From Bacilli bacterium (GTDB lineage Bacteria; Bacillota_I; Bacilli_A; RFN20; CAG-826), in the NCBI GenBank assembly GCA_024695235.1, contig JAILIP010000030.1:1-49158 (forward strand): DNA of 49,158 bases. The letters run 5' to 3'. Positions 1 to 49,158 of the stretch are shown here, piece by piece. The notes under the pieces are model-generated. The model was not told the origin of the DNA, did not search any database, and worked only from the letters and a program-made list of their open reading frames with translations. Every line of letters begins with the position of its first letter. Within the stretch, counting starts at the first letter, position 1. A program made the position numbers and the translations under genes.

Positions 1-1
1 T

Positions 2-29
2 TTGATTTTAAAAAGATTGTAGTTATAAT
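2..29 (+). promoter_or_regulatory. Promoter of tRNA-Val
   Basis: A -35-like TTGATT (2-7) and a perfect -10 TATAAT (24-29) are separated by 16 nt. Transcription would start near 36, about 27 nt before the tRNA. A CACCC/GGGTG hairpin (about 38-52) lies in that leader and may be processed away. Confidence 0.55.
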
Positions 30-62
30 TATTTAGCACCCAGTGAGGGTGTTAACCAGCAT

Positions 63-138
63 GGATGTTTAGCTCAGCTGGGAGAGCATCTGTTTGACGT
101 ACAGAAGGTCACAGGTTCGAGCCCTGTAGCATCCACCA
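63..138 (+). tRNA. tRNA-Val(GAC)
   Basis: The 7-bp acceptor stem GGATGTT/AGCATCC, the D-arm AGCTCAGCTGGGAGAGC, the anticodon stem TCTGT/ACAGA with loop TTGACGT (anticodon GAC), the T-arm GGTTCGAGCCC and an encoded CCA (136-138) are all visible. Confidence 0.95.
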
Positions 139-150
139 TTAAGTAAAATG

Positions 151-169
151 CACCGCAAGGTGTTTTTTT
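151..169 (+). terminator. Terminator after tRNA-Val
   Basis: A short hairpin CACC-GCAA-GGTG is followed directly by seven T residues. Confidence 0.7.
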
Positions 170-174
170 ATTTT

Positions 175-204
175 CTTACACATATTGCGAACGCGTGATA
201 TAAT
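175..204 (+). promoter_or_regulatory. Promoter of the DUF2188 membrane protein gene
   Basis: A consensus -10 TATAAT lies at 199-204, with a weak -35 CTTACA at 175-180 (18-nt spacer). It sits just after the tRNA terminator, so the downstream gene has its own promoter. Confidence 0.5.
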
Positions 205-230
205 AACACTTGACATGGAGGATTTTTTAT

Positions 231-1481
231 ATGTCTAAAGAAAAGAAAACAGCATTTCAAAAGTTTGTTTTAGCGTTAGGCATTTTAGTCGCTGTCGCTG
301 CCGTAGCATCCTTGGCCGTCGGCTTAGTGTTCGCATTTACTGCACCTGCTAACGGATATCATGGTATGTTCTCAGGAGCTGATGGTGACAAACCATTACT
401 TGCATACGCTAGATTCTGTAATGCCATCCGCAAAGCCCTTGTTGGTGAAACTGATGCTTATGTACCAGATGAAGCTGCTACAAGTTCACTTGTGTTTGGT
501 GTTATATGTTGTGTCCTTGGATTAATTTGGTTAATCATGGCCGCAGTCAAAAAGAAATTTGTTCATATGGTCTATTTCCTTGCAGCTATTGCTACAGGAT
601 TTGTCGTCTCATTCGGTTTCTTCCTTGCAACTGAATGCGAAGCATATCACTGGAAAGCAGGCTGGGATGTTGGTGAAGGACCAAATCTATTAGCTACTAT
701 TGTCATCATTGCTTCAATGGTGCTCTTAGTTGCATTCATCGCATTCTTTGTCCTCAACCTCATCTCCTTAATCAAAGTCAGAAAGCCAGCTAAGAAAGCT
801 GCTGAAGAAGACGAAGAAGAGGAAGCAGTTGAAGAACCTAAGAAAGAAGAAAAACCAGCTGAAGAAGCAAAACCTGAAGTTAAAGAAGAACCAGTAGTTG
901 CTGCTGAACCAGAAGTTAAAGAAGAGCCTAAGGAAGAACCAAAGGTTGAAGAACAACCAAAAGAAGAACCTAAGGAAGAACCTGCTCCTGCTCCAGTAGA
1001 AGAAAAACCTGCTGAAGAGAAGAAGGAAGAAAAGCCAGCAGAAGAAAAGAAACCTGCTGCTAAGAAAGCTCCTGCTAAGAAGCCAGCTGAAAAGAAAGAG
1101 CCAGCTAAGAAAGAAGAAGCTCCAAAAGCTGAACCTAAGAAGGAACCAGCCAAGAAAGCAGAACCTAAGAAAGCTGAGCCTAAGAAAGAAGCTGCTCCTA
1201 AGGCAGAAAAGAAGCCAGCTGAAAAACCTGCTCCAAAAGCAGAAGAAAAACCAGCTGCCGCTAAAGGTGAAAAACCAACTCCACGTAAAGATGCCCCAAG
1301 ATCATATCACATCTCTCAACATCCAAACGGTGGTTGGCAAGTCAAGGGTGCTGGAAGTGAAAAAGCACTTAAACGTTTCCCAACACAAGCGGAAGCTATT
1401 AAGTACGCACGTGAGCTCGAAAAGAGTTCCGGTGTTTCATTCCGTGTTCACTCAATGAAAGGCAAGATTAGAAAAGCTTAA
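231..1481 (+). CDS. Four-TM membrane protein with K/E/P/A-rich linker and DUF2188 domain
   Basis: The function is unknown. The start at 231 is chosen because a GGAGG site at 217-221 precedes it; an in-frame TTG at 210 lies upstream of that site. The first ~190 residues contain four hydrophobic segments. A ~165-residue low-complexity tract of Glu, Lys, Pro and Ala follows (repeated EEKPAEE and KKAEPKK units), like a histone-H1 tail or a flexible spacer. The last ~55 residues (HPNGGWQVKGAGSEKALK, then a motif ending MKGKIRKA) match the DUF2188 pattern. Four spans would place the tail and DUF2188 in the cytoplasm. The 28,559-29,359 gene has a similar TM-plus-charged-tail plan but no DUF2188. The DUF2188 call is fairly firm; the role is open. 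Confidence 0.85.
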   Translation: MSKEKKTAFQKFVLALGILVAVAAVASLAVGLVFAFTAPANGYHGMFSGADGDKPLLAYARFCNAIRKALVGETDAYVPDEAATSSLVFGVICCVLGLIWLIMAAVKKKFVHMVYFLAAIATGFVVSFGFFLATECEAYHWKAGWDVGEGPNLLATIVIIASMVLLVAFIAFFVLNLISLIKVRKPAKKAAEEDEEEEAVEEPKKEEKPAEEAKPEVKEEPVVAAEPEVKEEPKEEPKVEEQPKEEPKEEPAPAPVEEKPAEEKKEEKPAEEKKPAAKKAPAKKPAEKKEPAKKEEAPKAEPKKEPAKKAEPKKAEPKKEAAPKAEKKPAEKPAPKAEEKPAAAKGEKPTPRKDAPRSYHISQHPNGGWQVKGAGSEKALKRFPTQAEAIKYARELEKSSGVSFRVHSMKGKIRKA

Positions 1482-1493
1482 TCTTAACAAATT

Positions 1494-1514
1494 GGCCCAC
1501 ATTGTGGGCCTTTC
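1494..1514 (+). terminator. Terminator after DUF2188 gene
   Basis: A perfect 7-bp stem GGCCCAC-ATT-GTGGGCC is followed by TTTCATT. Confidence 0.8.
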
Positions 1515-1519
1515 ATTAT

Positions 1520-1593
1520 GCACTCGTAGTTCAGTGGTAGAACTTTAGCTTCCCAAGCTAACTATACGGGTTCGATTCCCGCCGAGTGCTCCA
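1520..1593 (+). tRNA. tRNA-Gly(CCC)
   Basis: The acceptor stem is GCACTCG/CGAGTGC with discriminator T as usual for bacterial Gly tRNAs. The anticodon stem is TTAGC/GCTAA with loop TTCCCAA, anticodon CCC. CCA is encoded. Only 34 nt separate it from the next coding start, so the operon that follows may be co-transcribed with it. Confidence 0.95.
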
Positions 1594-1627
1594 TAAGTTA
1601 CTTACTCCCTTTAAGAGAGGTTTTAAT

Positions 1628-3136
1628 ATGAAAATTGCTTTAACTGGTGCTAGCGGTCATATGGGTATCGCTACACTCAAAGAATTCCTAAATATAAAAG
1701 AAGTCGATGTAGTTCGAGTTTTAGTTTTGCCAAAAGATAAAAGGGCGAAACTAGTTAAAAAACTCGCCAAACAAAACAAAGTTAGAGTAGAAATCATTCG
1801 TGGTGATATATCTAACCTTGAAGATGTTAAAAAGCTTTGCGTTGGTGTTGAATATCTATTTAACCTTGCTGCTTTAATTCCACCAGGAAGTGATAAACAT
1901 CCTGAACTATCATATTTAGCAAATGAAGTTGGTGCGTATAACGTCATCAAAGTATGTGAAGAAAACCCAATCAAGTTAATTGATATTACATCAGTTGCTT
2001 TATACGGCCATAGAAATGTTAAACATCCATTTGAAAGAGTAGGGGATCCTCTTCTTCCAAGTGTTTTTGATGCATATGCTGCTCATAAACTAAGAGGCGA
2101 GTACGCAATTTTAGAAAGCAACGTTGATAAGTTTGCAATTATTCGTCAAACCGCAATGGTGTACCTAGAAATGCTTAACTCCAACATGTCTGATGGACTT
2201 ATGTTCCATACATGTTTTAATGATCCACTTGAATGGTCAACAGCTGAGGACTCTGGCCGCCTTATGGCGAACATTGTTAAAGAAGATATCGCTGGCCATT
2301 TAAACTATGACAATTTCTGGAAGAAAGTATTTAACCTTGGTGATGGTGAACATAACCGTATTTCTGGTTATGACACGATTGAAGGTGGCTTCTCACTTTT
2401 TGGAGGAAAAGCATGCAATTACTTTGATCCAAACTATAATGTTACACGTAACTTCCATGGTGGCTTTTACTATGATGGAGATGAACTAGAAAAACTCTTC
2501 CATTATCAAAATGATAAAATCGATGAATATTGGCTCAAAGTTTTGAAAAAATATCCATATTATAAAATGGGCAGAATTGTTCCTGCTGGAGTTATCAAAA
2601 AGTTTGCAATTAAAAGACTATTTAAAGATTCAAACTCTCCAACATATTGGTATAAGCACAATGATATTCCTAGACTCACAGCTTTCTTTGGTTCTAAAGA
2701 AGAATATGAGAATCTTCCAACCACATGGGATAAGTTTAAACTCGATGATTTAAAAGTCACTCGTTCAGTTAAATCATATGTTCCAATCAACTATGGATTT
2801 GATATAAATAAGAGTGATAAAGACATCACTTTAGAAGATCTTAAAAATGTTGCCTTAATGCATGGAGGAAAACTTCTTAGCAGTGAATTCAAAAAAGGCG
2901 ATGTATATGCGAAATTAAAATGGGTCAATCAAGATAACGAAGAGTTTGAATGTCGCCCATACACAATTCTTAGAGGTGGTCACTGGATGAATCCTTTATA
3001 TAAAGATTACGTCTGGGATTTTGACCGTCTTTCAAAGAAAGATAAGATATTCGCTCAATATTGGTATGATTCTCATAAAGAAGATGAAAACCATTGTTAC
3101 TACATGGATGAAAAATATGAGGCATTTATGAAATGA
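1628..3136 (+). CDS. NAD(P)-dependent epimerase/dehydratase (extended SDR)
   Basis: The N-terminus MKIALTGASGHMGIAT carries the Rossmann GxxGxxG nucleotide-binding motif of extended short-chain dehydrogenases such as sugar epimerases and dihydroflavonol-reductase-like enzymes. The ATG at 1628 follows an AGAGAGG site; an in-frame upstream start at 1586 would lie inside the tRNA-Gly gene and is rejected. At 502 aa the protein is ~150-200 residues longer than usual. The C-terminal part has an aromatic-rich section (RGGHWMNPLY) that I do not recognise. It is the first gene of a four-gene run in which every junction is an ATGA overlap. The substrate cannot be read from sequence. Confidence 0.8.
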   Translation: MKIALTGASGHMGIATLKEFLNIKEVDVVRVLVLPKDKRAKLVKKLAKQNKVRVEIIRGDISNLEDVKKLCVGVEYLFNLAALIPPGSDKHPELSYLANEVGAYNVIKVCEENPIKLIDITSVALYGHRNVKHPFERVGDPLLPSVFDAYAAHKLRGEYAILESNVDKFAIIRQTAMVYLEMLNSNMSDGLMFHTCFNDPLEWSTAEDSGRLMANIVKEDIAGHLNYDNFWKKVFNLGDGEHNRISGYDTIEGGFSLFGGKACNYFDPNYNVTRNFHGGFYYDGDELEKLFHYQNDKIDEYWLKVLKKYPYYKMGRIVPAGVIKKFAIKRLFKDSNSPTYWYKHNDIPRLTAFFGSKEEYENLPTTWDKFKLDDLKVTRSVKSYVPINYGFDINKSDKDITLEDLKNVALMHGGKLLSSEFKKGDVYAKLKWVNQDNEEFECRPYTILRGGHWMNPLYKDYVWDFDRLSKKDKIFAQYWYDSHKEDENHCYYMDEKYEAFMK

Positions 3137-3993
3137 AAGCTGCTTTAATCTACTTCACAGGAACTGGTAATTCAAAAAGAATACTTGAATTTGCTAAAAG
3201 CAATATTTCTTTTGAATGCGATGTTTTTGATGTAATTAAAGATGAAGTAGTGGATATGTCTAAATATGACTGCCTCATGATCTTTTATCCTATCTATGGA
3301 TTTAACGCACCTAAGCCAATCATTGACTATGTCAAAAAGATTCAAAAGATAGATGAAAATAAGAAATGTTTAGTTATGAAGAATTCTGGAGAACATCTTT
3401 TCTGGAATAACGGTTCTTCACTTCACTTAAGAAATATCCTTAAAAGAAGAAACATTTCACTTGTTAGTGAATATCACTACTTAATGCCATATTCATTTAT
3501 CTTTAGACATACAGATTTCATGGCATATCGCATGATAAGTGTTGCTGAAAAACTTATCGCCTTAGATATGAAAGATTTCCTTGATGGAAAATACGTTAAA
3601 ATCAAACGCTTCTTTGGTGATAGTTTATTCGCATTAATTCTCCGCATTCAGTGGTGGGGAGGTCGCTTCAACGGTAGATTCTATAAGATAGATCAAACCA
3701 AATGTATTAAATGTATGAAATGCGTTAGAGATTGTCCTGCTCAAAACATTGAATTCAAAGATGACAAATTCAAATTTGGTAAGAAATGTCTGATGTGTCA
3801 AAAATGTGTCATGTATTGCCCAAAGGATGCATTTAAATCACTTGGCTTCTTCACCTCCTGGAAAGTTAATAAACCATATTCATTCGTGGAAACTCATACA
3901 TTCCAAAAAGAGGCTAAACCACGTTATTGTAAAAAGAACTATCAAAGATATTTTGAAATGTTTGAGAAAAAAATTGAGGAATCTAAAAAATGA
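3133..3993 (+). CDS. EFR1-type flavodoxin-ferredoxin fusion
   Basis: The N-terminal ~150 residues are flavodoxin-like, with the FMN phosphate loop FTGTGNSKR at residues 8-16. The C-terminal part has two 4Fe-4S motifs, CIKCMKCVRDCP and CLMCQKCVMYCP, each CxxCxxCxxxCP. This layout matches the EFR1 family (EF-hand-free flavodoxin/ferredoxin). A redox carrier role is inferred, perhaps delivering electrons to the epimerase/dehydratase whose stop it overlaps by 4 nt. No signal peptide is seen, so it is cytoplasmic. Confidence 0.85.
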   Translation: MKAALIYFTGTGNSKRILEFAKSNISFECDVFDVIKDEVVDMSKYDCLMIFYPIYGFNAPKPIIDYVKKIQKIDENKKCLVMKNSGEHLFWNNGSSLHLRNILKRRNISLVSEYHYLMPYSFIFRHTDFMAYRMISVAEKLIALDMKDFLDGKYVKIKRFFGDSLFALILRIQWWGGRFNGRFYKIDQTKCIKCMKCVRDCPAQNIEFKDDKFKFGKKCLMCQKCVMYCPKDAFKSLGFFTSWKVNKPYSFVETHTFQKEAKPRYCKKNYQRYFEMFEKKIEESKK

Positions 3994-4841
3994 GGAAACT
4001 CATTCTTTTTCTTTTACCATTAATGCTTGCATCTTGTTCTATGAACAAAATCGAGCCAATAAACGATATTAAATACCAATATGGTGTCTTTCTTTCATGC
4101 GAACCAAACGATATGAAATACATGACTGGATATAAGACAATTGTGATAGACGCCCAATACTTTGAAAAAGGCGATGTTCTCGCTTTAAAAGAACACGGCA
4201 ATAAGGTATTCAGCTATATCAACCTTGGCTCAATTGAAAACTTCCGTTCATATTATGATATGTTCAAAGATATCACCTTGGGTGAATATGAAAACTGGGA
4301 AGAAGAAAGATGGGTTGATGTGTCTAATGTCTCTTGGCAAAACTTCATCATCAATGACTTATCTTCAGAACTTCTTTTTAAAGGAGTAGATGGTTTATTC
4401 GTGGATAACTGCGATGTCTATTATAACTACCAAACTGACGCAATATTTGATGGAGTTACTACTATCCTTAAAGGACTTAAAAACAAAGGCACTTATGTTT
4501 CTATCAATGGAGGAGATACATATGTATCAAAATACATTGAGAAGAACAATAAAATATCTGATGTAATGAACGCTGTTAATCAAGAAACAGTGTTCTCAAA
4601 AATCAATTGGAATACCAAAACATTTTCTCGTAATGATAATAAAGAAAAAGAATACTTCCAACAATATGTTGAAACAGTATCTTCATATGGAGGAGATGTG
4701 TATCTTCTTGAATATACAAAAGATAATTCTCTTATTAAAGAAATAAATGAATACTGCAAAAGTAAGAATTTCATCTACTATGCTGCGGATGATTTAGAAC
4801 TAAAAATACCAACATCATATAAAGGGAGTCAGAAAATATGA
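3990..4841 (+). CDS. GH114-like (endo-alpha-1,4-polygalactosaminidase-like) lipoprotein
   Basis: A lipoprotein signal ends in LASC (Cys16 predicted lipidated), so the protein sits on the outer face of the membrane. The body has the TIM-barrel signature I associate with GH114 / TM1410-like proteins: an early IDAQYF strand, a YINLGSIENFR motif, a W-E-E-x-W-V-D segment and KGVDGLFVDNCD. At 283 aa it is a normal size for a single GH114 domain. It overlaps both neighbours by 4 nt, so it should be made together with them. A galactosaminogalactan-like substrate is family knowledge, not shown here. Confidence 0.75.
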   Translation: MRKLILFLLPLMLASCSMNKIEPINDIKYQYGVFLSCEPNDMKYMTGYKTIVIDAQYFEKGDVLALKEHGNKVFSYINLGSIENFRSYYDMFKDITLGEYENWEEERWVDVSNVSWQNFIINDLSSELLFKGVDGLFVDNCDVYYNYQTDAIFDGVTTILKGLKNKGTYVSINGGDTYVSKYIEKNNKISDVMNAVNQETVFSKINWNTKTFSRNDNKEKEYFQQYVETVSSYGGDVYLLEYTKDNSLIKEINEYCKSKNFIYYAADDLELKIPTSYKGSQKI

Positions 4842-5710
4842 GTTCGTCAAAAAGAATCGTTCATAAATATATTCGACGTCATAGAAGGATGAATTTTACT
4901 ATGTTGCAAGAAGCTTTAGCTGATCAAAGCGATAAGACCAAATATAAAGTTCCTCGTAGATTTAGATTTGCTAACAAGATTCAAGAAAAGACTTATGGCA
5001 TGATGCCTGTTTTTGAAGTATCTCCAAAGAAAAGCTATGGCTACACCCTTTTATATATTCATGGTGGAGCATATGTTCATCCATTTTCAGTATTCCATTG
5101 GAGGTTTATGTCTAAAGTATCTCGTAGAAGTGGATGCGGCTTAGAAGTTCCTAACTATTTAAAACTCCCACTTTTCACATACAAAAAATCTCATGAACAA
5201 ATGATGGGATTCTATAAAGAATTCTCATCCACCCATAAAATGGATAAGGTTATCATCGCAGGTGATTCTGCTGGTGGAGGCTTTGCCTTAAGTCTTCTTC
5301 AACAAGCTAGAGATCTCAATCTTCCACTTCCTAAGAAAGCTATATTGTTTTCGCCATGGGTTGATGTAGTTGGAGGTAATCCAATTCTCGATAAATATGA
5401 TTGCATGATTGATTATGAGGTCGCTCAAATACCGGGCAAAGCATGGGCTGATAATGATGATCCTCATAATCCTATCATCTCTCCATTATATGGAAAGATG
5501 AATGACTTATGCCCAGTAGACATTTATGTCGGAACACATGAAATACTTTTCAATGATTGCGTGAAAACTCATGAGCTCCTATATAAGTCCGGAAACACCG
5601 GAAAACTCTTCGTTGGAAATAAGATGGGACATGTCTATCCTTTGTATCCAATGAAAGATGCTAGACTAATTCTTAAACATATAATTAATCAACTTAGGCT
5701 AAAACATTAA
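4838..5710 (+). CDS. Alpha/beta hydrolase, HSL-type esterase
   Basis: The oxyanion motif HGGAY and the nucleophile elbow GDSAGGG (Ser144) identify the hormone-sensitive-lipase / acetyl-esterase class of alpha/beta hydrolases. The acid residue is probably in GTHEILFND and the catalytic His in MGHVYP. There is no signal peptide. As last gene of the overlapping operon it may deacylate a sugar or small ester handled by the upstream enzymes; that pairing is inference. Confidence 0.85.
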   Translation: MSSSKRIVHKYIRRHRRMNFTMLQEALADQSDKTKYKVPRRFRFANKIQEKTYGMMPVFEVSPKKSYGYTLLYIHGGAYVHPFSVFHWRFMSKVSRRSGCGLEVPNYLKLPLFTYKKSHEQMMGFYKEFSSTHKMDKVIIAGDSAGGGFALSLLQQARDLNLPLPKKAILFSPWVDVVGGNPILDKYDCMIDYEVAQIPGKAWADNDDPHNPIISPLYGKMNDLCPVDIYVGTHEILFNDCVKTHELLYKSGNTGKLFVGNKMGHVYPLYPMKDARLILKHIINQLRLKH

Positions 5711-5735
5711 TAATTTCATTTAGAAATCATTATGT

Positions 5736-5741
5736 TATAAT
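5736..5741 (+). promoter_or_regulatory. -10 box of predicted leaderless M6 protease mRNA
   Basis: TATAAT ends 6 nt before the ATG at 5748 (spacer TCAAGT). No Shine-Dalgarno sequence lies between, so transcription should start at or next to the A of ATG. Confidence 0.6.
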
Positions 5742-5747
5742 TCAAGT

Positions 5748-7625
5748 ATGAAAAAGATTAGATTAGTATTTTCAGCATTGATGCTCACAGGTTTGCTCTC
5801 ATCCTGTTCTTTGTTTGATCGTTTTATCGATAACGACGATGAAGAAAAAGAGACAACATCTCAAAATGAAAGTGGCACAACTACAGATACAACTTCTAGT
5901 GGTGGTTACTCTTTAAAAGGTATTCATTTAAACAAGAATACCCTTTCGCTTGAAGGCGGAGATAGTGAAACTTTAACAGTAACATTTGACCCATCAACAT
6001 GGACAAACAAAAACGTTAAATGGGAAACAAGTGATCCAAGTGTTGCTACTGTTTCTAAGGGAACAGTCATTGGTGTTTCAATGGGCGAATGTGATATCAC
6101 AGTCAAGTACGCTCGCGAAGAAAGTATCTTTGATACTTGTCACGTCACGGTTACATCTGATTACCAATGCAAGAATAAAACTACAATCAATCAAACATAC
6201 ACCGAATACTCTACCAAAGGTTATTCAGGAAGCTATGATGAAATTTGCCCAACAAAAGGCAATGTCAGATTACTTGTTTTACCAATTTGGTTTACAGATT
6301 CAGACACATATCTAACAAATAGCACTTACAAAGCTAACGTCCGTGAAGATATTGGTAAAGCCTACTTAGGCAGTAATGTTGAAACTGGCTGGAGAAGCGT
6401 TAAAACATTCTATGAAGAAGAATCACAAGGCGCTGTTACAATCACTGGTACAGTTGCTGACTGGTACGAATGTGGTCTAAGTTCTTCATATATGGCAGCA
6501 GACGGTAGCACTGCAGTTAGAACCAAACAATTGGTGACTGATGCTACACAAGCTTACTTTACTGCTCATTCACCTGATTCAAGTTCGCCTGATTCAAGAA
6601 AGAATTACGATAGTGATAATGATGGCTATATCGATGGCGTTATGCTCATTTATGGTGCCCCTGATTATGCATCAAAAGGCATCCACGATGGCATCCCATA
6701 TGACAGCATCGAAGAAAACAATCTATGGGCATATAAATTTGCTACCGGAAATTCTCGTAACGGAGAAAATCCATCTGCTAATATCTTTTTCTGGGCTTCA
6801 TACGACTTCATGTATGGAAGCGCTCAATCAGTTTCTAGAACTGGATTAGATTATCACGGTGGTGATACATCACATTGCACAATTGATACTCATACATTTA
6901 TCCATGAAATGGGTCACGTATTTGGTTTAGACGACTATTACGATTATGGCAGCCACGGTTACACACCTGCTGGCCAATTCTCTATGCAAGATGAAAACGT
7001 TGGAGCGCATGATGCTTTCTCAGTCATGGCATATGGATGGGCTAACCCATATATCCCACTTAAATCATGCACAATCACTATTAGTGATTTCCAATCATCT
7101 CACGATATGGTTTTATTAACTCCAGAATGGAATGGATATGATTCAGCATTTGATGAATACTTATTACTTGAGTTATTCACTCCAACTGGCCTTAACAAAC
7201 TTGACTGTGATTATAAGTATAGTTCACGTGTCCAAGGACCAAACGAAGTTGGTATTAGATTATGGCACGTTGATGCTAGATTATATAGCTACTCAAAGAG
7301 TATAATTACATCCAATGTTAACGATGGATATGTATATCTATATAATAGCAATACATATGATGGAGGCCGTGAAGGTAATGAACCAGAGAACAATCTCCTT
7401 CAACTCATTCATAACAACACAACTTTAGGCCACAAGAATCAAACTGCTCTTTCCAATGAAAGTTTGTTCCAACAAGGTGATTCATTTACGATTAACACCT
7501 ACAAAAAACAATTCGTTAATGGCAGTGATGGCAATCTCAATAACGGAACAGCCTTCAAATGGTCATTCACAGTAGATGCAATGACTTCAAATTCCGCTAC
7601 AATTTCATTCGTTCTTTCCGCTTAA
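5748..7625 (+). CDS. M6-family (immune-inhibitor-A-like) metalloprotease lipoprotein with Ig-like domain
   Basis: The lipobox LLSSC (Cys20) predicts surface anchoring, followed by a Ser/Thr/Glu-rich spacer. Residues ~57-125 form a bacterial Ig-like (Big_2) domain (NVKWETSDPSVATVS). The catalytic zinc motif HEMGHVFGLDDYYDY begins at His386 (HExxH plus a downstream Asp), typical of M6 peptidases, with the usual FSVMAYGW further on. At 625 aa it is full length. It has its own promoter and no ribosome binding site; the only spacer before the ATG is TCAAGT. The substrate is probably an extracellular protein. Confidence 0.88.
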   Translation: MKKIRLVFSALMLTGLLSSCSLFDRFIDNDDEEKETTSQNESGTTTDTTSSGGYSLKGIHLNKNTLSLEGGDSETLTVTFDPSTWTNKNVKWETSDPSVATVSKGTVIGVSMGECDITVKYAREESIFDTCHVTVTSDYQCKNKTTINQTYTEYSTKGYSGSYDEICPTKGNVRLLVLPIWFTDSDTYLTNSTYKANVREDIGKAYLGSNVETGWRSVKTFYEEESQGAVTITGTVADWYECGLSSSYMAADGSTAVRTKQLVTDATQAYFTAHSPDSSSPDSRKNYDSDNDGYIDGVMLIYGAPDYASKGIHDGIPYDSIEENNLWAYKFATGNSRNGENPSANIFFWASYDFMYGSAQSVSRTGLDYHGGDTSHCTIDTHTFIHEMGHVFGLDDYYDYGSHGYTPAGQFSMQDENVGAHDAFSVMAYGWANPYIPLKSCTITISDFQSSHDMVLLTPEWNGYDSAFDEYLLLELFTPTGLNKLDCDYKYSSRVQGPNEVGIRLWHVDARLYSYSKSIITSNVNDGYVYLYNSNTYDGGREGNEPENNLLQLIHNNTTLGHKNQTALSNESLFQQGDSFTINTYKKQFVNGSDGNLNNGTAFKWSFTVDAMTSNSATISFVLSA

Positions 7626-7669
7626 GGAAAACAAATAAATAATCAAATCAAATATAGGAGGTTTTCAAT

Positions 7670-9388
7670 ATGAAAAATAAAGATATTAAATTTGAAGAAA
7701 TTCCTCTAAAAGTTCCTTCATATAAAGCAATCGAAAAGAAGCTTACCGAAATTACAAATGAATTAAGTGAGGCTAAAGATTTTGCTAGTGGCATGAAAGC
7801 CATTAAGAAGATGAATAAGTACATGGAAAAACTTGAGACTCAAATTACAGTTATCTCCATCCGTTATTCACTTAACACAACCGATAAAAAGATTGCTAAA
7901 GCACAAGACAAGATTGATGAAATGTCTCCACTTCTAAGCAATCTCATCAATCGATGGAATCACATTCTTGTGAAAGTTCCATATCGTGCTGAAATTGAAA
8001 AGAAATACACACCATACTATTTCCAAATGATTGAAAACTCTCTCAAGTCATTTGATGAAAAAATCATTCCTGAGTTAATTGAAATCAATAAACTCTCATC
8101 ACAATACGATCGTGTTTTAGGTTCTGCTCAAATTGAATTTAGAGGCGGAACATATAACCTCTCTCAAATGGGTAAATTCTCTACCGATAAAGATAGACAA
8201 ACTCGTTATGAAGCAAGCAAGAAAGTTGATGAATTCTTTGAAGCTCATGAAAAAGAAATCGGAGACATCTATTCTAAGCTCGTTATCTTAAGAGATACTG
8301 CTGCTAAGAAACTTGGCTATAAATCATACACCGAACTTGGCTATCTCTCACTTGGAAGAGTGGACTACGATGCTAAGATGGTTGAAGGCTATCGCAAACA
8401 AATCTCTGAAGAAGTTGTTCCAGTTGCTCAAAAGCTCTACAAGAAGCAAGCTAAGCGCATTGGAATTCCATTTAACAAGATGTACTCATATGATTACAAT
8501 TTATCATTCTTAAGTGGTAATCCAAAGCCAGTTGGTGATAGCAAAAAACTCGTTGAAATTGCTACTCATATGTATGATGATATGTCAAAAGAAAGTGGTG
8601 AATTCTTTCATTTAATGAAAGACCATCATTTATTAGACCTTGATGCACGTCCTGGTAAAGCACCTGGTGGATATATGACTTATCTCCCACTTTATCACTT
8701 CCCATTTATCTTCTCTAACTTCAATGGAACTCAAGGCGATGTTAACGTCTTGACCCATGAAGTTGGTCACGCTTTTCAAGGTTATCTTTCTGGTAAGATT
8801 CAACCTCCAGATTTTAGATCTCCAACTTTAGAAACATGTGAAATTCACTCCATGTCCATGGAATTCTTTGCATGGCCATATATGAAAGATTTCTTTGGTG
8901 AAGAAGATGAAAAATATCGCTTCTCTCACTTAAGTGACGCAATCGAATTCTTACCATATGGAATCTCCATTGATGAATTCCAACACTGGGTGTATGCTCA
9001 CCCAACAGCATCTCATGAAGAAAGATGCAAAGTGTGGCTTGATATTCAATCTCGTTATGAACCACACAAGAAATATCCTGAAGAACTTAAGTGCTTCAGC
9101 CATGGCGCTGGTTGGATTAGACAATCCCACATCTTCGGTGTCCCATTCTATTACATCGATTACACCTTAGCTCAAGTGTGTGCCTTCCAATTCCTCGTTG
9201 AAATGAGAAAGAACCACGAAAGAGCATGGAGAAAATATGTGAAGCTTTGTAAGTGTGGTGGCAAATATCCATTTGTGAAGACACTTGAGAAGAATCACCT
9301 AAGAAACCCATTCATCGATGGTAATATCAAGAAAGTCATTCGACCACTTGTTAAAATTCTCAATTCATTCGACGATTCAAAATTCTAA
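7670..9388 (+). CDS. M3-family oligoendopeptidase
   Basis: The motif HEVGHAFQGYL (His363, Glu364, His367) plus a downstream ETCEIHSMSMEFF segment supplying the third zinc ligand is characteristic of the M3B oligoendopeptidase group. At 572 aa it has the family's usual length. It starts after a strong AGGAGG. No signal peptide is present, so it should degrade peptides in the cytoplasm. It follows the M6 protease by 44 nt and could be read from the same transcript, coupling external proteolysis to internal peptide breakdown; that link is inferred. Confidence 0.93.
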   Translation: MKNKDIKFEEIPLKVPSYKAIEKKLTEITNELSEAKDFASGMKAIKKMNKYMEKLETQITVISIRYSLNTTDKKIAKAQDKIDEMSPLLSNLINRWNHILVKVPYRAEIEKKYTPYYFQMIENSLKSFDEKIIPELIEINKLSSQYDRVLGSAQIEFRGGTYNLSQMGKFSTDKDRQTRYEASKKVDEFFEAHEKEIGDIYSKLVILRDTAAKKLGYKSYTELGYLSLGRVDYDAKMVEGYRKQISEEVVPVAQKLYKKQAKRIGIPFNKMYSYDYNLSFLSGNPKPVGDSKKLVEIATHMYDDMSKESGEFFHLMKDHHLLDLDARPGKAPGGYMTYLPLYHFPFIFSNFNGTQGDVNVLTHEVGHAFQGYLSGKIQPPDFRSPTLETCEIHSMSMEFFAWPYMKDFFGEEDEKYRFSHLSDAIEFLPYGISIDEFQHWVYAHPTASHEERCKVWLDIQSRYEPHKKYPEELKCFSHGAGWIRQSHIFGVPFYYIDYTLAQVCAFQFLVEMRKNHERAWRKYVKLCKCGGKYPFVKTLEKNHLRNPFIDGNIKKVIRPLVKILNSFDDSKF

Positions 9389-9395
9389 AAGATTA

Positions 9396-9420
9396 GGTTC
9401 CAATAGGAACCTTTTCTTTA
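9396..9420 (+). terminator. Terminator after M3 peptidase
   Basis: The stem GGTTCC-AATA-GGAACC is followed by TTTTCTTTA. Confidence 0.8.
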
Positions 9421-9462
9421 TATTTTTCTCGTGCTTTCTTTTTGGGGAGAAAATAGAGATAA

Positions 9463-9468
9463 TATAAT
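9463..9468 (+). promoter_or_regulatory. -10 box upstream of the PgpA-CdaA-GlmM-GlmS operon
   Basis: TATAAT lies 40 nt upstream of the first start codon and just after the preceding terminator. I could not identify a clear -35. Confidence 0.45.
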
Positions 9469-9507
9469 GGCGAAATAATTTGAATAAATTAAGAAAGGAT
9501 TTATAAA

Positions 9508-9993
9508 ATGGAAGATTATCGTACAAAATGTATCGAATTACTCGAATCACGTGGTGTCACAGTTGATGATATTGCTGAATGTGCTCGCTTTCTTCAAGCC
9601 GATTACCATGTTGATTTAAAGAAAGAAGAATTACTTGAATCGGTCATGTCTGTTTTAAGCAAACGTGAAGTTCAACACGCAATTATGACAGGCATCGAAC
9701 TTGACATTGCTGCTGAAAAGAAAGCAATGAATGATAAAAACTTAGAAGCCATCCTTACAAGAGACGAAGGCTTATATGGTGTTGATGAAGTTCTTGCTTA
9801 TGGTATTTGTAACCTCTACGGTTCCATCGCCTTAACAAACTTTGGCTTCATCGACAAAAAGAAATACGGAATCATTGCTGAACTCAATGATCACGGAAAA
9901 GGAACAGGTGTCGTCAATACCTTCATCGATGATATCGTCGGTGCTATTGCTGCATCTGCCGCCTCAAGATTTGCACACCGCTGGGTAAAATAA
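9508..9993 (+). CDS. pgpA: Phosphatidylglycerophosphatase A family protein (YutG type)
   Basis: The protein matches the Bacillus YutG-type PgpA pattern: KREVQHAIMTGIELD in the middle, DEGLYGVDEVLAYGI, and a C-terminal NTFIDDIVGAIAASAASRFAH. Members dephosphorylate phosphatidylglycerophosphate in phospholipid synthesis. At 161 aa it is the size of the soluble Gram-positive form. It starts after AAGAAAGGA and ends 1 nt before cdaA, so the two are likely translated together. Biochemical assignment of YutG-type proteins is less secure than that of E. coli PgpA. Confidence 0.8.
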   Translation: MEDYRTKCIELLESRGVTVDDIAECARFLQADYHVDLKKEELLESVMSVLSKREVQHAIMTGIELDIAAEKKAMNDKNLEAILTRDEGLYGVDEVLAYGICNLYGSIALTNFGFIDKKKYGIIAELNDHGKGTGVVNTFIDDIVGAIAASAASRFAHRWVK

Positions 9994-9994
9994 C

Positions 9995-10792
9995 ATGTTT
10001 ATTTGGGAAGGCAATCATTTAGCATTTAATAACAGTGCGTCAATTTGGATTGACCTTGTTTTAGCATTAGTTATCATGGCTATTACAGGCGTTGCCATCT
10101 TTAGAATCATCAAGCGTAAACTCGTTTGGCTTACTTATGGTGCAACATGCTTATTAGTTCTCTTATCATGGATGTTTAGCCTCAAACTAATGTTTGGTAT
10201 TTCACTAGCCACTGCTGTTATCTTACTTGTTTTATACTTTACAGTTAATGTTGCAGAAATTAGACCTTTAATGTCTAACACCTTAGGTGGAAACCAAATT
10301 GGTTTTGGTAAAAAGAACACTGAAAAGATTTTTGATAGACATGCTTTATTCCTCAAAATTGATATCGCTGTTAAACAACTTAGTAAAACTAGAACAGGTG
10401 CAATTATCACATTTGAAAGAAATGTTGAGCTAACTGACTTTGTAAAAAGTGGAACTTTGTTAAATGCTCCTGTTACACCAGAATTATTAGTTACCATCTT
10501 CTATCCTGGAACAAGACTCCATGATGGAGCAGTGGTCATTAGAAAAGATCAAATCTTAGCTGCGAGTGTTTATTACACTCCAACAACCAAACCTCTCGCT
10601 GGTAAATTTGGTTCACGTCATCGTGCAGCCATTGGTATCAGTGAAATCACTGACTCAGTTACTGTCGTCGTCAGTGAAGAAACAGGTAGAGTGTCTTTAG
10701 CAGTTGCTGGAGAACTTGTTCCTGTAAACATTGATAACTTCTTAAGAACATTCGAAGATTATATGTTCGCAGAAGAAAAACAAGAAGACTAA
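9995..10792 (+). CDS. cdaA: Membrane diadenylate cyclase CdaA
   Basis: Three N-terminal membrane segments (residues ~10-85) are followed by a DAC domain with the DGA motif at residues 177-179 and RHR at 208-210, the nucleotide-binding residues that form c-di-AMP from two ATP. At 265 aa it has the usual CdaA length. It lies directly before glmM, the conserved arrangement in Firmicutes, in which GlmM can inhibit CdaA. The regulator gene cdaR (YbbR domains) that normally separates the two is absent. Translation probably depends on coupling to the upstream gene because no ribosome site is visible. Confidence 0.95.
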   Translation: MFIWEGNHLAFNNSASIWIDLVLALVIMAITGVAIFRIIKRKLVWLTYGATCLLVLLSWMFSLKLMFGISLATAVILLVLYFTVNVAEIRPLMSNTLGGNQIGFGKKNTEKIFDRHALFLKIDIAVKQLSKTRTGAIITFERNVELTDFVKSGTLLNAPVTPELLVTIFYPGTRLHDGAVVIRKDQILAASVYYTPTTKPLAGKFGSRHRAAIGISEITDSVTVVVSEETGRVSLAVAGELVPVNIDNFLRTFEDYMFAEEKQED

Positions 10793-10795
10793 TTC

Positions 10796-12124
10796 ATGGG
10801 AAAATATTTTGGAACTGACGGAGTTAGAGGCGTTGCCAATAAAGAACTAACTTCTAATCTTGCATACAAAATCGGTAGATTTATCGGTTATTTTGAAAAT
10901 GGAAGAAAGAACAAAGTTCTTATTGCTAGAGATACAAGACTTTCAGGTAAGCAACTTGCTGACGCACTTGGAAGTGGAGTGACCTCCTCAGGTTCTGATG
11001 TATATGATTTAGGAGTTTCAACTACTCCATCTGTTTCCTATTTAGTTCAAAAACACCATTTTGATTTTGGAGTCATGATATCGGCATCTCATAACCCGTA
11101 TTATGATAACGGAATCAAAATTTTTAATTCTAAAGGCGAAAAACTTGAAAGCCAAATCGAAGATTTAATCGAGCAATATATCGACTCACTAGTTGATACA
11201 ATTCCATTAGCGGTCAATGAGAATATCGGTAGATATCCTGAATGCAATGAACTAGTGGATGAGTACATTAATTTCCTTGTCAGCAAGGCTGATAAAGGAT
11301 ATAAAGGCAAAGTCTTAATTGACTGTGCAAACGGATCTAGCTCAGCACTAATCAACAAAATTGTTGAGAAGTTAGGATTAAACGCTGTAATCGTTAATGC
11401 TGAACCAAATGGAATTAACATCAACGATCACTGTGGTTCAACTCATATTGAACTTCTTAAAAGTGAGCTAGAAAAAGGTGTCTATGATATTGCCTTTGCT
11501 TTTGATGGTGATGCTGATAGGTGCTTAGCTCTTGATTCAAAAGGCAACAAAGTTGATGGCGACGCTATCATGTATCTTTGTGGCTTAAATCTCAAGAAAC
11601 ATAACAAACTTGCCAAAGACACAATTGTGTTAACGGTTATGTCTAACATTGGTCTTAAGATTGCCTTGAAAGAAAACAACATCAATATGGTGGAAGTTTC
11701 AGTAGGGGATAAATATGTCCAAGCTGAAATGAAGAAGAATAAGTTCACCTTGGGTGGAGAACAATCAGGCCATATTATCTTCCTTGATGATATGAATACT
11801 GGTGATGGTCTTCTCACCATGATCAAAGTACTTAATGTACTTAAAGATGAGGATGAATCAATTGATGAACTCATTCGTGAGTTACACATCTATCCTCAAA
11901 TGCTTAAAAACATGACAGTCACAAATAAAGAGGCTATCTTATCTCACCAAGGATTTATTGCTCGTATCAACGAACTTTCAGAATCCTTAAAAGGCGAAGG
12001 TAGAATTCTTGTTCGTCCAAGTGGAACAGAACCTCTTATTAGAGTGATGTGCGAAGCAAAAACAATAGAACAATGTGAAGCAATCTGTGATGATTTGCTT
12101 AACTACATAAGCGAGATTATCTAA
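10796..12124 (+). CDS. glmM: Phosphoglucosamine mutase GlmM
   Basis: The enzyme interconverts glucosamine-6-phosphate and glucosamine-1-phosphate for UDP-GlcNAc synthesis. The signs are the N-terminus KYFGTDGVRG, the phosphoserine loop SASHNPYYDNG (Ser98), the metal loop DGDADR and the C-terminal phosphate-binding RPSGTEPLIRV. At 442 aa it is full length. It starts 3 nt after cdaA and is followed 1 nt later by glmS, so one transcript makes two successive amino-sugar enzymes plus the cyclase that GlmM is known to bind in other Firmicutes. Confidence 0.97.
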   Translation: MGKYFGTDGVRGVANKELTSNLAYKIGRFIGYFENGRKNKVLIARDTRLSGKQLADALGSGVTSSGSDVYDLGVSTTPSVSYLVQKHHFDFGVMISASHNPYYDNGIKIFNSKGEKLESQIEDLIEQYIDSLVDTIPLAVNENIGRYPECNELVDEYINFLVSKADKGYKGKVLIDCANGSSSALINKIVEKLGLNAVIVNAEPNGININDHCGSTHIELLKSELEKGVYDIAFAFDGDADRCLALDSKGNKVDGDAIMYLCGLNLKKHNKLAKDTIVLTVMSNIGLKIALKENNINMVEVSVGDKYVQAEMKKNKFTLGGEQSGHIIFLDDMNTGDGLLTMIKVLNVLKDEDESIDELIRELHIYPQMLKNMTVTNKEAILSHQGFIARINELSESLKGEGRILVRPSGTEPLIRVMCEAKTIEQCEAICDDLLNYISEII

Positions 12125-12125
12125 T

Positions 12126-13904
12126 ATGTGTGGAATTGTAGGATCAATCGGGAAGATTAACACCAGGAAATATCTCATTGATGGGTTATATTCTTTAGAC
12201 TACCGTGGATATGATTCCGCTGGTCTAGCATTTTTAGATAGTTCAAACGAACTTAAAATCTTTAAAGCAGTTGGAAAAGTAGAAGTGCTTGATAGCATCG
12301 CTCCAAAGGAGTTTGAATCTTCCATTGGTATTGGTCATACAAGATGGGCCACCCATGGTGCACCAAATGAAACTAACTGCCACCCACATGTTTCTTCACA
12401 TAAAGAAATTGCCATCGTTCATAACGGAGTTATTGAAAACTATCGTGCTCTTAAGACACGTTTGATGGGATATGGATATTCATTTGAAAGTGAAACTGAT
12501 ACAGAAGTAATCGCTAACTTACTTGAATTTAATTATCGCAAGAACCATGATGTCTTAGATGGCATTAGAAGAACAATCGATGAACTTGAAGGCAGCTTTG
12601 CTTTAGCAATTATTGTGAAAGATCAACCAGATAGACTTTACTTCATGAAAAGAAGTTCACCATTATTCATTGGCTTAGGCGATGAATATAAACTTCTTGC
12701 AAGTGATGCTGTCCCAATGATCAAATACACGAACAAATTCGTTGATTTAAAAGACGATGAATACGGATACATCTCTAAAGAGGAAGTTGCATTATTTAAA
12801 GGCTACGACAAACTCGAACCAGAGATAACTCATCAAAGTCCAGAATTCTTAAATCGTGATTTAGGTGATAACCCAAATTACATGATTAAAGAAATCCAAG
12901 AAACACCTCAAGTTATCACTCGTTTAATTGATAACTATTTTGATGGTGAAAAGTTCTTGTTCAATCCAAAGATGATTGAGGCAATTAAGAAGAGTGATGA
13001 CATTATTTTCATTGCCTGCGGAACAAGTTATCACGCCTCCCTTATGGGTGTGAAATATATGCAATATCTTGGTAAAAGAAGCGAAGCTTATGTGGCAAGT
13101 GAATGGGCATATTTCCCAGTGTTTACTTCTAAAAAACCACTCTATATTCTCCTTTCTCAATCAGGAGAAACTGCAGACTTAATTCGCTGCCAAAAAATCA
13201 TCAATTCTCGTGGTTCAATCAACATTGCAATCACCAATACAAAAGGATCAACAATTGAAAGAAATGCAACATTCTCATGTCTACTTTTCTCAGGACTTGA
13301 AATTGCTGTTGCATCCACAAAAGTTTTCTCTGCTCAAGTATGTTTGCTTGCCCTTCTAACTGGTGCAATTGAAAAACACACAAATGTCGTAACTCATCTA
13401 TCAGTTGTGACATCAGCTTTAGAGAAGATTATTGAAAACAAACAGGATATTGAAAACATCGCCTCCAAGATTGAAAATGCTTCAATGATATTCTTCATCG
13501 GTAGGGGTAATGACTACATAGCCTCAATGGAAGCTTCATTAAAAATGAAAGAAATCTCCTATATGCACTGCGAAGCTTTTGCAGGAGGAGAACTTAAGCA
13601 TGGTCCAATTGCGCTTGTTGATAAAGACACATGCCTTATTGCATTTAATTCTGATATGTCCACAAATCTCGCTTTGAGAAACAACGTTAAAGAGATTGAA
13701 GCTAGAGGCGCTAAATCATTTGTGATTTCTTATTCTTCATTTATGAAAGACGATGATGCCTTCTTGGTTGATAACGTTAAATCATATTTATCAACAATTG
13801 TGATGGTGTTTGTCTCTCAATATCTTGCCTATTATGTAACACTTCATAAAGGCCTTAATATTGATAAACCACGTAACCTTGCAAAATCAGTTACAGTTGA
13901 ATAA
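12126..13904 (+). CDS. glmS: Glutamine-fructose-6-phosphate aminotransferase GlmS
   Basis: The start MCGIVGS exposes the Cys nucleophile of the glutaminase domain after Met removal. HTRWATHGAPNETNCHPH marks the same domain. Two SIS sugar-isomerase domains follow (ACGTSYHAS; LSQSGETADL), and the C-terminus ends in KSVTVE. At 592 aa it is complete. Because it begins 2 nt after the glmM stop there is no room for a glmS ribozyme, so control must come from the operon promoter or the protein. Confidence 0.97.
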   Translation: MCGIVGSIGKINTRKYLIDGLYSLDYRGYDSAGLAFLDSSNELKIFKAVGKVEVLDSIAPKEFESSIGIGHTRWATHGAPNETNCHPHVSSHKEIAIVHNGVIENYRALKTRLMGYGYSFESETDTEVIANLLEFNYRKNHDVLDGIRRTIDELEGSFALAIIVKDQPDRLYFMKRSSPLFIGLGDEYKLLASDAVPMIKYTNKFVDLKDDEYGYISKEEVALFKGYDKLEPEITHQSPEFLNRDLGDNPNYMIKEIQETPQVITRLIDNYFDGEKFLFNPKMIEAIKKSDDIIFIACGTSYHASLMGVKYMQYLGKRSEAYVASEWAYFPVFTSKKPLYILLSQSGETADLIRCQKIINSRGSINIAITNTKGSTIERNATFSCLLFSGLEIAVASTKVFSAQVCLLALLTGAIEKHTNVVTHLSVVTSALEKIIENKQDIENIASKIENASMIFFIGRGNDYIASMEASLKMKEISYMHCEAFAGGELKHGPIALVDKDTCLIAFNSDMSTNLALRNNVKEIEARGAKSFVISYSSFMKDDDAFLVDNVKSYLSTIVMVFVSQYLAYYVTLHKGLNIDKPRNLAKSVTVE

Positions 13905-13916
13905 AAAATGAAAAAT

Positions 13917-13940
13917 GCTCACGTATTAACGTGAGCTTTT
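13917..13940. terminator. Bidirectional terminator between glmS and a convergent gene
   Basis: The perfect 8-bp stem GCTCACGT-ATTA-ACGTGAGC has T residues on the right and A residues on the left, so it works in both directions. The stop codon of the reverse-strand gene lies in its loop. Confidence 0.85.
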
Positions 13941-14351
13941 AATTTTCTCTAATTTAATGAAGCGAACTCCAATCGCGTTCGCTCTTGTTTTTAAAGCATC
14001 GGATAAATGATCTTTGCTATCAACAAGTGAGGCTTTCACAAGTCCATACATATCATGATGTCCTTCGTAGTGATACTTCATCACATCAATGATTTCATAT
14101 GTGACTTTGTAATCAATTCTATTGATGAGATATGTCTCGCTAATCTCACCCATGCTGTACATTCCAACGCGTCTATAGACAATAGGTGCGAAATAATATG
14201 TGCCTTCGCGATAGATTCCAACAAATTCTCCAGCTTTTTCAATGATAGCGACTCTTCCTTTTCTCACATTGATAAATCCTGTGAGAACAAAAAGAATACC
14301 TCCTAAAAGAAGTGCACCTAAGATAATGATGAGAAATAACATATCGCCCAT
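13926..14351 (-). CDS. Small membrane-anchored protein, weakly SPFH-like
   Basis: One N-terminal membrane segment (LFLIIILGALLLGGILFVL) is followed by NVRKGRVAIIEKAGEFVG and GTYYFAPIVYRR. These resemble the first strands of SPFH/stomatin proteins, where the N-terminal motif handles attachment to the membrane. At 141 aa it is much shorter than a full SPFH protein, so it is either a minimal version or an unrelated look-alike. There is no ribosome site. An extended -10 (TGCTATATT) ends 9 nt before the ATG, suggesting a leader of only a few bases. The function is unknown. Confidence 0.65.
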   Translation of the reverse strand: MGDMLFLIIILGALLLGGILFVLTGFINVRKGRVAIIEKAGEFVGIYREGTYYFAPIVYRRVGMYSMGEISETYLINRIDYKVTYEIIDVMKYHYEGHHDMYGLVKASLVDSKDHLSDALKTRANAIGVRFIKLEKIKSSR

Positions 14352-14396
14352 ACTTAGATAAATATAGCATAAATTCTCATTTTTACCTTTAAGTTT

Positions 14397-14430
14397 TTGA
14401 ATTATATTCAGGTATTTGTTATTATAACAA
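14397..14430 (+). promoter_or_regulatory. deoD promoter with overlapping palindromic operator candidate
   Basis: The -35 TTGAAT (14397-14402) and -10 TATTAT (14420-14425) have a 17-nt spacer. The -10 lies inside a perfect 15-nt inverted repeat TTGTTAT-T-ATAACAA (14416-14430), a natural place for a repressor to block RNA polymerase. Confidence 0.5.
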
Positions 14431-14455
14431 CGAAGTAATATTAAGGAGGGCCTAT

Positions 14456-15172
14456 ATGCCTACACCACATAATGAAGCCAAAAAAGGCGAAATCGCAAAA
14501 GTTGTTTTAATGCCGGGAGATCCTAACCGTGCTAAATGGATTGCAGACAATTTCCTTCACGATGTTAAACTTGTCAACCAAGTTAGAGGTCAACTCTGCT
14601 TCACAGGTTTAACAGAAAATGGAAAACGTATCTCAGTCATGTCATCCGGAATGGGACATCCATCAATCGGTATTTATTCCAACGAATTATTCGTAGAATA
14701 CGATGTTGAACTTATCATTCGCGTTGGCACATGTGGTTCATATCAACCAGAAATTAACTTAAAAGATGTTCTTGTTTGCCAAGGTGCTTGTACAGATAGT
14801 AACTGGATGAGCCAATACGGCATCAACGGAACATATTCTGCTATTGCATCATATGATGTCTTAGAAAAAGCAGTAGAAGTCTTAAAAGGAAAGAAATTCC
14901 CATACCATGTTGGTAACATCTTCGCTGCTGATGTCTTCTACGATGTTGATAAAGATCTCTGGAAGAGATGGGCACGTTTAGGTGTCATGGGTGTTGAAAT
15001 GGAATCATACGCTTTATATGTCAATGCTGCATATCTCCACAAAAAAGCTCTCACATTACTTACTTGCACTGATAACTTTGTTAAAGAAGGCCGCCTCTCT
15101 GCCGAAGAAAGACAAACTGGTCTTCGTAACATGATTCAAGTCGCTATTGAAACTGCTGAAAAATTTGCCTAA
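14456..15172 (+). CDS. deoD: Purine-nucleoside phosphorylase DeoD
   Basis: The protein cleaves purine nucleosides with phosphate for salvage. The N-terminus (MPTPHNEAKKG, then VVLMPGDPNRAKWIA) and the motifs SSGMGHPSIGIYS, VGTCGSYQ and MGVEMESYALY fit the hexameric DeoD family. At 238 aa it is full length. It follows a strong AAGGAGGG site. Its stop overlaps the next ATG (TAATG). Confidence 0.96.
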   Translation: MPTPHNEAKKGEIAKVVLMPGDPNRAKWIADNFLHDVKLVNQVRGQLCFTGLTENGKRISVMSSGMGHPSIGIYSNELFVEYDVELIIRVGTCGSYQPEINLKDVLVCQGACTDSNWMSQYGINGTYSAIASYDVLEKAVEVLKGKKFPYHVGNIFAADVFYDVDKDLWKRWARLGVMGVEMESYALYVNAAYLHKKALTLLTCTDNFVKEGRLSAEERQTGLRNMIQVAIETAEKFA

Positions 15173-15789
15173 TGAAAGCCCTATTTATTGCGCTTGCAAT
15201 AGTATTTGTAGTTTTACTTATATTCTTCATCTTGTTTCCACTTATTAAGAAATCAGTTTTGAAGAATAGATATATCTCTTCCTATGGAAGGGATATTTAT
15301 CATATAGCCAATTACTATGACTATTATTTGATCAATAGACTTTTACTTAAAGCCAATGATGACTCCTACATCGATATTGATCATCTATTGCTCGCGAATA
15401 AATATATCTTCGTTATCAAAGACTATTACTTTGAAGGATCCCTTCTTGCAAAGGATAACGATAATTCTTGGGTATATTATTTTGGTAACTACAAGAATCC
15501 TCAAAAGAAACTACTCAACAATCTTCTAAAAGAGAATGACAATCGTCTTAAAAAGTTATCGATGATAACAGGACTAGATAAATCGATGCTCATCTCTGTT
15601 GTCTTAGTGAATAACGACTGTGATCTTAAATATCAAAAAGAAGATAGTGAAGAAGCATATCTCATTAAAAGAAACGAACTTAAAAAACTAATTGAACAAA
15701 TTGAAGCTAGAGATGTATCTCCACTTAATGTGGAACAACTATCCTATGCTGTGCACGACATCGCTAGATTAAACGAAAGAGTAAAATGA
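15172..15789 (+). CDS. Membrane-anchored NERD-domain protein
   Basis: One N-terminal membrane segment (residues ~3-25) is followed by a stretch matching the NERD (nuclease-related) domain: YYLINRLLLKANDDSYIDID then HLLLANKYIFVIKDYYFEG. NERD domains share a fold with PD-(D/E)XK nucleases, but whether this copy cleaves DNA is unclear. The 205 aa hold only the NERD domain plus a C-terminal helix. It is translationally coupled to deoD upstream (TAATG) and to the next gene downstream (ATGA). Confidence 0.7.
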   Translation: MKALFIALAIVFVVLLIFFILFPLIKKSVLKNRYISSYGRDIYHIANYYDYYLINRLLLKANDDSYIDIDHLLLANKYIFVIKDYYFEGSLLAKDNDNSWVYYFGNYKNPQKKLLNNLLKENDNRLKKLSMITGLDKSMLISVVLVNNDCDLKYQKEDSEEAYLIKRNELKKLIEQIEARDVSPLNVEQLSYAVHDIARLNERVK

Positions 15790-16793
15790 ACTTTAGAAAA
15801 GAAGCACAAGGACTATTTAAATCAAAATTCTTCCAAGTATTGCCATTTACAATGCTTTATGGATTTTTCATTGTCTTAGTTCTTGCTTTAGCATTCTTCG
15901 TTCCACCTTCACTTATCCTAACAGTGCCTTTTGTGGTTCTTCCTTCAACATTTGCCCTTCAGATAAGTGTTTCGCACATCAACAATAACTTCCCACCTCA
16001 ATTTAAAATATTCTTCATTGGATTTGGATTATATTTCTCTTCAAAAGGATTTGGTTGTTATAACTCATTAGGTGGATTCTTGAAATCACTTGGAGTGTTT
16101 GTGTTCTTTGAAGGTATTCTTGAAATCATTCTCTCTTTCGTTTGGATGAAATATGATCCAGCTTTGAAAGAACTGCTCACAAATGTATCAATTGATAGTT
16201 ATCTTACCCTTGCAACTCAACTAATGAACAATGCTTCATTTGTGAAGATAACGAAGATATCTACTTTGGTAGGTATGCTATTTGCGTTCTATATGTTTGC
16301 ACATCATATCTTCTCTCATGGAATGAAAGCAAACCTCATTATGTATAACGCGAATTCACCTGTAACCATGCCAATGTATAAGGCTATGCATAAGCAATTC
16401 TTCCCAATGGTGAGAAAAGAATACTATAAGGATTACTATTCAACTATTTGGCCGATTATTCCTGTGTACTTTGTCTCATATGCTGGAGGAGCATGCTTAG
16501 CATATTTCCTTTTAGAAGACACAGATTTCATGCAATGCCAAGTTATCGCTTTAGCAGTCGCTTTCATTGTTTGCTTCACACTTCTCCCGCTTGTATCTAA
16601 TGCGATGGAAAACTTATACAAAAAATACTCACCTCGTTATAACGAGTTAAGTGTTAAAAGTGTGAAAGCTTCTTTTGAAGAACTCATGAAATCAAAAGAT
16701 CTTTCTGAAGAACAAAAACGCGCTTTAGAAGATATCGTTAAAAGCGCTGAAGAAAAGCAAAATAAAGATAAAGAAGAATCTCAGGATAAGTAA
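15786..16793 (+). CDS. Multi-pass membrane protein of unknown function
   Basis: About six hydrophobic segments are visible in 335 aa, with a charged Lys/Glu-rich cytoplasmic C-terminus (ending EEKQNKDKEESQDK). A GFGCYNSLGGFLKS loop lies between spans 2 and 3. I recognise no family. The start overlaps the NERD gene (ATGA) and its 3' end overlaps the convergent gene by 13 nt, so no terminator separates the two. Confidence 0.7.
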   Translation: MNFRKEAQGLFKSKFFQVLPFTMLYGFFIVLVLALAFFVPPSLILTVPFVVLPSTFALQISVSHINNNFPPQFKIFFIGFGLYFSSKGFGCYNSLGGFLKSLGVFVFFEGILEIILSFVWMKYDPALKELLTNVSIDSYLTLATQLMNNASFVKITKISTLVGMLFAFYMFAHHIFSHGMKANLIMYNANSPVTMPMYKAMHKQFFPMVRKEYYKDYYSTIWPIIPVYFVSYAGGACLAYFLLEDTDFMQCQVIALAVAFIVCFTLLPLVSNAMENLYKKYSPRYNELSVKSVKASFEELMKSKDLSEEQKRALEDIVKSAEEKQNKDKEESQDK

Positions 16794-17338
16794 CTACTCT
16801 TCTTAAAGAAGATAATACTTCCTACGATATCTAAGCAAAATATAAATGAGAAAACAGTCGCCACGATAAGTGGGGCTTTTTGTTTAATTTGTTTACGAAC
16901 GAGTCTATTGATAAAGAAGGCAATGTCATATGCGCTTGTTGCAATCATATAGACGTATGCCACAAACATCATTAAAGCAATTGCTAAAGGTATTGCCATA
17001 AATAAGAATGGATTGAGGAATGCTGCAGTCATAAGAACACAGAAAACAAAGTTAAAAATAAACCAAGGGATAAGAATGATTTTGATAATCATTGTGATTT
17101 TGCTTGGGTTACTCTTGCTTTTGAAACCGGATATGAACGCTAAAAGGATATTAACTAAACATATTGTTACTGTGACACCCATAAGTGCAAAGAACGAAGA
17201 AAACAATGCTTTCGCTACAACACTTTGAGTATCAGGGTCCATGCCATCATTAGGAAGCATGAACAAAATTAGAATTGGTACCTGAAGGTACATCAAAACA
17301 GCTTGGACAATCATTAATGCGTCAGTTGCTTTTTTCAT
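16781..17338 (-). CDS. Multi-pass membrane protein of unknown function
   Basis: Four or five hydrophobic segments are seen in 185 aa, with a basic loop KRLVRKQIKQKA-like segment near the end (RLVRKQIKQKAPL). The preferred start is the ATG at 17338 (MKKATDALMIV). An in-frame TTG at 17374 gives a 12-residue polar extension with no ribosome site. No family was recognised. The 13-nt 3' overlap with the preceding gene on the other strand means the two transcripts run into each other. Confidence 0.6.
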   Translation of the reverse strand: MKKATDALMIVQAVLMYLQVPILILFMLPNDGMDPDTQSVVAKALFSSFFALMGVTVTICLVNILLAFISGFKSKSNPSKITMIIKIILIPWFIFNFVFCVLMTAAFLNPFLFMAIPLAIALMMFVAYVYMIATSAYDIAFFINRLVRKQIKQKAPLIVATVFSFIFCLDIVGSIIFFKKSSYLS

Positions 17339-17382
17339 ACATTGATAAGATATAACATTTTTAGCATTTAGCAAGAGTAAAG

Positions 17383-17402
17383 AAAAAAAGTACCAGTGGT
17401 AC
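17383..17402 (-). terminator. Terminator of tRNA-Gly(GCC)
   Basis: On the reverse strand the stem GTACC-ACT-GGTAC is followed by seven T residues. It lies 14 nt downstream of the tRNA. Confidence 0.75.
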
Positions 17403-17415
17403 TCATTTTATCTAA

Positions 17416-17489
17416 TGGAGCAGATGACGGGAATCGAACCCGCATAACTACCTTGGCAAGGTAGTGTTCTACCACTGAACTACATCTGC
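17416..17489 (-). tRNA. tRNA-Gly(GCC)
   Basis: The acceptor stem is GCAGATG/CATCTGC with discriminator T and encoded CCA. The anticodon stem is CTACC/GGTAG with loop TTGCCAA, anticodon GCC. Confidence 0.95.
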
Positions 17490-17521
17490 AAACTCAGCGT
17501 TTATTATTATAAATAAAGTAG

Positions 17522-17527
17522 TATAAT
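17522..17527 (+). promoter_or_regulatory. -10 box upstream of gltX
   Basis: TATAAT overlaps the first possible ATG (17526), which argues that translation starts at the next ATG (17556), giving a leader of ~22 nt without a Shine-Dalgarno. Confidence 0.4.
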
Positions 17528-17555
17528 GTTTCAAGACAAATATTTAGAATTGATT

Positions 17556-19220
17556 ATGACCACATTTAAAGAACTAGCAGACTACATCTTCCCTGATGTG
17601 AAAGAAACAATTGAAGACCTAGAAAAAAAGTTCCCAAAAAGAAATCTCCCAAGAGAAGCAGAGGTGACAAGATTCGCCCCATCTCCAACTGGATTCCTTC
17701 ATTTAGGTTCACTTTTCATGTCCTTGGTGGCAAGCAAAGTTGCCTATGACACAAAAGGTGTTTTCTATATCCGCTTAGAGGATACAGACACCAAACGTGA
17801 AATCGAAGGTAGTGGTGAAGAACTCATCACTCAACTCGAACACTTCGGCATTGTTCCAAACGAAGGATATCTTGGAAGTAAAGAAATTGGTAACTATGGT
17901 CCATACGTTCAATCTAAAAGAGCATATTTCTATCGTGTCTGCATTAAGTACTTAATGGAAAAGGGTAGAGCCTATCCTTGCTTCTGCTCTCACGAACAAA
18001 TCGAAGAAATCCGTCATGTCCAAGAAGCTATGAAAGTAATTCCTGGATATTATGGAGAATACGCTTTATGTCGTAATATCACTCCAGAAGATGCTTTAGC
18101 AAGAATCAAAGCTGGAGAAAAATATGTTATTCGTTTTAGAAGTGAAGGAAACTTTGATAACAAAGTTATCTTCCATGATTTAATTCGTGGAGATATCTCA
18201 ATCGCGGAAAACGCCCTTGATGTCGTCATCATGAAAAGTGATGGTCTTCCAACATATCACTTTGCTCACGCAGTCGATGATCACTTCATGAGAACCACAA
18301 CAGTTCTTAGAGGAGAAGAATGGATTGCATCTGCTCCTATTCACCTTGAACTATTCAATGCTTTAGGATTTGAACTTCCTAGATACGCTCATGCACCAGT
18401 TATCATGAAACTCGATAATGGTAATAGACGCAAACTCTCTAAGAGAAAAGATCCAGAAGCAAGTGTCCAACACTTCATCGAAGAAGGATTCCCTAAAGAA
18501 TCACTTAAAGCATACTTAATGAGTATTGCTAACTCTAACTTTGAAGAATGGACAATGGAAAATCATTGTTTCGACATTGATAAATTCAAATTCTCCTTCG
18601 ATAAAATGAGTCTTGATGGAGTTTTATTCGATCAAGATAAACTCAATTACTTCTCAAAAGAAATCATCGCCTCTTGGAGTGCAGAAGAATTCTATGAAAA
18701 GCTTCTAGCGTGGTCCAAAGAATATGATGAAGTCTTATATAACCACATTAAAGATGATAAGGAATATGTCACCAAGATTCTTAACATCGAACGCGGTGGA
18801 GAAAAAGCTAGAAAAGACTTCACATACTTCAAAGAAGTATATCCAATCATCGGTTTCTTCTTTGAAGATAGATTTTTAGAGATTGTGAAAGATGGATATC
18901 CATTCAACGAAGCAATGCCAAAAGATGTCATCAAGGCAGTCTTGGAAGACTTTGCTAAGAATAACGACTATTCACTTCCAAATGACCTCTGGTTTAACAC
19001 AGTGAAAGAATTAGGCGCAAGACATAACTTCGCTGAATCAAATAAAGTCTATAAACAAAACAAAGATGCTTACTTAGGACACGTTGGAGATGTTGCAGAG
19101 ATGATAAGAATCGCTCTTGTTGGGGCAAAGAATTCTCCAAATCTCCATTCTGTCATTCAAATTCTTGGTAAAGAAGAAGTTGATAGAAGAATTAAACTTG
19201 CAATTGATTATTTAGGCTAG
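17556..19220 (+). CDS. gltX: Glutamate-tRNA ligase GltX
   Basis: The enzyme charges tRNA-Glu. RFAPSPTGFLHLGS holds the class I HIGH-type motif and KLSKRKDPEAS the KMSKS-type motif. The N-terminal extension before the HIGH motif (MTTFKELADYIFPDV) is familiar from a longer clostridial/mollicute GltX form, which supports the start at 17556 rather than 17526. At 554 aa it is longer than the ~480-aa E. coli type. A tRNA-Glu(CTC) gene follows 20 nt after the stop, so enzyme and substrate may share a transcript. Confidence 0.95.
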   Translation: MTTFKELADYIFPDVKETIEDLEKKFPKRNLPREAEVTRFAPSPTGFLHLGSLFMSLVASKVAYDTKGVFYIRLEDTDTKREIEGSGEELITQLEHFGIVPNEGYLGSKEIGNYGPYVQSKRAYFYRVCIKYLMEKGRAYPCFCSHEQIEEIRHVQEAMKVIPGYYGEYALCRNITPEDALARIKAGEKYVIRFRSEGNFDNKVIFHDLIRGDISIAENALDVVIMKSDGLPTYHFAHAVDDHFMRTTTVLRGEEWIASAPIHLELFNALGFELPRYAHAPVIMKLDNGNRRKLSKRKDPEASVQHFIEEGFPKESLKAYLMSIANSNFEEWTMENHCFDIDKFKFSFDKMSLDGVLFDQDKLNYFSKEIIASWSAEEFYEKLLAWSKEYDEVLYNHIKDDKEYVTKILNIERGGEKARKDFTYFKEVYPIIGFFFEDRFLEIVKDGYPFNEAMPKDVIKAVLEDFAKNNDYSLPNDLWFNTVKELGARHNFAESNKVYKQNKDAYLGHVGDVAEMIRIALVGAKNSPNLHSVIQILGKEEVDRRIKLAIDYLG

Positions 19221-19240
19221 ACTTGCTTAAATAGTCTCAC

Positions 19241-19315
19241 GGTCCTGTGGTCAAGCGGCTAAGACGAAACCCTCTCAAGGTTTAATCCCGGGTTCGATTC
19301 CCGGCAGGATCACCA
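19241..19315 (+). tRNA. tRNA-Glu(CTC)
   Basis: The acceptor stem is GGTCCTG/CAGGATC (one G-U pair), the anticodon stem AAACC/GGTTT with loop CTCTCAA (anticodon CTC), the T-arm GGGTTCGATTCCC, and CCA is encoded. It reads GAG codons; the TTC isoacceptor is at 33,553. Confidence 0.93.
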
Positions 19316-19326
19316 AATTGATAATA

Positions 19327-19352
19327 ACTCGTCACTTGCTGGCGAGTTTTTT
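19327..19352 (+). terminator. Terminator after tRNA-Glu(CTC)
   Basis: The stem ACTCGTC / GGCGAGT (7 bp, one G-U) is followed by TTTTTTATT. It ends the gltX-tRNA unit. Confidence 0.75.
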
Positions 19353-19390
19353 ATTGACTAATGATAAGAAAACTATTGTTACAATCAACT

Positions 19391-19406
19391 TTGTTGTCGA
19401 CAACAA
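19391..19406. promoter_or_regulatory. 16-bp perfect palindrome upstream of helicase gene
   Basis: TTGTTGTCGACAACAA is fully self-complementary and lies about 15 nt upstream of a possible -10 (TAGAAT, 19421-19426), so it could be an operator. It is followed by TGTTTTTT, so an attenuator-like hairpin is the alternative. Confidence 0.4.
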
Positions 19407-19453
19407 TGTTTTTTCTTATGTAGAATAATTATAAGAGTTAAGGGGATTCTAAA

Positions 19454-22441
19454 TTGACAAACAAAGAAAAGCGATTTTTATATAAATCGGTAAAATGTGT
19501 TTTTAGACCTTATATCAAAGAAAAGAATAATTCTTTAAACTTTTTAGTTTTTGTTGAACCTAATTTAAGTGAAGATATCGTTGATATACATGACAAAATG
19601 ATTGCAAGCAATGATACACGATTTAAAAAAGACATTGCTAATTTTGAATATTTCTTTAATAGCGTTTCTATACATAACAGAGAAATAAATAAAATTAAAA
19701 GCATAGTTGATGAATGGGATGTTGAAATATTTTTAGATAGTGTCGAATCAATAAACGATGAATCAATCAAGGAATTACTTGAGACTTGTAATGCAATTCA
19801 GAAATTTAACAAACCATACGAAAGCAAATATAAACTCTTTTTGTCAGATATACGCACAGTAAGGAAAAATGTTAAAAAGATTAACAAGGTTTTATCTAAA
19901 CTTGGTGATTATAGAAAAATAGTGGATTTATCAGACTATGACTATATTGATTCTAAACAGAAGAACAAAATTACAGGTGATATATTGCATTGTTTATCAT
20001 CGAAGAAAAGAATCAGACTGAAATATTATGATCCAAACAATCATGCTCACATAATTAAGCTTGTAGATAAACATAATCGCGAATATCTTGATAAATTCAG
20101 CAATAATCCAATATTTGACAATATAAACGGTCTTTCGCTTGATGCAGAACAAAGACGATCAATCCTTTCTAATGAGAAATCTGTTTTGGTTGTAGCTGGG
20201 GCAGGAAGCGGAAAAACGCTAACTATTTGTGGTAAGATAAAATATCTTCTAGATATTAAGAATGTAAAGCCAGAAGAAATTCTTCTCCTTTCTTACTCGA
20301 AAAAATCTGCGGAGGATTTACAAAATAAAGTTTTCAAAATCAATAGCAAATTAACTGTCGGGACATTTCACAAAATAGGTTTAGAGATATTGAAAGACAC
20401 TCAACACAAAACATTTATGGTTGAGGATCAATATAAAGCAATCATTGAGGCATATTTCAGAGAAGAGATGAAAAATAGACCTCATATGTTGCAAACAATT
20501 CTTACTTATTACGGATTGTATATTTCAGCAACAAAACATAACAAAAAATACAAAAGTGAAGGTGATCTCTTTGAGGATTTGAAAAAATCCGATTTTGATA
20601 CTTTAAAAACTCAATTGATTTCACTTACCAATGATTTAAATGCAAGAGAAACATTAAAAAAGGAATTAGTTAAATCATTTGAAGAAATGGCGATAGCAAA
20701 TTGGTATTTTATTAATGGAATTGACTATATTTATGAAGCACCTTATGAATACGACATGTCGACTTTTGAAAGACGTCAATACATGCCTGATTTTAAATTA
20801 AAGAAATATAAGATTTACCATGAACATTATGGTGTTGATAAGAACGGAAAAGCATCACAATACGAAGGAAAAGAAGCCGTTAAATATGTTCAAGGAATGC
20901 AATGGAAACAGCAGATACATAAAACAAAACAAACTGATTGCATTGAGACTTATTCGTATGAATTTGATGACGGAACAGTCTTTACAAAATTAGAAAGTGA
21001 ATTAAGAAAAAGAGGTGTAGAGTTTCATCCCCTGAATGATGAACAAATAACCAATGCTCTTGATTCAATCTATGAAAGTAGATCTTTTAAATCGTTCATT
21101 AATCTAATCCGAACCTTTTTGAGTTTGTATAAGGCTTCTTATAGAAACGATTCCGGATTTGACGAATTGAAGAAAAGTGAATTCAAAAATAAATACGAAC
21201 AAACTAGAGCAGCTTTGTTTTTAGATATAGTGAAAGACCTTTATCATTACTATGTTGATTATCTTCATAAAGAAGGCAAGATTGATTTTGATGATATGAT
21301 TTTACAATCTACAGAAGAATTAGATAACACTGAAAACTATCGATACAAATATATTATCGTTGATGAGTTTCAGGATATCTCAATTAGCAGAATGAAATTC
21401 TTACGAAGATTGATAAGACAAGGAGATTCAAGACTTTTCGCCGTTGGTGATGATTGGCAAGCTATCTATAGATTCTCTGGTTGTGATTTGAATATTTTCT
21501 TGGAGTTTGAAAAGTATTTTGGGGATTCTGCAATCGCAAAAATAACAACAACACACAGAAATTCACAAGAACTTCAAGATATTGCAGGACCATTTATTAA
21601 AAAGAATCCAGAACAATTTGATAAAAATATCAATTCTTCAAGACATTTAGATCATCCTGTTCAAATAATGTACTACAAAGAGAAAAAGTATTATGCGTTT
21701 TTGGATGTCTTGCGAGAGATTTCAAAAATCGATAAGTCTGCTAAAGTTTTAATTCTGGGAAGAAATAATAAAGATTTTGAAGATATAGCTTTAGATAACA
21801 GGATTTTTATTGATTTTAGAGCCTCTAACGAAACTCAAACGGTAGTGAAATGTGTCAACTTCCCACAAATGAAATTAACATATAGCACAGTTCACGGATC
21901 AAAGGGACTCGAAGAGGACTATGTTGTTTTAATTAATGCAGACGATAACAGAATCGGTTTTCCAAATAAAATGGAAGATGATGAGTTATTAAATTTGGTT
22001 CTCAGTCATAAAAGTGAATATGAATATGCCGAAGAAAGAAGATTGTGGTATGTTGCTTTAACTAGAACAAGAAACTATACGTATATAATTGCCAATTCTG
22101 ATAACCCATCAATCTTCTTGAAAGAAATTGAAAAACAATGCTTAGTTATTAACGAAAATGCTAAAGAAGATGAAGTTAGGACAGAAATTAGTTGCCCTAA
22201 ATGTAAGACAGGGAGATTGGTTCTTAGAACTAATGAAAAAGACGGAACAAAATTTTATGGGTGTTCCAATTATCCATATTGCACCTATTCAATTGACGAT
22301 ATGAAAGCCGTAAAGAGAAACAAGAGATGCCCACGATGCGGTGATTTTATGGTGTTTAGAAAAGGACAATGGGGAGGATTCTTTGGCTGCCATAATTACC
22401 CAAGATGCGATTATACTGAAGAATATGAGCCAAAAAGATAA
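19454..22441 (+). CDS. UvrD/Rep-type DNA helicase with nuclease-like insert and two topoisomerase zinc fingers
   Basis: This is a superfamily 1A helicase: Walker A GAGSGKT (Lys254), YIIVDEFQDIS (motif II), GDDWQAIYRFSG (motif III), VHGSKGLEEDYV (motif V) and RRLWYVALTRTR (motif VI). Between motifs I and II a segment YMPDFKLKKYKIYHEHYGV resembles the PD-(D/E)XK-like insert of helicase-IV relatives. The C-terminus has two four-Cys fingers, CPKCKTG...GCSNYPYC and CPRCGD...GCHNYPRC, of the topoisomerase-I type. The ~240-residue N-terminus is unfamiliar. Translation starts at TTG, placed by the TAAGGGGA site just upstream. A repair or fork-processing role is inferred. Confidence 0.85.
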   Translation: MTNKEKRFLYKSVKCVFRPYIKEKNNSLNFLVFVEPNLSEDIVDIHDKMIASNDTRFKKDIANFEYFFNSVSIHNREINKIKSIVDEWDVEIFLDSVESINDESIKELLETCNAIQKFNKPYESKYKLFLSDIRTVRKNVKKINKVLSKLGDYRKIVDLSDYDYIDSKQKNKITGDILHCLSSKKRIRLKYYDPNNHAHIIKLVDKHNREYLDKFSNNPIFDNINGLSLDAEQRRSILSNEKSVLVVAGAGSGKTLTICGKIKYLLDIKNVKPEEILLLSYSKKSAEDLQNKVFKINSKLTVGTFHKIGLEILKDTQHKTFMVEDQYKAIIEAYFREEMKNRPHMLQTILTYYGLYISATKHNKKYKSEGDLFEDLKKSDFDTLKTQLISLTNDLNARETLKKELVKSFEEMAIANWYFINGIDYIYEAPYEYDMSTFERRQYMPDFKLKKYKIYHEHYGVDKNGKASQYEGKEAVKYVQGMQWKQQIHKTKQTDCIETYSYEFDDGTVFTKLESELRKRGVEFHPLNDEQITNALDSIYESRSFKSFINLIRTFLSLYKASYRNDSGFDELKKSEFKNKYEQTRAALFLDIVKDLYHYYVDYLHKEGKIDFDDMILQSTEELDNTENYRYKYIIVDEFQDISISRMKFLRRLIRQGDSRLFAVGDDWQAIYRFSGCDLNIFLEFEKYFGDSAIAKITTTHRNSQELQDIAGPFIKKNPEQFDKNINSSRHLDHPVQIMYYKEKKYYAFLDVLREISKIDKSAKVLILGRNNKDFEDIALDNRIFIDFRASNETQTVVKCVNFPQMKLTYSTVHGSKGLEEDYVVLINADDNRIGFPNKMEDDELLNLVLSHKSEYEYAEERRLWYVALTRTRNYTYIIANSDNPSIFLKEIEKQCLVINENAKEDEVRTEISCPKCKTGRLVLRTNEKDGTKFYGCSNYPYCTYSIDDMKAVKRNKRCPRCGDFMVFRKGQWGGFFGCHNYPRCDYTEEYEPKR

Positions 22442-22453
22442 GGACCTTTTATA

Positions 22454-23962
22454 ATGTTATCGATGGAAAAGAAGAGTATTTGTGTTATCGGTGGTGGTAT
22501 TGGGGGAATTACAACCGCTAATAAGCTTTTAAGATACGGCTATAAAGTTTCCCTATATGAAAAGAATCCCTATTTAGGTGGTCTATGCTCAGGATATTCA
22601 GTTGATGGATATCATATTGATGCTTGTTTCCATTGGCTAATGGGAGCAAAGAAGAACACCAAGATTTATAAGGTGTGGAAAGATTTAGGTGGACTAAATA
22701 ATTCAGTCCAAATCTTTCATAGCGGAACATTCCTCACTATTGATAATAATGGTGAAATAATCCATCTATATGCAGACTTAGATAAAAGTAGAGATGAATG
22801 GACCAAGTTATCTCCAAATGATGAAGTTAATATTCGTCGTTTCTTTGGAACTGTTGAAAAATTAAAGATTTTTTGGGATTATTCCCAGACAAACAAAAAG
22901 AAGAGAAGAGAACTACTTCAACTATTCTCCGAAATCTCAATGAAGATCAAAGGCGTTCAAGGAAGTAGAGACGATTTCTCTAAATGTTTTGGAAATGAAA
23001 CAATTAGGCTTGCAATTAGATATGGTCTAACAGGTTATAACAACACATTATTCTTTATGATTGCTTATGCAGCCTATTCTGCTGGGGATTCTGGTGTTCC
23101 ATTTGGAGGAGCAGAAGAAATCATTAAAAGAGTTCACGATAAATTAATCAATCTTGGATGTGATATTCACCTCAATGAACCAGTAGATGAAATAGTGGTG
23201 GCAGATGGCAAAGCCGTTGGAATTGTTTCTAATGGAAAGTTTACTCAATATGACACAATCGTTTCTTGCGTTGATCCTAATTTCACAATCAAAGAACTTC
23301 TTAAAAATAAATACAAAATCAAATTCTTCAACAAACTAAAAAAGAACGTGAAGGACAATCCGGTTTCAAGTTGTTTTGTTACATATTTAGCTGCTAATAA
23401 AAAGCTATTAGAGAATATCGAAGTTCCTACAATCATTAACATTGATCCAATTAACGTTGGCAAAAAGAACATGGATGCCATGTTAGTTAGACCATATTAC
23501 TTCGATCCATATTTTGATAAAGGCAAAGACAGTGTGGTTTCACTCTTCTTTGATCAAAATCAAGATGATTACAATTTCTACAAGAAGATGAGTGATGCTG
23601 AATATCATAAATACAAAAACAACCTCATCAAAGAGAGCCAGAAAATATTTGAAAATAGATATCCTTTCCTTAAAGGAAAAACAAAAGTCCTCACTTCATT
23701 TGGGCCTCTTGAGTTATATAAACAAACATATACTTCTTTTGGAGCAATCCAATCTTATTCATTTACTGAAGAATCAGGCTTTAAGTCTTTCTCAGGTAAA
23801 TCAAAAGCAATATCAAATCTATACTTTGCAACTCAATGGAATAAGAGTGTTGGAGGAACACCAACAGCAATTCAATCAGGTGTAAAAGTTGCTAAAAAAA
23901 TTAATCGTAGTTATAAAAACCCGATTAAAAGAATTGCTAAAAAATTATCATTTAAAGATTAA
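22454..23962 (+). CDS. CrtI/phytoene-desaturase-like FAD-dependent oxidoreductase
   Basis: The N-terminal ICVIGGGIGGITTANKLL is a dinucleotide-binding fold followed by LYEKNPYLGGLCSGY, the FAD signature of the phytoene desaturase / protoporphyrinogen oxidase superfamily. At 502 aa it is full length. GGTPTAIQSGVKVA near the end is the usual C-terminal FAD contact. The substrate is unknown; no carotenoid genes are nearby. The start is uncertain: ATG 22454 has AGGA nine bases upstream, while ATG 22463 lies 7 nt after a TATAAT (22450-22455) and could be leaderless. The 3' end overlaps the convergent GH2 gene by 11 nt. Confidence 0.8.
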   Translation: MLSMEKKSICVIGGGIGGITTANKLLRYGYKVSLYEKNPYLGGLCSGYSVDGYHIDACFHWLMGAKKNTKIYKVWKDLGGLNNSVQIFHSGTFLTIDNNGEIIHLYADLDKSRDEWTKLSPNDEVNIRRFFGTVEKLKIFWDYSQTNKKKRRELLQLFSEISMKIKGVQGSRDDFSKCFGNETIRLAIRYGLTGYNNTLFFMIAYAAYSAGDSGVPFGGAEEIIKRVHDKLINLGCDIHLNEPVDEIVVADGKAVGIVSNGKFTQYDTIVSCVDPNFTIKELLKNKYKIKFFNKLKKNVKDNPVSSCFVTYLAANKKLLENIEVPTIINIDPINVGKKNMDAMLVRPYYFDPYFDKGKDSVVSLFFDQNQDDYNFYKKMSDAEYHKYKNNLIKESQKIFENRYPFLKGKTKVLTSFGPLELYKQTYTSFGAIQSYSFTEESGFKSFSGKSKAISNLYFATQWNKSVGGTPTAIQSGVKVAKKINRSYKNPIKRIAKKLSFKD

Positions 23963-25634
23963 TCTTATCGTTAATCTCTTTTATCTTAGTAGTATCGACT
24001 TTAACTACTTTTCTATCATAAGTAACAAAGCCATTTAATTCATCCTCAACATCACTTAGTTGAGTGTATATAAATGCACTTAATCCTAGAGGTATATTTC
24101 TTAGGATATCTCTATCCACAAATTCTTTGTATGTCTTCACAAGCTCTTCGCAAGAAGACATTTTTTTATAACCAAAATTCGTGTCATTAAATGTGTGTCC
24201 GTCTATCTTTAAGTGATAGCCTCCACATTCACTTAAGATTACTGAACGCCCCTTAACGTGTTTTTGTTTAGGCATCTTTACTCTCTTGAAATAGACGTGA
24301 AGTGATTTGGTGTCACTAACACCTTGGTCATGCCAACCAGAAGCATGATCAAATAATCTAGTTGAATCTATCTCTGATAGTTTCTCGTAAATTTCTTTCG
24401 CGTCAAATTGTCCCCAACCTTCATTGAAGATTGTCCATAATCCAATAGAAGGGACGTTATATAGATATGAAATTGTATCAACGAATTCTTGATATGTTTC
24501 TTTTCTACCCCGAGCGTTATTTCTCGCAAATTTAGAGTAGTTATTATCTTTATGATGAATGCCTGTAATTAATGGGAAGGCAATCGTAGAGAACTTATAC
24601 TTTTCTCCTCCGTTAACAAAGTCTTGCCAGACAATAATTCCAAGTTTGTCGCATAGATAGTACCAATATAATGGTTCAATCTTAATGTGTTTTCTAATTG
24701 TATTAAAACCAAGTTCTTTAACGAGCTTGATATCGTTTTCAAAATCATCATATGAATTAGGTGTTAGACCTCCATCAAAGTAATAACCTTGATCAAGAAC
24801 ACCTTTCATAAAATATGGCTTGTTATTTAAAGCGAGTCTAATATGTTTTCCATCATTTATCGTGGAGAATTTTCTCATCGCAAAATATGATGAGATTTCA
24901 TCTTTATCAGTTTTAACTTTTATATCATATAAATATGGTTCTTCAGGAGACCATAATTTGAGTCCATTTATTTTGATAGAAACATCTTCATTTGTTTTGA
25001 TTAAATGCTCTTTGTTTTCAACTGTAACATTTGCATCTTTAGAATCAGAAATTACTTTGATGTTTATTACCCTATTATCAATATCAGGAGTGAGCCTAAT
25101 ATTTACGATATATCCTTCACTTACTGATTCCATCCAAACAGGCAGATATATTCCACTTTGAGGTGAATACCATATGCCACCTCTATCAAGTTTTTGTTTG
25201 CCGCGTGAAAGATATGAAGAATCACTTAGATCTTTTACTTTAACGATAAGAACGTTGATGTCTTTAACTTTGCTTTTATCAATGACTACATCAAATGGAA
25301 GAAAACCTCCGACATGATGAATCATATGTTCATCGTTAAAATAAACATCTGCAATTTGATCAACAGCAGTGAAGTGAATGATAAGTTTATCTTTTAAAAA
25401 TCCTTTTTCTAATTTGATTTCTTTCTTGTAGAAAATCCAATCTTCTGGAGAGACCACATCAATCAGATGATTAACTTTACTTTCTGGTGAAAATGGAACA
25501 ATTATTTTCTTATCAAAAGATGAAGGGATATCTTCACTTTTAGATATTGTAAAACCCCATTCTCCATTTAAGGAGATATAACTATTTCTTTTTAATTGAG
25601 GACGTGGATATTCACTCAGAAACAATTTCTCCAT
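23952..25634 (-). CDS. Glycoside hydrolase family 2 (beta-galactosidase/glucuronidase-like)
   Basis: The order is a sugar-binding N-terminal domain, an Ig-like domain and a TIM barrel. The acid/base Glu405 sits in NEGWG and the nucleophile Glu469 in LSECGGY. RKHIKIEPLYWYYLCDKLG with IVWQDFVNGGE is typical GH2. At 560 aa it is short for a lacZ enzyme and closer to compact GH2 proteins. There is no signal peptide, so it should act on sugars already imported. Its start overlaps the MFS transporter gene by 23 nt, making the pair a transport-and-hydrolysis unit. Confidence 0.9.
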   Translation of the reverse strand: MEKLFLSEYPRPQLKRNSYISLNGEWGFTISKSEDIPSSFDKKIIVPFSPESKVNHLIDVVSPEDWIFYKKEIKLEKGFLKDKLIIHFTAVDQIADVYFNDEHMIHHVGGFLPFDVVIDKSKVKDINVLIVKVKDLSDSSYLSRGKQKLDRGGIWYSPQSGIYLPVWMESVSEGYIVNIRLTPDIDNRVINIKVISDSKDANVTVENKEHLIKTNEDVSIKINGLKLWSPEEPYLYDIKVKTDKDEISSYFAMRKFSTINDGKHIRLALNNKPYFMKGVLDQGYYFDGGLTPNSYDDFENDIKLVKELGFNTIRKHIKIEPLYWYYLCDKLGIIVWQDFVNGGEKYKFSTIAFPLITGIHHKDNNYSKFARNNARGRKETYQEFVDTISYLYNVPSIGLWTIFNEGWGQFDAKEIYEKLSEIDSTRLFDHASGWHDQGVSDTKSLHVYFKRVKMPKQKHVKGRSVILSECGGYHLKIDGHTFNDTNFGYKKMSSCEELVKTYKEFVDRDILRNIPLGLSAFIYTQLSDVEDELNGFVTYDRKVVKVDTTKIKEINDKINL

Positions 25635-26922
25635 GTTGTTTCTCTTTTCTTAAAAGAATGATAACTGGAATAAGTGAAAGCACTAAGACGATAAGGGTGC
25701 CGATGAAAATGAATTCATTTGGTTTAATGACCATTTGTCCATATTCATTAGGGAATGTATCAGCATTAATATATGAGAATCCTTGGCCGATATATGGTCC
25801 AGTGACCATTGGAATAAGGACGACAAAGATCATTCTAATTCCTTGGAATAATCCAGCTTTGTTCTTAGGTGTGTAATCACGGACTTTCGCTCCAAAGATT
25901 GCGACAGATACCATATATCCACTCATAAGGACGATACCACTAACGATAATAAATGCCATTCCTCTAGCAAAGAAGAATAGTAGGGCACCAAGAGCGCAAA
26001 CACTAATGGCAGGAATTAAGAGTTTGTTCTTACCAATCTTATCCATGAATAAACCAAGGATAATTGTGACAATAGAACTTGTTAATAAAACAACACCAAT
26101 TGTAATCATATATGGCATATCGACAATTTCTCTTGTCTTTTGGATATAGACAATAAGATATGGGAAGAATACTTGAATAGCGATACTGAAGACACAAAAA
26201 CCAATAAGGGTGATATAAAGAAGTGGATTCTCTTTAATAACACTTGGTCTAAAGCCATAGAATATGTTTTTAACATATGTTTCTTGATTATCTGGTTTTT
26301 CAACATCTTTAGGTAAGACGAATATGAGGGCCACACCAATGATGGATGTGATACCACCAACGATATAGAAGAAAATATCCCATCTACCGCCATTAACATC
26401 CGCGTTGTTAAAACCAGCGATAAGAACGATGAGAATCATTGAAAACATTGGAAGAACACTTAGGATACTTTCAACCTTTCCTCTATTTCTGGGAGAAGTA
26501 TTATCAGTAACAAATGCGTTGAAGGCAGCATCATTTGCTGTGCTTCCAAAGAAAGTCATAACGCAGTCCATCACAACAATAAGTGTGCCTGCTAAGAATA
26601 AAGAGTTACCAACAATTGATATCTTGCTATGTGGATCAAGGAAAGCGAACAAGACAATTGATATACCCCAAATGATATATCCAAAGGCAATGAAGGCTTT
26701 TCTTTTGCCAATCTTATCTGACAACGCACCCATAAATAAAGTGGTGATAGTTGCAGTAGCAGCACTAAGTGCTGTCATTAAGGAAATGAATGAAATGTTA
26801 TTGGATGCATAATAGGCATATGCACTTAGATACATGTTCTCTAATGCCCATGCAATTTGGCCAACAAGTCCTGCCAAAATGAAAGACATCCATTTTCTTA
26901 ATCCTAATTTTGTTTCTTCCAT
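25612..26922 (-). CDS. MFS transporter, probably for glycosides
   Basis: About twelve membrane segments in 436 aa and the motif GALSDKIGKRKAF between spans 2 and 3 are the major-facilitator signature. It ends inside the GH2 gene and starts 10 nt after the flavodoxin-like gene, so all are co-transcribed. Oligosaccharide or glycoside import for GH2 hydrolysis is the simplest reading; the transported compound cannot be told from sequence. The ribosome site AGAGGTG precedes the ATG. Confidence 0.85.
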   Translation of the reverse strand: MEETKLGLRKWMSFILAGLVGQIAWALENMYLSAYAYYASNNISFISLMTALSAATATITTLFMGALSDKIGKRKAFIAFGYIIWGISIVLFAFLDPHSKISIVGNSLFLAGTLIVVMDCVMTFFGSTANDAAFNAFVTDNTSPRNRGKVESILSVLPMFSMILIVLIAGFNNADVNGGRWDIFFYIVGGITSIIGVALIFVLPKDVEKPDNQETYVKNIFYGFRPSVIKENPLLYITLIGFCVFSIAIQVFFPYLIVYIQKTREIVDMPYMITIGVVLLTSSIVTIILGLFMDKIGKNKLLIPAISVCALGALLFFFARGMAFIIVSGIVLMSGYMVSVAIFGAKVRDYTPKNKAGLFQGIRMIFVVLIPMVTGPYIGQGFSYINADTFPNEYGQMVIKPNEFIFIGTLIVLVLSLIPVIILLRKEKQHGEIVSE

Positions 26923-26932
26923 AACAACACCT

Positions 26933-27613
26933 CTATAGAGAATTAACTATTTTAATATATTCATTTTTATCTAGCATTGGAGTTTCTAATTCTTTTTTCA
27001 TCTCCGGAGTGATATCTAAATGCTTAGCAAAATATTCTCCTGCTAGTTCAAACTTCTTAATTAGTGGCTCGGTTAAAGGTCTAGCCTCTTCTTCATTAAG
27101 CATTGGGCATTCAGACACAAAAAGTGTCATAGCCTTTGGACCGAACTTATTCTTAATCATAATTTCAAGGCCATCAAAGTTGCCTTCAAAGTTAGGAAAT
27201 CCACATCCGGCTATGAAAAGAAGATTTTGATGAGATAGATCTACTCTTGGAGCATGCACAACATGTCCATTAACTTCTTTCATTGTCATTTTGTTAAATG
27301 GAATAAGCCTATCTACGAATGCTTTTAGATGTGATGGCATTGCATATGAATATAACGGGAATGAGTATATGACAATATCTGCATTCTTATACTCTTCCAT
27401 GATTTCGTTTTGATCATCTTTTTGGATGCATTTTCCATCTGCGCTTTTCCAACATGCAAAGCATCCTAAACAAGGTTTGATATTTTTCTCAATTAAACGA
27501 ATGACTTTAACTTCAAATCCTTTTTCTTTGTTCAGTCCTTTTAAAAATGAGTTTGTTAGACACATCGTGTCACTCACTTCTTTAGGCGAACCATTTAACA
27601 CAAGTACTTTCAT
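26933..27613 (-). CDS. Flavodoxin-like NAD(P)H-dependent oxidoreductase
   Basis: The N-terminus MKVLVLNGSPKEVSDT is the FMN loop of NADPH-dependent FMN reductases and flavodoxin-like quinone reductases. A Cys-rich CLGCFACWKSADGKC and SFPLYSYAMPSHLKAFVDR complete the family pattern. At 226 aa it is a single domain. It begins 2 nt after the aldo/keto reductase stop. The acceptor is unknown. Confidence 0.85.
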   Translation of the reverse strand: MKVLVLNGSPKEVSDTMCLTNSFLKGLNKEKGFEVKVIRLIEKNIKPCLGCFACWKSADGKCIQKDDQNEIMEEYKNADIVIYSFPLYSYAMPSHLKAFVDRLIPFNKMTMKEVNGHVVHAPRVDLSHQNLLFIAGCGFPNFEGNFDGLEIMIKNKFGPKAMTLFVSECPMLNEEEARPLTEPLIKKFELAGEYFAKHLDITPEMKKELETPMLDKNEYIKIVNSL

Positions 27614-27615
27614 TT

Positions 27616-28476
27616 TTATTTTGCCTTATTCTTCTTTCTAAATACTGGCCAGAACGCATCTTTGCCGTAATCAATTTCATTTAGTTTGATTAGTTCGACC
27701 ATATCATCATCTGATATTTCAAAATCTAGTTTCATATTATCTTCAATGTGTGCTTTTGAAGATGCTTTTGGAATGGAGATAGTATCTAACTCAAGAGTGT
27801 ATTTAATACATAATTGGGCTACTGATACATTGTATTTTTTTGCCATTTCAACAATTGCTTTATTTTTTAAAGCTGCTCCGTGAGCGATAGGACTATATGA
27901 TTCAACAATAATATCGTTTTCTTGACAGAACTTGATTATATCAATAGGTGTATTTCCAATATGGCAAAGAATTTGATTGACCATTGGTTTGATCTCACAG
28001 TTATTCATGATGTTTTCTAAATCGTCAATTAGGAAGTTAGAAACACCAATAGCTTTTACCTTGCCATCTTTATATGCTTCTTCAAGAGCTTTCCAAACTT
28101 CAATGTTTTCTTTGAAGAATCTACGTTTTCCTCTAAAGAGTGCCCAAGGTTGAGGACAGTGGATAAGAATCAAATCGATGTAATCGACACCTAATTTTTT
28201 AAGTGATTCATCAATTGATTTTTTAGCTTTTTCATATGATTTATGTTCTGCTAAAACTTTTGTGGTTAAATAAATCTCTTCTCTTTTTAAACCACTTTCT
28301 TTTATACCAACGCCAACACCTTCTTCATTTTGATATGCTTGAGCAGTATCTATATGACGATATCCTGCCTCAAGAGCCATCTTTACGCAATTAGCAGCAT
28401 CTTTGTTTGGAATTAACCATGTGCCATATGCCAAAGAAGGAATTGAACGACCATTGCTTAATTTAAAATTGTCCAT
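27616..28476 (-). CDS. Aldo/keto reductase
   Basis: The family pattern is clear: GYRHIDTAQAYQNEEGVG (catalytic Asp and Tyr), TTKVLAEHKS (Lys), LILIHCPQPW (His), GVSNF and IPKASSKAHIEDN (NADPH phosphate site). At 286 aa it is a complete barrel of the AKR5 / 2,5-diketo-gluconate reductase type. The start is taken at 28476 because AAGGAG lies just before it; a 7-residue in-frame upstream extension (from 28497) covers that site. It is the first gene of the reverse-strand operon. Confidence 0.92.
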   Translation of the reverse strand: MDNFKLSNGRSIPSLAYGTWLIPNKDAANCVKMALEAGYRHIDTAQAYQNEEGVGVGIKESGLKREEIYLTTKVLAEHKSYEKAKKSIDESLKKLGVDYIDLILIHCPQPWALFRGKRRFFKENIEVWKALEEAYKDGKVKAIGVSNFLIDDLENIMNNCEIKPMVNQILCHIGNTPIDIIKFCQENDIIVESYSPIAHGAALKNKAIVEMAKKYNVSVAQLCIKYTLELDTISIPKASSKAHIEDNMKLDFEISDDDMVELIKLNEIDYGKDAFWPVFRKKNKAK

Positions 28477-28546
28477 GTGTTTGCTCCTTGCTAACATTTT
28501 ACCAAAAATATATTAAGTTTTTATATAAGCAATTTATAAAATTTGC

Positions 28547-28552
28547 TAATAT
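28547..28552 (+). promoter_or_regulatory. Extended -10 of predicted leaderless gene
   Basis: TAATAT with an upstream TGC (extended -10) ends 6 nt before the ATG at 28559 (spacer ATTCCC). No ribosome site is present. Confidence 0.55.
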
Positions 28553-28558
28553 ATTCCC

Positions 28559-29359
28559 ATGAATAAAAGCGTCAAGAACTCTACAAAAGCCGCAATATTG
28601 TTTGAAGTTATTGCAATAGTTGCTTTTATTGTGCTCCCAATTGTGAGTCAAATTATTTTTGGTGATAACTACGCTCACTTAGAGGCAGTGTGTGAATCAG
28701 CTTTGAATTGGATCGGATATTCATTCACTCATTTCTACACCTTAAAAATCAACTATGTGATGACTGTTGTTTTAGCGCTTGTCTTCTTGTCTTTTATCGT
28801 TGTGTGGATTGTTATCCTAGCAAAACGCAAAAATAAAACAGTTGTAGAGTTGATATTCTGTTCACTCATTTACATCGTTTCATATTTCGGACTCGTAGTT
28901 TTCTTATTGGATCAAAATCCAATTGTGTATAACAACAAAGTTGAATTAGCAAAGCTAGATGAATCTCTACTTGTTCTTTTAGTGAAAAAGATAATGAATT
29001 TTTCTAACAGCAATCCAATCTATAGTTTTGGAATGCTCGCTGCTTTTACATTAGGTATGCTTGCCTTGGTGTTTTCATTCCTCGCTTTTATCTTTGTGCT
29101 TCATCCAAAGAAACTTGAAGAGCCAAAAGTGGTGGAAGTAAAAGAAGAAAAACATGTCCAAGAAGTAAAGGCCGAAGAGGCTAAAACAGAGGACAAAAAA
29201 CCGGTTGATGACTTCGACGAAAATGATCCTATCGAAAAAATGTTTAAAGACATTGAATCAAATAGAGAAGAACTTAAACCTCAAAATCCTGAACCAGTAA
29301 AAGAGGAAGAGGAAGAAGACGAAGTCGAGCAACTCGAAGATAAGGTTCTTGATAATTAA
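28559..29359 (+). CDS. Four-TM membrane protein with acidic C-terminal tail
   Basis: Four hydrophobic segments occupy the first ~180 residues. The remaining ~85 residues are rich in Glu, Lys and Val (VVEVKEEKHVQEVKAEEAK) and end in an acidic run (KEEEEEDEVEQLEDK). No domain was recognised. The plan resembles the first ~350 residues of the 231-1481 protein without its C-terminal domain, so they may be distant relatives. The mRNA is predicted to be leaderless. Confidence 0.7.
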   Translation: MNKSVKNSTKAAILFEVIAIVAFIVLPIVSQIIFGDNYAHLEAVCESALNWIGYSFTHFYTLKINYVMTVVLALVFLSFIVVWIVILAKRKNKTVVELIFCSLIYIVSYFGLVVFLLDQNPIVYNNKVELAKLDESLLVLLVKKIMNFSNSNPIYSFGMLAAFTLGMLALVFSFLAFIFVLHPKKLEEPKVVEVKEEKHVQEVKAEEAKTEDKKPVDDFDENDPIEKMFKDIESNREELKPQNPEPVKEEEEEDEVEQLEDKVLDN

Positions 29360-29384
29360 CTTGTTAATTATAAATCGTGAGATT

Positions 29385-29412
29385 TTGTAAATACATCAAT
29401 ATATGATAAAAT
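29385..29412 (+). promoter_or_regulatory. Promoter of CNNM gene pair
   Basis: TTGTAA (29385-29390) and TAAAAT (29407-29412) have a 16-nt spacer. A TAGGAGGA ribosome site follows before the ATG at 29443. Confidence 0.5.
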
Positions 29413-29442
29413 CATATCTATTCTTAGGAGGAAGCAAATAAC

Positions 29443-30456
29443 ATGGATGGTCTGTCGTGGCTTTATGTTGTCATCATCATTCTTTTAGTTATTCTAAGTG
29501 CTTTCTTCTCATCAACTGAAACAGCATTCGCTTGTCTAAACCAATTCAAAATTAAGATTAAAGCGGACGATGGCAGCAAGACTGCTAAGTTAATTTTAAA
29601 GACCCATGAAAGATTTGATCACACCCTTATCATGGCTCTTTTAGGATATAACATCGATAGCGTTGCTATCTCAACTATATCCGCAATTTTATTTTTCCAA
29701 ATCTTTAATGGAATGATGTCAGAGACATATATATCTTTGATATCCACAGGTATCATGACAGTTATTGTCTATATTTTCTGTGATATGGTTCCAAAGATTA
29801 TCGCAAGAGCAATTCCTGAAAGAGTAGCCGCTAATAACGTCTACATCCTTCAATTCTTTTACTATCTATTATTCCCACTTATTTTCATCTTCTCTTTGAT
29901 CACCAAACTTGTTAACAAGATTTTCAAAGTTGATAATCAACCAACTCTTACCGAAGAAGACTTCACCAACATCGTTGATGACATTGAAGAAAAAGGGCTG
30001 ATGGAAGAAAACGAATCAGAGATTTTCTATAACTCTTTAGAGTTCACCGATACGGCTGTTAAAGAAGTTCTCACCAAAAGAGAAAAGATGCACGTTATTG
30101 ATATCAAAGATGCATCAAGAGAACAAATTAACGATGATATTTTGTCTACAAAATTCTCTCGTATTCCAGTTGTATATGGCTCTTTAGATAGAATCGTTGG
30201 AATTCTCCACGTTAAAACATACATTAAAGCTTATCTAAAGAACCCAAACATTCCCATTTTAAGCGTTCTACAAAAGCCATACTTTGTTGATACGAAGATT
30301 AAGATGGACGAAATGATTGATGGCTTTAAATCACATCACACACATATCGCAATAGTGAAACACGAAGACAAAGTCTTAGGACTCATCACTATGGAAGACG
30401 TCTTAGAAGAACTTGTTGGTAAGATTGCTGAACCACTTGGAGGTAAGAAAGAATGA
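29443..30456 (+). CDS. CNNM/DUF21-CBS membrane protein (CorC-type), lacking the C-terminal domain
   Basis: An N-terminal DUF21/CNNM transmembrane region (SAFFSSTETAFACLNQFKIK) is followed by a CBS pair (LVGKIAEPL at the end). The family includes Mg2+ efflux proteins and so-called hemolysin-C homologues. The 337 aa stop right after the second CBS, so the CorC_HlyC domain found in its downstream paralogue is missing. Its stop overlaps the next start (ATGA), implying coordinated amounts and possibly a heterodimer. Confidence 0.85.
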   Translation: MDGLSWLYVVIIILLVILSAFFSSTETAFACLNQFKIKIKADDGSKTAKLILKTHERFDHTLIMALLGYNIDSVAISTISAILFFQIFNGMMSETYISLISTGIMTVIVYIFCDMVPKIIARAIPERVAANNVYILQFFYYLLFPLIFIFSLITKLVNKIFKVDNQPTLTEEDFTNIVDDIEEKGLMEENESEIFYNSLEFTDTAVKEVLTKREKMHVIDIKDASREQINDDILSTKFSRIPVVYGSLDRIVGILHVKTYIKAYLKNPNIPILSVLQKPYFVDTKIKMDEMIDGFKSHHTHIAIVKHEDKVLGLITMEDVLEELVGKIAEPLGGKKE

Positions 30457-31739
30457 ACATGCCTCTAATTATCGGTTTATCAATCGCTATCTTTGTTCTA
30501 GTTATCTTATCTGGAATCTTTTCATCATGCGATATGGTGTATGCCACTGTGAACCAACTACGCCTCAAGAAAGACATGCGCAAGAAAAACCATCGCGCAA
30601 GTAAACTTGCATTAAAGTTTGCTGAAAACTATAACACAACTTTAACTACTGTCTTATTTGCAAATAACTTAGTTAACATTGCTGCTTCATCCTTGAGTGC
30701 TGTTTTAGCTCTTGAGTTATTTAAAGAATCATCTATCAGCACAGATATTGGAAGTGTCATTGTCGAATTATCACTTCTTCTTATCATTCTTATCTTTGGT
30801 GAGATTTTACCAAAGGTAATTGGCAAGGCTTTCTCATATCCACTTAGTAAGTTATTGGCCTATCCAATCCTTGTTTTGAAGACATTATTCTTCCCAATCA
30901 TTTTTGTCCTATCTCATATTGGAAAGCTATTTGCATATCCATTTATTAGAAAGCATAAAAAAGCCGAAAACATTTCTAACGAAGAACTTCAAGAAATCGT
31001 TGAAACAATTGAAGAAGAAGGTGTCATTGATGAAGATCAAGGAGAACTCCTTTCTAACGCGATTGAATTTAAAGACACCCAAGCTCATGAAGTAATGACT
31101 CCTCGTGTTGATGTCTTTGCAATTGATATTGATGATCCAATTGAAGAAATTCTTAAGAATGAAAAACTATTCGTACATTCTCGTATTCCGGTATTCAAAG
31201 ACACTATTGACCATATCGTTGGTATTCTCCCATCTAAGGCTGTTTTAAAGCTTATGCTTGCGAAAGAACCAATCGATATTAAATCTTTGATTTATCCTGC
31301 TATTTCAGTACCAGGAAGTATGGGTATTTCTGAAATCTTAAAACTCATGAAATCCAACAAGAACCATATCGTTATCGTTATGGACGAATATGGTGGAATG
31401 GATGGTCTTTTAACCATGGAAGACATCCTTGAAGAACTCGTCGGAGAAATGTGGGATGAAACAGACGTTGTAAAAGAACCATATAAGAAAATCAAACGCA
31501 GCATGTATGAAGTTAATGGTGATATGAACATCCAAGATATCTTTGATATCGTCGGAGTAGATGTTCCTGAAGACGCAGACTATTATACAGTCGCTGGTTT
31601 CGTTTTAGATAAGTTATCTCGCTTTGCGAAAGTTGGAGATAAGATTAAATATGAAAATCTCACAATTACTGTTTTAGAAATCAGTGAGTTCACAGTTGAA
31701 AAAGTACTTATCAAAGTTAGTAAAAGGAAAGCAAAATAA
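30453..31739 (+). CDS. CNNM/DUF21-CBS-CorC_HlyC membrane protein
   Basis: It has the same plan as the preceding gene: DUF21 transmembrane region (SGIFSSCDMVYATVNQLRLK), then a CBS pair (HEVMTPRVDVFAIDI; VIVMDEYGGMDGLLTMEDIL), with the CorC_HlyC domain kept at the C-terminus (MYEVNGDMNIQDIFD onward). At 428 aa it is full length. A Mg2+/Co2+ transport role is family knowledge. The stop overlaps the start of a 58-codon membrane peptide (TAATG). Confidence 0.88.
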   Translation: MNMPLIIGLSIAIFVLVILSGIFSSCDMVYATVNQLRLKKDMRKKNHRASKLALKFAENYNTTLTTVLFANNLVNIAASSLSAVLALELFKESSISTDIGSVIVELSLLLIILIFGEILPKVIGKAFSYPLSKLLAYPILVLKTLFFPIIFVLSHIGKLFAYPFIRKHKKAENISNEELQEIVETIEEEGVIDEDQGELLSNAIEFKDTQAHEVMTPRVDVFAIDIDDPIEEILKNEKLFVHSRIPVFKDTIDHIVGILPSKAVLKLMLAKEPIDIKSLIYPAISVPGSMGISEILKLMKSNKNHIVIVMDEYGGMDGLLTMEDILEELVGEMWDETDVVKEPYKKIKRSMYEVNGDMNIQDIFDIVGVDVPEDADYYTVAGFVLDKLSRFAKVGDKIKYENLTITVLEISEFTVEKVLIKVSKRKAK

Positions 31740-31915
31740 TGTTTAACTACGGCCCAAAGAAAGATATGCAAGAACGCCCTGAAAAAGAGCCAGAGTTTTC
31801 AATGAAAAATAAAACAGATCGTTCTATTGTGACTGTAATTATTATTTCGCTTGTAGCAGCTATAGTTTTATTAGCAGGAGCGATACTACTTTGGTATTTC
31901 GGATTTAAAAAATAA
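31739..31915 (+). CDS. 58-aa single-span membrane protein
   Basis: The ATG lies in a TAATG overlap with the CNNM gene, so translation is probably coupled. About 28 charged residues (PKKDMQERPEKEPEF) come first, then one strong membrane segment (SIVTVIIISLVAAIVLLAGA) and a short GFKK tail. The stop runs straight into a terminator. It could be a small partner of the CNNM transporters; no family was recognised. Confidence 0.65.
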   Translation: MFNYGPKKDMQERPEKEPEFSMKNKTDRSIVTVIIISLVAAIVLLAGAILLWYFGFKK

Positions 31916-31936
31916 CCTTCCATAGGAAGGTTTTTT
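31914..31936 (+). terminator. Terminator after the CNNM operon
   Basis: The perfect 8-bp stem AACCTTCC-ATA-GGAAGGTT is followed by TTTTCTT. The opposing gene's stop (31938) lies just beyond. Confidence 0.85.
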
Positions 31937-31937
31937 C

Positions 31938-32480
31938 TTATTTAAGTGAAGATAATCTATCAATGTAGTTTTTATAGATAATATCAGCTGTTTGTTCAAT
32001 TGTTAGATTGTCTGTATTGATGACAAAGTCGGTTTTACCGATTCTTTTTTTATCAAAATCGATAATGTCATTTTCAAGTCTTTGTTCAATCTTTTCTTCT
32101 TTATCTCCGCGAGAACGCATGCGTGCTTCTCTAATTGATTCGTCGCACACGATAAGGAATGTGACAATGTGATCATCATTAAGGGCTTTAAAGGCATGAA
32201 GACCATTTGGATCTAAGACAATGATTCTATCATCGCTTACTTGATCAACTCCGCAGCCATAGAAGTTATCGTTATATAAAGTGTTTTCAACAAACTTTCC
32301 TTCTTTGTTTCTTCTTAAGAATTCTTTTCTTGAAATGAAAAAGTAGTCAACCCCATCAATTTCCCCAGTTCTTTTTTCTCTGGTTGTGGTGGTGACAGCT
32401 TTAATTAATCCGTACTTCTTTTGAAGGGCTAATGCAGTAGCAGTTTTTCCGCTTGCACTGGCTCCGACTAAAATAATCAT
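31938..32480 (-). CDS. Guanylate kinase-like protein
   Basis: The P-loop is GASASGKT and the segment TTTTREKRTGEIDGVDYFF closely matches the GMP-binding region of guanylate kinase (TTRxxRxGExDGxDYxF). REARMRSRGD is lid-like. Length is 180 aa, near the 190-205 of true Gmk, but the loop differs from the usual GPSGxGKS/T, so a different nucleotide or a secondary role is possible. The start at 32480 is preferred to 32498 because TATAAT lies exactly 6 nt upstream of it and would fall inside the longer version. Confidence 0.75.
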   Translation of the reverse strand: MIILVGASASGKTATALALQKKYGLIKAVTTTTREKRTGEIDGVDYFFISRKEFLRRNKEGKFVENTLYNDNFYGCGVDQVSDDRIIVLDPNGLHAFKALNDDHIVTFLIVCDESIREARMRSRGDKEEKIEQRLENDIIDFDKKRIGKTDFVINTDNLTIEQTADIIYKNYIDRLSSLK

Positions 32481-32486
32481 ACAACT

Positions 32487-32492
32487 ATTATA
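32487..32492 (-). promoter_or_regulatory. -10 box of predicted leaderless guanylate-kinase-like gene
   Basis: TATAAT on the reverse strand ends 6 nt before the ATG at 32480 (spacer AGTTGT). No ribosome site is present. Confidence 0.6.
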
Positions 32493-32529
32493 AATCAAAA
32501 TTGATTTTTAAACAGGCCTATAAAAAAGC

Positions 32530-32590
32530 GTCGATTTTATAGATGTGAGTACTTATCGCACGAGAAACCTATTGGCTCTTTGAAATCGAT
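32530..32590 (-). ncRNA. Structured RNA element A (unknown family)
   Basis: Closing stem GUCGAU/AUCGA(U), an internal GUG...CAC hairpin, and a GAG...CUC arm whose inner stem is CC/GG. It aligns over its whole length with element B. Read on the reverse strand it ends in AUCGACGC followed by six U residues, like an sRNA terminator, so that strand is preferred. No protein can be encoded. The family is not recognised. Confidence 0.45.
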
Positions 32591-32639
32591 ACTGGTTGTT
32601 AAAGCAAAATTAAAAGCCTTGTTAATCTACACGGAAATT

Positions 32640-32659
32640 AAAAAACCCTATTTCTAGGG
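32640..32659 (-). terminator. Reverse-strand terminator between RNA elements A and B
   Basis: On the reverse strand, CCCTA-GAAA-TAGGG is followed by TTTTTT. No reverse-strand gene ends here, so it would stop an RNA that begins within the gap (about 32,660-32,740) or downstream of element B. Confidence 0.6.
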
Positions 32660-32754
32660 CAATTGTCCTTGCCTCTTAAGGGCTATCGTGACACTAATAT
32701 TAAATCAACACAGTAAATAATTGTCAAAAATTAATTATTGATAAATAAAAAATA

Positions 32755-32816
32755 GTCGATTCTGCAGACGTTAGTCCTTATAACACGAGACATATAAATA
32801 TGCTCAGGAAATCGAC
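32755..32816 (-). ncRNA. Structured RNA element B (unknown family), with its own promoter
   Basis: A homologue of element A: closing stem GUCGAUU/AAUCGAC, a GUUA...UAAC hairpin, and a GAG...CUC arm whose inner stem is CAUA/UAUG. On the reverse strand, TTGACA (32852-32847) and TAATAT (32827-32822) place the start at or beside the first base of the closing stem. The 3' end runs into UAUUUUUUAUUU. The transcript would be ~70 nt. The 19-nt promoter spacer is long; TTTAAT at 32829-32824 would give 17 nt. Confidence 0.5.
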
Positions 32817-32898
32817 CTCTTATATTAAAACATTGTAGATAATTCATGTCAAGAATAAATTCTTGACGAAATATTTAATAAGAAAGGATGGAAACAAT

Positions 32899-33069
32899 AT
32901 GTCTGAGATTAAAGGCCAATTATTAGGTATCATTCTAACAATCTCCATCTTTGGAGTTGTCCTCGCCGCTATGGTTGCATCATTTGGCAAGATGTCTGAC
33001 AGAGTAGGCGAACGTGTTGAAGAAATCGCAACAACAGAAGTAACCTATACACCAGATCCAGGAGAATAA
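32899..33069 (+). CDS. 56-aa single-span membrane protein
   Basis: The start at 32899 follows AAAGGATGG; a 12-residue in-frame upstream extension would swallow that site and is rejected. A short basic N-terminus (MSEIKG) leads into one span (QLLGIILTISIFGVVLAAMV), then an acidic helix (DRVGERVEEIATTE). The G-hydrophobic start is faintly pilin-like, but Glu5 is missing, so this is not claimed. The function is unknown. Confidence 0.65.
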   Translation: MSEIKGQLLGIILTISIFGVVLAAMVASFGKMSDRVGERVEEIATTEVTYTPDPGE

Positions 33070-33077
33070 CCAAAAAG

Positions 33078-33100
33078 GAAGTGATTTAATTCACTTCTTT
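33078..33100 (+). terminator. Terminator after the 56-aa gene
   Basis: The 7-bp stem GAAGTGA / TCACTTC is followed by TTTG; a short T run makes it moderate. Confidence 0.55.
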
Positions 33101-33185
33101 GAAGTCAAAAGGAAAACACTTCAATGAGTTGAATTGTCACAAAAAGAAAAAGTTATGATATTATATGTATCGTTGAGGTATTAAT

Positions 33186-33407
33186 ATGGATAAAATTGAA
33201 CAAATTAGAGTGAAACTCGCTCAAGCAACTCATAAAGAAAAAGTTGCAGACGAAGATAAAATTCGTGATCTTGGCTTAGACTCACTTGATGTCGTCGAAC
33301 TTCTCCTCCAACTAGAAGAAGAATATGATGTTCATTTTGATGACGTAGATATGTCAAAACTAGTAACCGTCAAAGACCTCTTAGACGAGATTGCAAAACA
33401 ACTTTAA
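33186..33407 (+). CDS. acpP: Acyl carrier protein
   Basis: A 73-aa acidic helical protein with the phosphopantetheine attachment motif LGLDSLDVVELL (Ser33) carries acyl chains for fatty acid or lipid synthesis. The ribosome site TTGAGGT precedes it. It stands alone, with no fatty-acid genes on either side, so it may serve phospholipid acyl transfer. Confidence 0.93.
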   Translation: MDKIEQIRVKLAQATHKEKVADEDKIRDLGLDSLDVVELLLQLEEEYDVHFDDVDMSKLVTVKDLLDEIAKQL

Positions 33408-33471
33408 AAAACATAACAATTTTTGTTGTTTTTGTTTATGCGCTTGTGTTAATATATTCAAGCGTTTAGAC

Positions 33472-33546
33472 GCCTATCTAGCTCAGTGGTAGAGCAATCG
33501 GCTGTTAACCGATTGGTCGGGGGTTCGAGCCCCTCGATAGGCGCCA
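33472..33546 (+). tRNA. tRNA-Asn(GTT)
   Basis: The acceptor stem is GCCTATC/GATAGGC, the anticodon stem ATCGG/CCGAT with loop CTGTTAA (anticodon GTT), the T-arm GGGGGTTCGAGCCCC, and CCA is encoded. Confidence 0.95.
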
Positions 33547-33552
33547 TGCAAC

Positions 33553-33629
33553 GGCCTGTTGGAGAAGCGGCTTAACTCATATGCCTTTCACGCATACATT
33601 CATGGGTTCGAATCCCGTACAGGTCACCA
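33553..33629 (+). tRNA. tRNA-Glu(TTC)
   Basis: The acceptor stem is GGCCTGT/ACAGGTC (one G-U), the anticodon stem TATGC/GCATA with loop CTTTCAC (anticodon TTC), and CCA is encoded. The bases just after it (AACGCAGAT..ACTCGCTAC) reappear at 45,671, and the accessory region begins here. Confidence 0.94.
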
Positions 33630-33640
33630 AACGCAGATAT

Positions 33641-33823
33641 ACTCGCTACTGAAATGTTGCTCTAAGAGCAAAAATCAGCAAAAAGCGAGTTTTTCTTTTG
33701 AATTTTTGCTTCGATTTTTAGTGGGAAATGTGGGAAATTGTCATCTTTCAGTACATTAGAAAGACTGAGGATGACATTTTTCATATATTGGGCAGTTTTG
33801 AAGGCGTGTACAGGACTCGCTAC
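33641..33823 (+). repeat. 183-bp repeat, copy 1
   Basis: Bounded by ACTCGCTAC at both ends. In order: a hairpin (ACTCGCT at +0, AGCGAGT at +43) enclosing TTGCTC-TAA-GAGCAA and followed by T residues; GTGGGAAATGTGGGAA at +80; a second hairpin GTCATC...GATGAC (33740-33775); then ACTCGCTAC. It lies 11 nt after tRNA-Glu and matches copy 3 with about 11 mismatches and no gaps by hand count. Confidence 0.85.
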
Positions 33824-33856
33824 ATCAAAAAAATGATTAGTATGTTTGGAAAACTA

Positions 33857-34396
33857 TTATTCAACTTTTATCTCATTCGAATGCCATGATTTTGCTATGT
33901 ATGTTATTGTTATTGTTTTTTTAGAATCTAAAACATCAATCTTTTTTCTATAAGTTTTCTTTCTACCAGCAAAGAGAATAAAGTGTGAACCAATAGGTAA
34001 GCACAGCGAAATCTCACCATTTGGCTCGATTGTATGCCATGTGATTCCGTCTAGAGTTATTCTGAGCTTAAATTTTTCATTAATTAATGAATTGTATTTG
34101 ATGATTACATTATTGATAGGTGATGCGCTATCTAATCGCTTTTCCAAAGCACGAGCAAATTCGTTGTTTGAATCGATATCCAATACTTTGTTACAATAAT
34201 CTCTAGCTTTAGCATAATCGTGTTTTAATTCGTACTCATATGCTCTATTTAATAGATTATTTATCTCGTTTTCGCGATTAATCTGAACAACTTCGTTCAC
34301 TATTATTTTGGTGCCACAATATGAGCAAAAAGCGAAATTCCTATTATCTTGAATTTCCATAGAAGCGCCACAATTAGGACATTTAACTTGTTTCAT
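33857..34396 (-). CDS. Zinc-ribbon protein with TPR-like helices
   Basis: The N-terminal zinc ribbon has CPNCGASMEIQ and FCSYCGTK (two CxxC knuckles), close to that of the TIR protein at 37,790. Residues ~45-95 are helical with a TPR-like AKARDYCNKVLDIDSNNEFA. The last ~75 residues are beta-rich (LRITLDGITWHTIEPNGEIS). At 179 aa it is cytoplasmic. Sharing the ribbon with the TIR and SPFH proteins suggests a common partner. The mRNA is predicted leaderless. Confidence 0.7.
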   Translation of the reverse strand: MKQVKCPNCGASMEIQDNRNFAFCSYCGTKIIVNEVVQINRENEINNLLNRAYEYELKHDYAKARDYCNKVLDIDSNNEFARALEKRLDSASPINNVIIKYNSLINEKFKLRITLDGITWHTIEPNGEISLCLPIGSHFILFAGRKKTYRKKIDVLDSKKTITITYIAKSWHSNEIKVE

Positions 34397-34402
34397 AATC
34401 TT

Positions 34403-34408
34403 ATATTA
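34403..34408 (-). promoter_or_regulatory. -10 box of predicted leaderless zinc-ribbon gene
   Basis: Reverse-strand TAATAT ends 6 nt before the ATG at 34396 (spacer AAGATT). No ribosome site is present. Confidence 0.55.
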
Positions 34409-34467
34409 ATTCTTTTAGCCTCATGTTAAAATAAAAAATACAAATAACTGATTAGGAGGAAGATAAC

Positions 34468-34650
34468 ATGGCATTCAAAACCATAGTTGGTTTGCCTGAC
34501 GGGACTAGAGTTTGGATTAATCTTCAGCAAGTAGTGAAGATGACCAAAACACCAGATGGTCAATATTTTATTTGTTTGACAAATGGAGAAAACTACTTGA
34601 TTACTAAAGATCAGGCGTGCAATATTGAAAGCTACTTGATAGTGAGATAA
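34468..34650 (+). CDS. 60-aa protein of unknown function
   Basis: A strong TAGGAGGA site and its own terminator support a real gene. The sequence is mostly beta (LPDGTRVWINLQQVVKMTK, then YFICLTNGENYLITKD) and faintly recalls small FlbD-like proteins (a VNxxxIxx...LTNGKxY pattern), but there are no flagellar genes here. It is divergent from the zinc-ribbon gene. Confidence 0.65.
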   Translation: MAFKTIVGLPDGTRVWINLQQVVKMTKTPDGQYFICLTNGENYLITKDQACNIESYLIVR

Positions 34651-34669
34651 GTTTAATAACGTTATAAAT

Positions 34670-34692
34670 GAGCCGTTTATCCGGCTCTTTTT
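34670..34692 (+). terminator. Terminator after the 60-aa gene
   Basis: The stem GAGCCG-TTTATC-CGGCTC is followed by TTTTT. Confidence 0.85.
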
Positions 34693-34719
34693 AATAAATA
34701 AAAAGACCACATTGTGATG

Positions 34720-35466
34720 CTATTTCAAGTCAAGCAATTCTTGCTTTTTTTGATTGTATTCTTCCAGAGTAATAGCCCCATCATCAAGCAATCTTTTGTA
34801 TTTCTTTATAAGGTCTGCTATCTCATCTTCACTAAGTGAGAAATCGCCCTTTGTTGGCTTTGGTGTCGATACTTGAACCTGCTGTGTTTGAGGTATAGGC
34901 CTATTAACAGTTCTCGAATCTATTTCTCTAACGCGCTTGTCAAACTCAGCTTTTGTAATGACGCCTTTTTCGTAAATAGCTCTGTGCACTTCGACTTCTT
35001 TATTGCGCTCTTCCCATGTTAAATACTTGCGTTCAGGAGAAGGTGAAGATTGGCGAGTTGTTGTAGTGGTTCTTGTACTTGAGCTGGTCCCATACAGTTT
35101 TGGAGTTGTGTGATGTGTTGTGCCATAGAGTTGATCATCTGGGATCGCTAGTGTAAAGATTCCACCTAATAAACTAACGAATAATAATGTACAGACTCCA
35201 CATCCTACTTTCTTTCCTTCGCTTACTGCTGTTTGCCTCCAAATTAAGATGATTAATCTAAAGATTAGGAAAATAACCCATAATACCCACACCCATGCAG
35301 GATATGCCACGGTTGTGTATGATGTACTAGGATATGAATAGCCAGAATAGTAGTTATAGTTGTATGTTGTAACTGCAACGGTTTGACCACGAGAAAGTAG
35401 CACAAAACCGAGAATGGTATATCCAATTCCTCCAAGCCAGCTGAAGAACGTTGCCGCGCCTTTCAT
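34720..35466 (-). CDS. Membrane protein with C-terminal SHOCT domain
   Basis: The first ~120 residues contain three hydrophobic segments with a Tyr/Ser/Thr-rich loop (YNYNYYSGYSYPSTSYTTVA). A Ser/Thr-rich linker follows, then two short helical hairpins: one around EVHRAIYEKGVITKAEFDKR and a C-terminal LLDDGAITLEEYNQKKQELL, the SHOCT pattern. SHOCT modules are often found on membrane or phage-derived proteins and mediate oligomerisation. The function is unknown. Confidence 0.75.
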   Translation of the reverse strand: MKGAATFFSWLGGIGYTILGFVLLSRGQTVAVTTYNYNYYSGYSYPSTSYTTVAYPAWVWVLWVIFLIFRLIILIWRQTAVSEGKKVGCGVCTLLFVSLLGGIFTLAIPDDQLYGTTHHTTPKLYGTSSSTRTTTTTRQSSPSPERKYLTWEERNKEVEVHRAIYEKGVITKAEFDKRVREIDSRTVNRPIPQTQQVQVSTPKPTKGDFSLSEDEIADLIKKYKRLLDDGAITLEEYNQKKQELLDLK

Positions 35467-35472
35467 ATTTTC

Positions 35473-35478
35473 ATTTTA
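35473..35478 (-). promoter_or_regulatory. -10 box of predicted leaderless SHOCT gene
   Basis: Reverse-strand TAAAAT ends 6 nt before the ATG at 35466 (spacer GAAAAT). No ribosome site is present. Confidence 0.5.
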
Positions 35479-35632
35479 TAACCGCAAAAACACATTTAAC
35501 AAGAAGAGTTGATACATGTTTTCGCTGTAAAAATCATTGTTTTTTGAAATAAATAATAGTTCTTATCTCATTAGAAATGTGATAAACTAAGGTCAGAATT
35601 AAACAAATTGATAACTTTTTGTTGTGAAGATG

Positions 35633-35658
35633 TTTACAAATGTATACAATAGTAGACA
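35633..35658 (+). promoter_or_regulatory. Operator candidate: three direct repeats at 10-nt spacing
   Basis: TTTACA (35633), TATACA (35643) and TAGACA (35653) repeat exactly every 10 nt. They overlap the promoter TTGTGA-17-TACAAT (-10 at 35645-35650) of a ribbon-helix-helix gene. One-turn spacing fits side-by-side binding of RHH dimers and thus autoregulation. Confidence 0.5.
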
Positions 35659-35670
35659 GGAGGACAGTTT

Positions 35671-35868
35671 GTGGATAAAAAATTAAAAGTAACTATGAAA
35701 AAGTACACAGGTGAAACTTCTGTTGTTTCTTTGCGTATGCCTAATGAACTTATTTCTAAGCTTGATGATGTATGCGAGAAGACAGGAAGAACTAGGAATG
35801 AGCTTATTATTAAGAGCCTTGATTTCGCTTTAGAGAATATCGAAATCGAAGGCGAAGACGATGACTAA
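35671..35868 (+). CDS. Ribbon-helix-helix (CopG-type) DNA-binding protein
   Basis: SVVSLRMPNELISKLDDVCE is the beta-strand plus helix A of an RHH fold, and GRTRNELIIKSLDFAL is helix B. At 65 aa it is a bare RHH with an acidic tail. It starts at GTG, fixed by AGGAGGA upstream. As first gene before the SPFH/4-TM/TIR genes, with a repeated operator at its own promoter, it is likely the repressor of that operon. An antitoxin role is possible, but no toxin of a known family adjoins it. Confidence 0.85.
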   Translation: MDKKLKVTMKKYTGETSVVSLRMPNELISKLDDVCEKTGRTRNELIIKSLDFALENIEIEGEDDD

Positions 35869-35879
35869 GGAGAAAGAAA

Positions 35880-37049
35880 ATGGCAAATCTAATTGACGTA
35901 ATTAAGTATGAGGGTGGTAATACAACACTTATTTATAAACACCCAAAGACCGATTTTAATCTAGGATCTCAACTCATTGTTCATGAATCACAAGAGGCTG
36001 TTTTCTTTAGAGATGGTGAAGCTCTTGAATCATTCGGTCCAGGAAGACACACTTTAGAAACACAAAATCTTCCTCATTTAAAGAATCATATTAATGCAAT
36101 GGCAGGCGGACAACACGTTTTCCATTCAGAAGTGTATTTTATTAACCTCACTACCGAATTAGGTGTTAAGTGGGGTACAGATAGCAAGATTAGAATGTTT
36201 GACCCAATGTCTGGTTTACATCTCGAGATTGGTGCCAGTGGAACATTCAATATTAGAGTTAACGATGGTAGAAAACTACTTATCAAAGTTGTTGGTACTA
36301 CATCAGGCTTTGAACAAGAAGAACTCTTTGGTTCGGTTGGATACTCAACCAACAAAGCCATTGGCCTTTTTAGAGGCATGATAGTTTCTAAGGTTAAAAC
36401 ATACCTTGCTAAGGCTATTAGAGAAAACGATATTAACATCCTTGAAGTGGATGAACATTTAGATGAACTCTCTGAATTATTAAGAGTTGAAATCAACAAG
36501 GTTCTTGATTCATACGGAATGTATATTCCTGAATTCCACTTGGTAAATGTTTTACTTCCAGAACCAGGAGAAAATCCAAACTTCGATAGAATGAAAGCTC
36601 AATATGGTGAGAGATTTGTTCTTGCTGAAGAAGAAAGAATTGCTCAAGCCGCTGGTAAGGTCGAGCTTGCTAAAGCAACTGCTCATGCAACAGCAGAAGC
36701 AGAAGCCACCAAGATTAAAGGCATGACAGATATCGAACTAGAAAAGCAAAGAGGCTTAGCACATGCTGAAGTCCTCAAGGCTCAAGGTGGAGATTATCAA
36801 TCCGAAACAGCTAGACAAGTTGGTGTTGCTGCAGCCTCAAATGAGGGTGGCGGTTCATCAAGTATCGCTAGTGACATTGTTAAAGCAGGCGTCGGTATAG
36901 GCGTTGGCGTTTCAGTTGCTAAAGAAGTTGTTGGGACAGTAAAAGAAGTCGTAGTAGCTGCTGATGGTTCGTGGGAATGCCCAGAATGCCATCACGCAGG
37001 TAATAAAGGCAAATTCTGTGAAGAATGTGGCCATAAGAGAGGAGAATAA
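35880..37049 (+). CDS. SPFH-domain protein with C-terminal zinc ribbon (YdjI / 'virion core protein' type)
   Basis: The SPFH/band-7 domain spans residues ~25-260 (QEAVFFRDGEALESFGPGRH early), followed by an Ala/Glu-rich helix (AKATAHATAEAEATKIKG), a Gly/Ser-rich stretch and a zinc ribbon WECPECHHAGNKGKFCEECG. It matches the Bacillus YdjI-like group. SPFH proteins form membrane-bound oligomeric rings or microdomains. It ends 2 nt before the 4-TM gene and starts 11 nt after the RHH gene, so all are one operon. A scaffold for the downstream membrane proteins is inferred. Confidence 0.88.
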   Translation: MANLIDVIKYEGGNTTLIYKHPKTDFNLGSQLIVHESQEAVFFRDGEALESFGPGRHTLETQNLPHLKNHINAMAGGQHVFHSEVYFINLTTELGVKWGTDSKIRMFDPMSGLHLEIGASGTFNIRVNDGRKLLIKVVGTTSGFEQEELFGSVGYSTNKAIGLFRGMIVSKVKTYLAKAIRENDINILEVDEHLDELSELLRVEINKVLDSYGMYIPEFHLVNVLLPEPGENPNFDRMKAQYGERFVLAEEERIAQAAGKVELAKATAHATAEAEATKIKGMTDIELEKQRGLAHAEVLKAQGGDYQSETARQVGVAAASNEGGGSSSIASDIVKAGVGIGVGVSVAKEVVGTVKEVVVAADGSWECPECHHAGNKGKFCEECGHKRGE

Positions 37050-37051
37050 CC

Positions 37052-37768
37052 ATGGAACTCAAACTTAAAGTTACAAAAAGAGGTATCGTTACAGGATTAA
37101 TTCTCTTAATTCTTCTAGCGGTCTATAACGTTTTATTCTTTGTTATCCCATTCAATAGAAGTTATTCAAACGGTTCATTTTGGGTAACATATGGCGTTAC
37201 ATCATTCTTAATCGTTTTTATGGCAGTAGTGGTCTTCATCGGATTTCATGACAAAGACATTAAATCAAGAGTATTTGGAGTCCCTATTGTATATTTAGGA
37301 TATTCAGCATTATTAGTCCAGCTCATCGTTGACGGTGCAGTTATGGCTGTTGGTAATTTCTTTGAAATTAAGATTTGGATTGCAATCATTGTTGAAACAT
37401 TACTTTTGGCATTCTTCTTTATTTCCTTAATTGCTAGAACAGCATATAAAGACACAATTAAGAAAGTCGATGCTCAAAAAGAAAGAAAGGCTTACATGCA
37501 AGATTTAAGAGTTCAGCTTGATACTTTAGTTGGGACTAACTCAATTGAAGCCATTAAGCCTGAATTAGAAAAGCTTGCTGAAACTGTCAGATTTGCTGAC
37601 CCTGTTTCATCTAAAGCCTCAGTCGATACAGAAGATCAAATTACAGTTGCTTTCGAATCATTAAGCAAGGCAGTTGCTAATGGTGATGTCGAAAAAGCAC
37701 AAGTTTCTATCGCAAAGATGAATAGACTTTTAAACGAAAGAAAAGCCTTATTAAAAAATAGTAAGTAG
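37052..37768 (+). CDS. Four-TM membrane protein with helical cytoplasmic tail
   Basis: Four membrane segments lie in the first ~135 residues, followed by a ~100-residue helical tail (KVDAQKERKAYMQDLRVQLD). AGAGGAG precedes the start. It is placed between the SPFH and TIR genes with 2- and 21-nt gaps. No family was recognised; position suggests a membrane partner of the SPFH or TIR protein. Confidence 0.75.
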   Translation: MELKLKVTKRGIVTGLILLILLAVYNVLFFVIPFNRSYSNGSFWVTYGVTSFLIVFMAVVVFIGFHDKDIKSRVFGVPIVYLGYSALLVQLIVDGAVMAVGNFFEIKIWIAIIVETLLLAFFFISLIARTAYKDTIKKVDAQKERKAYMQDLRVQLDTLVGTNSIEAIKPELEKLAETVRFADPVSSKASVDTEDQITVAFESLSKAVANGDVEKAQVSIAKMNRLLNERKALLKNSK

Positions 37769-37789
37769 TTTATTAAACCAATAGAGTTT

Positions 37790-40700
37790 ATGGCAGTTTA
37801 TAAGTGTAAAATGTGCGGTGGCACAATCGAAGTAACAGAAGGTCAAAATGTTGTTACCTGCGAGTTTTGTGGTGCCACTCAAACAGTTCACTCATTTGAT
37901 AACGAGAAGAAGAACACTTATTTTAAGCGTGCCGAAACATTACGTTTTAGGTGCGAGTTTGATAAAGCAGCTGGCATCTATGAGACAATTGTCTCGGAAT
38001 TTCCAAGAGAAGCAGAAGCTTATTGGGGTCTTGTTCTTTGTAAATATGGAATTGAATATGTTGACGATCCTAAGACCGGTCTGAAGATTCCAACATGTCA
38101 TAGAACTAGATTTGAATCCATATACGAAGACACAGATTACAAGAATGTTATTAAACATGCTGATGTGGTCGCTCGCGGTGTCTATGAGAAAGAAGCAAAG
38201 GAAATATCAAAGCTTCAAAAATCAATATTGGATATCTCTTCTAAGGAGGAACCATTTGATATCTTTGTTTGCTATAAAGAAACTGATAGAAGTGGCGATA
38301 GAACCCCAGATTCTGTCTTAGCCCAAGATATTTATAAAGAATTGACTCATGAAGGCTATCGTGTCTTCTTTTCAAGAATTACATTAGAAGATAAACTCGG
38401 AACGCAGTATGAGCCTTACATATTCGCTGCACTTCATTCATCCAAAGTAATGATTCACGTTACAACAAGTGATGAAAATAGTGAATCAGTATGGGTAAAG
38501 AACGAATGGCAAAGATACCTTTCATTGATTCAAGAAGGTCAAAAGAAGGTATTGATTCCTTGCTACAAAGGAATTACTGCTTATGAACTTCCTGATGAGA
38601 TGCAAAATCTACAAGGTCAAGACATGTCTAAACTTGGCTCTATGCAAGACTTAGTTCGTGGTGTTAATAAAATACTTGGAAAACATCGAAAAGCGGCCTA
38701 TATAGACCCTTATGATGTTGAGAAGAGTGCTGGCCAAGATGCCTTCGATTCGCAGGTTAATAAAGGCTATGTGTATCTTTCTAAAGAAATGTGGGAAGAA
38801 GCTGAAGAAACCTTCCATGATGCAACTAAGCTTGTGCCACTTTGTGGACGAGCATATATTGGTTTGATGTTAGCTAGAGCACAGGCTGGTTCAATTGATG
38901 ATTTATTAGAGTTCAATGGATATGAAGCCAAAGCTTTAACAATGCTTAGTATTGCTAAATCCTTTGCCGACAAGAAATGTCTAGAAGAGATTGAAGAAAT
39001 CAATAAGAAGATTAGCGAGTTACGTTACAAAGAAGATAAAGATTCGTTATTATACAAACTCTCCCATAGATACTGGGATGATGCTATGGAAATCATTAGC
39101 CAACAAACTGATGAAAAACACAAAATAGAATTCGAAGACCTTTATAAAGAAGCGTTATACAAAGAGTCGTGCATAGATTTAGAAGCAATCAATTCTGTAA
39201 AAGAAGTAGGACTATTTGAAAGATTGATTCGAGATTTTACATGGCTTGGTGATTATAAAGACTCAAAAGATAAACTCCAAGTATGCGCCGAAAAGAAACA
39301 AACAATCTCTGATGCGTATGATGTTTCATGTTTAGGTTTATTAGCATTACCTTTAGTACCTAATCCTACTCTCTCTGATATTTGCAGGGTTGCAGATAAG
39401 ATTGGTAGAAACAGAACTCAAGCCTTCAATCCTCAACCATTTGGAAAAGATTTCAAAGAGAAAGCAGCTAATATTGAAGATTCAGGTATCAAATATATCG
39501 CAAGCAAATCATTAAATCTCATTTCTTCTTTTACAACAGTTCAACAGTGTCAAACATTGAGAACCACTTTAAAATCTCTGAAGAGAGACAATGATTTTAA
39601 TAATGTCTATAAATCCATAAATGAAAAAGAACAGAACATAAAAGAGGTTAATGCCGCCATCAAACGTAAAAAGACTATTAAAGGCTTAAAAATCGGTGGC
39701 ATTGTATTGGCGGCATGCGCTGTCATTACTGGCGTTGTTTTCGGTGTTAAAGGTATTGTGGATGCTGTTAATAGGAGTAATACATATAAATCTGCTTTAG
39801 CAGCTATGGAATCTGGTGAATATGATGATGCAATTGCATATTATCAATCACTAGGTTCCTATAAGGATTCACAAAATAAGATAGAAGTATGTAATGGTTT
39901 AAAGCAACTTGAAGCATCTATAGAAACCAAGAAAGAATCAGATGCGATTAGAGGCATAAAGACTATTGTTTCTGCGGGAGAACCTGTTGATGTGGCATAT
40001 TCACTCAATGGAAATGTTAAGCGAAATTCGCTTGTTAAGTCGTTCCCGGAAACAAGTGTAAGAGATACTATTGACAAAGTTGATTTTGAATTATATAAAC
40101 CATCTGAAAATGGGTATACATTTTCTCATTGGCAATCTAAAAGCGTTGTTTATTGGAATGGTACAACCAATCTTAGTTTACTTAGTAATTGGTTTCTTAA
40201 CTATTACACAATTACTTACAATCTTGACGACGGCCAAAACGATGTAAGGAATCCTTCTAAGTATTCGATTGAAACAGATACATTCAATATTTATCCGGCA
40301 ACTAAATATGGTTATACATTCAAAGGATGGAAAGATTCAAACCAAAATGTTGTTGAAAAGATTGAAGGTGGTTCATCCGGAAACATTACTTTGAATGCGA
40401 CATGGGAAATCAATCATTATACAGTTGTTTTCAAAAACTACGATGGTTATGAATTATACAGAACGACGTGTGATCATGGTGGAAGTGTTGCGTATGATGG
40501 GCCAACACCAACTAAACCAACTGATTCGCAGTATTCCTATACATTTAGCGGTTGGGATGGCAGTTTGACCAATATTACAAGTGACAAGATATTCACTGCT
40601 CAGTTTTCTAATTCAACAAATTCTTATCGTGTTACATTTAAAAACTACGATGGCTCGGTGTTACAAGAAATGAATGTCTTATATGGCGGTTCTGCAGTTT

Positions 40701-42670
40701 ATTCTGGTGCAACACCAACAAAGCCAAATTCTCAAGATGATTTATTTGGATATGTATTTGCTGGTTGGGATACAGATGTTTCATATATTACCGGCGAGAC
40801 AATTGTCACGGCCACATATAACACTGTTAATAGATATCTTGCTACATTCAATAACTACAATGGAAATACTCTGTATTCTGCGAGATTTAATAGTGGTACA
40901 ACTCCTGTGTATGTTGGCAGCACGCCAGACAAACCAGCTGATGCACAATATACATATACATTTAATGGTTGGAACCCATCTTTAACCGGCATTACACAAG
41001 ATACTATTTATACTGCTCAATATGCAAGCGAACTTAATTACTATCTTGTCCGTTTCTTAGGGTATGATGGAGTGACAGTTTTAGAAACCCAGCATGTCGC
41101 ATATGGTGCGCATGCTTCTTATAGTGGTGCTACTCCTACAATGCCAAAAACACAGCAATACACATACTCGTTTAGTGGGTGGAATAAAGATCCTAATTCA
41201 ACATTGATTACTCAAGACACCGATTTTGTTGCTCAATTTGATTCAACGATAAATCAATATACAATCACATTTTTGAATTATGACGGAACATCGTTGGGTA
41301 CTAGTACTGTGAATTATGGTACAAATGCCTCTTATACAGGCCCAACACCTACAAGAGTCTCAGATTCTAGAGGATATGTTTTTGATAACAAATGGACAAC
41401 CACTAACGGTGGTCTACAATATGATGACTTATCAAATGTTGTGGCAAACAGGACCGTTTATGCAGCTTATTCTGTTGAAGGGTATAAGAAAATCTCGGCG
41501 AATTTTGATAGCACAAATGATTCAAGGAATGTTGCAATGCTAACAAATAGTGGAAGAGTATTTATGTTCGGAACAAGTCATAGTGGCGAGTGTGGTGATA
41601 GAGTTTTTAACAATGTTACTTCGCAATATACGCCAATTAACGGAAACGAAATAACAATTGATGGAGAAACATTTGTTGATGTCGAAGTTACGACCAATAA
41701 AGTTTATTTTGTCACTTCTTCTGGAAATGTTTATTACACAGGAAGATACGATGACGATCAGGCAATTTATACTTTGACTCCTATGATTATTCCAAATCCA
41801 AACAATTATCATATTGTTAGAGTCATTTCGTCAGATAACTATGTCAGAAATATGTATGCTCTTGATACCGAGGGAAACATCTATTATTGGAATCAAATGA
41901 CTGGTTATGCAAATGTTAAAATTCTTGAATTTTATACAGCAGATCACCTTCGATTTAAAGATGTTGTCCGATGCGGTCCTCTAGGCTTGGCAGGTCTTAC
42001 ACTTGATGGCGATATTTATGGTTGGGGTTATAATGGCCAACAGCAGATGCCATTAACTAGTAACTATAACAATCAATATGTTGCTACACCGTTAAGGTTT
42101 TCTGATGGCACAACCAAGTTTTCAAAAATTACTGGTGGGTATCACAATCTTGCTGCGATTACAACTGATGGTGTTTTATACATGTCGGGTGTGACGGGCG
42201 GCAATGGTATGAAAATTGGTGATGCGGCATCAAATACGTCAGAGAGTTTTGTAAGTACTGGCATTCAAGGTGTTCACGATGTGGCATTAGGAAGAGAGCA
42301 CGGTATTCTTGTAAAAGATTTGAATTATGATGGGAAAGGTGGTTACAAAGTTTATACATGGGGTGACAATAGACTATATGGAGCTTGTGGCGTTTCTGAT
42401 ACATCTTCTGGTTGGCCTGGTTTCACTGAAATAGATTATTCACTTCTTGTCAAAGACAATTTTAAGTATTCAGAATATCAGTACATAAATGAGAACAACG
42501 ACGACATTAAGGTATTTGCAGGCGACTATATGAGTTATCTTATTACGAACAGAAAGCATTTGGTTGCATGGGGCAGGGATCATGCATATTGTTTAGGAAA
42601 CGATGTTAATAGTTCATTTACCATTGATTCAACGACAAAAACGCCTTCCTATTCTAAATATCGTGAATAA
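37790..42670 (+). CDS. Giant TIR-domain receptor-like protein (zinc ribbon-TIR-TPR-TM-InlB repeats-RCC1)
   Basis: Domains in order: zinc ribbon (CKMCGG...CEFCGA, residues 5-30); TPR-like helices; TIR domain from residue ~155 (DIFVCYKETD) to ~300, with the candidate NADase glutamate Glu239 in WVKNEWQRY; more TPR-like helices; one membrane span at ~632-660 preceded by KRKK; about seven InlB / Listeria-Bacteroides-type repeats at ~805-1225 (FKNYDG...YTFSGWD pattern); RCC1-like repeats at ~1230-1626 (SGRVFMFGTSHSGECGDR). There is no signal peptide, so the basic flank predicts N-in, C-out. Zinc ribbon-TIR-TPR proteins are common in gut Firmicutes; the ectodomain here is unusual. The only visible ribosome site is a weak TAGAG. 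Confidence 0.88.
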   Translation: MAVYKCKMCGGTIEVTEGQNVVTCEFCGATQTVHSFDNEKKNTYFKRAETLRFRCEFDKAAGIYETIVSEFPREAEAYWGLVLCKYGIEYVDDPKTGLKIPTCHRTRFESIYEDTDYKNVIKHADVVARGVYEKEAKEISKLQKSILDISSKEEPFDIFVCYKETDRSGDRTPDSVLAQDIYKELTHEGYRVFFSRITLEDKLGTQYEPYIFAALHSSKVMIHVTTSDENSESVWVKNEWQRYLSLIQEGQKKVLIPCYKGITAYELPDEMQNLQGQDMSKLGSMQDLVRGVNKILGKHRKAAYIDPYDVEKSAGQDAFDSQVNKGYVYLSKEMWEEAEETFHDATKLVPLCGRAYIGLMLARAQAGSIDDLLEFNGYEAKALTMLSIAKSFADKKCLEEIEEINKKISELRYKEDKDSLLYKLSHRYWDDAMEIISQQTDEKHKIEFEDLYKEALYKESCIDLEAINSVKEVGLFERLIRDFTWLGDYKDSKDKLQVCAEKKQTISDAYDVSCLGLLALPLVPNPTLSDICRVADKIGRNRTQAFNPQPFGKDFKEKAANIEDSGIKYIASKSLNLISSFTTVQQCQTLRTTLKSLKRDNDFNNVYKSINEKEQNIKEVNAAIKRKKTIKGLKIGGIVLAACAVITGVVFGVKGIVDAVNRSNTYKSALAAMESGEYDDAIAYYQSLGSYKDSQNKIEVCNGLKQLEASIETKKESDAIRGIKTIVSAGEPVDVAYSLNGNVKRNSLVKSFPETSVRDTIDKVDFELYKPSENGYTFSHWQSKSVVYWNGTTNLSLLSNWFLNYYTITYNLDDGQNDVRNPSKYSIETDTFNIYPATKYGYTFKGWKDSNQNVVEKIEGGSSGNITLNATWEINHYTVVFKNYDGYELYRTTCDHGGSVAYDGPTPTKPTDSQYSYTFSGWDGSLTNITSDKIFTAQFSNSTNSYRVTFKNYDGSVLQEMNVLYGGSAVYSGATPTKPNSQDDLFGYVFAGWDTDVSYITGETIVTATYNTVNRYLATFNNYNGNTLYSARFNSGTTPVYVGSTPDKPADAQYTYTFNGWNPSLTGITQDTIYTAQYASELNYYLVRFLGYDGVTVLETQHVAYGAHASYSGATPTMPKTQQYTYSFSGWNKDPNSTLITQDTDFVAQFDSTINQYTITFLNYDGTSLGTSTVNYGTNASYTGPTPTRVSDSRGYVFDNKWTTTNGGLQYDDLSNVVANRTVYAAYSVEGYKKISANFDSTNDSRNVAMLTNSGRVFMFGTSHSGECGDRVFNNVTSQYTPINGNEITIDGETFVDVEVTTNKVYFVTSSGNVYYTGRYDDDQAIYTLTPMIIPNPNNYHIVRVISSDNYVRNMYALDTEGNIYYWNQMTGYANVKILEFYTADHLRFKDVVRCGPLGLAGLTLDGDIYGWGYNGQQQMPLTSNYNNQYVATPLRFSDGTTKFSKITGGYHNLAAITTDGVLYMSGVTGGNGMKIGDAASNTSESFVSTGIQGVHDVALGREHGILVKDLNYDGKGGYKVYTWGDNRLYGACGVSDTSSGWPGFTEIDYSLLVKDNFKYSEYQYINENNDDIKVFAGDYMSYLITNRKHLVAWGRDHAYCLGNDVNSSFTIDSTTKTPSYSKYRE

Positions 42671-42791
42671 TGCTTGCTTGCTTAATCTAGATGTGGGAAA
42701 CGGACAAAAAACTCGAAAAACCCATCAAAACACCCAAAAACCATGTGGGAAACGCCATTTTTGGTGGGAATCACGTAAATTCAAAAACAGC

Positions 42792-42935
42792 AACTAATAC
42801 AGGCAAAATACAGCGGTAATAGTTCCCACATCGGTGGGGAATAAGTGGTTGAATTCCCACATAGAAAGACTACTACAGGCAGAAAATCGCAGTAATACAT
42901 GCTAATACAAGGCAAAAACCAACTATTACAGGCCG
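42792..42935 (+). repeat. Imperfect tandem units of CTAATACAGGCAAAA type
   Basis: Three to four units begin near 42793 (CTAATACAGGCAAAATACAG), 42870 (CTACTACAGGCAGAAAATCG), 42900 (GCTAATACAAGGCAAAAACC) and 42923 (CTATTACAGGC). Spacing is irregular and GTGGGAA hairpins interrupt them. Confidence 0.45.
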
Positions 42936-43010
42936 ATAAATACTACTTTTCATCGATTTTGGCCCACTATACACTTACATGTGGGAAACGTGGGAAACCG
43001 CTGTAATATA

Positions 43011-43059
43011 CTAGAATTACAATCAAAAAGTAGCGTATTACATACCGTACGCTTCACCA
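43011..43059 (+). repeat. GTAGCGT...TCACCA element, copy 1
   Basis: CTAGAATTACAATC, then AAAAAGTAGCGTA with a hairpin AGCGTA/TACGCT, ending TCACCA. The element stands 12 nt before 183-bp repeat copy 2; its GTAGCG is complementary to the CGCTAC that begins that repeat. Confidence 0.65.
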
Positions 43060-43070
43060 TACTATAAAAT

Positions 43071-43253
43071 ACTCGCTACCAAATCGTTGCTCTTTGAGCA
43101 AAAGATGAGAAAAAGCGAGTTTTTTTGTTTTCTATGACATTCGATTTTTAGTGGGAAATGTGGGAATTTATGGATTTCCAAAGAAATTGAAATGGCAATA
43201 GTGTCGGTTTTAAGATAAAAACAATTCGACACCCGTTCGGGAGAACTCGCTAC
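43071..43253 (+). repeat. 183-bp repeat, copy 2
   Basis: The same length and layout as copies 1 and 3: ACTCGCTAC ends, AGCGAGT at +43, TTGCTC-TTT-GAGCAA inner hairpin, GTGGGAAATGTGGGAA at +80. The middle is diverged, and the second hairpin is GTGTCG/CGACAC (43201-43232) in place of GTCATC/GATGAC, so pairing is kept while sequence changes. It ends 29 nt before the start codon of the next gene. Confidence 0.8.
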
Positions 43254-43269
43254 TTTGCAGAGATTAGTG

Positions 43270-43275
43270 TAAAAT
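43270..43275 (+). promoter_or_regulatory. -10 box of predicted leaderless modular nuclease gene
   Basis: TAAAAT ends 6 nt before the ATG at 43282 (spacer AAACCT). No ribosome site is present. Confidence 0.55.
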
Positions 43276-43281
43276 AAACCT

Positions 43282-45300
43282 ATGCAAAAAAATGAATCAA
43301 TCATTGGCCTATCATTAAAAATGAACAATGGCCAAATGGCCAAATGCATCGCATATCGTGGATATGGTGATTTAGACATACAGTTTGAAGACGGAACTAT
43401 TGTTAGTCATAAAACAAAGTATAATTTCCTTCATGGAATAATAGCAAACCCAAACACTGATAAATACTCATCTCGAAAGAAAAGTATTCTTGGAATGGCT
43501 AATACAATGAGTAACGGCCAAATTGCTAAGTGTATTGCTTATCGAAGAAGCGACGATTTAGATGTTCAATTCGAAGATGGCACCATAGTCAAACATCAAA
43601 CAAAGCATTATTTTATGAAGGGTTTCATTGCAAACCCTAATTACCGCTGGTATCAAAAACTGAGTAACGAGAAATCCTGCTTGGGACAAAAGAAAATAAT
43701 GAATTGCGGAATGGAAGCTGTCTGCATTGAATATCGCGGTTCAATGGATATAGATGTTCAATTCGAAGATGGCACCATAGTCAAACATCAAACTAAATCG
43801 AATTTTGACTCTGGAAAGGTTGTGAATCCTACCTTGGGCAAATGTTATACAACAAAAATCAAGAGTTCTGTTCAAGGAATAACAACTGAAATGAAATGTG
43901 GCATGAACGCAACTTGCCTAGTTTATAGAAATAGTCGAGATATTGATATTCAATTCGAGGATGGCACAATTGTTGAGCACATTTCAAAAAATAGTTTTAT
44001 TTCTGGCGAGACACCGAATCCAAAACTTGGTAGATATTACTCCGTTAAAGGTAATTTAAGCTGTCTTGGAGAAACACGTACTATGAATTGTGGCATGAAC
44101 GCAACTTGTATTTCTTACAATAATGTATCTGATATTGATGTTCAATTTGAAGATGGCACTATTATCACCCATAGATCGAAAAGCGATTTTGTTAAAGGAA
44201 CAATCTCTAATCCAAATTTATCAACTCGTTCGCTTCCTGAAGCAATGGTGTTTTATTCAATAAAAAAGGCTTTTCCTGATGCTATAAGTGGATTTAGGCC
44301 TTCATGGCTCATTAATGCGAACACCAATAAGCCAATGGAAATTGATATTTGGATTCCTTCTAGAAGGGTTGGAATTGAATATGATGGGGTTAAATGGCAT
44401 TCTCTTGAAACTGATAGGGCATTAGAAAAAGCCAACATGATTGCTGATTCAACACAAATTGATAAGTTAATAACTATTTTAGAAAAAGGAAGTATCCCTC
44501 ACCATTCAAAAAAGCATTTAAACATCCAACTTGAAAACAATAGCTTTGGTGAAACTTATTATGATTTAATTGTAGAGTTACAAATTGTGGTTTCGAATAT
44601 ATTAAAGACCCTTGGATATAAGGGCAAGGTTGATATTTTGGAATCCTGTGATTTTGATTTTTTAAGGTCAAAGGTGAGAAGATTTATTTACTTCGAATTA
44701 TTGGAAGATGAATCAAAAACTAAAATTACCAAGCTTAGTAGGCCGTTAAAATTTTCTGAAAGAACAATGCTTGGCATTTCTAAAATAATGAACAACGGAA
44801 TGATGGCCACATGTATTGAAGATAGAGGCTGGAATGATATTACGGTAAGATTTGATGATGGAACAGAAGTTTTTGCTACTCGACAGAGATTTAAAAATAA
44901 ATCGATAGCAAATCCTTCGTTAGGCAAGAATAAAACACAATCTAACAACGCCAAGATTGTTGGCAAAAAAGTTATTATGAATTGTGGAATGCCTGCTATC
45001 TGTATTGTTGATAATGGCTCTTATGACATTAAAATTCAATTTGATGATGGTACGATCGTAAAAACCACTCGTCAAATGTTTATCAACGGACATACATCGA
45101 ATCCATCATTAGGAAAGCAATATGTACAAAAGATTCGAACCTCAATGAAAGGAGAGACAATTATAATGAGAAACGGAATGAAAGCAACTTGCATTGAAGA
45201 TAGAGGCTCAGCCGACATAGATATACGATTTGAAGATGGGAAAATTGTTGAGCATGTTCAAAGATCACATTTTAGAAGAGGAAATGTAAAGAAAAAATAA
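43282..45300 (+). CDS. Vsr/DUF559-like nuclease embedded in eight ~60-aa modules
   Basis: Eight copies of a module with consensus MNxGMxATCIxYRxxxDIDVQ, then FEDGTIVxHxTKxxFxxG and NPxLG are seen: five before and three after one distinct domain at residues ~315-490. That domain has MEIDIWIPSRRVGIEYDG (Asp355, Glu366, Asp368), the PD-(D/E)XK arrangement of very-short-patch / DUF559-type endonucleases, followed by KWHS. Similar modules occur, as I recall, in phage and homing-type nucleases, where they would bind DNA. At 672 aa it has no signal or membrane segment. It directly follows a 183-bp repeat. No methylase is near, so R-M is unlikely; a homing-like role is inferred. Confidence 0.75.
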   Translation: MQKNESIIGLSLKMNNGQMAKCIAYRGYGDLDIQFEDGTIVSHKTKYNFLHGIIANPNTDKYSSRKKSILGMANTMSNGQIAKCIAYRRSDDLDVQFEDGTIVKHQTKHYFMKGFIANPNYRWYQKLSNEKSCLGQKKIMNCGMEAVCIEYRGSMDIDVQFEDGTIVKHQTKSNFDSGKVVNPTLGKCYTTKIKSSVQGITTEMKCGMNATCLVYRNSRDIDIQFEDGTIVEHISKNSFISGETPNPKLGRYYSVKGNLSCLGETRTMNCGMNATCISYNNVSDIDVQFEDGTIITHRSKSDFVKGTISNPNLSTRSLPEAMVFYSIKKAFPDAISGFRPSWLINANTNKPMEIDIWIPSRRVGIEYDGVKWHSLETDRALEKANMIADSTQIDKLITILEKGSIPHHSKKHLNIQLENNSFGETYYDLIVELQIVVSNILKTLGYKGKVDILESCDFDFLRSKVRRFIYFELLEDESKTKITKLSRPLKFSERTMLGISKIMNNGMMATCIEDRGWNDITVRFDDGTEVFATRQRFKNKSIANPSLGKNKTQSNNAKIVGKKVIMNCGMPAICIVDNGSYDIKIQFDDGTIVKTTRQMFINGHTSNPSLGKQYVQKIRTSMKGETIIMRNGMKATCIEDRGSADIDIRFEDGKIVEHVQRSHFRRGNVKKK

Positions 45301-45383
45301 TTAACACCGTGCAAATATGGTAGTGGTACTACTCACTAAGTATGTGGGAATTTACTGAAAATCATCAAAAATAATTAAAAAAA

Positions 45384-45413
45384 GGCGAAATTCATGTGGG
45401 AATCGCCTTTTTA
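45384..45413 (+). terminator. GTGGGAA-type terminator after the modular nuclease gene
   Basis: The stem GGCGA...TCGCC encloses AATTCATGTGGGAA and is followed by TTTTTATTTGGGAATCG. The same design, with the GTGGGAA motif in the 3' arm and again after the T run, recurs at 48,644. Confidence 0.75.
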
Positions 45414-45621
45414 TTTGGGAATCGCTTATTTTCAAAAACATCACAACTTATTTGAGAATTTCTACATTGTTTTCTTGAATAATCAAAGCCTACTGACTGG
45501 ACTATTTTATATGGGGTTTCAATAGAAAGTTATGATTATATCATAAAAAATCGATATTTGAGAGTGTGACTGCAAACCCATAATAAAAGAGATGTGAAAC
45601 GCAAATCAGCATCCTAATTAA

Positions 45622-45670
45622 CTAGAATTACAATCAAAAAGTAGCGTGCTCACTCCCTAACGCCTCACCA
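45622..45670 (+). repeat. GTAGCGT...TCACCA element, copy 2
   Basis: CTAGAATTACAATCAAAAAG is identical to copy 1. The hairpin is GCGT/ACGC and the element ends CTCACCA. The following AACGTAGATTA closely matches the bases after tRNA-Glu(TTC) at 33,630. Confidence 0.65.
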
Positions 45671-45681
45671 AACGTAGATTA

Positions 45682-45864
45682 ACTCGCTACTGAAATGTTG
45701 CTCTATGAGCAAAAATCAGCAAAAAGCGAGTTTTTCTTTTGAATTTTTGCTTCGATTTTTAGTGGGAAATGTGGGAAATTGTCATCTTTCAGTACATTAG
45801 AAAGATTAAGGATGACGTTTTTCATATCTAGCGCAGTTTTGAAGGCGTGCTCGGAACTCGCTAC
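45682..45864 (+). repeat. 183-bp repeat, copy 3
   Basis: Nearly identical to copy 1 (about 11 mismatches over 183 positions, no gaps, counted by eye), with the inner loop TAT in place of TAA. It ends 40 nt before the GIY-YIG gene. Confidence 0.85.
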
Positions 45865-45892
45865 TTTTAATGGATTCAAAATCAAAGATTGA

Positions 45893-45898
45893 TATAAT
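45893..45898 (+). promoter_or_regulatory. -10 box of predicted leaderless GIY-YIG gene
   Basis: TATAAT ends 6 nt before the ATG at 45905 (spacer CAAAAT). No ribosome site is present. Confidence 0.6.
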
Positions 45899-45904
45899 CA
45901 AAAT

Positions 45905-47341
45905 ATGAGTTGGGTAATTTATAAACACACATTACTTATCGGTCCTAATAAAGGCAAATGCTATATTGGTCAGACTTGCAAAAAGCCGTCATACAGGTGG
46001 AATTCTGGCAAAGGTTATACATGTGCTGATACTCACTTTGCTAGAGCTATTTTGTTATATGGCTGGAATAATTTTTCACATGAAATAATCGAAACCGATA
46101 TCGATAATGCTACGCTTGCCGATGAAAGAGAAATCTACTGGATAAAATTCTATGATTCTTTTCACAACGGTTTTAACAGTACTTACGGCGGAAACAATCA
46201 TGATCACGAAGGGAAAACTGTTTTTAAATTAGATCCCTCTGATTTGAAGATTTTAGGTTCTTATAAATCTATTTCACTTGCTGCACAAGAAAACCATTTT
46301 AATGCAACCAATATTGCGAGATGTTGCAGAAAAGAAGGTGTCAAGGCATATGGTTTTTATTGGTGTTTCAAAGATGATTATCTAAACTTTGAGCCGAAAG
46401 ATTATCTAGAGATAGGTGTACCGGTTCTGATGTTAGATAAAACTAATTATCATATTATAAAGCGCTTCAAAAGTTTGAAGGATGCTGCATCTTATGTAAA
46501 TACGAATCATACAAATATAATGCAAGTATGTCAGAGAAGAAACTCATTCTCAAATGGCTATGCCTGGTGTTATGAAAAAGATTATTTTATTGGATGGGAA
46601 CCAAAACCTCGTTTGCAAGGAGAACATGGTCACAAAAAAGTAATTTGTGTTGAAACGAGAATTACATATAAATCAGAAAATGAAGCTGCAAGACAGATTG
46701 GTACGAGTGTTGGAAATATTCATCAATGCTTAAAATATCGTCAAAAGACAATTAAAGGATTTCATTTTGCATTTCTTGATGATTTTGATGAGTCGTATAT
46801 ACCTCCTTTAAAGTTTAATCCTAAAAAGGAAATATATTGCTTTGAAAACGACAAAATTTATGAATCCATATCAATGTGCTCGCTTGAACTCAATGTTTCT
46901 GCTAGCCAGATAATTGGAGTCTGTAAGGGTAAGCAAAGCACAGCGAAAAACATGCATTTTTGCTATTTAGACGAAAGAGATAATTTCGTTTTAAAAACTG
47001 GAAAGCAAAGAAATATTCTTTGCGTTGAGACAGGCATTGTCTATCGTTCGCACAAAGAAGCTTTTGAAAAAACCGGAATCAAACACATAATTGAATGTTG
47101 CAGAGGCAATGCATTAACTGCTGGTGGATATCATTGGTGTTATGAGGACGAAAAAGACACATTTACACTCACACAAGAGAAAACTAGAAAGAAAGTACTT
47201 TGCGTAGAGGACAATAAAATATTTAATAGTATGAAGGAAGCATGCGATGCTTACCACATAGATCCATCTTGCTTGTCTGCGGCTTGCAAAGGCAAACAAA
47301 AAACAGCAGGTGGTTATCATTGGAAATATGTAGATGAGTAA
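45905..47341 (+). CDS. GIY-YIG nuclease with six NUMOD-type repeats
   Basis: Residues ~1-100 are a GIY-YIG domain: WVIYKHT...GKCYIGQT, a catalytic Arg in SYRWNSGKGY, the Glu in LADEREIYWIKFYDSF, and the closing FNSTYGG. Six ~55-65-residue repeats follow, each with a short strand, a small helix-turn-helix-like section and a GxxWCYxDD-type end (NIARCCRKEGVKAYGFYWCF is one example), matching NUMOD1/IENR1 modules that bind DNA in homing endonucleases. It is 478 aa, unusually rich in repeats. It lies just after a 183-bp repeat, as does the preceding nuclease. No intron or intein host gene is visible. Confidence 0.85.
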   Translation: MSWVIYKHTLLIGPNKGKCYIGQTCKKPSYRWNSGKGYTCADTHFARAILLYGWNNFSHEIIETDIDNATLADEREIYWIKFYDSFHNGFNSTYGGNNHDHEGKTVFKLDPSDLKILGSYKSISLAAQENHFNATNIARCCRKEGVKAYGFYWCFKDDYLNFEPKDYLEIGVPVLMLDKTNYHIIKRFKSLKDAASYVNTNHTNIMQVCQRRNSFSNGYAWCYEKDYFIGWEPKPRLQGEHGHKKVICVETRITYKSENEAARQIGTSVGNIHQCLKYRQKTIKGFHFAFLDDFDESYIPPLKFNPKKEIYCFENDKIYESISMCSLELNVSASQIIGVCKGKQSTAKNMHFCYLDERDNFVLKTGKQRNILCVETGIVYRSHKEAFEKTGIKHIIECCRGNALTAGGYHWCYEDEKDTFTLTQEKTRKKVLCVEDNKIFNSMKEACDAYHIDPSCLSAACKGKQKTAGGYHWKYVDE

Positions 47342-47388
47342 TTCTTCTATGTGGGAAACTCATCAATTTAGTTAAAAATGGCTCAAAT

Positions 47389-47419
47389 ACATCAAAATAG
47401 TGGTGGTCCTGATGTTTTT
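47389..47419 (+). terminator. Terminator after the GIY-YIG gene, followed by GTGGGAA motif
   Basis: ACATCA...TGATGT is followed by TTTTTATGTGGGAATCG, the same trailing sequence seen after the other accessory-gene terminators. Confidence 0.6.
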
Positions 47420-47489
47420 ATGTGGGAATCGAGATTAAAAGGTATTCACTAAAAAAGCGTAGAGTGTTATAAGAAAATAATTGATTATT

Positions 47490-47632
47490 ATGAAAAAAAT
47501 GGAAATCAGTGGCGAAGCTGATGAATTGATTAAAATGTTCGATGATCGTTTCCCACAATATAAGGATAAATTCACACATATCAAAAAGAGGGATTTGATG
47601 CTTTGACAAAGAAGATAACACGTCATGAATGA
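47490..47632 (+). pseudogene. Frameshifted small ORF
   Basis: The frame starting at 47490 reads MKKMEISGEADELIKMFDDR and continues for 38 codons to a TGA at 47604. The +1 frame near 47580 continues with EGFDALTKKITRHE to a stop at 47630-47632. One base removed would join the two into a ~47-residue charged helical protein. No good ribosome site is seen. It is either a decayed gene or chance. Confidence 0.35.
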
Positions 47633-47703
47633 CCAATGAATTCGATTATTCTTCTATTTCAGTTAAGAAGTAGTTGTATGATAAATAATAAGGAGAAAAC
47701 AAA

Positions 47704-48564
47704 ATGCCAAAATTAGTTCAATCAAAGAAAATATCACTCAAATCTCGACCGGATATTAATGAAGAAATGGTTAAAAAATTCATTTTTGAAAATACATCTG
47801 TACTTGGATTGGGTGATTTAGAGCCATTATCAAGAGAAAAGCTTCAACCAACTGGCGGATATGTAGACATTCTTCTTGGTGACGAAGACGATAGATATGA
47901 AATTGAGGTTCAGTTAGGCGCAACAGATCCAAGTCATATCATTAGAACAATTGAATACTGGGATATTGAAAGAAAAAGAACCCCTCAATACAATCATTGC
48001 GCCGTAATTATTGCTGAAGATATAACTAATCGTTTTATGAATGTTATAAATCTTTTCAATGGTGCAATACCTCTAATCGCTTATAAAATGACTGCTATTG
48101 ATAAAGGTAATGATGAAGTCGAACTTGATTTTATAAAAATCATTGACAGAAACGAAATCATTACGGAAGAAGAGCAATATGAACCAACCGATAGACAATA
48201 TTGGGAAAAGAAAAGTACTCCAAAAATGTTGAAACAAGTCGATGAGATTTATTCCTTCTTAGGCGAGTTAGTTAAGGGGTTCGAATTCAAATACAACAAG
48301 TTTTATATCGGATTGGCAGAAGGCGGAATAGCCAAAAACTTCATTTCTTTTAAGCCAAAGAAAAAATACCTTTACTTTGTCACGAAGGGAACGATGAGCG
48401 AAGAGATTATTTCCAAACTAGAAGAAGCTGGACTCGATGTGTCTTATGAAAACAGATGGAAAGAATACAATATCAAATTAAACGGAATAGAAGATTTTAA
48501 AGAATATTCTGAACTACTGATAACATTAGTCAAAAATGGTAGAAAGTTCTACGATATTGATTAA
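47704..48564 (+). CDS. PD-(D/E)XK-superfamily nuclease-like protein
   Basis: Residues ~20-130 carry GGYVDILLGDEDDRYEIEVQ, with Asp55, Glu68 and Gln70 in the positions of a D...ExK core (Gln in place of Lys). HIIRTIEYWDIERKR and CAVIIAEDITNRFMNVINL follow. I recall this YWDIE group as a widespread orphan family with unproven activity. The C-terminal ~100 residues are a separate alpha/beta part. At 286 aa it is soluble. Unlike the two preceding nuclease genes it has a ribosome site (AAGGAGA) and no 183-bp repeat upstream. A terminator of the GTGGGAA type follows it. Confidence 0.7.
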   Translation: MPKLVQSKKISLKSRPDINEEMVKKFIFENTSVLGLGDLEPLSREKLQPTGGYVDILLGDEDDRYEIEVQLGATDPSHIIRTIEYWDIERKRTPQYNHCAVIIAEDITNRFMNVINLFNGAIPLIAYKMTAIDKGNDEVELDFIKIIDRNEIITEEEQYEPTDRQYWEKKSTPKMLKQVDEIYSFLGELVKGFEFKYNKFYIGLAEGGIAKNFISFKPKKKYLYFVTKGTMSEEIISKLEEAGLDVSYENRWKEYNIKLNGIEDFKEYSELLITLVKNGRKFYDID

Positions 48565-48607
48565 CTAGAATAGTACCGTACGGAAAAAGTAGTGACACGC
48601 CTCATCA
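48565..48607 (+). repeat. GTAGCGT...TCACCA-like element, degenerate copy 3
   Basis: Begins CTAGAATAGTA and continues GGAAAAAGTAGTGACACGCC, ending TCATCA. The hairpin of copies 1 and 2 is mostly lost. It starts right at the stop codon of the preceding gene. Confidence 0.5.
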
Positions 48608-48643
48608 AACTAGGTGGGAATCTACTAAAAACGAATAAAAACA

Positions 48644-48682
48644 GCCCAAATTCACCAAAAAGTAGGTGGGAATGGGCTTTTT
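48644..48682 (+). terminator. GTGGGAA-type terminator after the PD-(D/E)XK-like gene
   Basis: GCCCA...TGGGC encloses a TTCACC/GGTGGGA inner stem and is followed by TTTTTATGTGGGTATGG, parallel to the terminator at 45,384. Confidence 0.75.
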
Positions 48683-48888
48683 ATGTGGGTATGGTCTAAA
48701 ATCAAAGAAGTCATATATTTACTTAGTTCACCAGCCTGAACGTACAGCATTTATTCAACTTGCTAAAGGTTGATATTATAGGAATTAGTTATATCTATAT
48801 GATTTAAAAATCATATATAAGAGTTATTATAAAGGGGGAATCATATTTATAGTTGATTTATCAACTTCTATTACTTTGTAATAGAGTG

Positions 48889-48929
48889 GCATGCAAAAAG
48901 TAGCGTATAACGTTCCGTATGCCTCACCA
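48889..48929 (+). repeat. GTAGCGT...TCACCA element, copy 4
   Basis: AAAAAGTAGCGTATAACG leads to a hairpin GCGTA/TATGC and ends CTCACCA. Here an outer stem GGCATGC/GTATGCC also forms, giving a tRNA-acceptor-like end. No 183-bp repeat follows. Confidence 0.55.
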
Positions 48930-48942
48930 AGTCGAATTAAAT

Positions 48943-48975
48943 AGGATTGATACAATGTGTCAGTCCTTTTTATTT
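48943..48975 (+). terminator. Strong terminator before the reverse-strand gene
   Basis: An 11-bp stem (48943-48953 with 48957-48967, loop AAT) containing two G-U pairs is followed by TTTTTATTTTTC. The last forward gene is 380 nt upstream and already has a terminator, so this one may end a separate small RNA. Confidence 0.7.
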
Positions 48976-48995
48976 TTCTTGTCTTATTGTATATA

Positions 48996-49158
48996 TTACT
49001 GGACTCTATGTTTTTTCGGAATCCAGAAGTGCCATCTTGGTGCTTTCATGCGAGGTCCACCCTTAAAAATGGATTTTAATAAATGACGATGGATAATAGA
49101 AAAGACAATGAGTTCAATAAGTAATACAGATCCGATGATAATTAAGACGATTGCCCAT
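48996..49158 (-). CDS. Partial membrane protein, C-terminal end only
   Basis: The frame enters at the window edge and ends at a TAA (48998-48996). The visible 53 residues contain one membrane segment (AIVLIIIGSVLLIELIVFSI) and a basic tail (RMKAPRWHFWIPKKHRVQ). The start lies outside the window, so the total length and family are unknown. Confidence 0.6.
   Translation of the reverse strand, partial: WAIVLIIIGSVLLIELIVFSIIHRHLLKSIFKGGPRMKAPRWHFWIPKKHRVQ

Follow-up and report, generated by a model that had tools for sequence, protein, structure and literature searches.

A predicted single-span TIR protein with an exchangeable C-terminal module, encoded in a conserved cluster with SPFH and membrane proteins

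The window, by which we mean the whole stretch of 49,158 nucleotides analyzed here, holds a compact cluster of same-strand genes whose last member encodes a TIR protein of 1626 aa (37790-42670, +). This protein joins a zinc ribbon, TPR-like helices and a TIR domain with an invariant glutamate to a C-terminal module which is exchanged for others among its relatives, and the genes beside it, for an SPFH protein and a four-span membrane protein, recur with it elsewhere. We interpret the cluster, giving this reading about an even chance, as an SPFH-scaffolded, membrane-anchored putative TIR NADase that probably serves in defense or envelope stress, and some members of which gained an outward-facing sensor.

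Domain layout, TIR fold and predicted topology

The reading frame coincides with that of the original prediction, and the layout proposed there (zinc ribbon, TIR, span, InlB-type and RCC1-like repeats) is confirmed by Pfam, alignment and hydropathy. The N-terminal zinc ribbon (residues 1-35; 37790-37894, +) is followed by TPR-like helices (residues 39-85; 37904-38044, +; TPR_14 at 43-81, model helices at 39-53, 57-70 and 75-85), the TIR domain (residues 154-298; 38249-38683, +) and a helical, TPR-containing region predicted to be cytosolic (residues 311-633; 38720-39688, +; TPR_2 at 323-350). Beyond a single predicted transmembrane helix (residues 635-653; 39692-39748, +) lies a juxtamembrane TPR-like repeat, predicted to be outside (residues 663-705; 39776-39904, +; TPR_16/TPR_6 at 666-688), which is resembled by a stretch likewise placed after the membrane helix in two relatives, L064 and L004. 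About seven InlB-type repeats (residues ~739-1235; 40004-41494, +) and an RCC1-like domain (residues 1248-1620; 41531-42649, +) complete the protein. An assembly chimera is ruled out by the uniform GC content along the frame (35.8-36.9%) and by homologs with the same chassis.

Membership of the TIR superfamily is nearly certain. Pfam places TIR_2 (PF13676) at residues 158-281 (E 5.8e-10, above the cut-off), and an AlphaFold model of residues 1-310, built from an alignment of 21 sequences, reached a pLDDT of 86, its TIR part matching solved TIR domains with Z scores of 14-17 (SPARTA TIR-APAZ, RUN1 and SARM1; AbTir 14.1). Structure prediction bears out the TIR domain of the original prediction. 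The zinc-ribbon cysteines C6, C9, C24 and C27 and the glutamate Glu239 (38504-38506, +) are invariant in 21/21 aligned sequences, and K202, E208, W235 and other TIR residues are likewise invariant across distant members. Glu239, singled out earlier in the motif WVKNEW as the putative NADase catalytic residue, lies in a weak profile alignment opposite the SKWCLME glutamate of the flax L6/L7 TIR, which we take to be the catalytic residue of plant TIRs, with E642 as its counterpart in SARM1. Judged from the fold and Glu239 only, catalytic competence as an NADase is likely. A profile of the whole N-terminal alignment, compared with solved structures, returned mostly designed TPR/WD40 chains from summed weak repeats and was set aside.

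The original prediction had placed a single span near residue 632 with KRKK on its N-terminal side. Residues 635-653 are the only strongly hydrophobic stretch of the protein (mean Kyte-Doolittle 2.46) and are preceded by KRKKTIKGLK. In 11/11 single-span homologs, the 15 residues before the helix contain 4-10 Lys/Arg, against 0-4 in the 15 residues after it, an excess which by the positive-inside rule points to an N-in/C-out orientation. The C-terminal 973 residues contain 4.5% Lys and 0.6% Cys, compared with 10.4% and 2.5% on the cytosolic N-terminal side, and with 4.3% and 0.7% in an exported InlB-repeat lipoprotein of the same genome. Besides the TIR protein, this genome encodes two proteins with matching InlB repeats (38-44% identity), and both begin with lipoprotein signal peptides (LSGC and LSAC lipoboxes). 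Charge bias, composition and the lipoprotein relatives of the repeats together predict, with high confidence, that the TIR domain is cytosolic and the repeats lie outside, as first proposed. Were residues 635-653 instead a buried or peripheral helix, the C-terminal repeats would be cytosolic and the protein would sense from within the cytosol, as other bacterial TIR proteins do; TPR-like repeats do flank the hydrophobic stretch on both sides, and certain relatives lack a span, but the hydropathy of the helix, the charge bias shared by all single-span members, the composition of the C-terminal part and the lipoprotein relatives of its repeats make this reading very improbable.

Outside the predicted span, the matches to Flg_new/List_Bact (PF09479, E 6.9e-13) identify the repeats as InlB-type, and units counted by eye agree with the earlier estimate of about seven. 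The RCC1-like repeats were upheld in part: the RCC1 and RCC1_2 models (PF00415, PF13540) match above their own cut-offs, but the match to PF25390 (residues 1248-1537, E 3e-32) lies below that model's own 150-bit cut-off, and the single-sequence AlphaFold model of this part alone (pLDDT 34) is unusable as fold support. Surface proteins commonly carry InlB, BspA-type leucine-rich or RCC1 repeats, and in the InlB lipoproteins of this genome no enzyme domain was seen. Both points suit a reading in which the TIR is an interaction domain devoid of NADase activity, within an adhesin or surface organizer tethered to an SPFH microdomain. That reading is improbable given the invariance of Glu239, K202, E208, W235 and other residues across distant members, which favors catalysis, and the presence of NADase TIRs among the top structural scores.

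The gene cluster and its surroundings

The putative operon opens with a ribbon-helix-helix-like protein of 65 aa (35671-35868, +; GTG start, preceded by GGAGG), whose match to RHH_1 is weak and under the cut-off (E 0.0042); a homolog also lies directly upstream of the SPFH gene in L064 (59% identity) and L103 (47%). It is followed by an SPFH/Band_7_1 protein of 389 aa with a C-terminal zinc ribbon (35880-37049, +; PF13421, 2.5e-35) and by a membrane protein of 238 aa, here mem238 (37052-37768, +), with four predicted spans (residues 16-34, 45-63, 74-92 and 110-128), a polar tail some 100 residues long and no Pfam family above the cut-off. The SPFH, mem238 and TIR genes are separated by gaps of 2 to 21 bases.

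Conservation of this arrangement was gauged across 30 close TIR loci (the window, L003-L022, L063-L065, L077, L078, L102-L104 and L111). An SPFH homolog was present in the fetched stretch of 23/30, mostly adjacent, and a mem238 homolog (22-31% identical) stood beside SPFH in 18/30, counts to be read in the knowledge that several loci without a partner are short or cut contigs and that several are close relatives, and hence not independent events. The order of the genes is not fixed (Ruminococcus has TIR-TIR-SPFH-membrane protein), and this variation speaks for a functional link and against mere inheritance of a single arrangement; we consider it highly probable that the TIR protein is functionally linked to SPFH and mem238. 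These partners, absent from the original prediction, may be a more general input than the ectodomain. At a further locus (L110, G460:C1:29000-44000), the gene after the SPFH-mem238 pair encodes a helical zinc-ribbon protein that lacks a TIR domain, and next come two coiled-coil/TM proteins and an AAA-type ATPase. SPFH and mem238 may thus form a platform on which zinc-ribbon partners can be exchanged.

Two genes divergent to the cluster encode a zinc-ribbon/TPR protein of 179 aa (33857-34396, -), with 24-38% identity to N-termini of the TIR-protein type, and a membrane protein of 248 aa with a C-terminal SHOCT domain (34720-35466, -; 2.1e-11). Both products may be additional components of one membrane complex with the proteins of the cluster. 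Downstream of the TIR gene, the intergenic stretch up to the next reading frame (42671-43280) abounds in repeated GTGGGAA motifs. In the frame itself (43282-45300, +; 672 aa), a nuclease-like core (EIDIWIPSRRVGIEYDGVKWH) is surrounded by about eight internal repeats of the kind MNCGMxATCIxYRGSxDIDVQFEDGTIV, and Pfam gave weak matches only; beyond this frame lies a homing-endonuclease-like frame with NUMOD-type domains (45905-47341, +; 2.2e-17).

No recognized defense gene adjoins the cluster, there being only nuclease-like frames downstream. None of the PADLOC 2023 models matched SPFH, mem238, the TIR protein or the downstream frame at E 1, and Pfam scans of the tested flanking frames found no SIR2/SLOG/macro-type (ThsA-type) neighbor. 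The NCBIfam model ThcB4 matched weakly, far under its cut-off (E 0.011).

A shared core with exchanged C-terminal modules

Over residues 1-310, the window protein is 53-63% identical to L063, L064, L065, L004 and L003. Conservation is poor past the TIR domain, and the distal module differs. Behind a single span, the window protein carries InlB and RCC1-like repeats, L004 RCC1_2 repeats (1.7e-58), L063 and L064 InlB and BspA-type leucine-rich repeats (LRR_5, 1.9e-198 and 3.5e-114), and L065 InlB repeats alone, while L018, L020, L066, L067 and L111 feature DUF6273 behind theirs. The C-terminal end of L104 resembles DUF6273 by eye and has no Pfam match, although it is labeled as such on our tree. 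Homologs with the exact order TIR, span, InlB and RCC1, which the original prediction had suggested seeking, proved elusive: a search of 216 genomes of the family matched the exact RCC1-like part in its own genome only, and the relatives L063 and L064 have leucine-rich repeats after the InlB repeats.

Other members have two to five spans without an ectodomain, or no span; L006, L012, L021 and L022 lack a span and keep the SPFH neighbor. As many relatives with the same core thus do without span or ectodomain, the ectodomain is dispensable for core function. A quick tree built from the first 300 residues requires C-terminal architecture to have switched at least 16 times among 40 labeled rows; for the class of ectodomain, the minimum is 4 among 11. 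Many deep branches of this tree are weak, which makes both counts rough. The sister pair L064, with its LRR ectodomain, and L102, with five spans, has a support of 100.

The family is patchily distributed. At 1e-30, close TIR relatives occur in 7 of the 392 genomes sampled from the phylum, and a looser search with the TIR part at 1e-3 found 23/224 genomes in the family. The N-terminus (residues 1-310) had no match at 1e-10 in named plasmids or GenBank phages. An 18.3-kb IMG/VR contig (L115) encodes terminase, portal, head, tail-fibre-like, endolysin and DNA invertase/recombinase genes, followed by SPFH, a mem238 homolog, a 152-aa protein and a TIR-TM-DUF6273 protein, directly after whose gene the contig stops. 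The cluster may have been carried by the phage as cargo, or it may be host sequence next to a prophage. The 152-aa protein, encoded on the viral contig between the membrane-protein and TIR genes (L111:7528-7986, +), has an RNGIAHG motif and looks HEPN-like by eye.

The nearest characterized parallel for the SPFH part is, by analogy, the YdjI system. YdjI of B. subtilis, a Band-7 protein whose C-terminal part is a zinc finger, has no membrane anchor; it relies on the membrane proteins YdjG/H to be recruited, and it positions PspA at the membrane (PMC8581546). In the PspA-YdjGHI system, as in the present cluster, a single operon encodes such an SPFH/Band-7 zinc-finger protein together with membrane proteins as its partners (PMC8581546, PMC11237479). 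The two differ in that a TIR protein here replaces PspA/YdjG and in that mem238 shows no TPM domain. Homology of mem238 to YdjH found no support: a TPM domain is described for YdjH, and mem238 matches no Pfam family above the cut-off. The CesT/Tir domain of one of these reports (PMC11237479) is a chaperone family rather than a TIR domain.

This parallel, together with an SPFH partner more widespread than the ectodomain and kept beside the span-less proteins, lends itself to another reading, in which SPFH and mem238 supply the input (membrane fluidity, depolarization or damage), the ectodomain is merely an anchor or cell-wall positioning device, and the whole is a PspA-YdjGHI-like envelope-stress module with a TIR output. 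We consider it rather unlikely. PspA (PF04012) was not found in the organism's own genome, which is 70% complete; mem238 departs from YdjH as noted (PMC11237479); and the repeated gain of large, binding-type C-terminal modules would be left unexplained.

Proposed mechanism and comparison with known systems

In the reading we prefer, that of a scaffolded TIR enzyme some of whose versions face outward, a single-pass N-in/C-out protein would anchor a cytosolic zinc-ribbon/TPR/TIR NADase at the membrane. The SPFH protein, which may oligomerize, and the four-span protein would probably organize it there, the zinc ribbon and TPRs being the probable dock onto this scaffold. The outside InlB-type spacers and RCC1-like domain would probably serve to bind a ligand at the surface or to signal damage to the envelope, and either such binding or a disturbance of the membrane would cluster the TIR domains and switch on NAD+ cleavage. 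The outcome would be either loss of NAD+, stopping growth or killing the cell as abortive infection does, or an ADP-ribose signal. Known TIR NADases (SARM1, plant TIRs, TIR-STING, SPARTA) act by assembly, and clustering by a scaffold would therefore be a natural trigger. NADase activity, scaffold contacts, ligand sensing and a defense role are steps which we infer rather than observe. A putative anti-phage role falls a little short of an even chance, and the predicted outside-to-inside signaling is more tentative still.

The likeness to Toll and the TLRs lies in a single span with a repeat ectodomain predicted outside and a TIR inside, and the receptor analogy is made stronger by L063 and L064, with their TIR-TM-InlB-LRR order and outside leucine-rich repeats. 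The differences are considerable. TLRs have an N-terminal LRR and a C-terminal TIR (type I), whereas here the TIR is N-terminal and the orientation type II; the TIR is of bacterial type and is accompanied by a zinc ribbon, TPRs and a putative NADase function; the leucine-rich repeats of the relatives are BspA-type; and the window protein itself has an InlB/RCC1 ectodomain and no LRR. As its order and TIR type differ, the window protein is not a member of the Toll/TLR family.

Thoeris ThsB, SPARTA TIR-APAZ, TIR-STING and SpbK share with it the TIR fold and conserved glutamate, and a copy of the present cluster lies on a phage-type contig. The cues ascribed to those systems are cytosolic ones or phage components, and the present protein differs in its predicted span, its repeats predicted to be exported and its SPFH partner. 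SARM1 and the amoeba protein TirC offer a further likeness, a TIR NADase under the control of a separate region of the same polypeptide; for TirC, an N-terminal membrane helix is predicted (PMC13142454). The two differ from our protein in domain order, and no exported sensor-like repeats are described for them in the text consulted (PMC13142454). In the literature on TIR with RCC1 or Flg_new repeats, Dictyostelium TirE is mentioned with RCC1 repeats; the rest was unrelated. The mainly open-access literature searched held no description of SPFH-TIR clusters or of bacterial TIR-TM-LRR proteins, and we provisionally regard this cluster and this layout as novel.

At its most ambitious, the receptor reading would have exchangeable outer modules (LRR, RCC1-like, DUF6273) joined through one helix to a cytosolic TIR NADase, organized by SPFH and partly spread by phages, as surface receptors that sense phages or competitors before entry and reach the Toll plan independently. 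We hold this extension to be somewhat doubtful, and its consequences follow only if it is true. Bacterial TIR immunity, as described in the literature found, responds to cytosolic cues; swappable outer modules, leucine-rich repeats included, would give it a cell-surface arm. A membrane-spanning TIR family would make the Toll-receptor layout testable as convergence, and would offer a compact system of three to four genes in which to ask how an extracellular cue controls a TIR enzyme.
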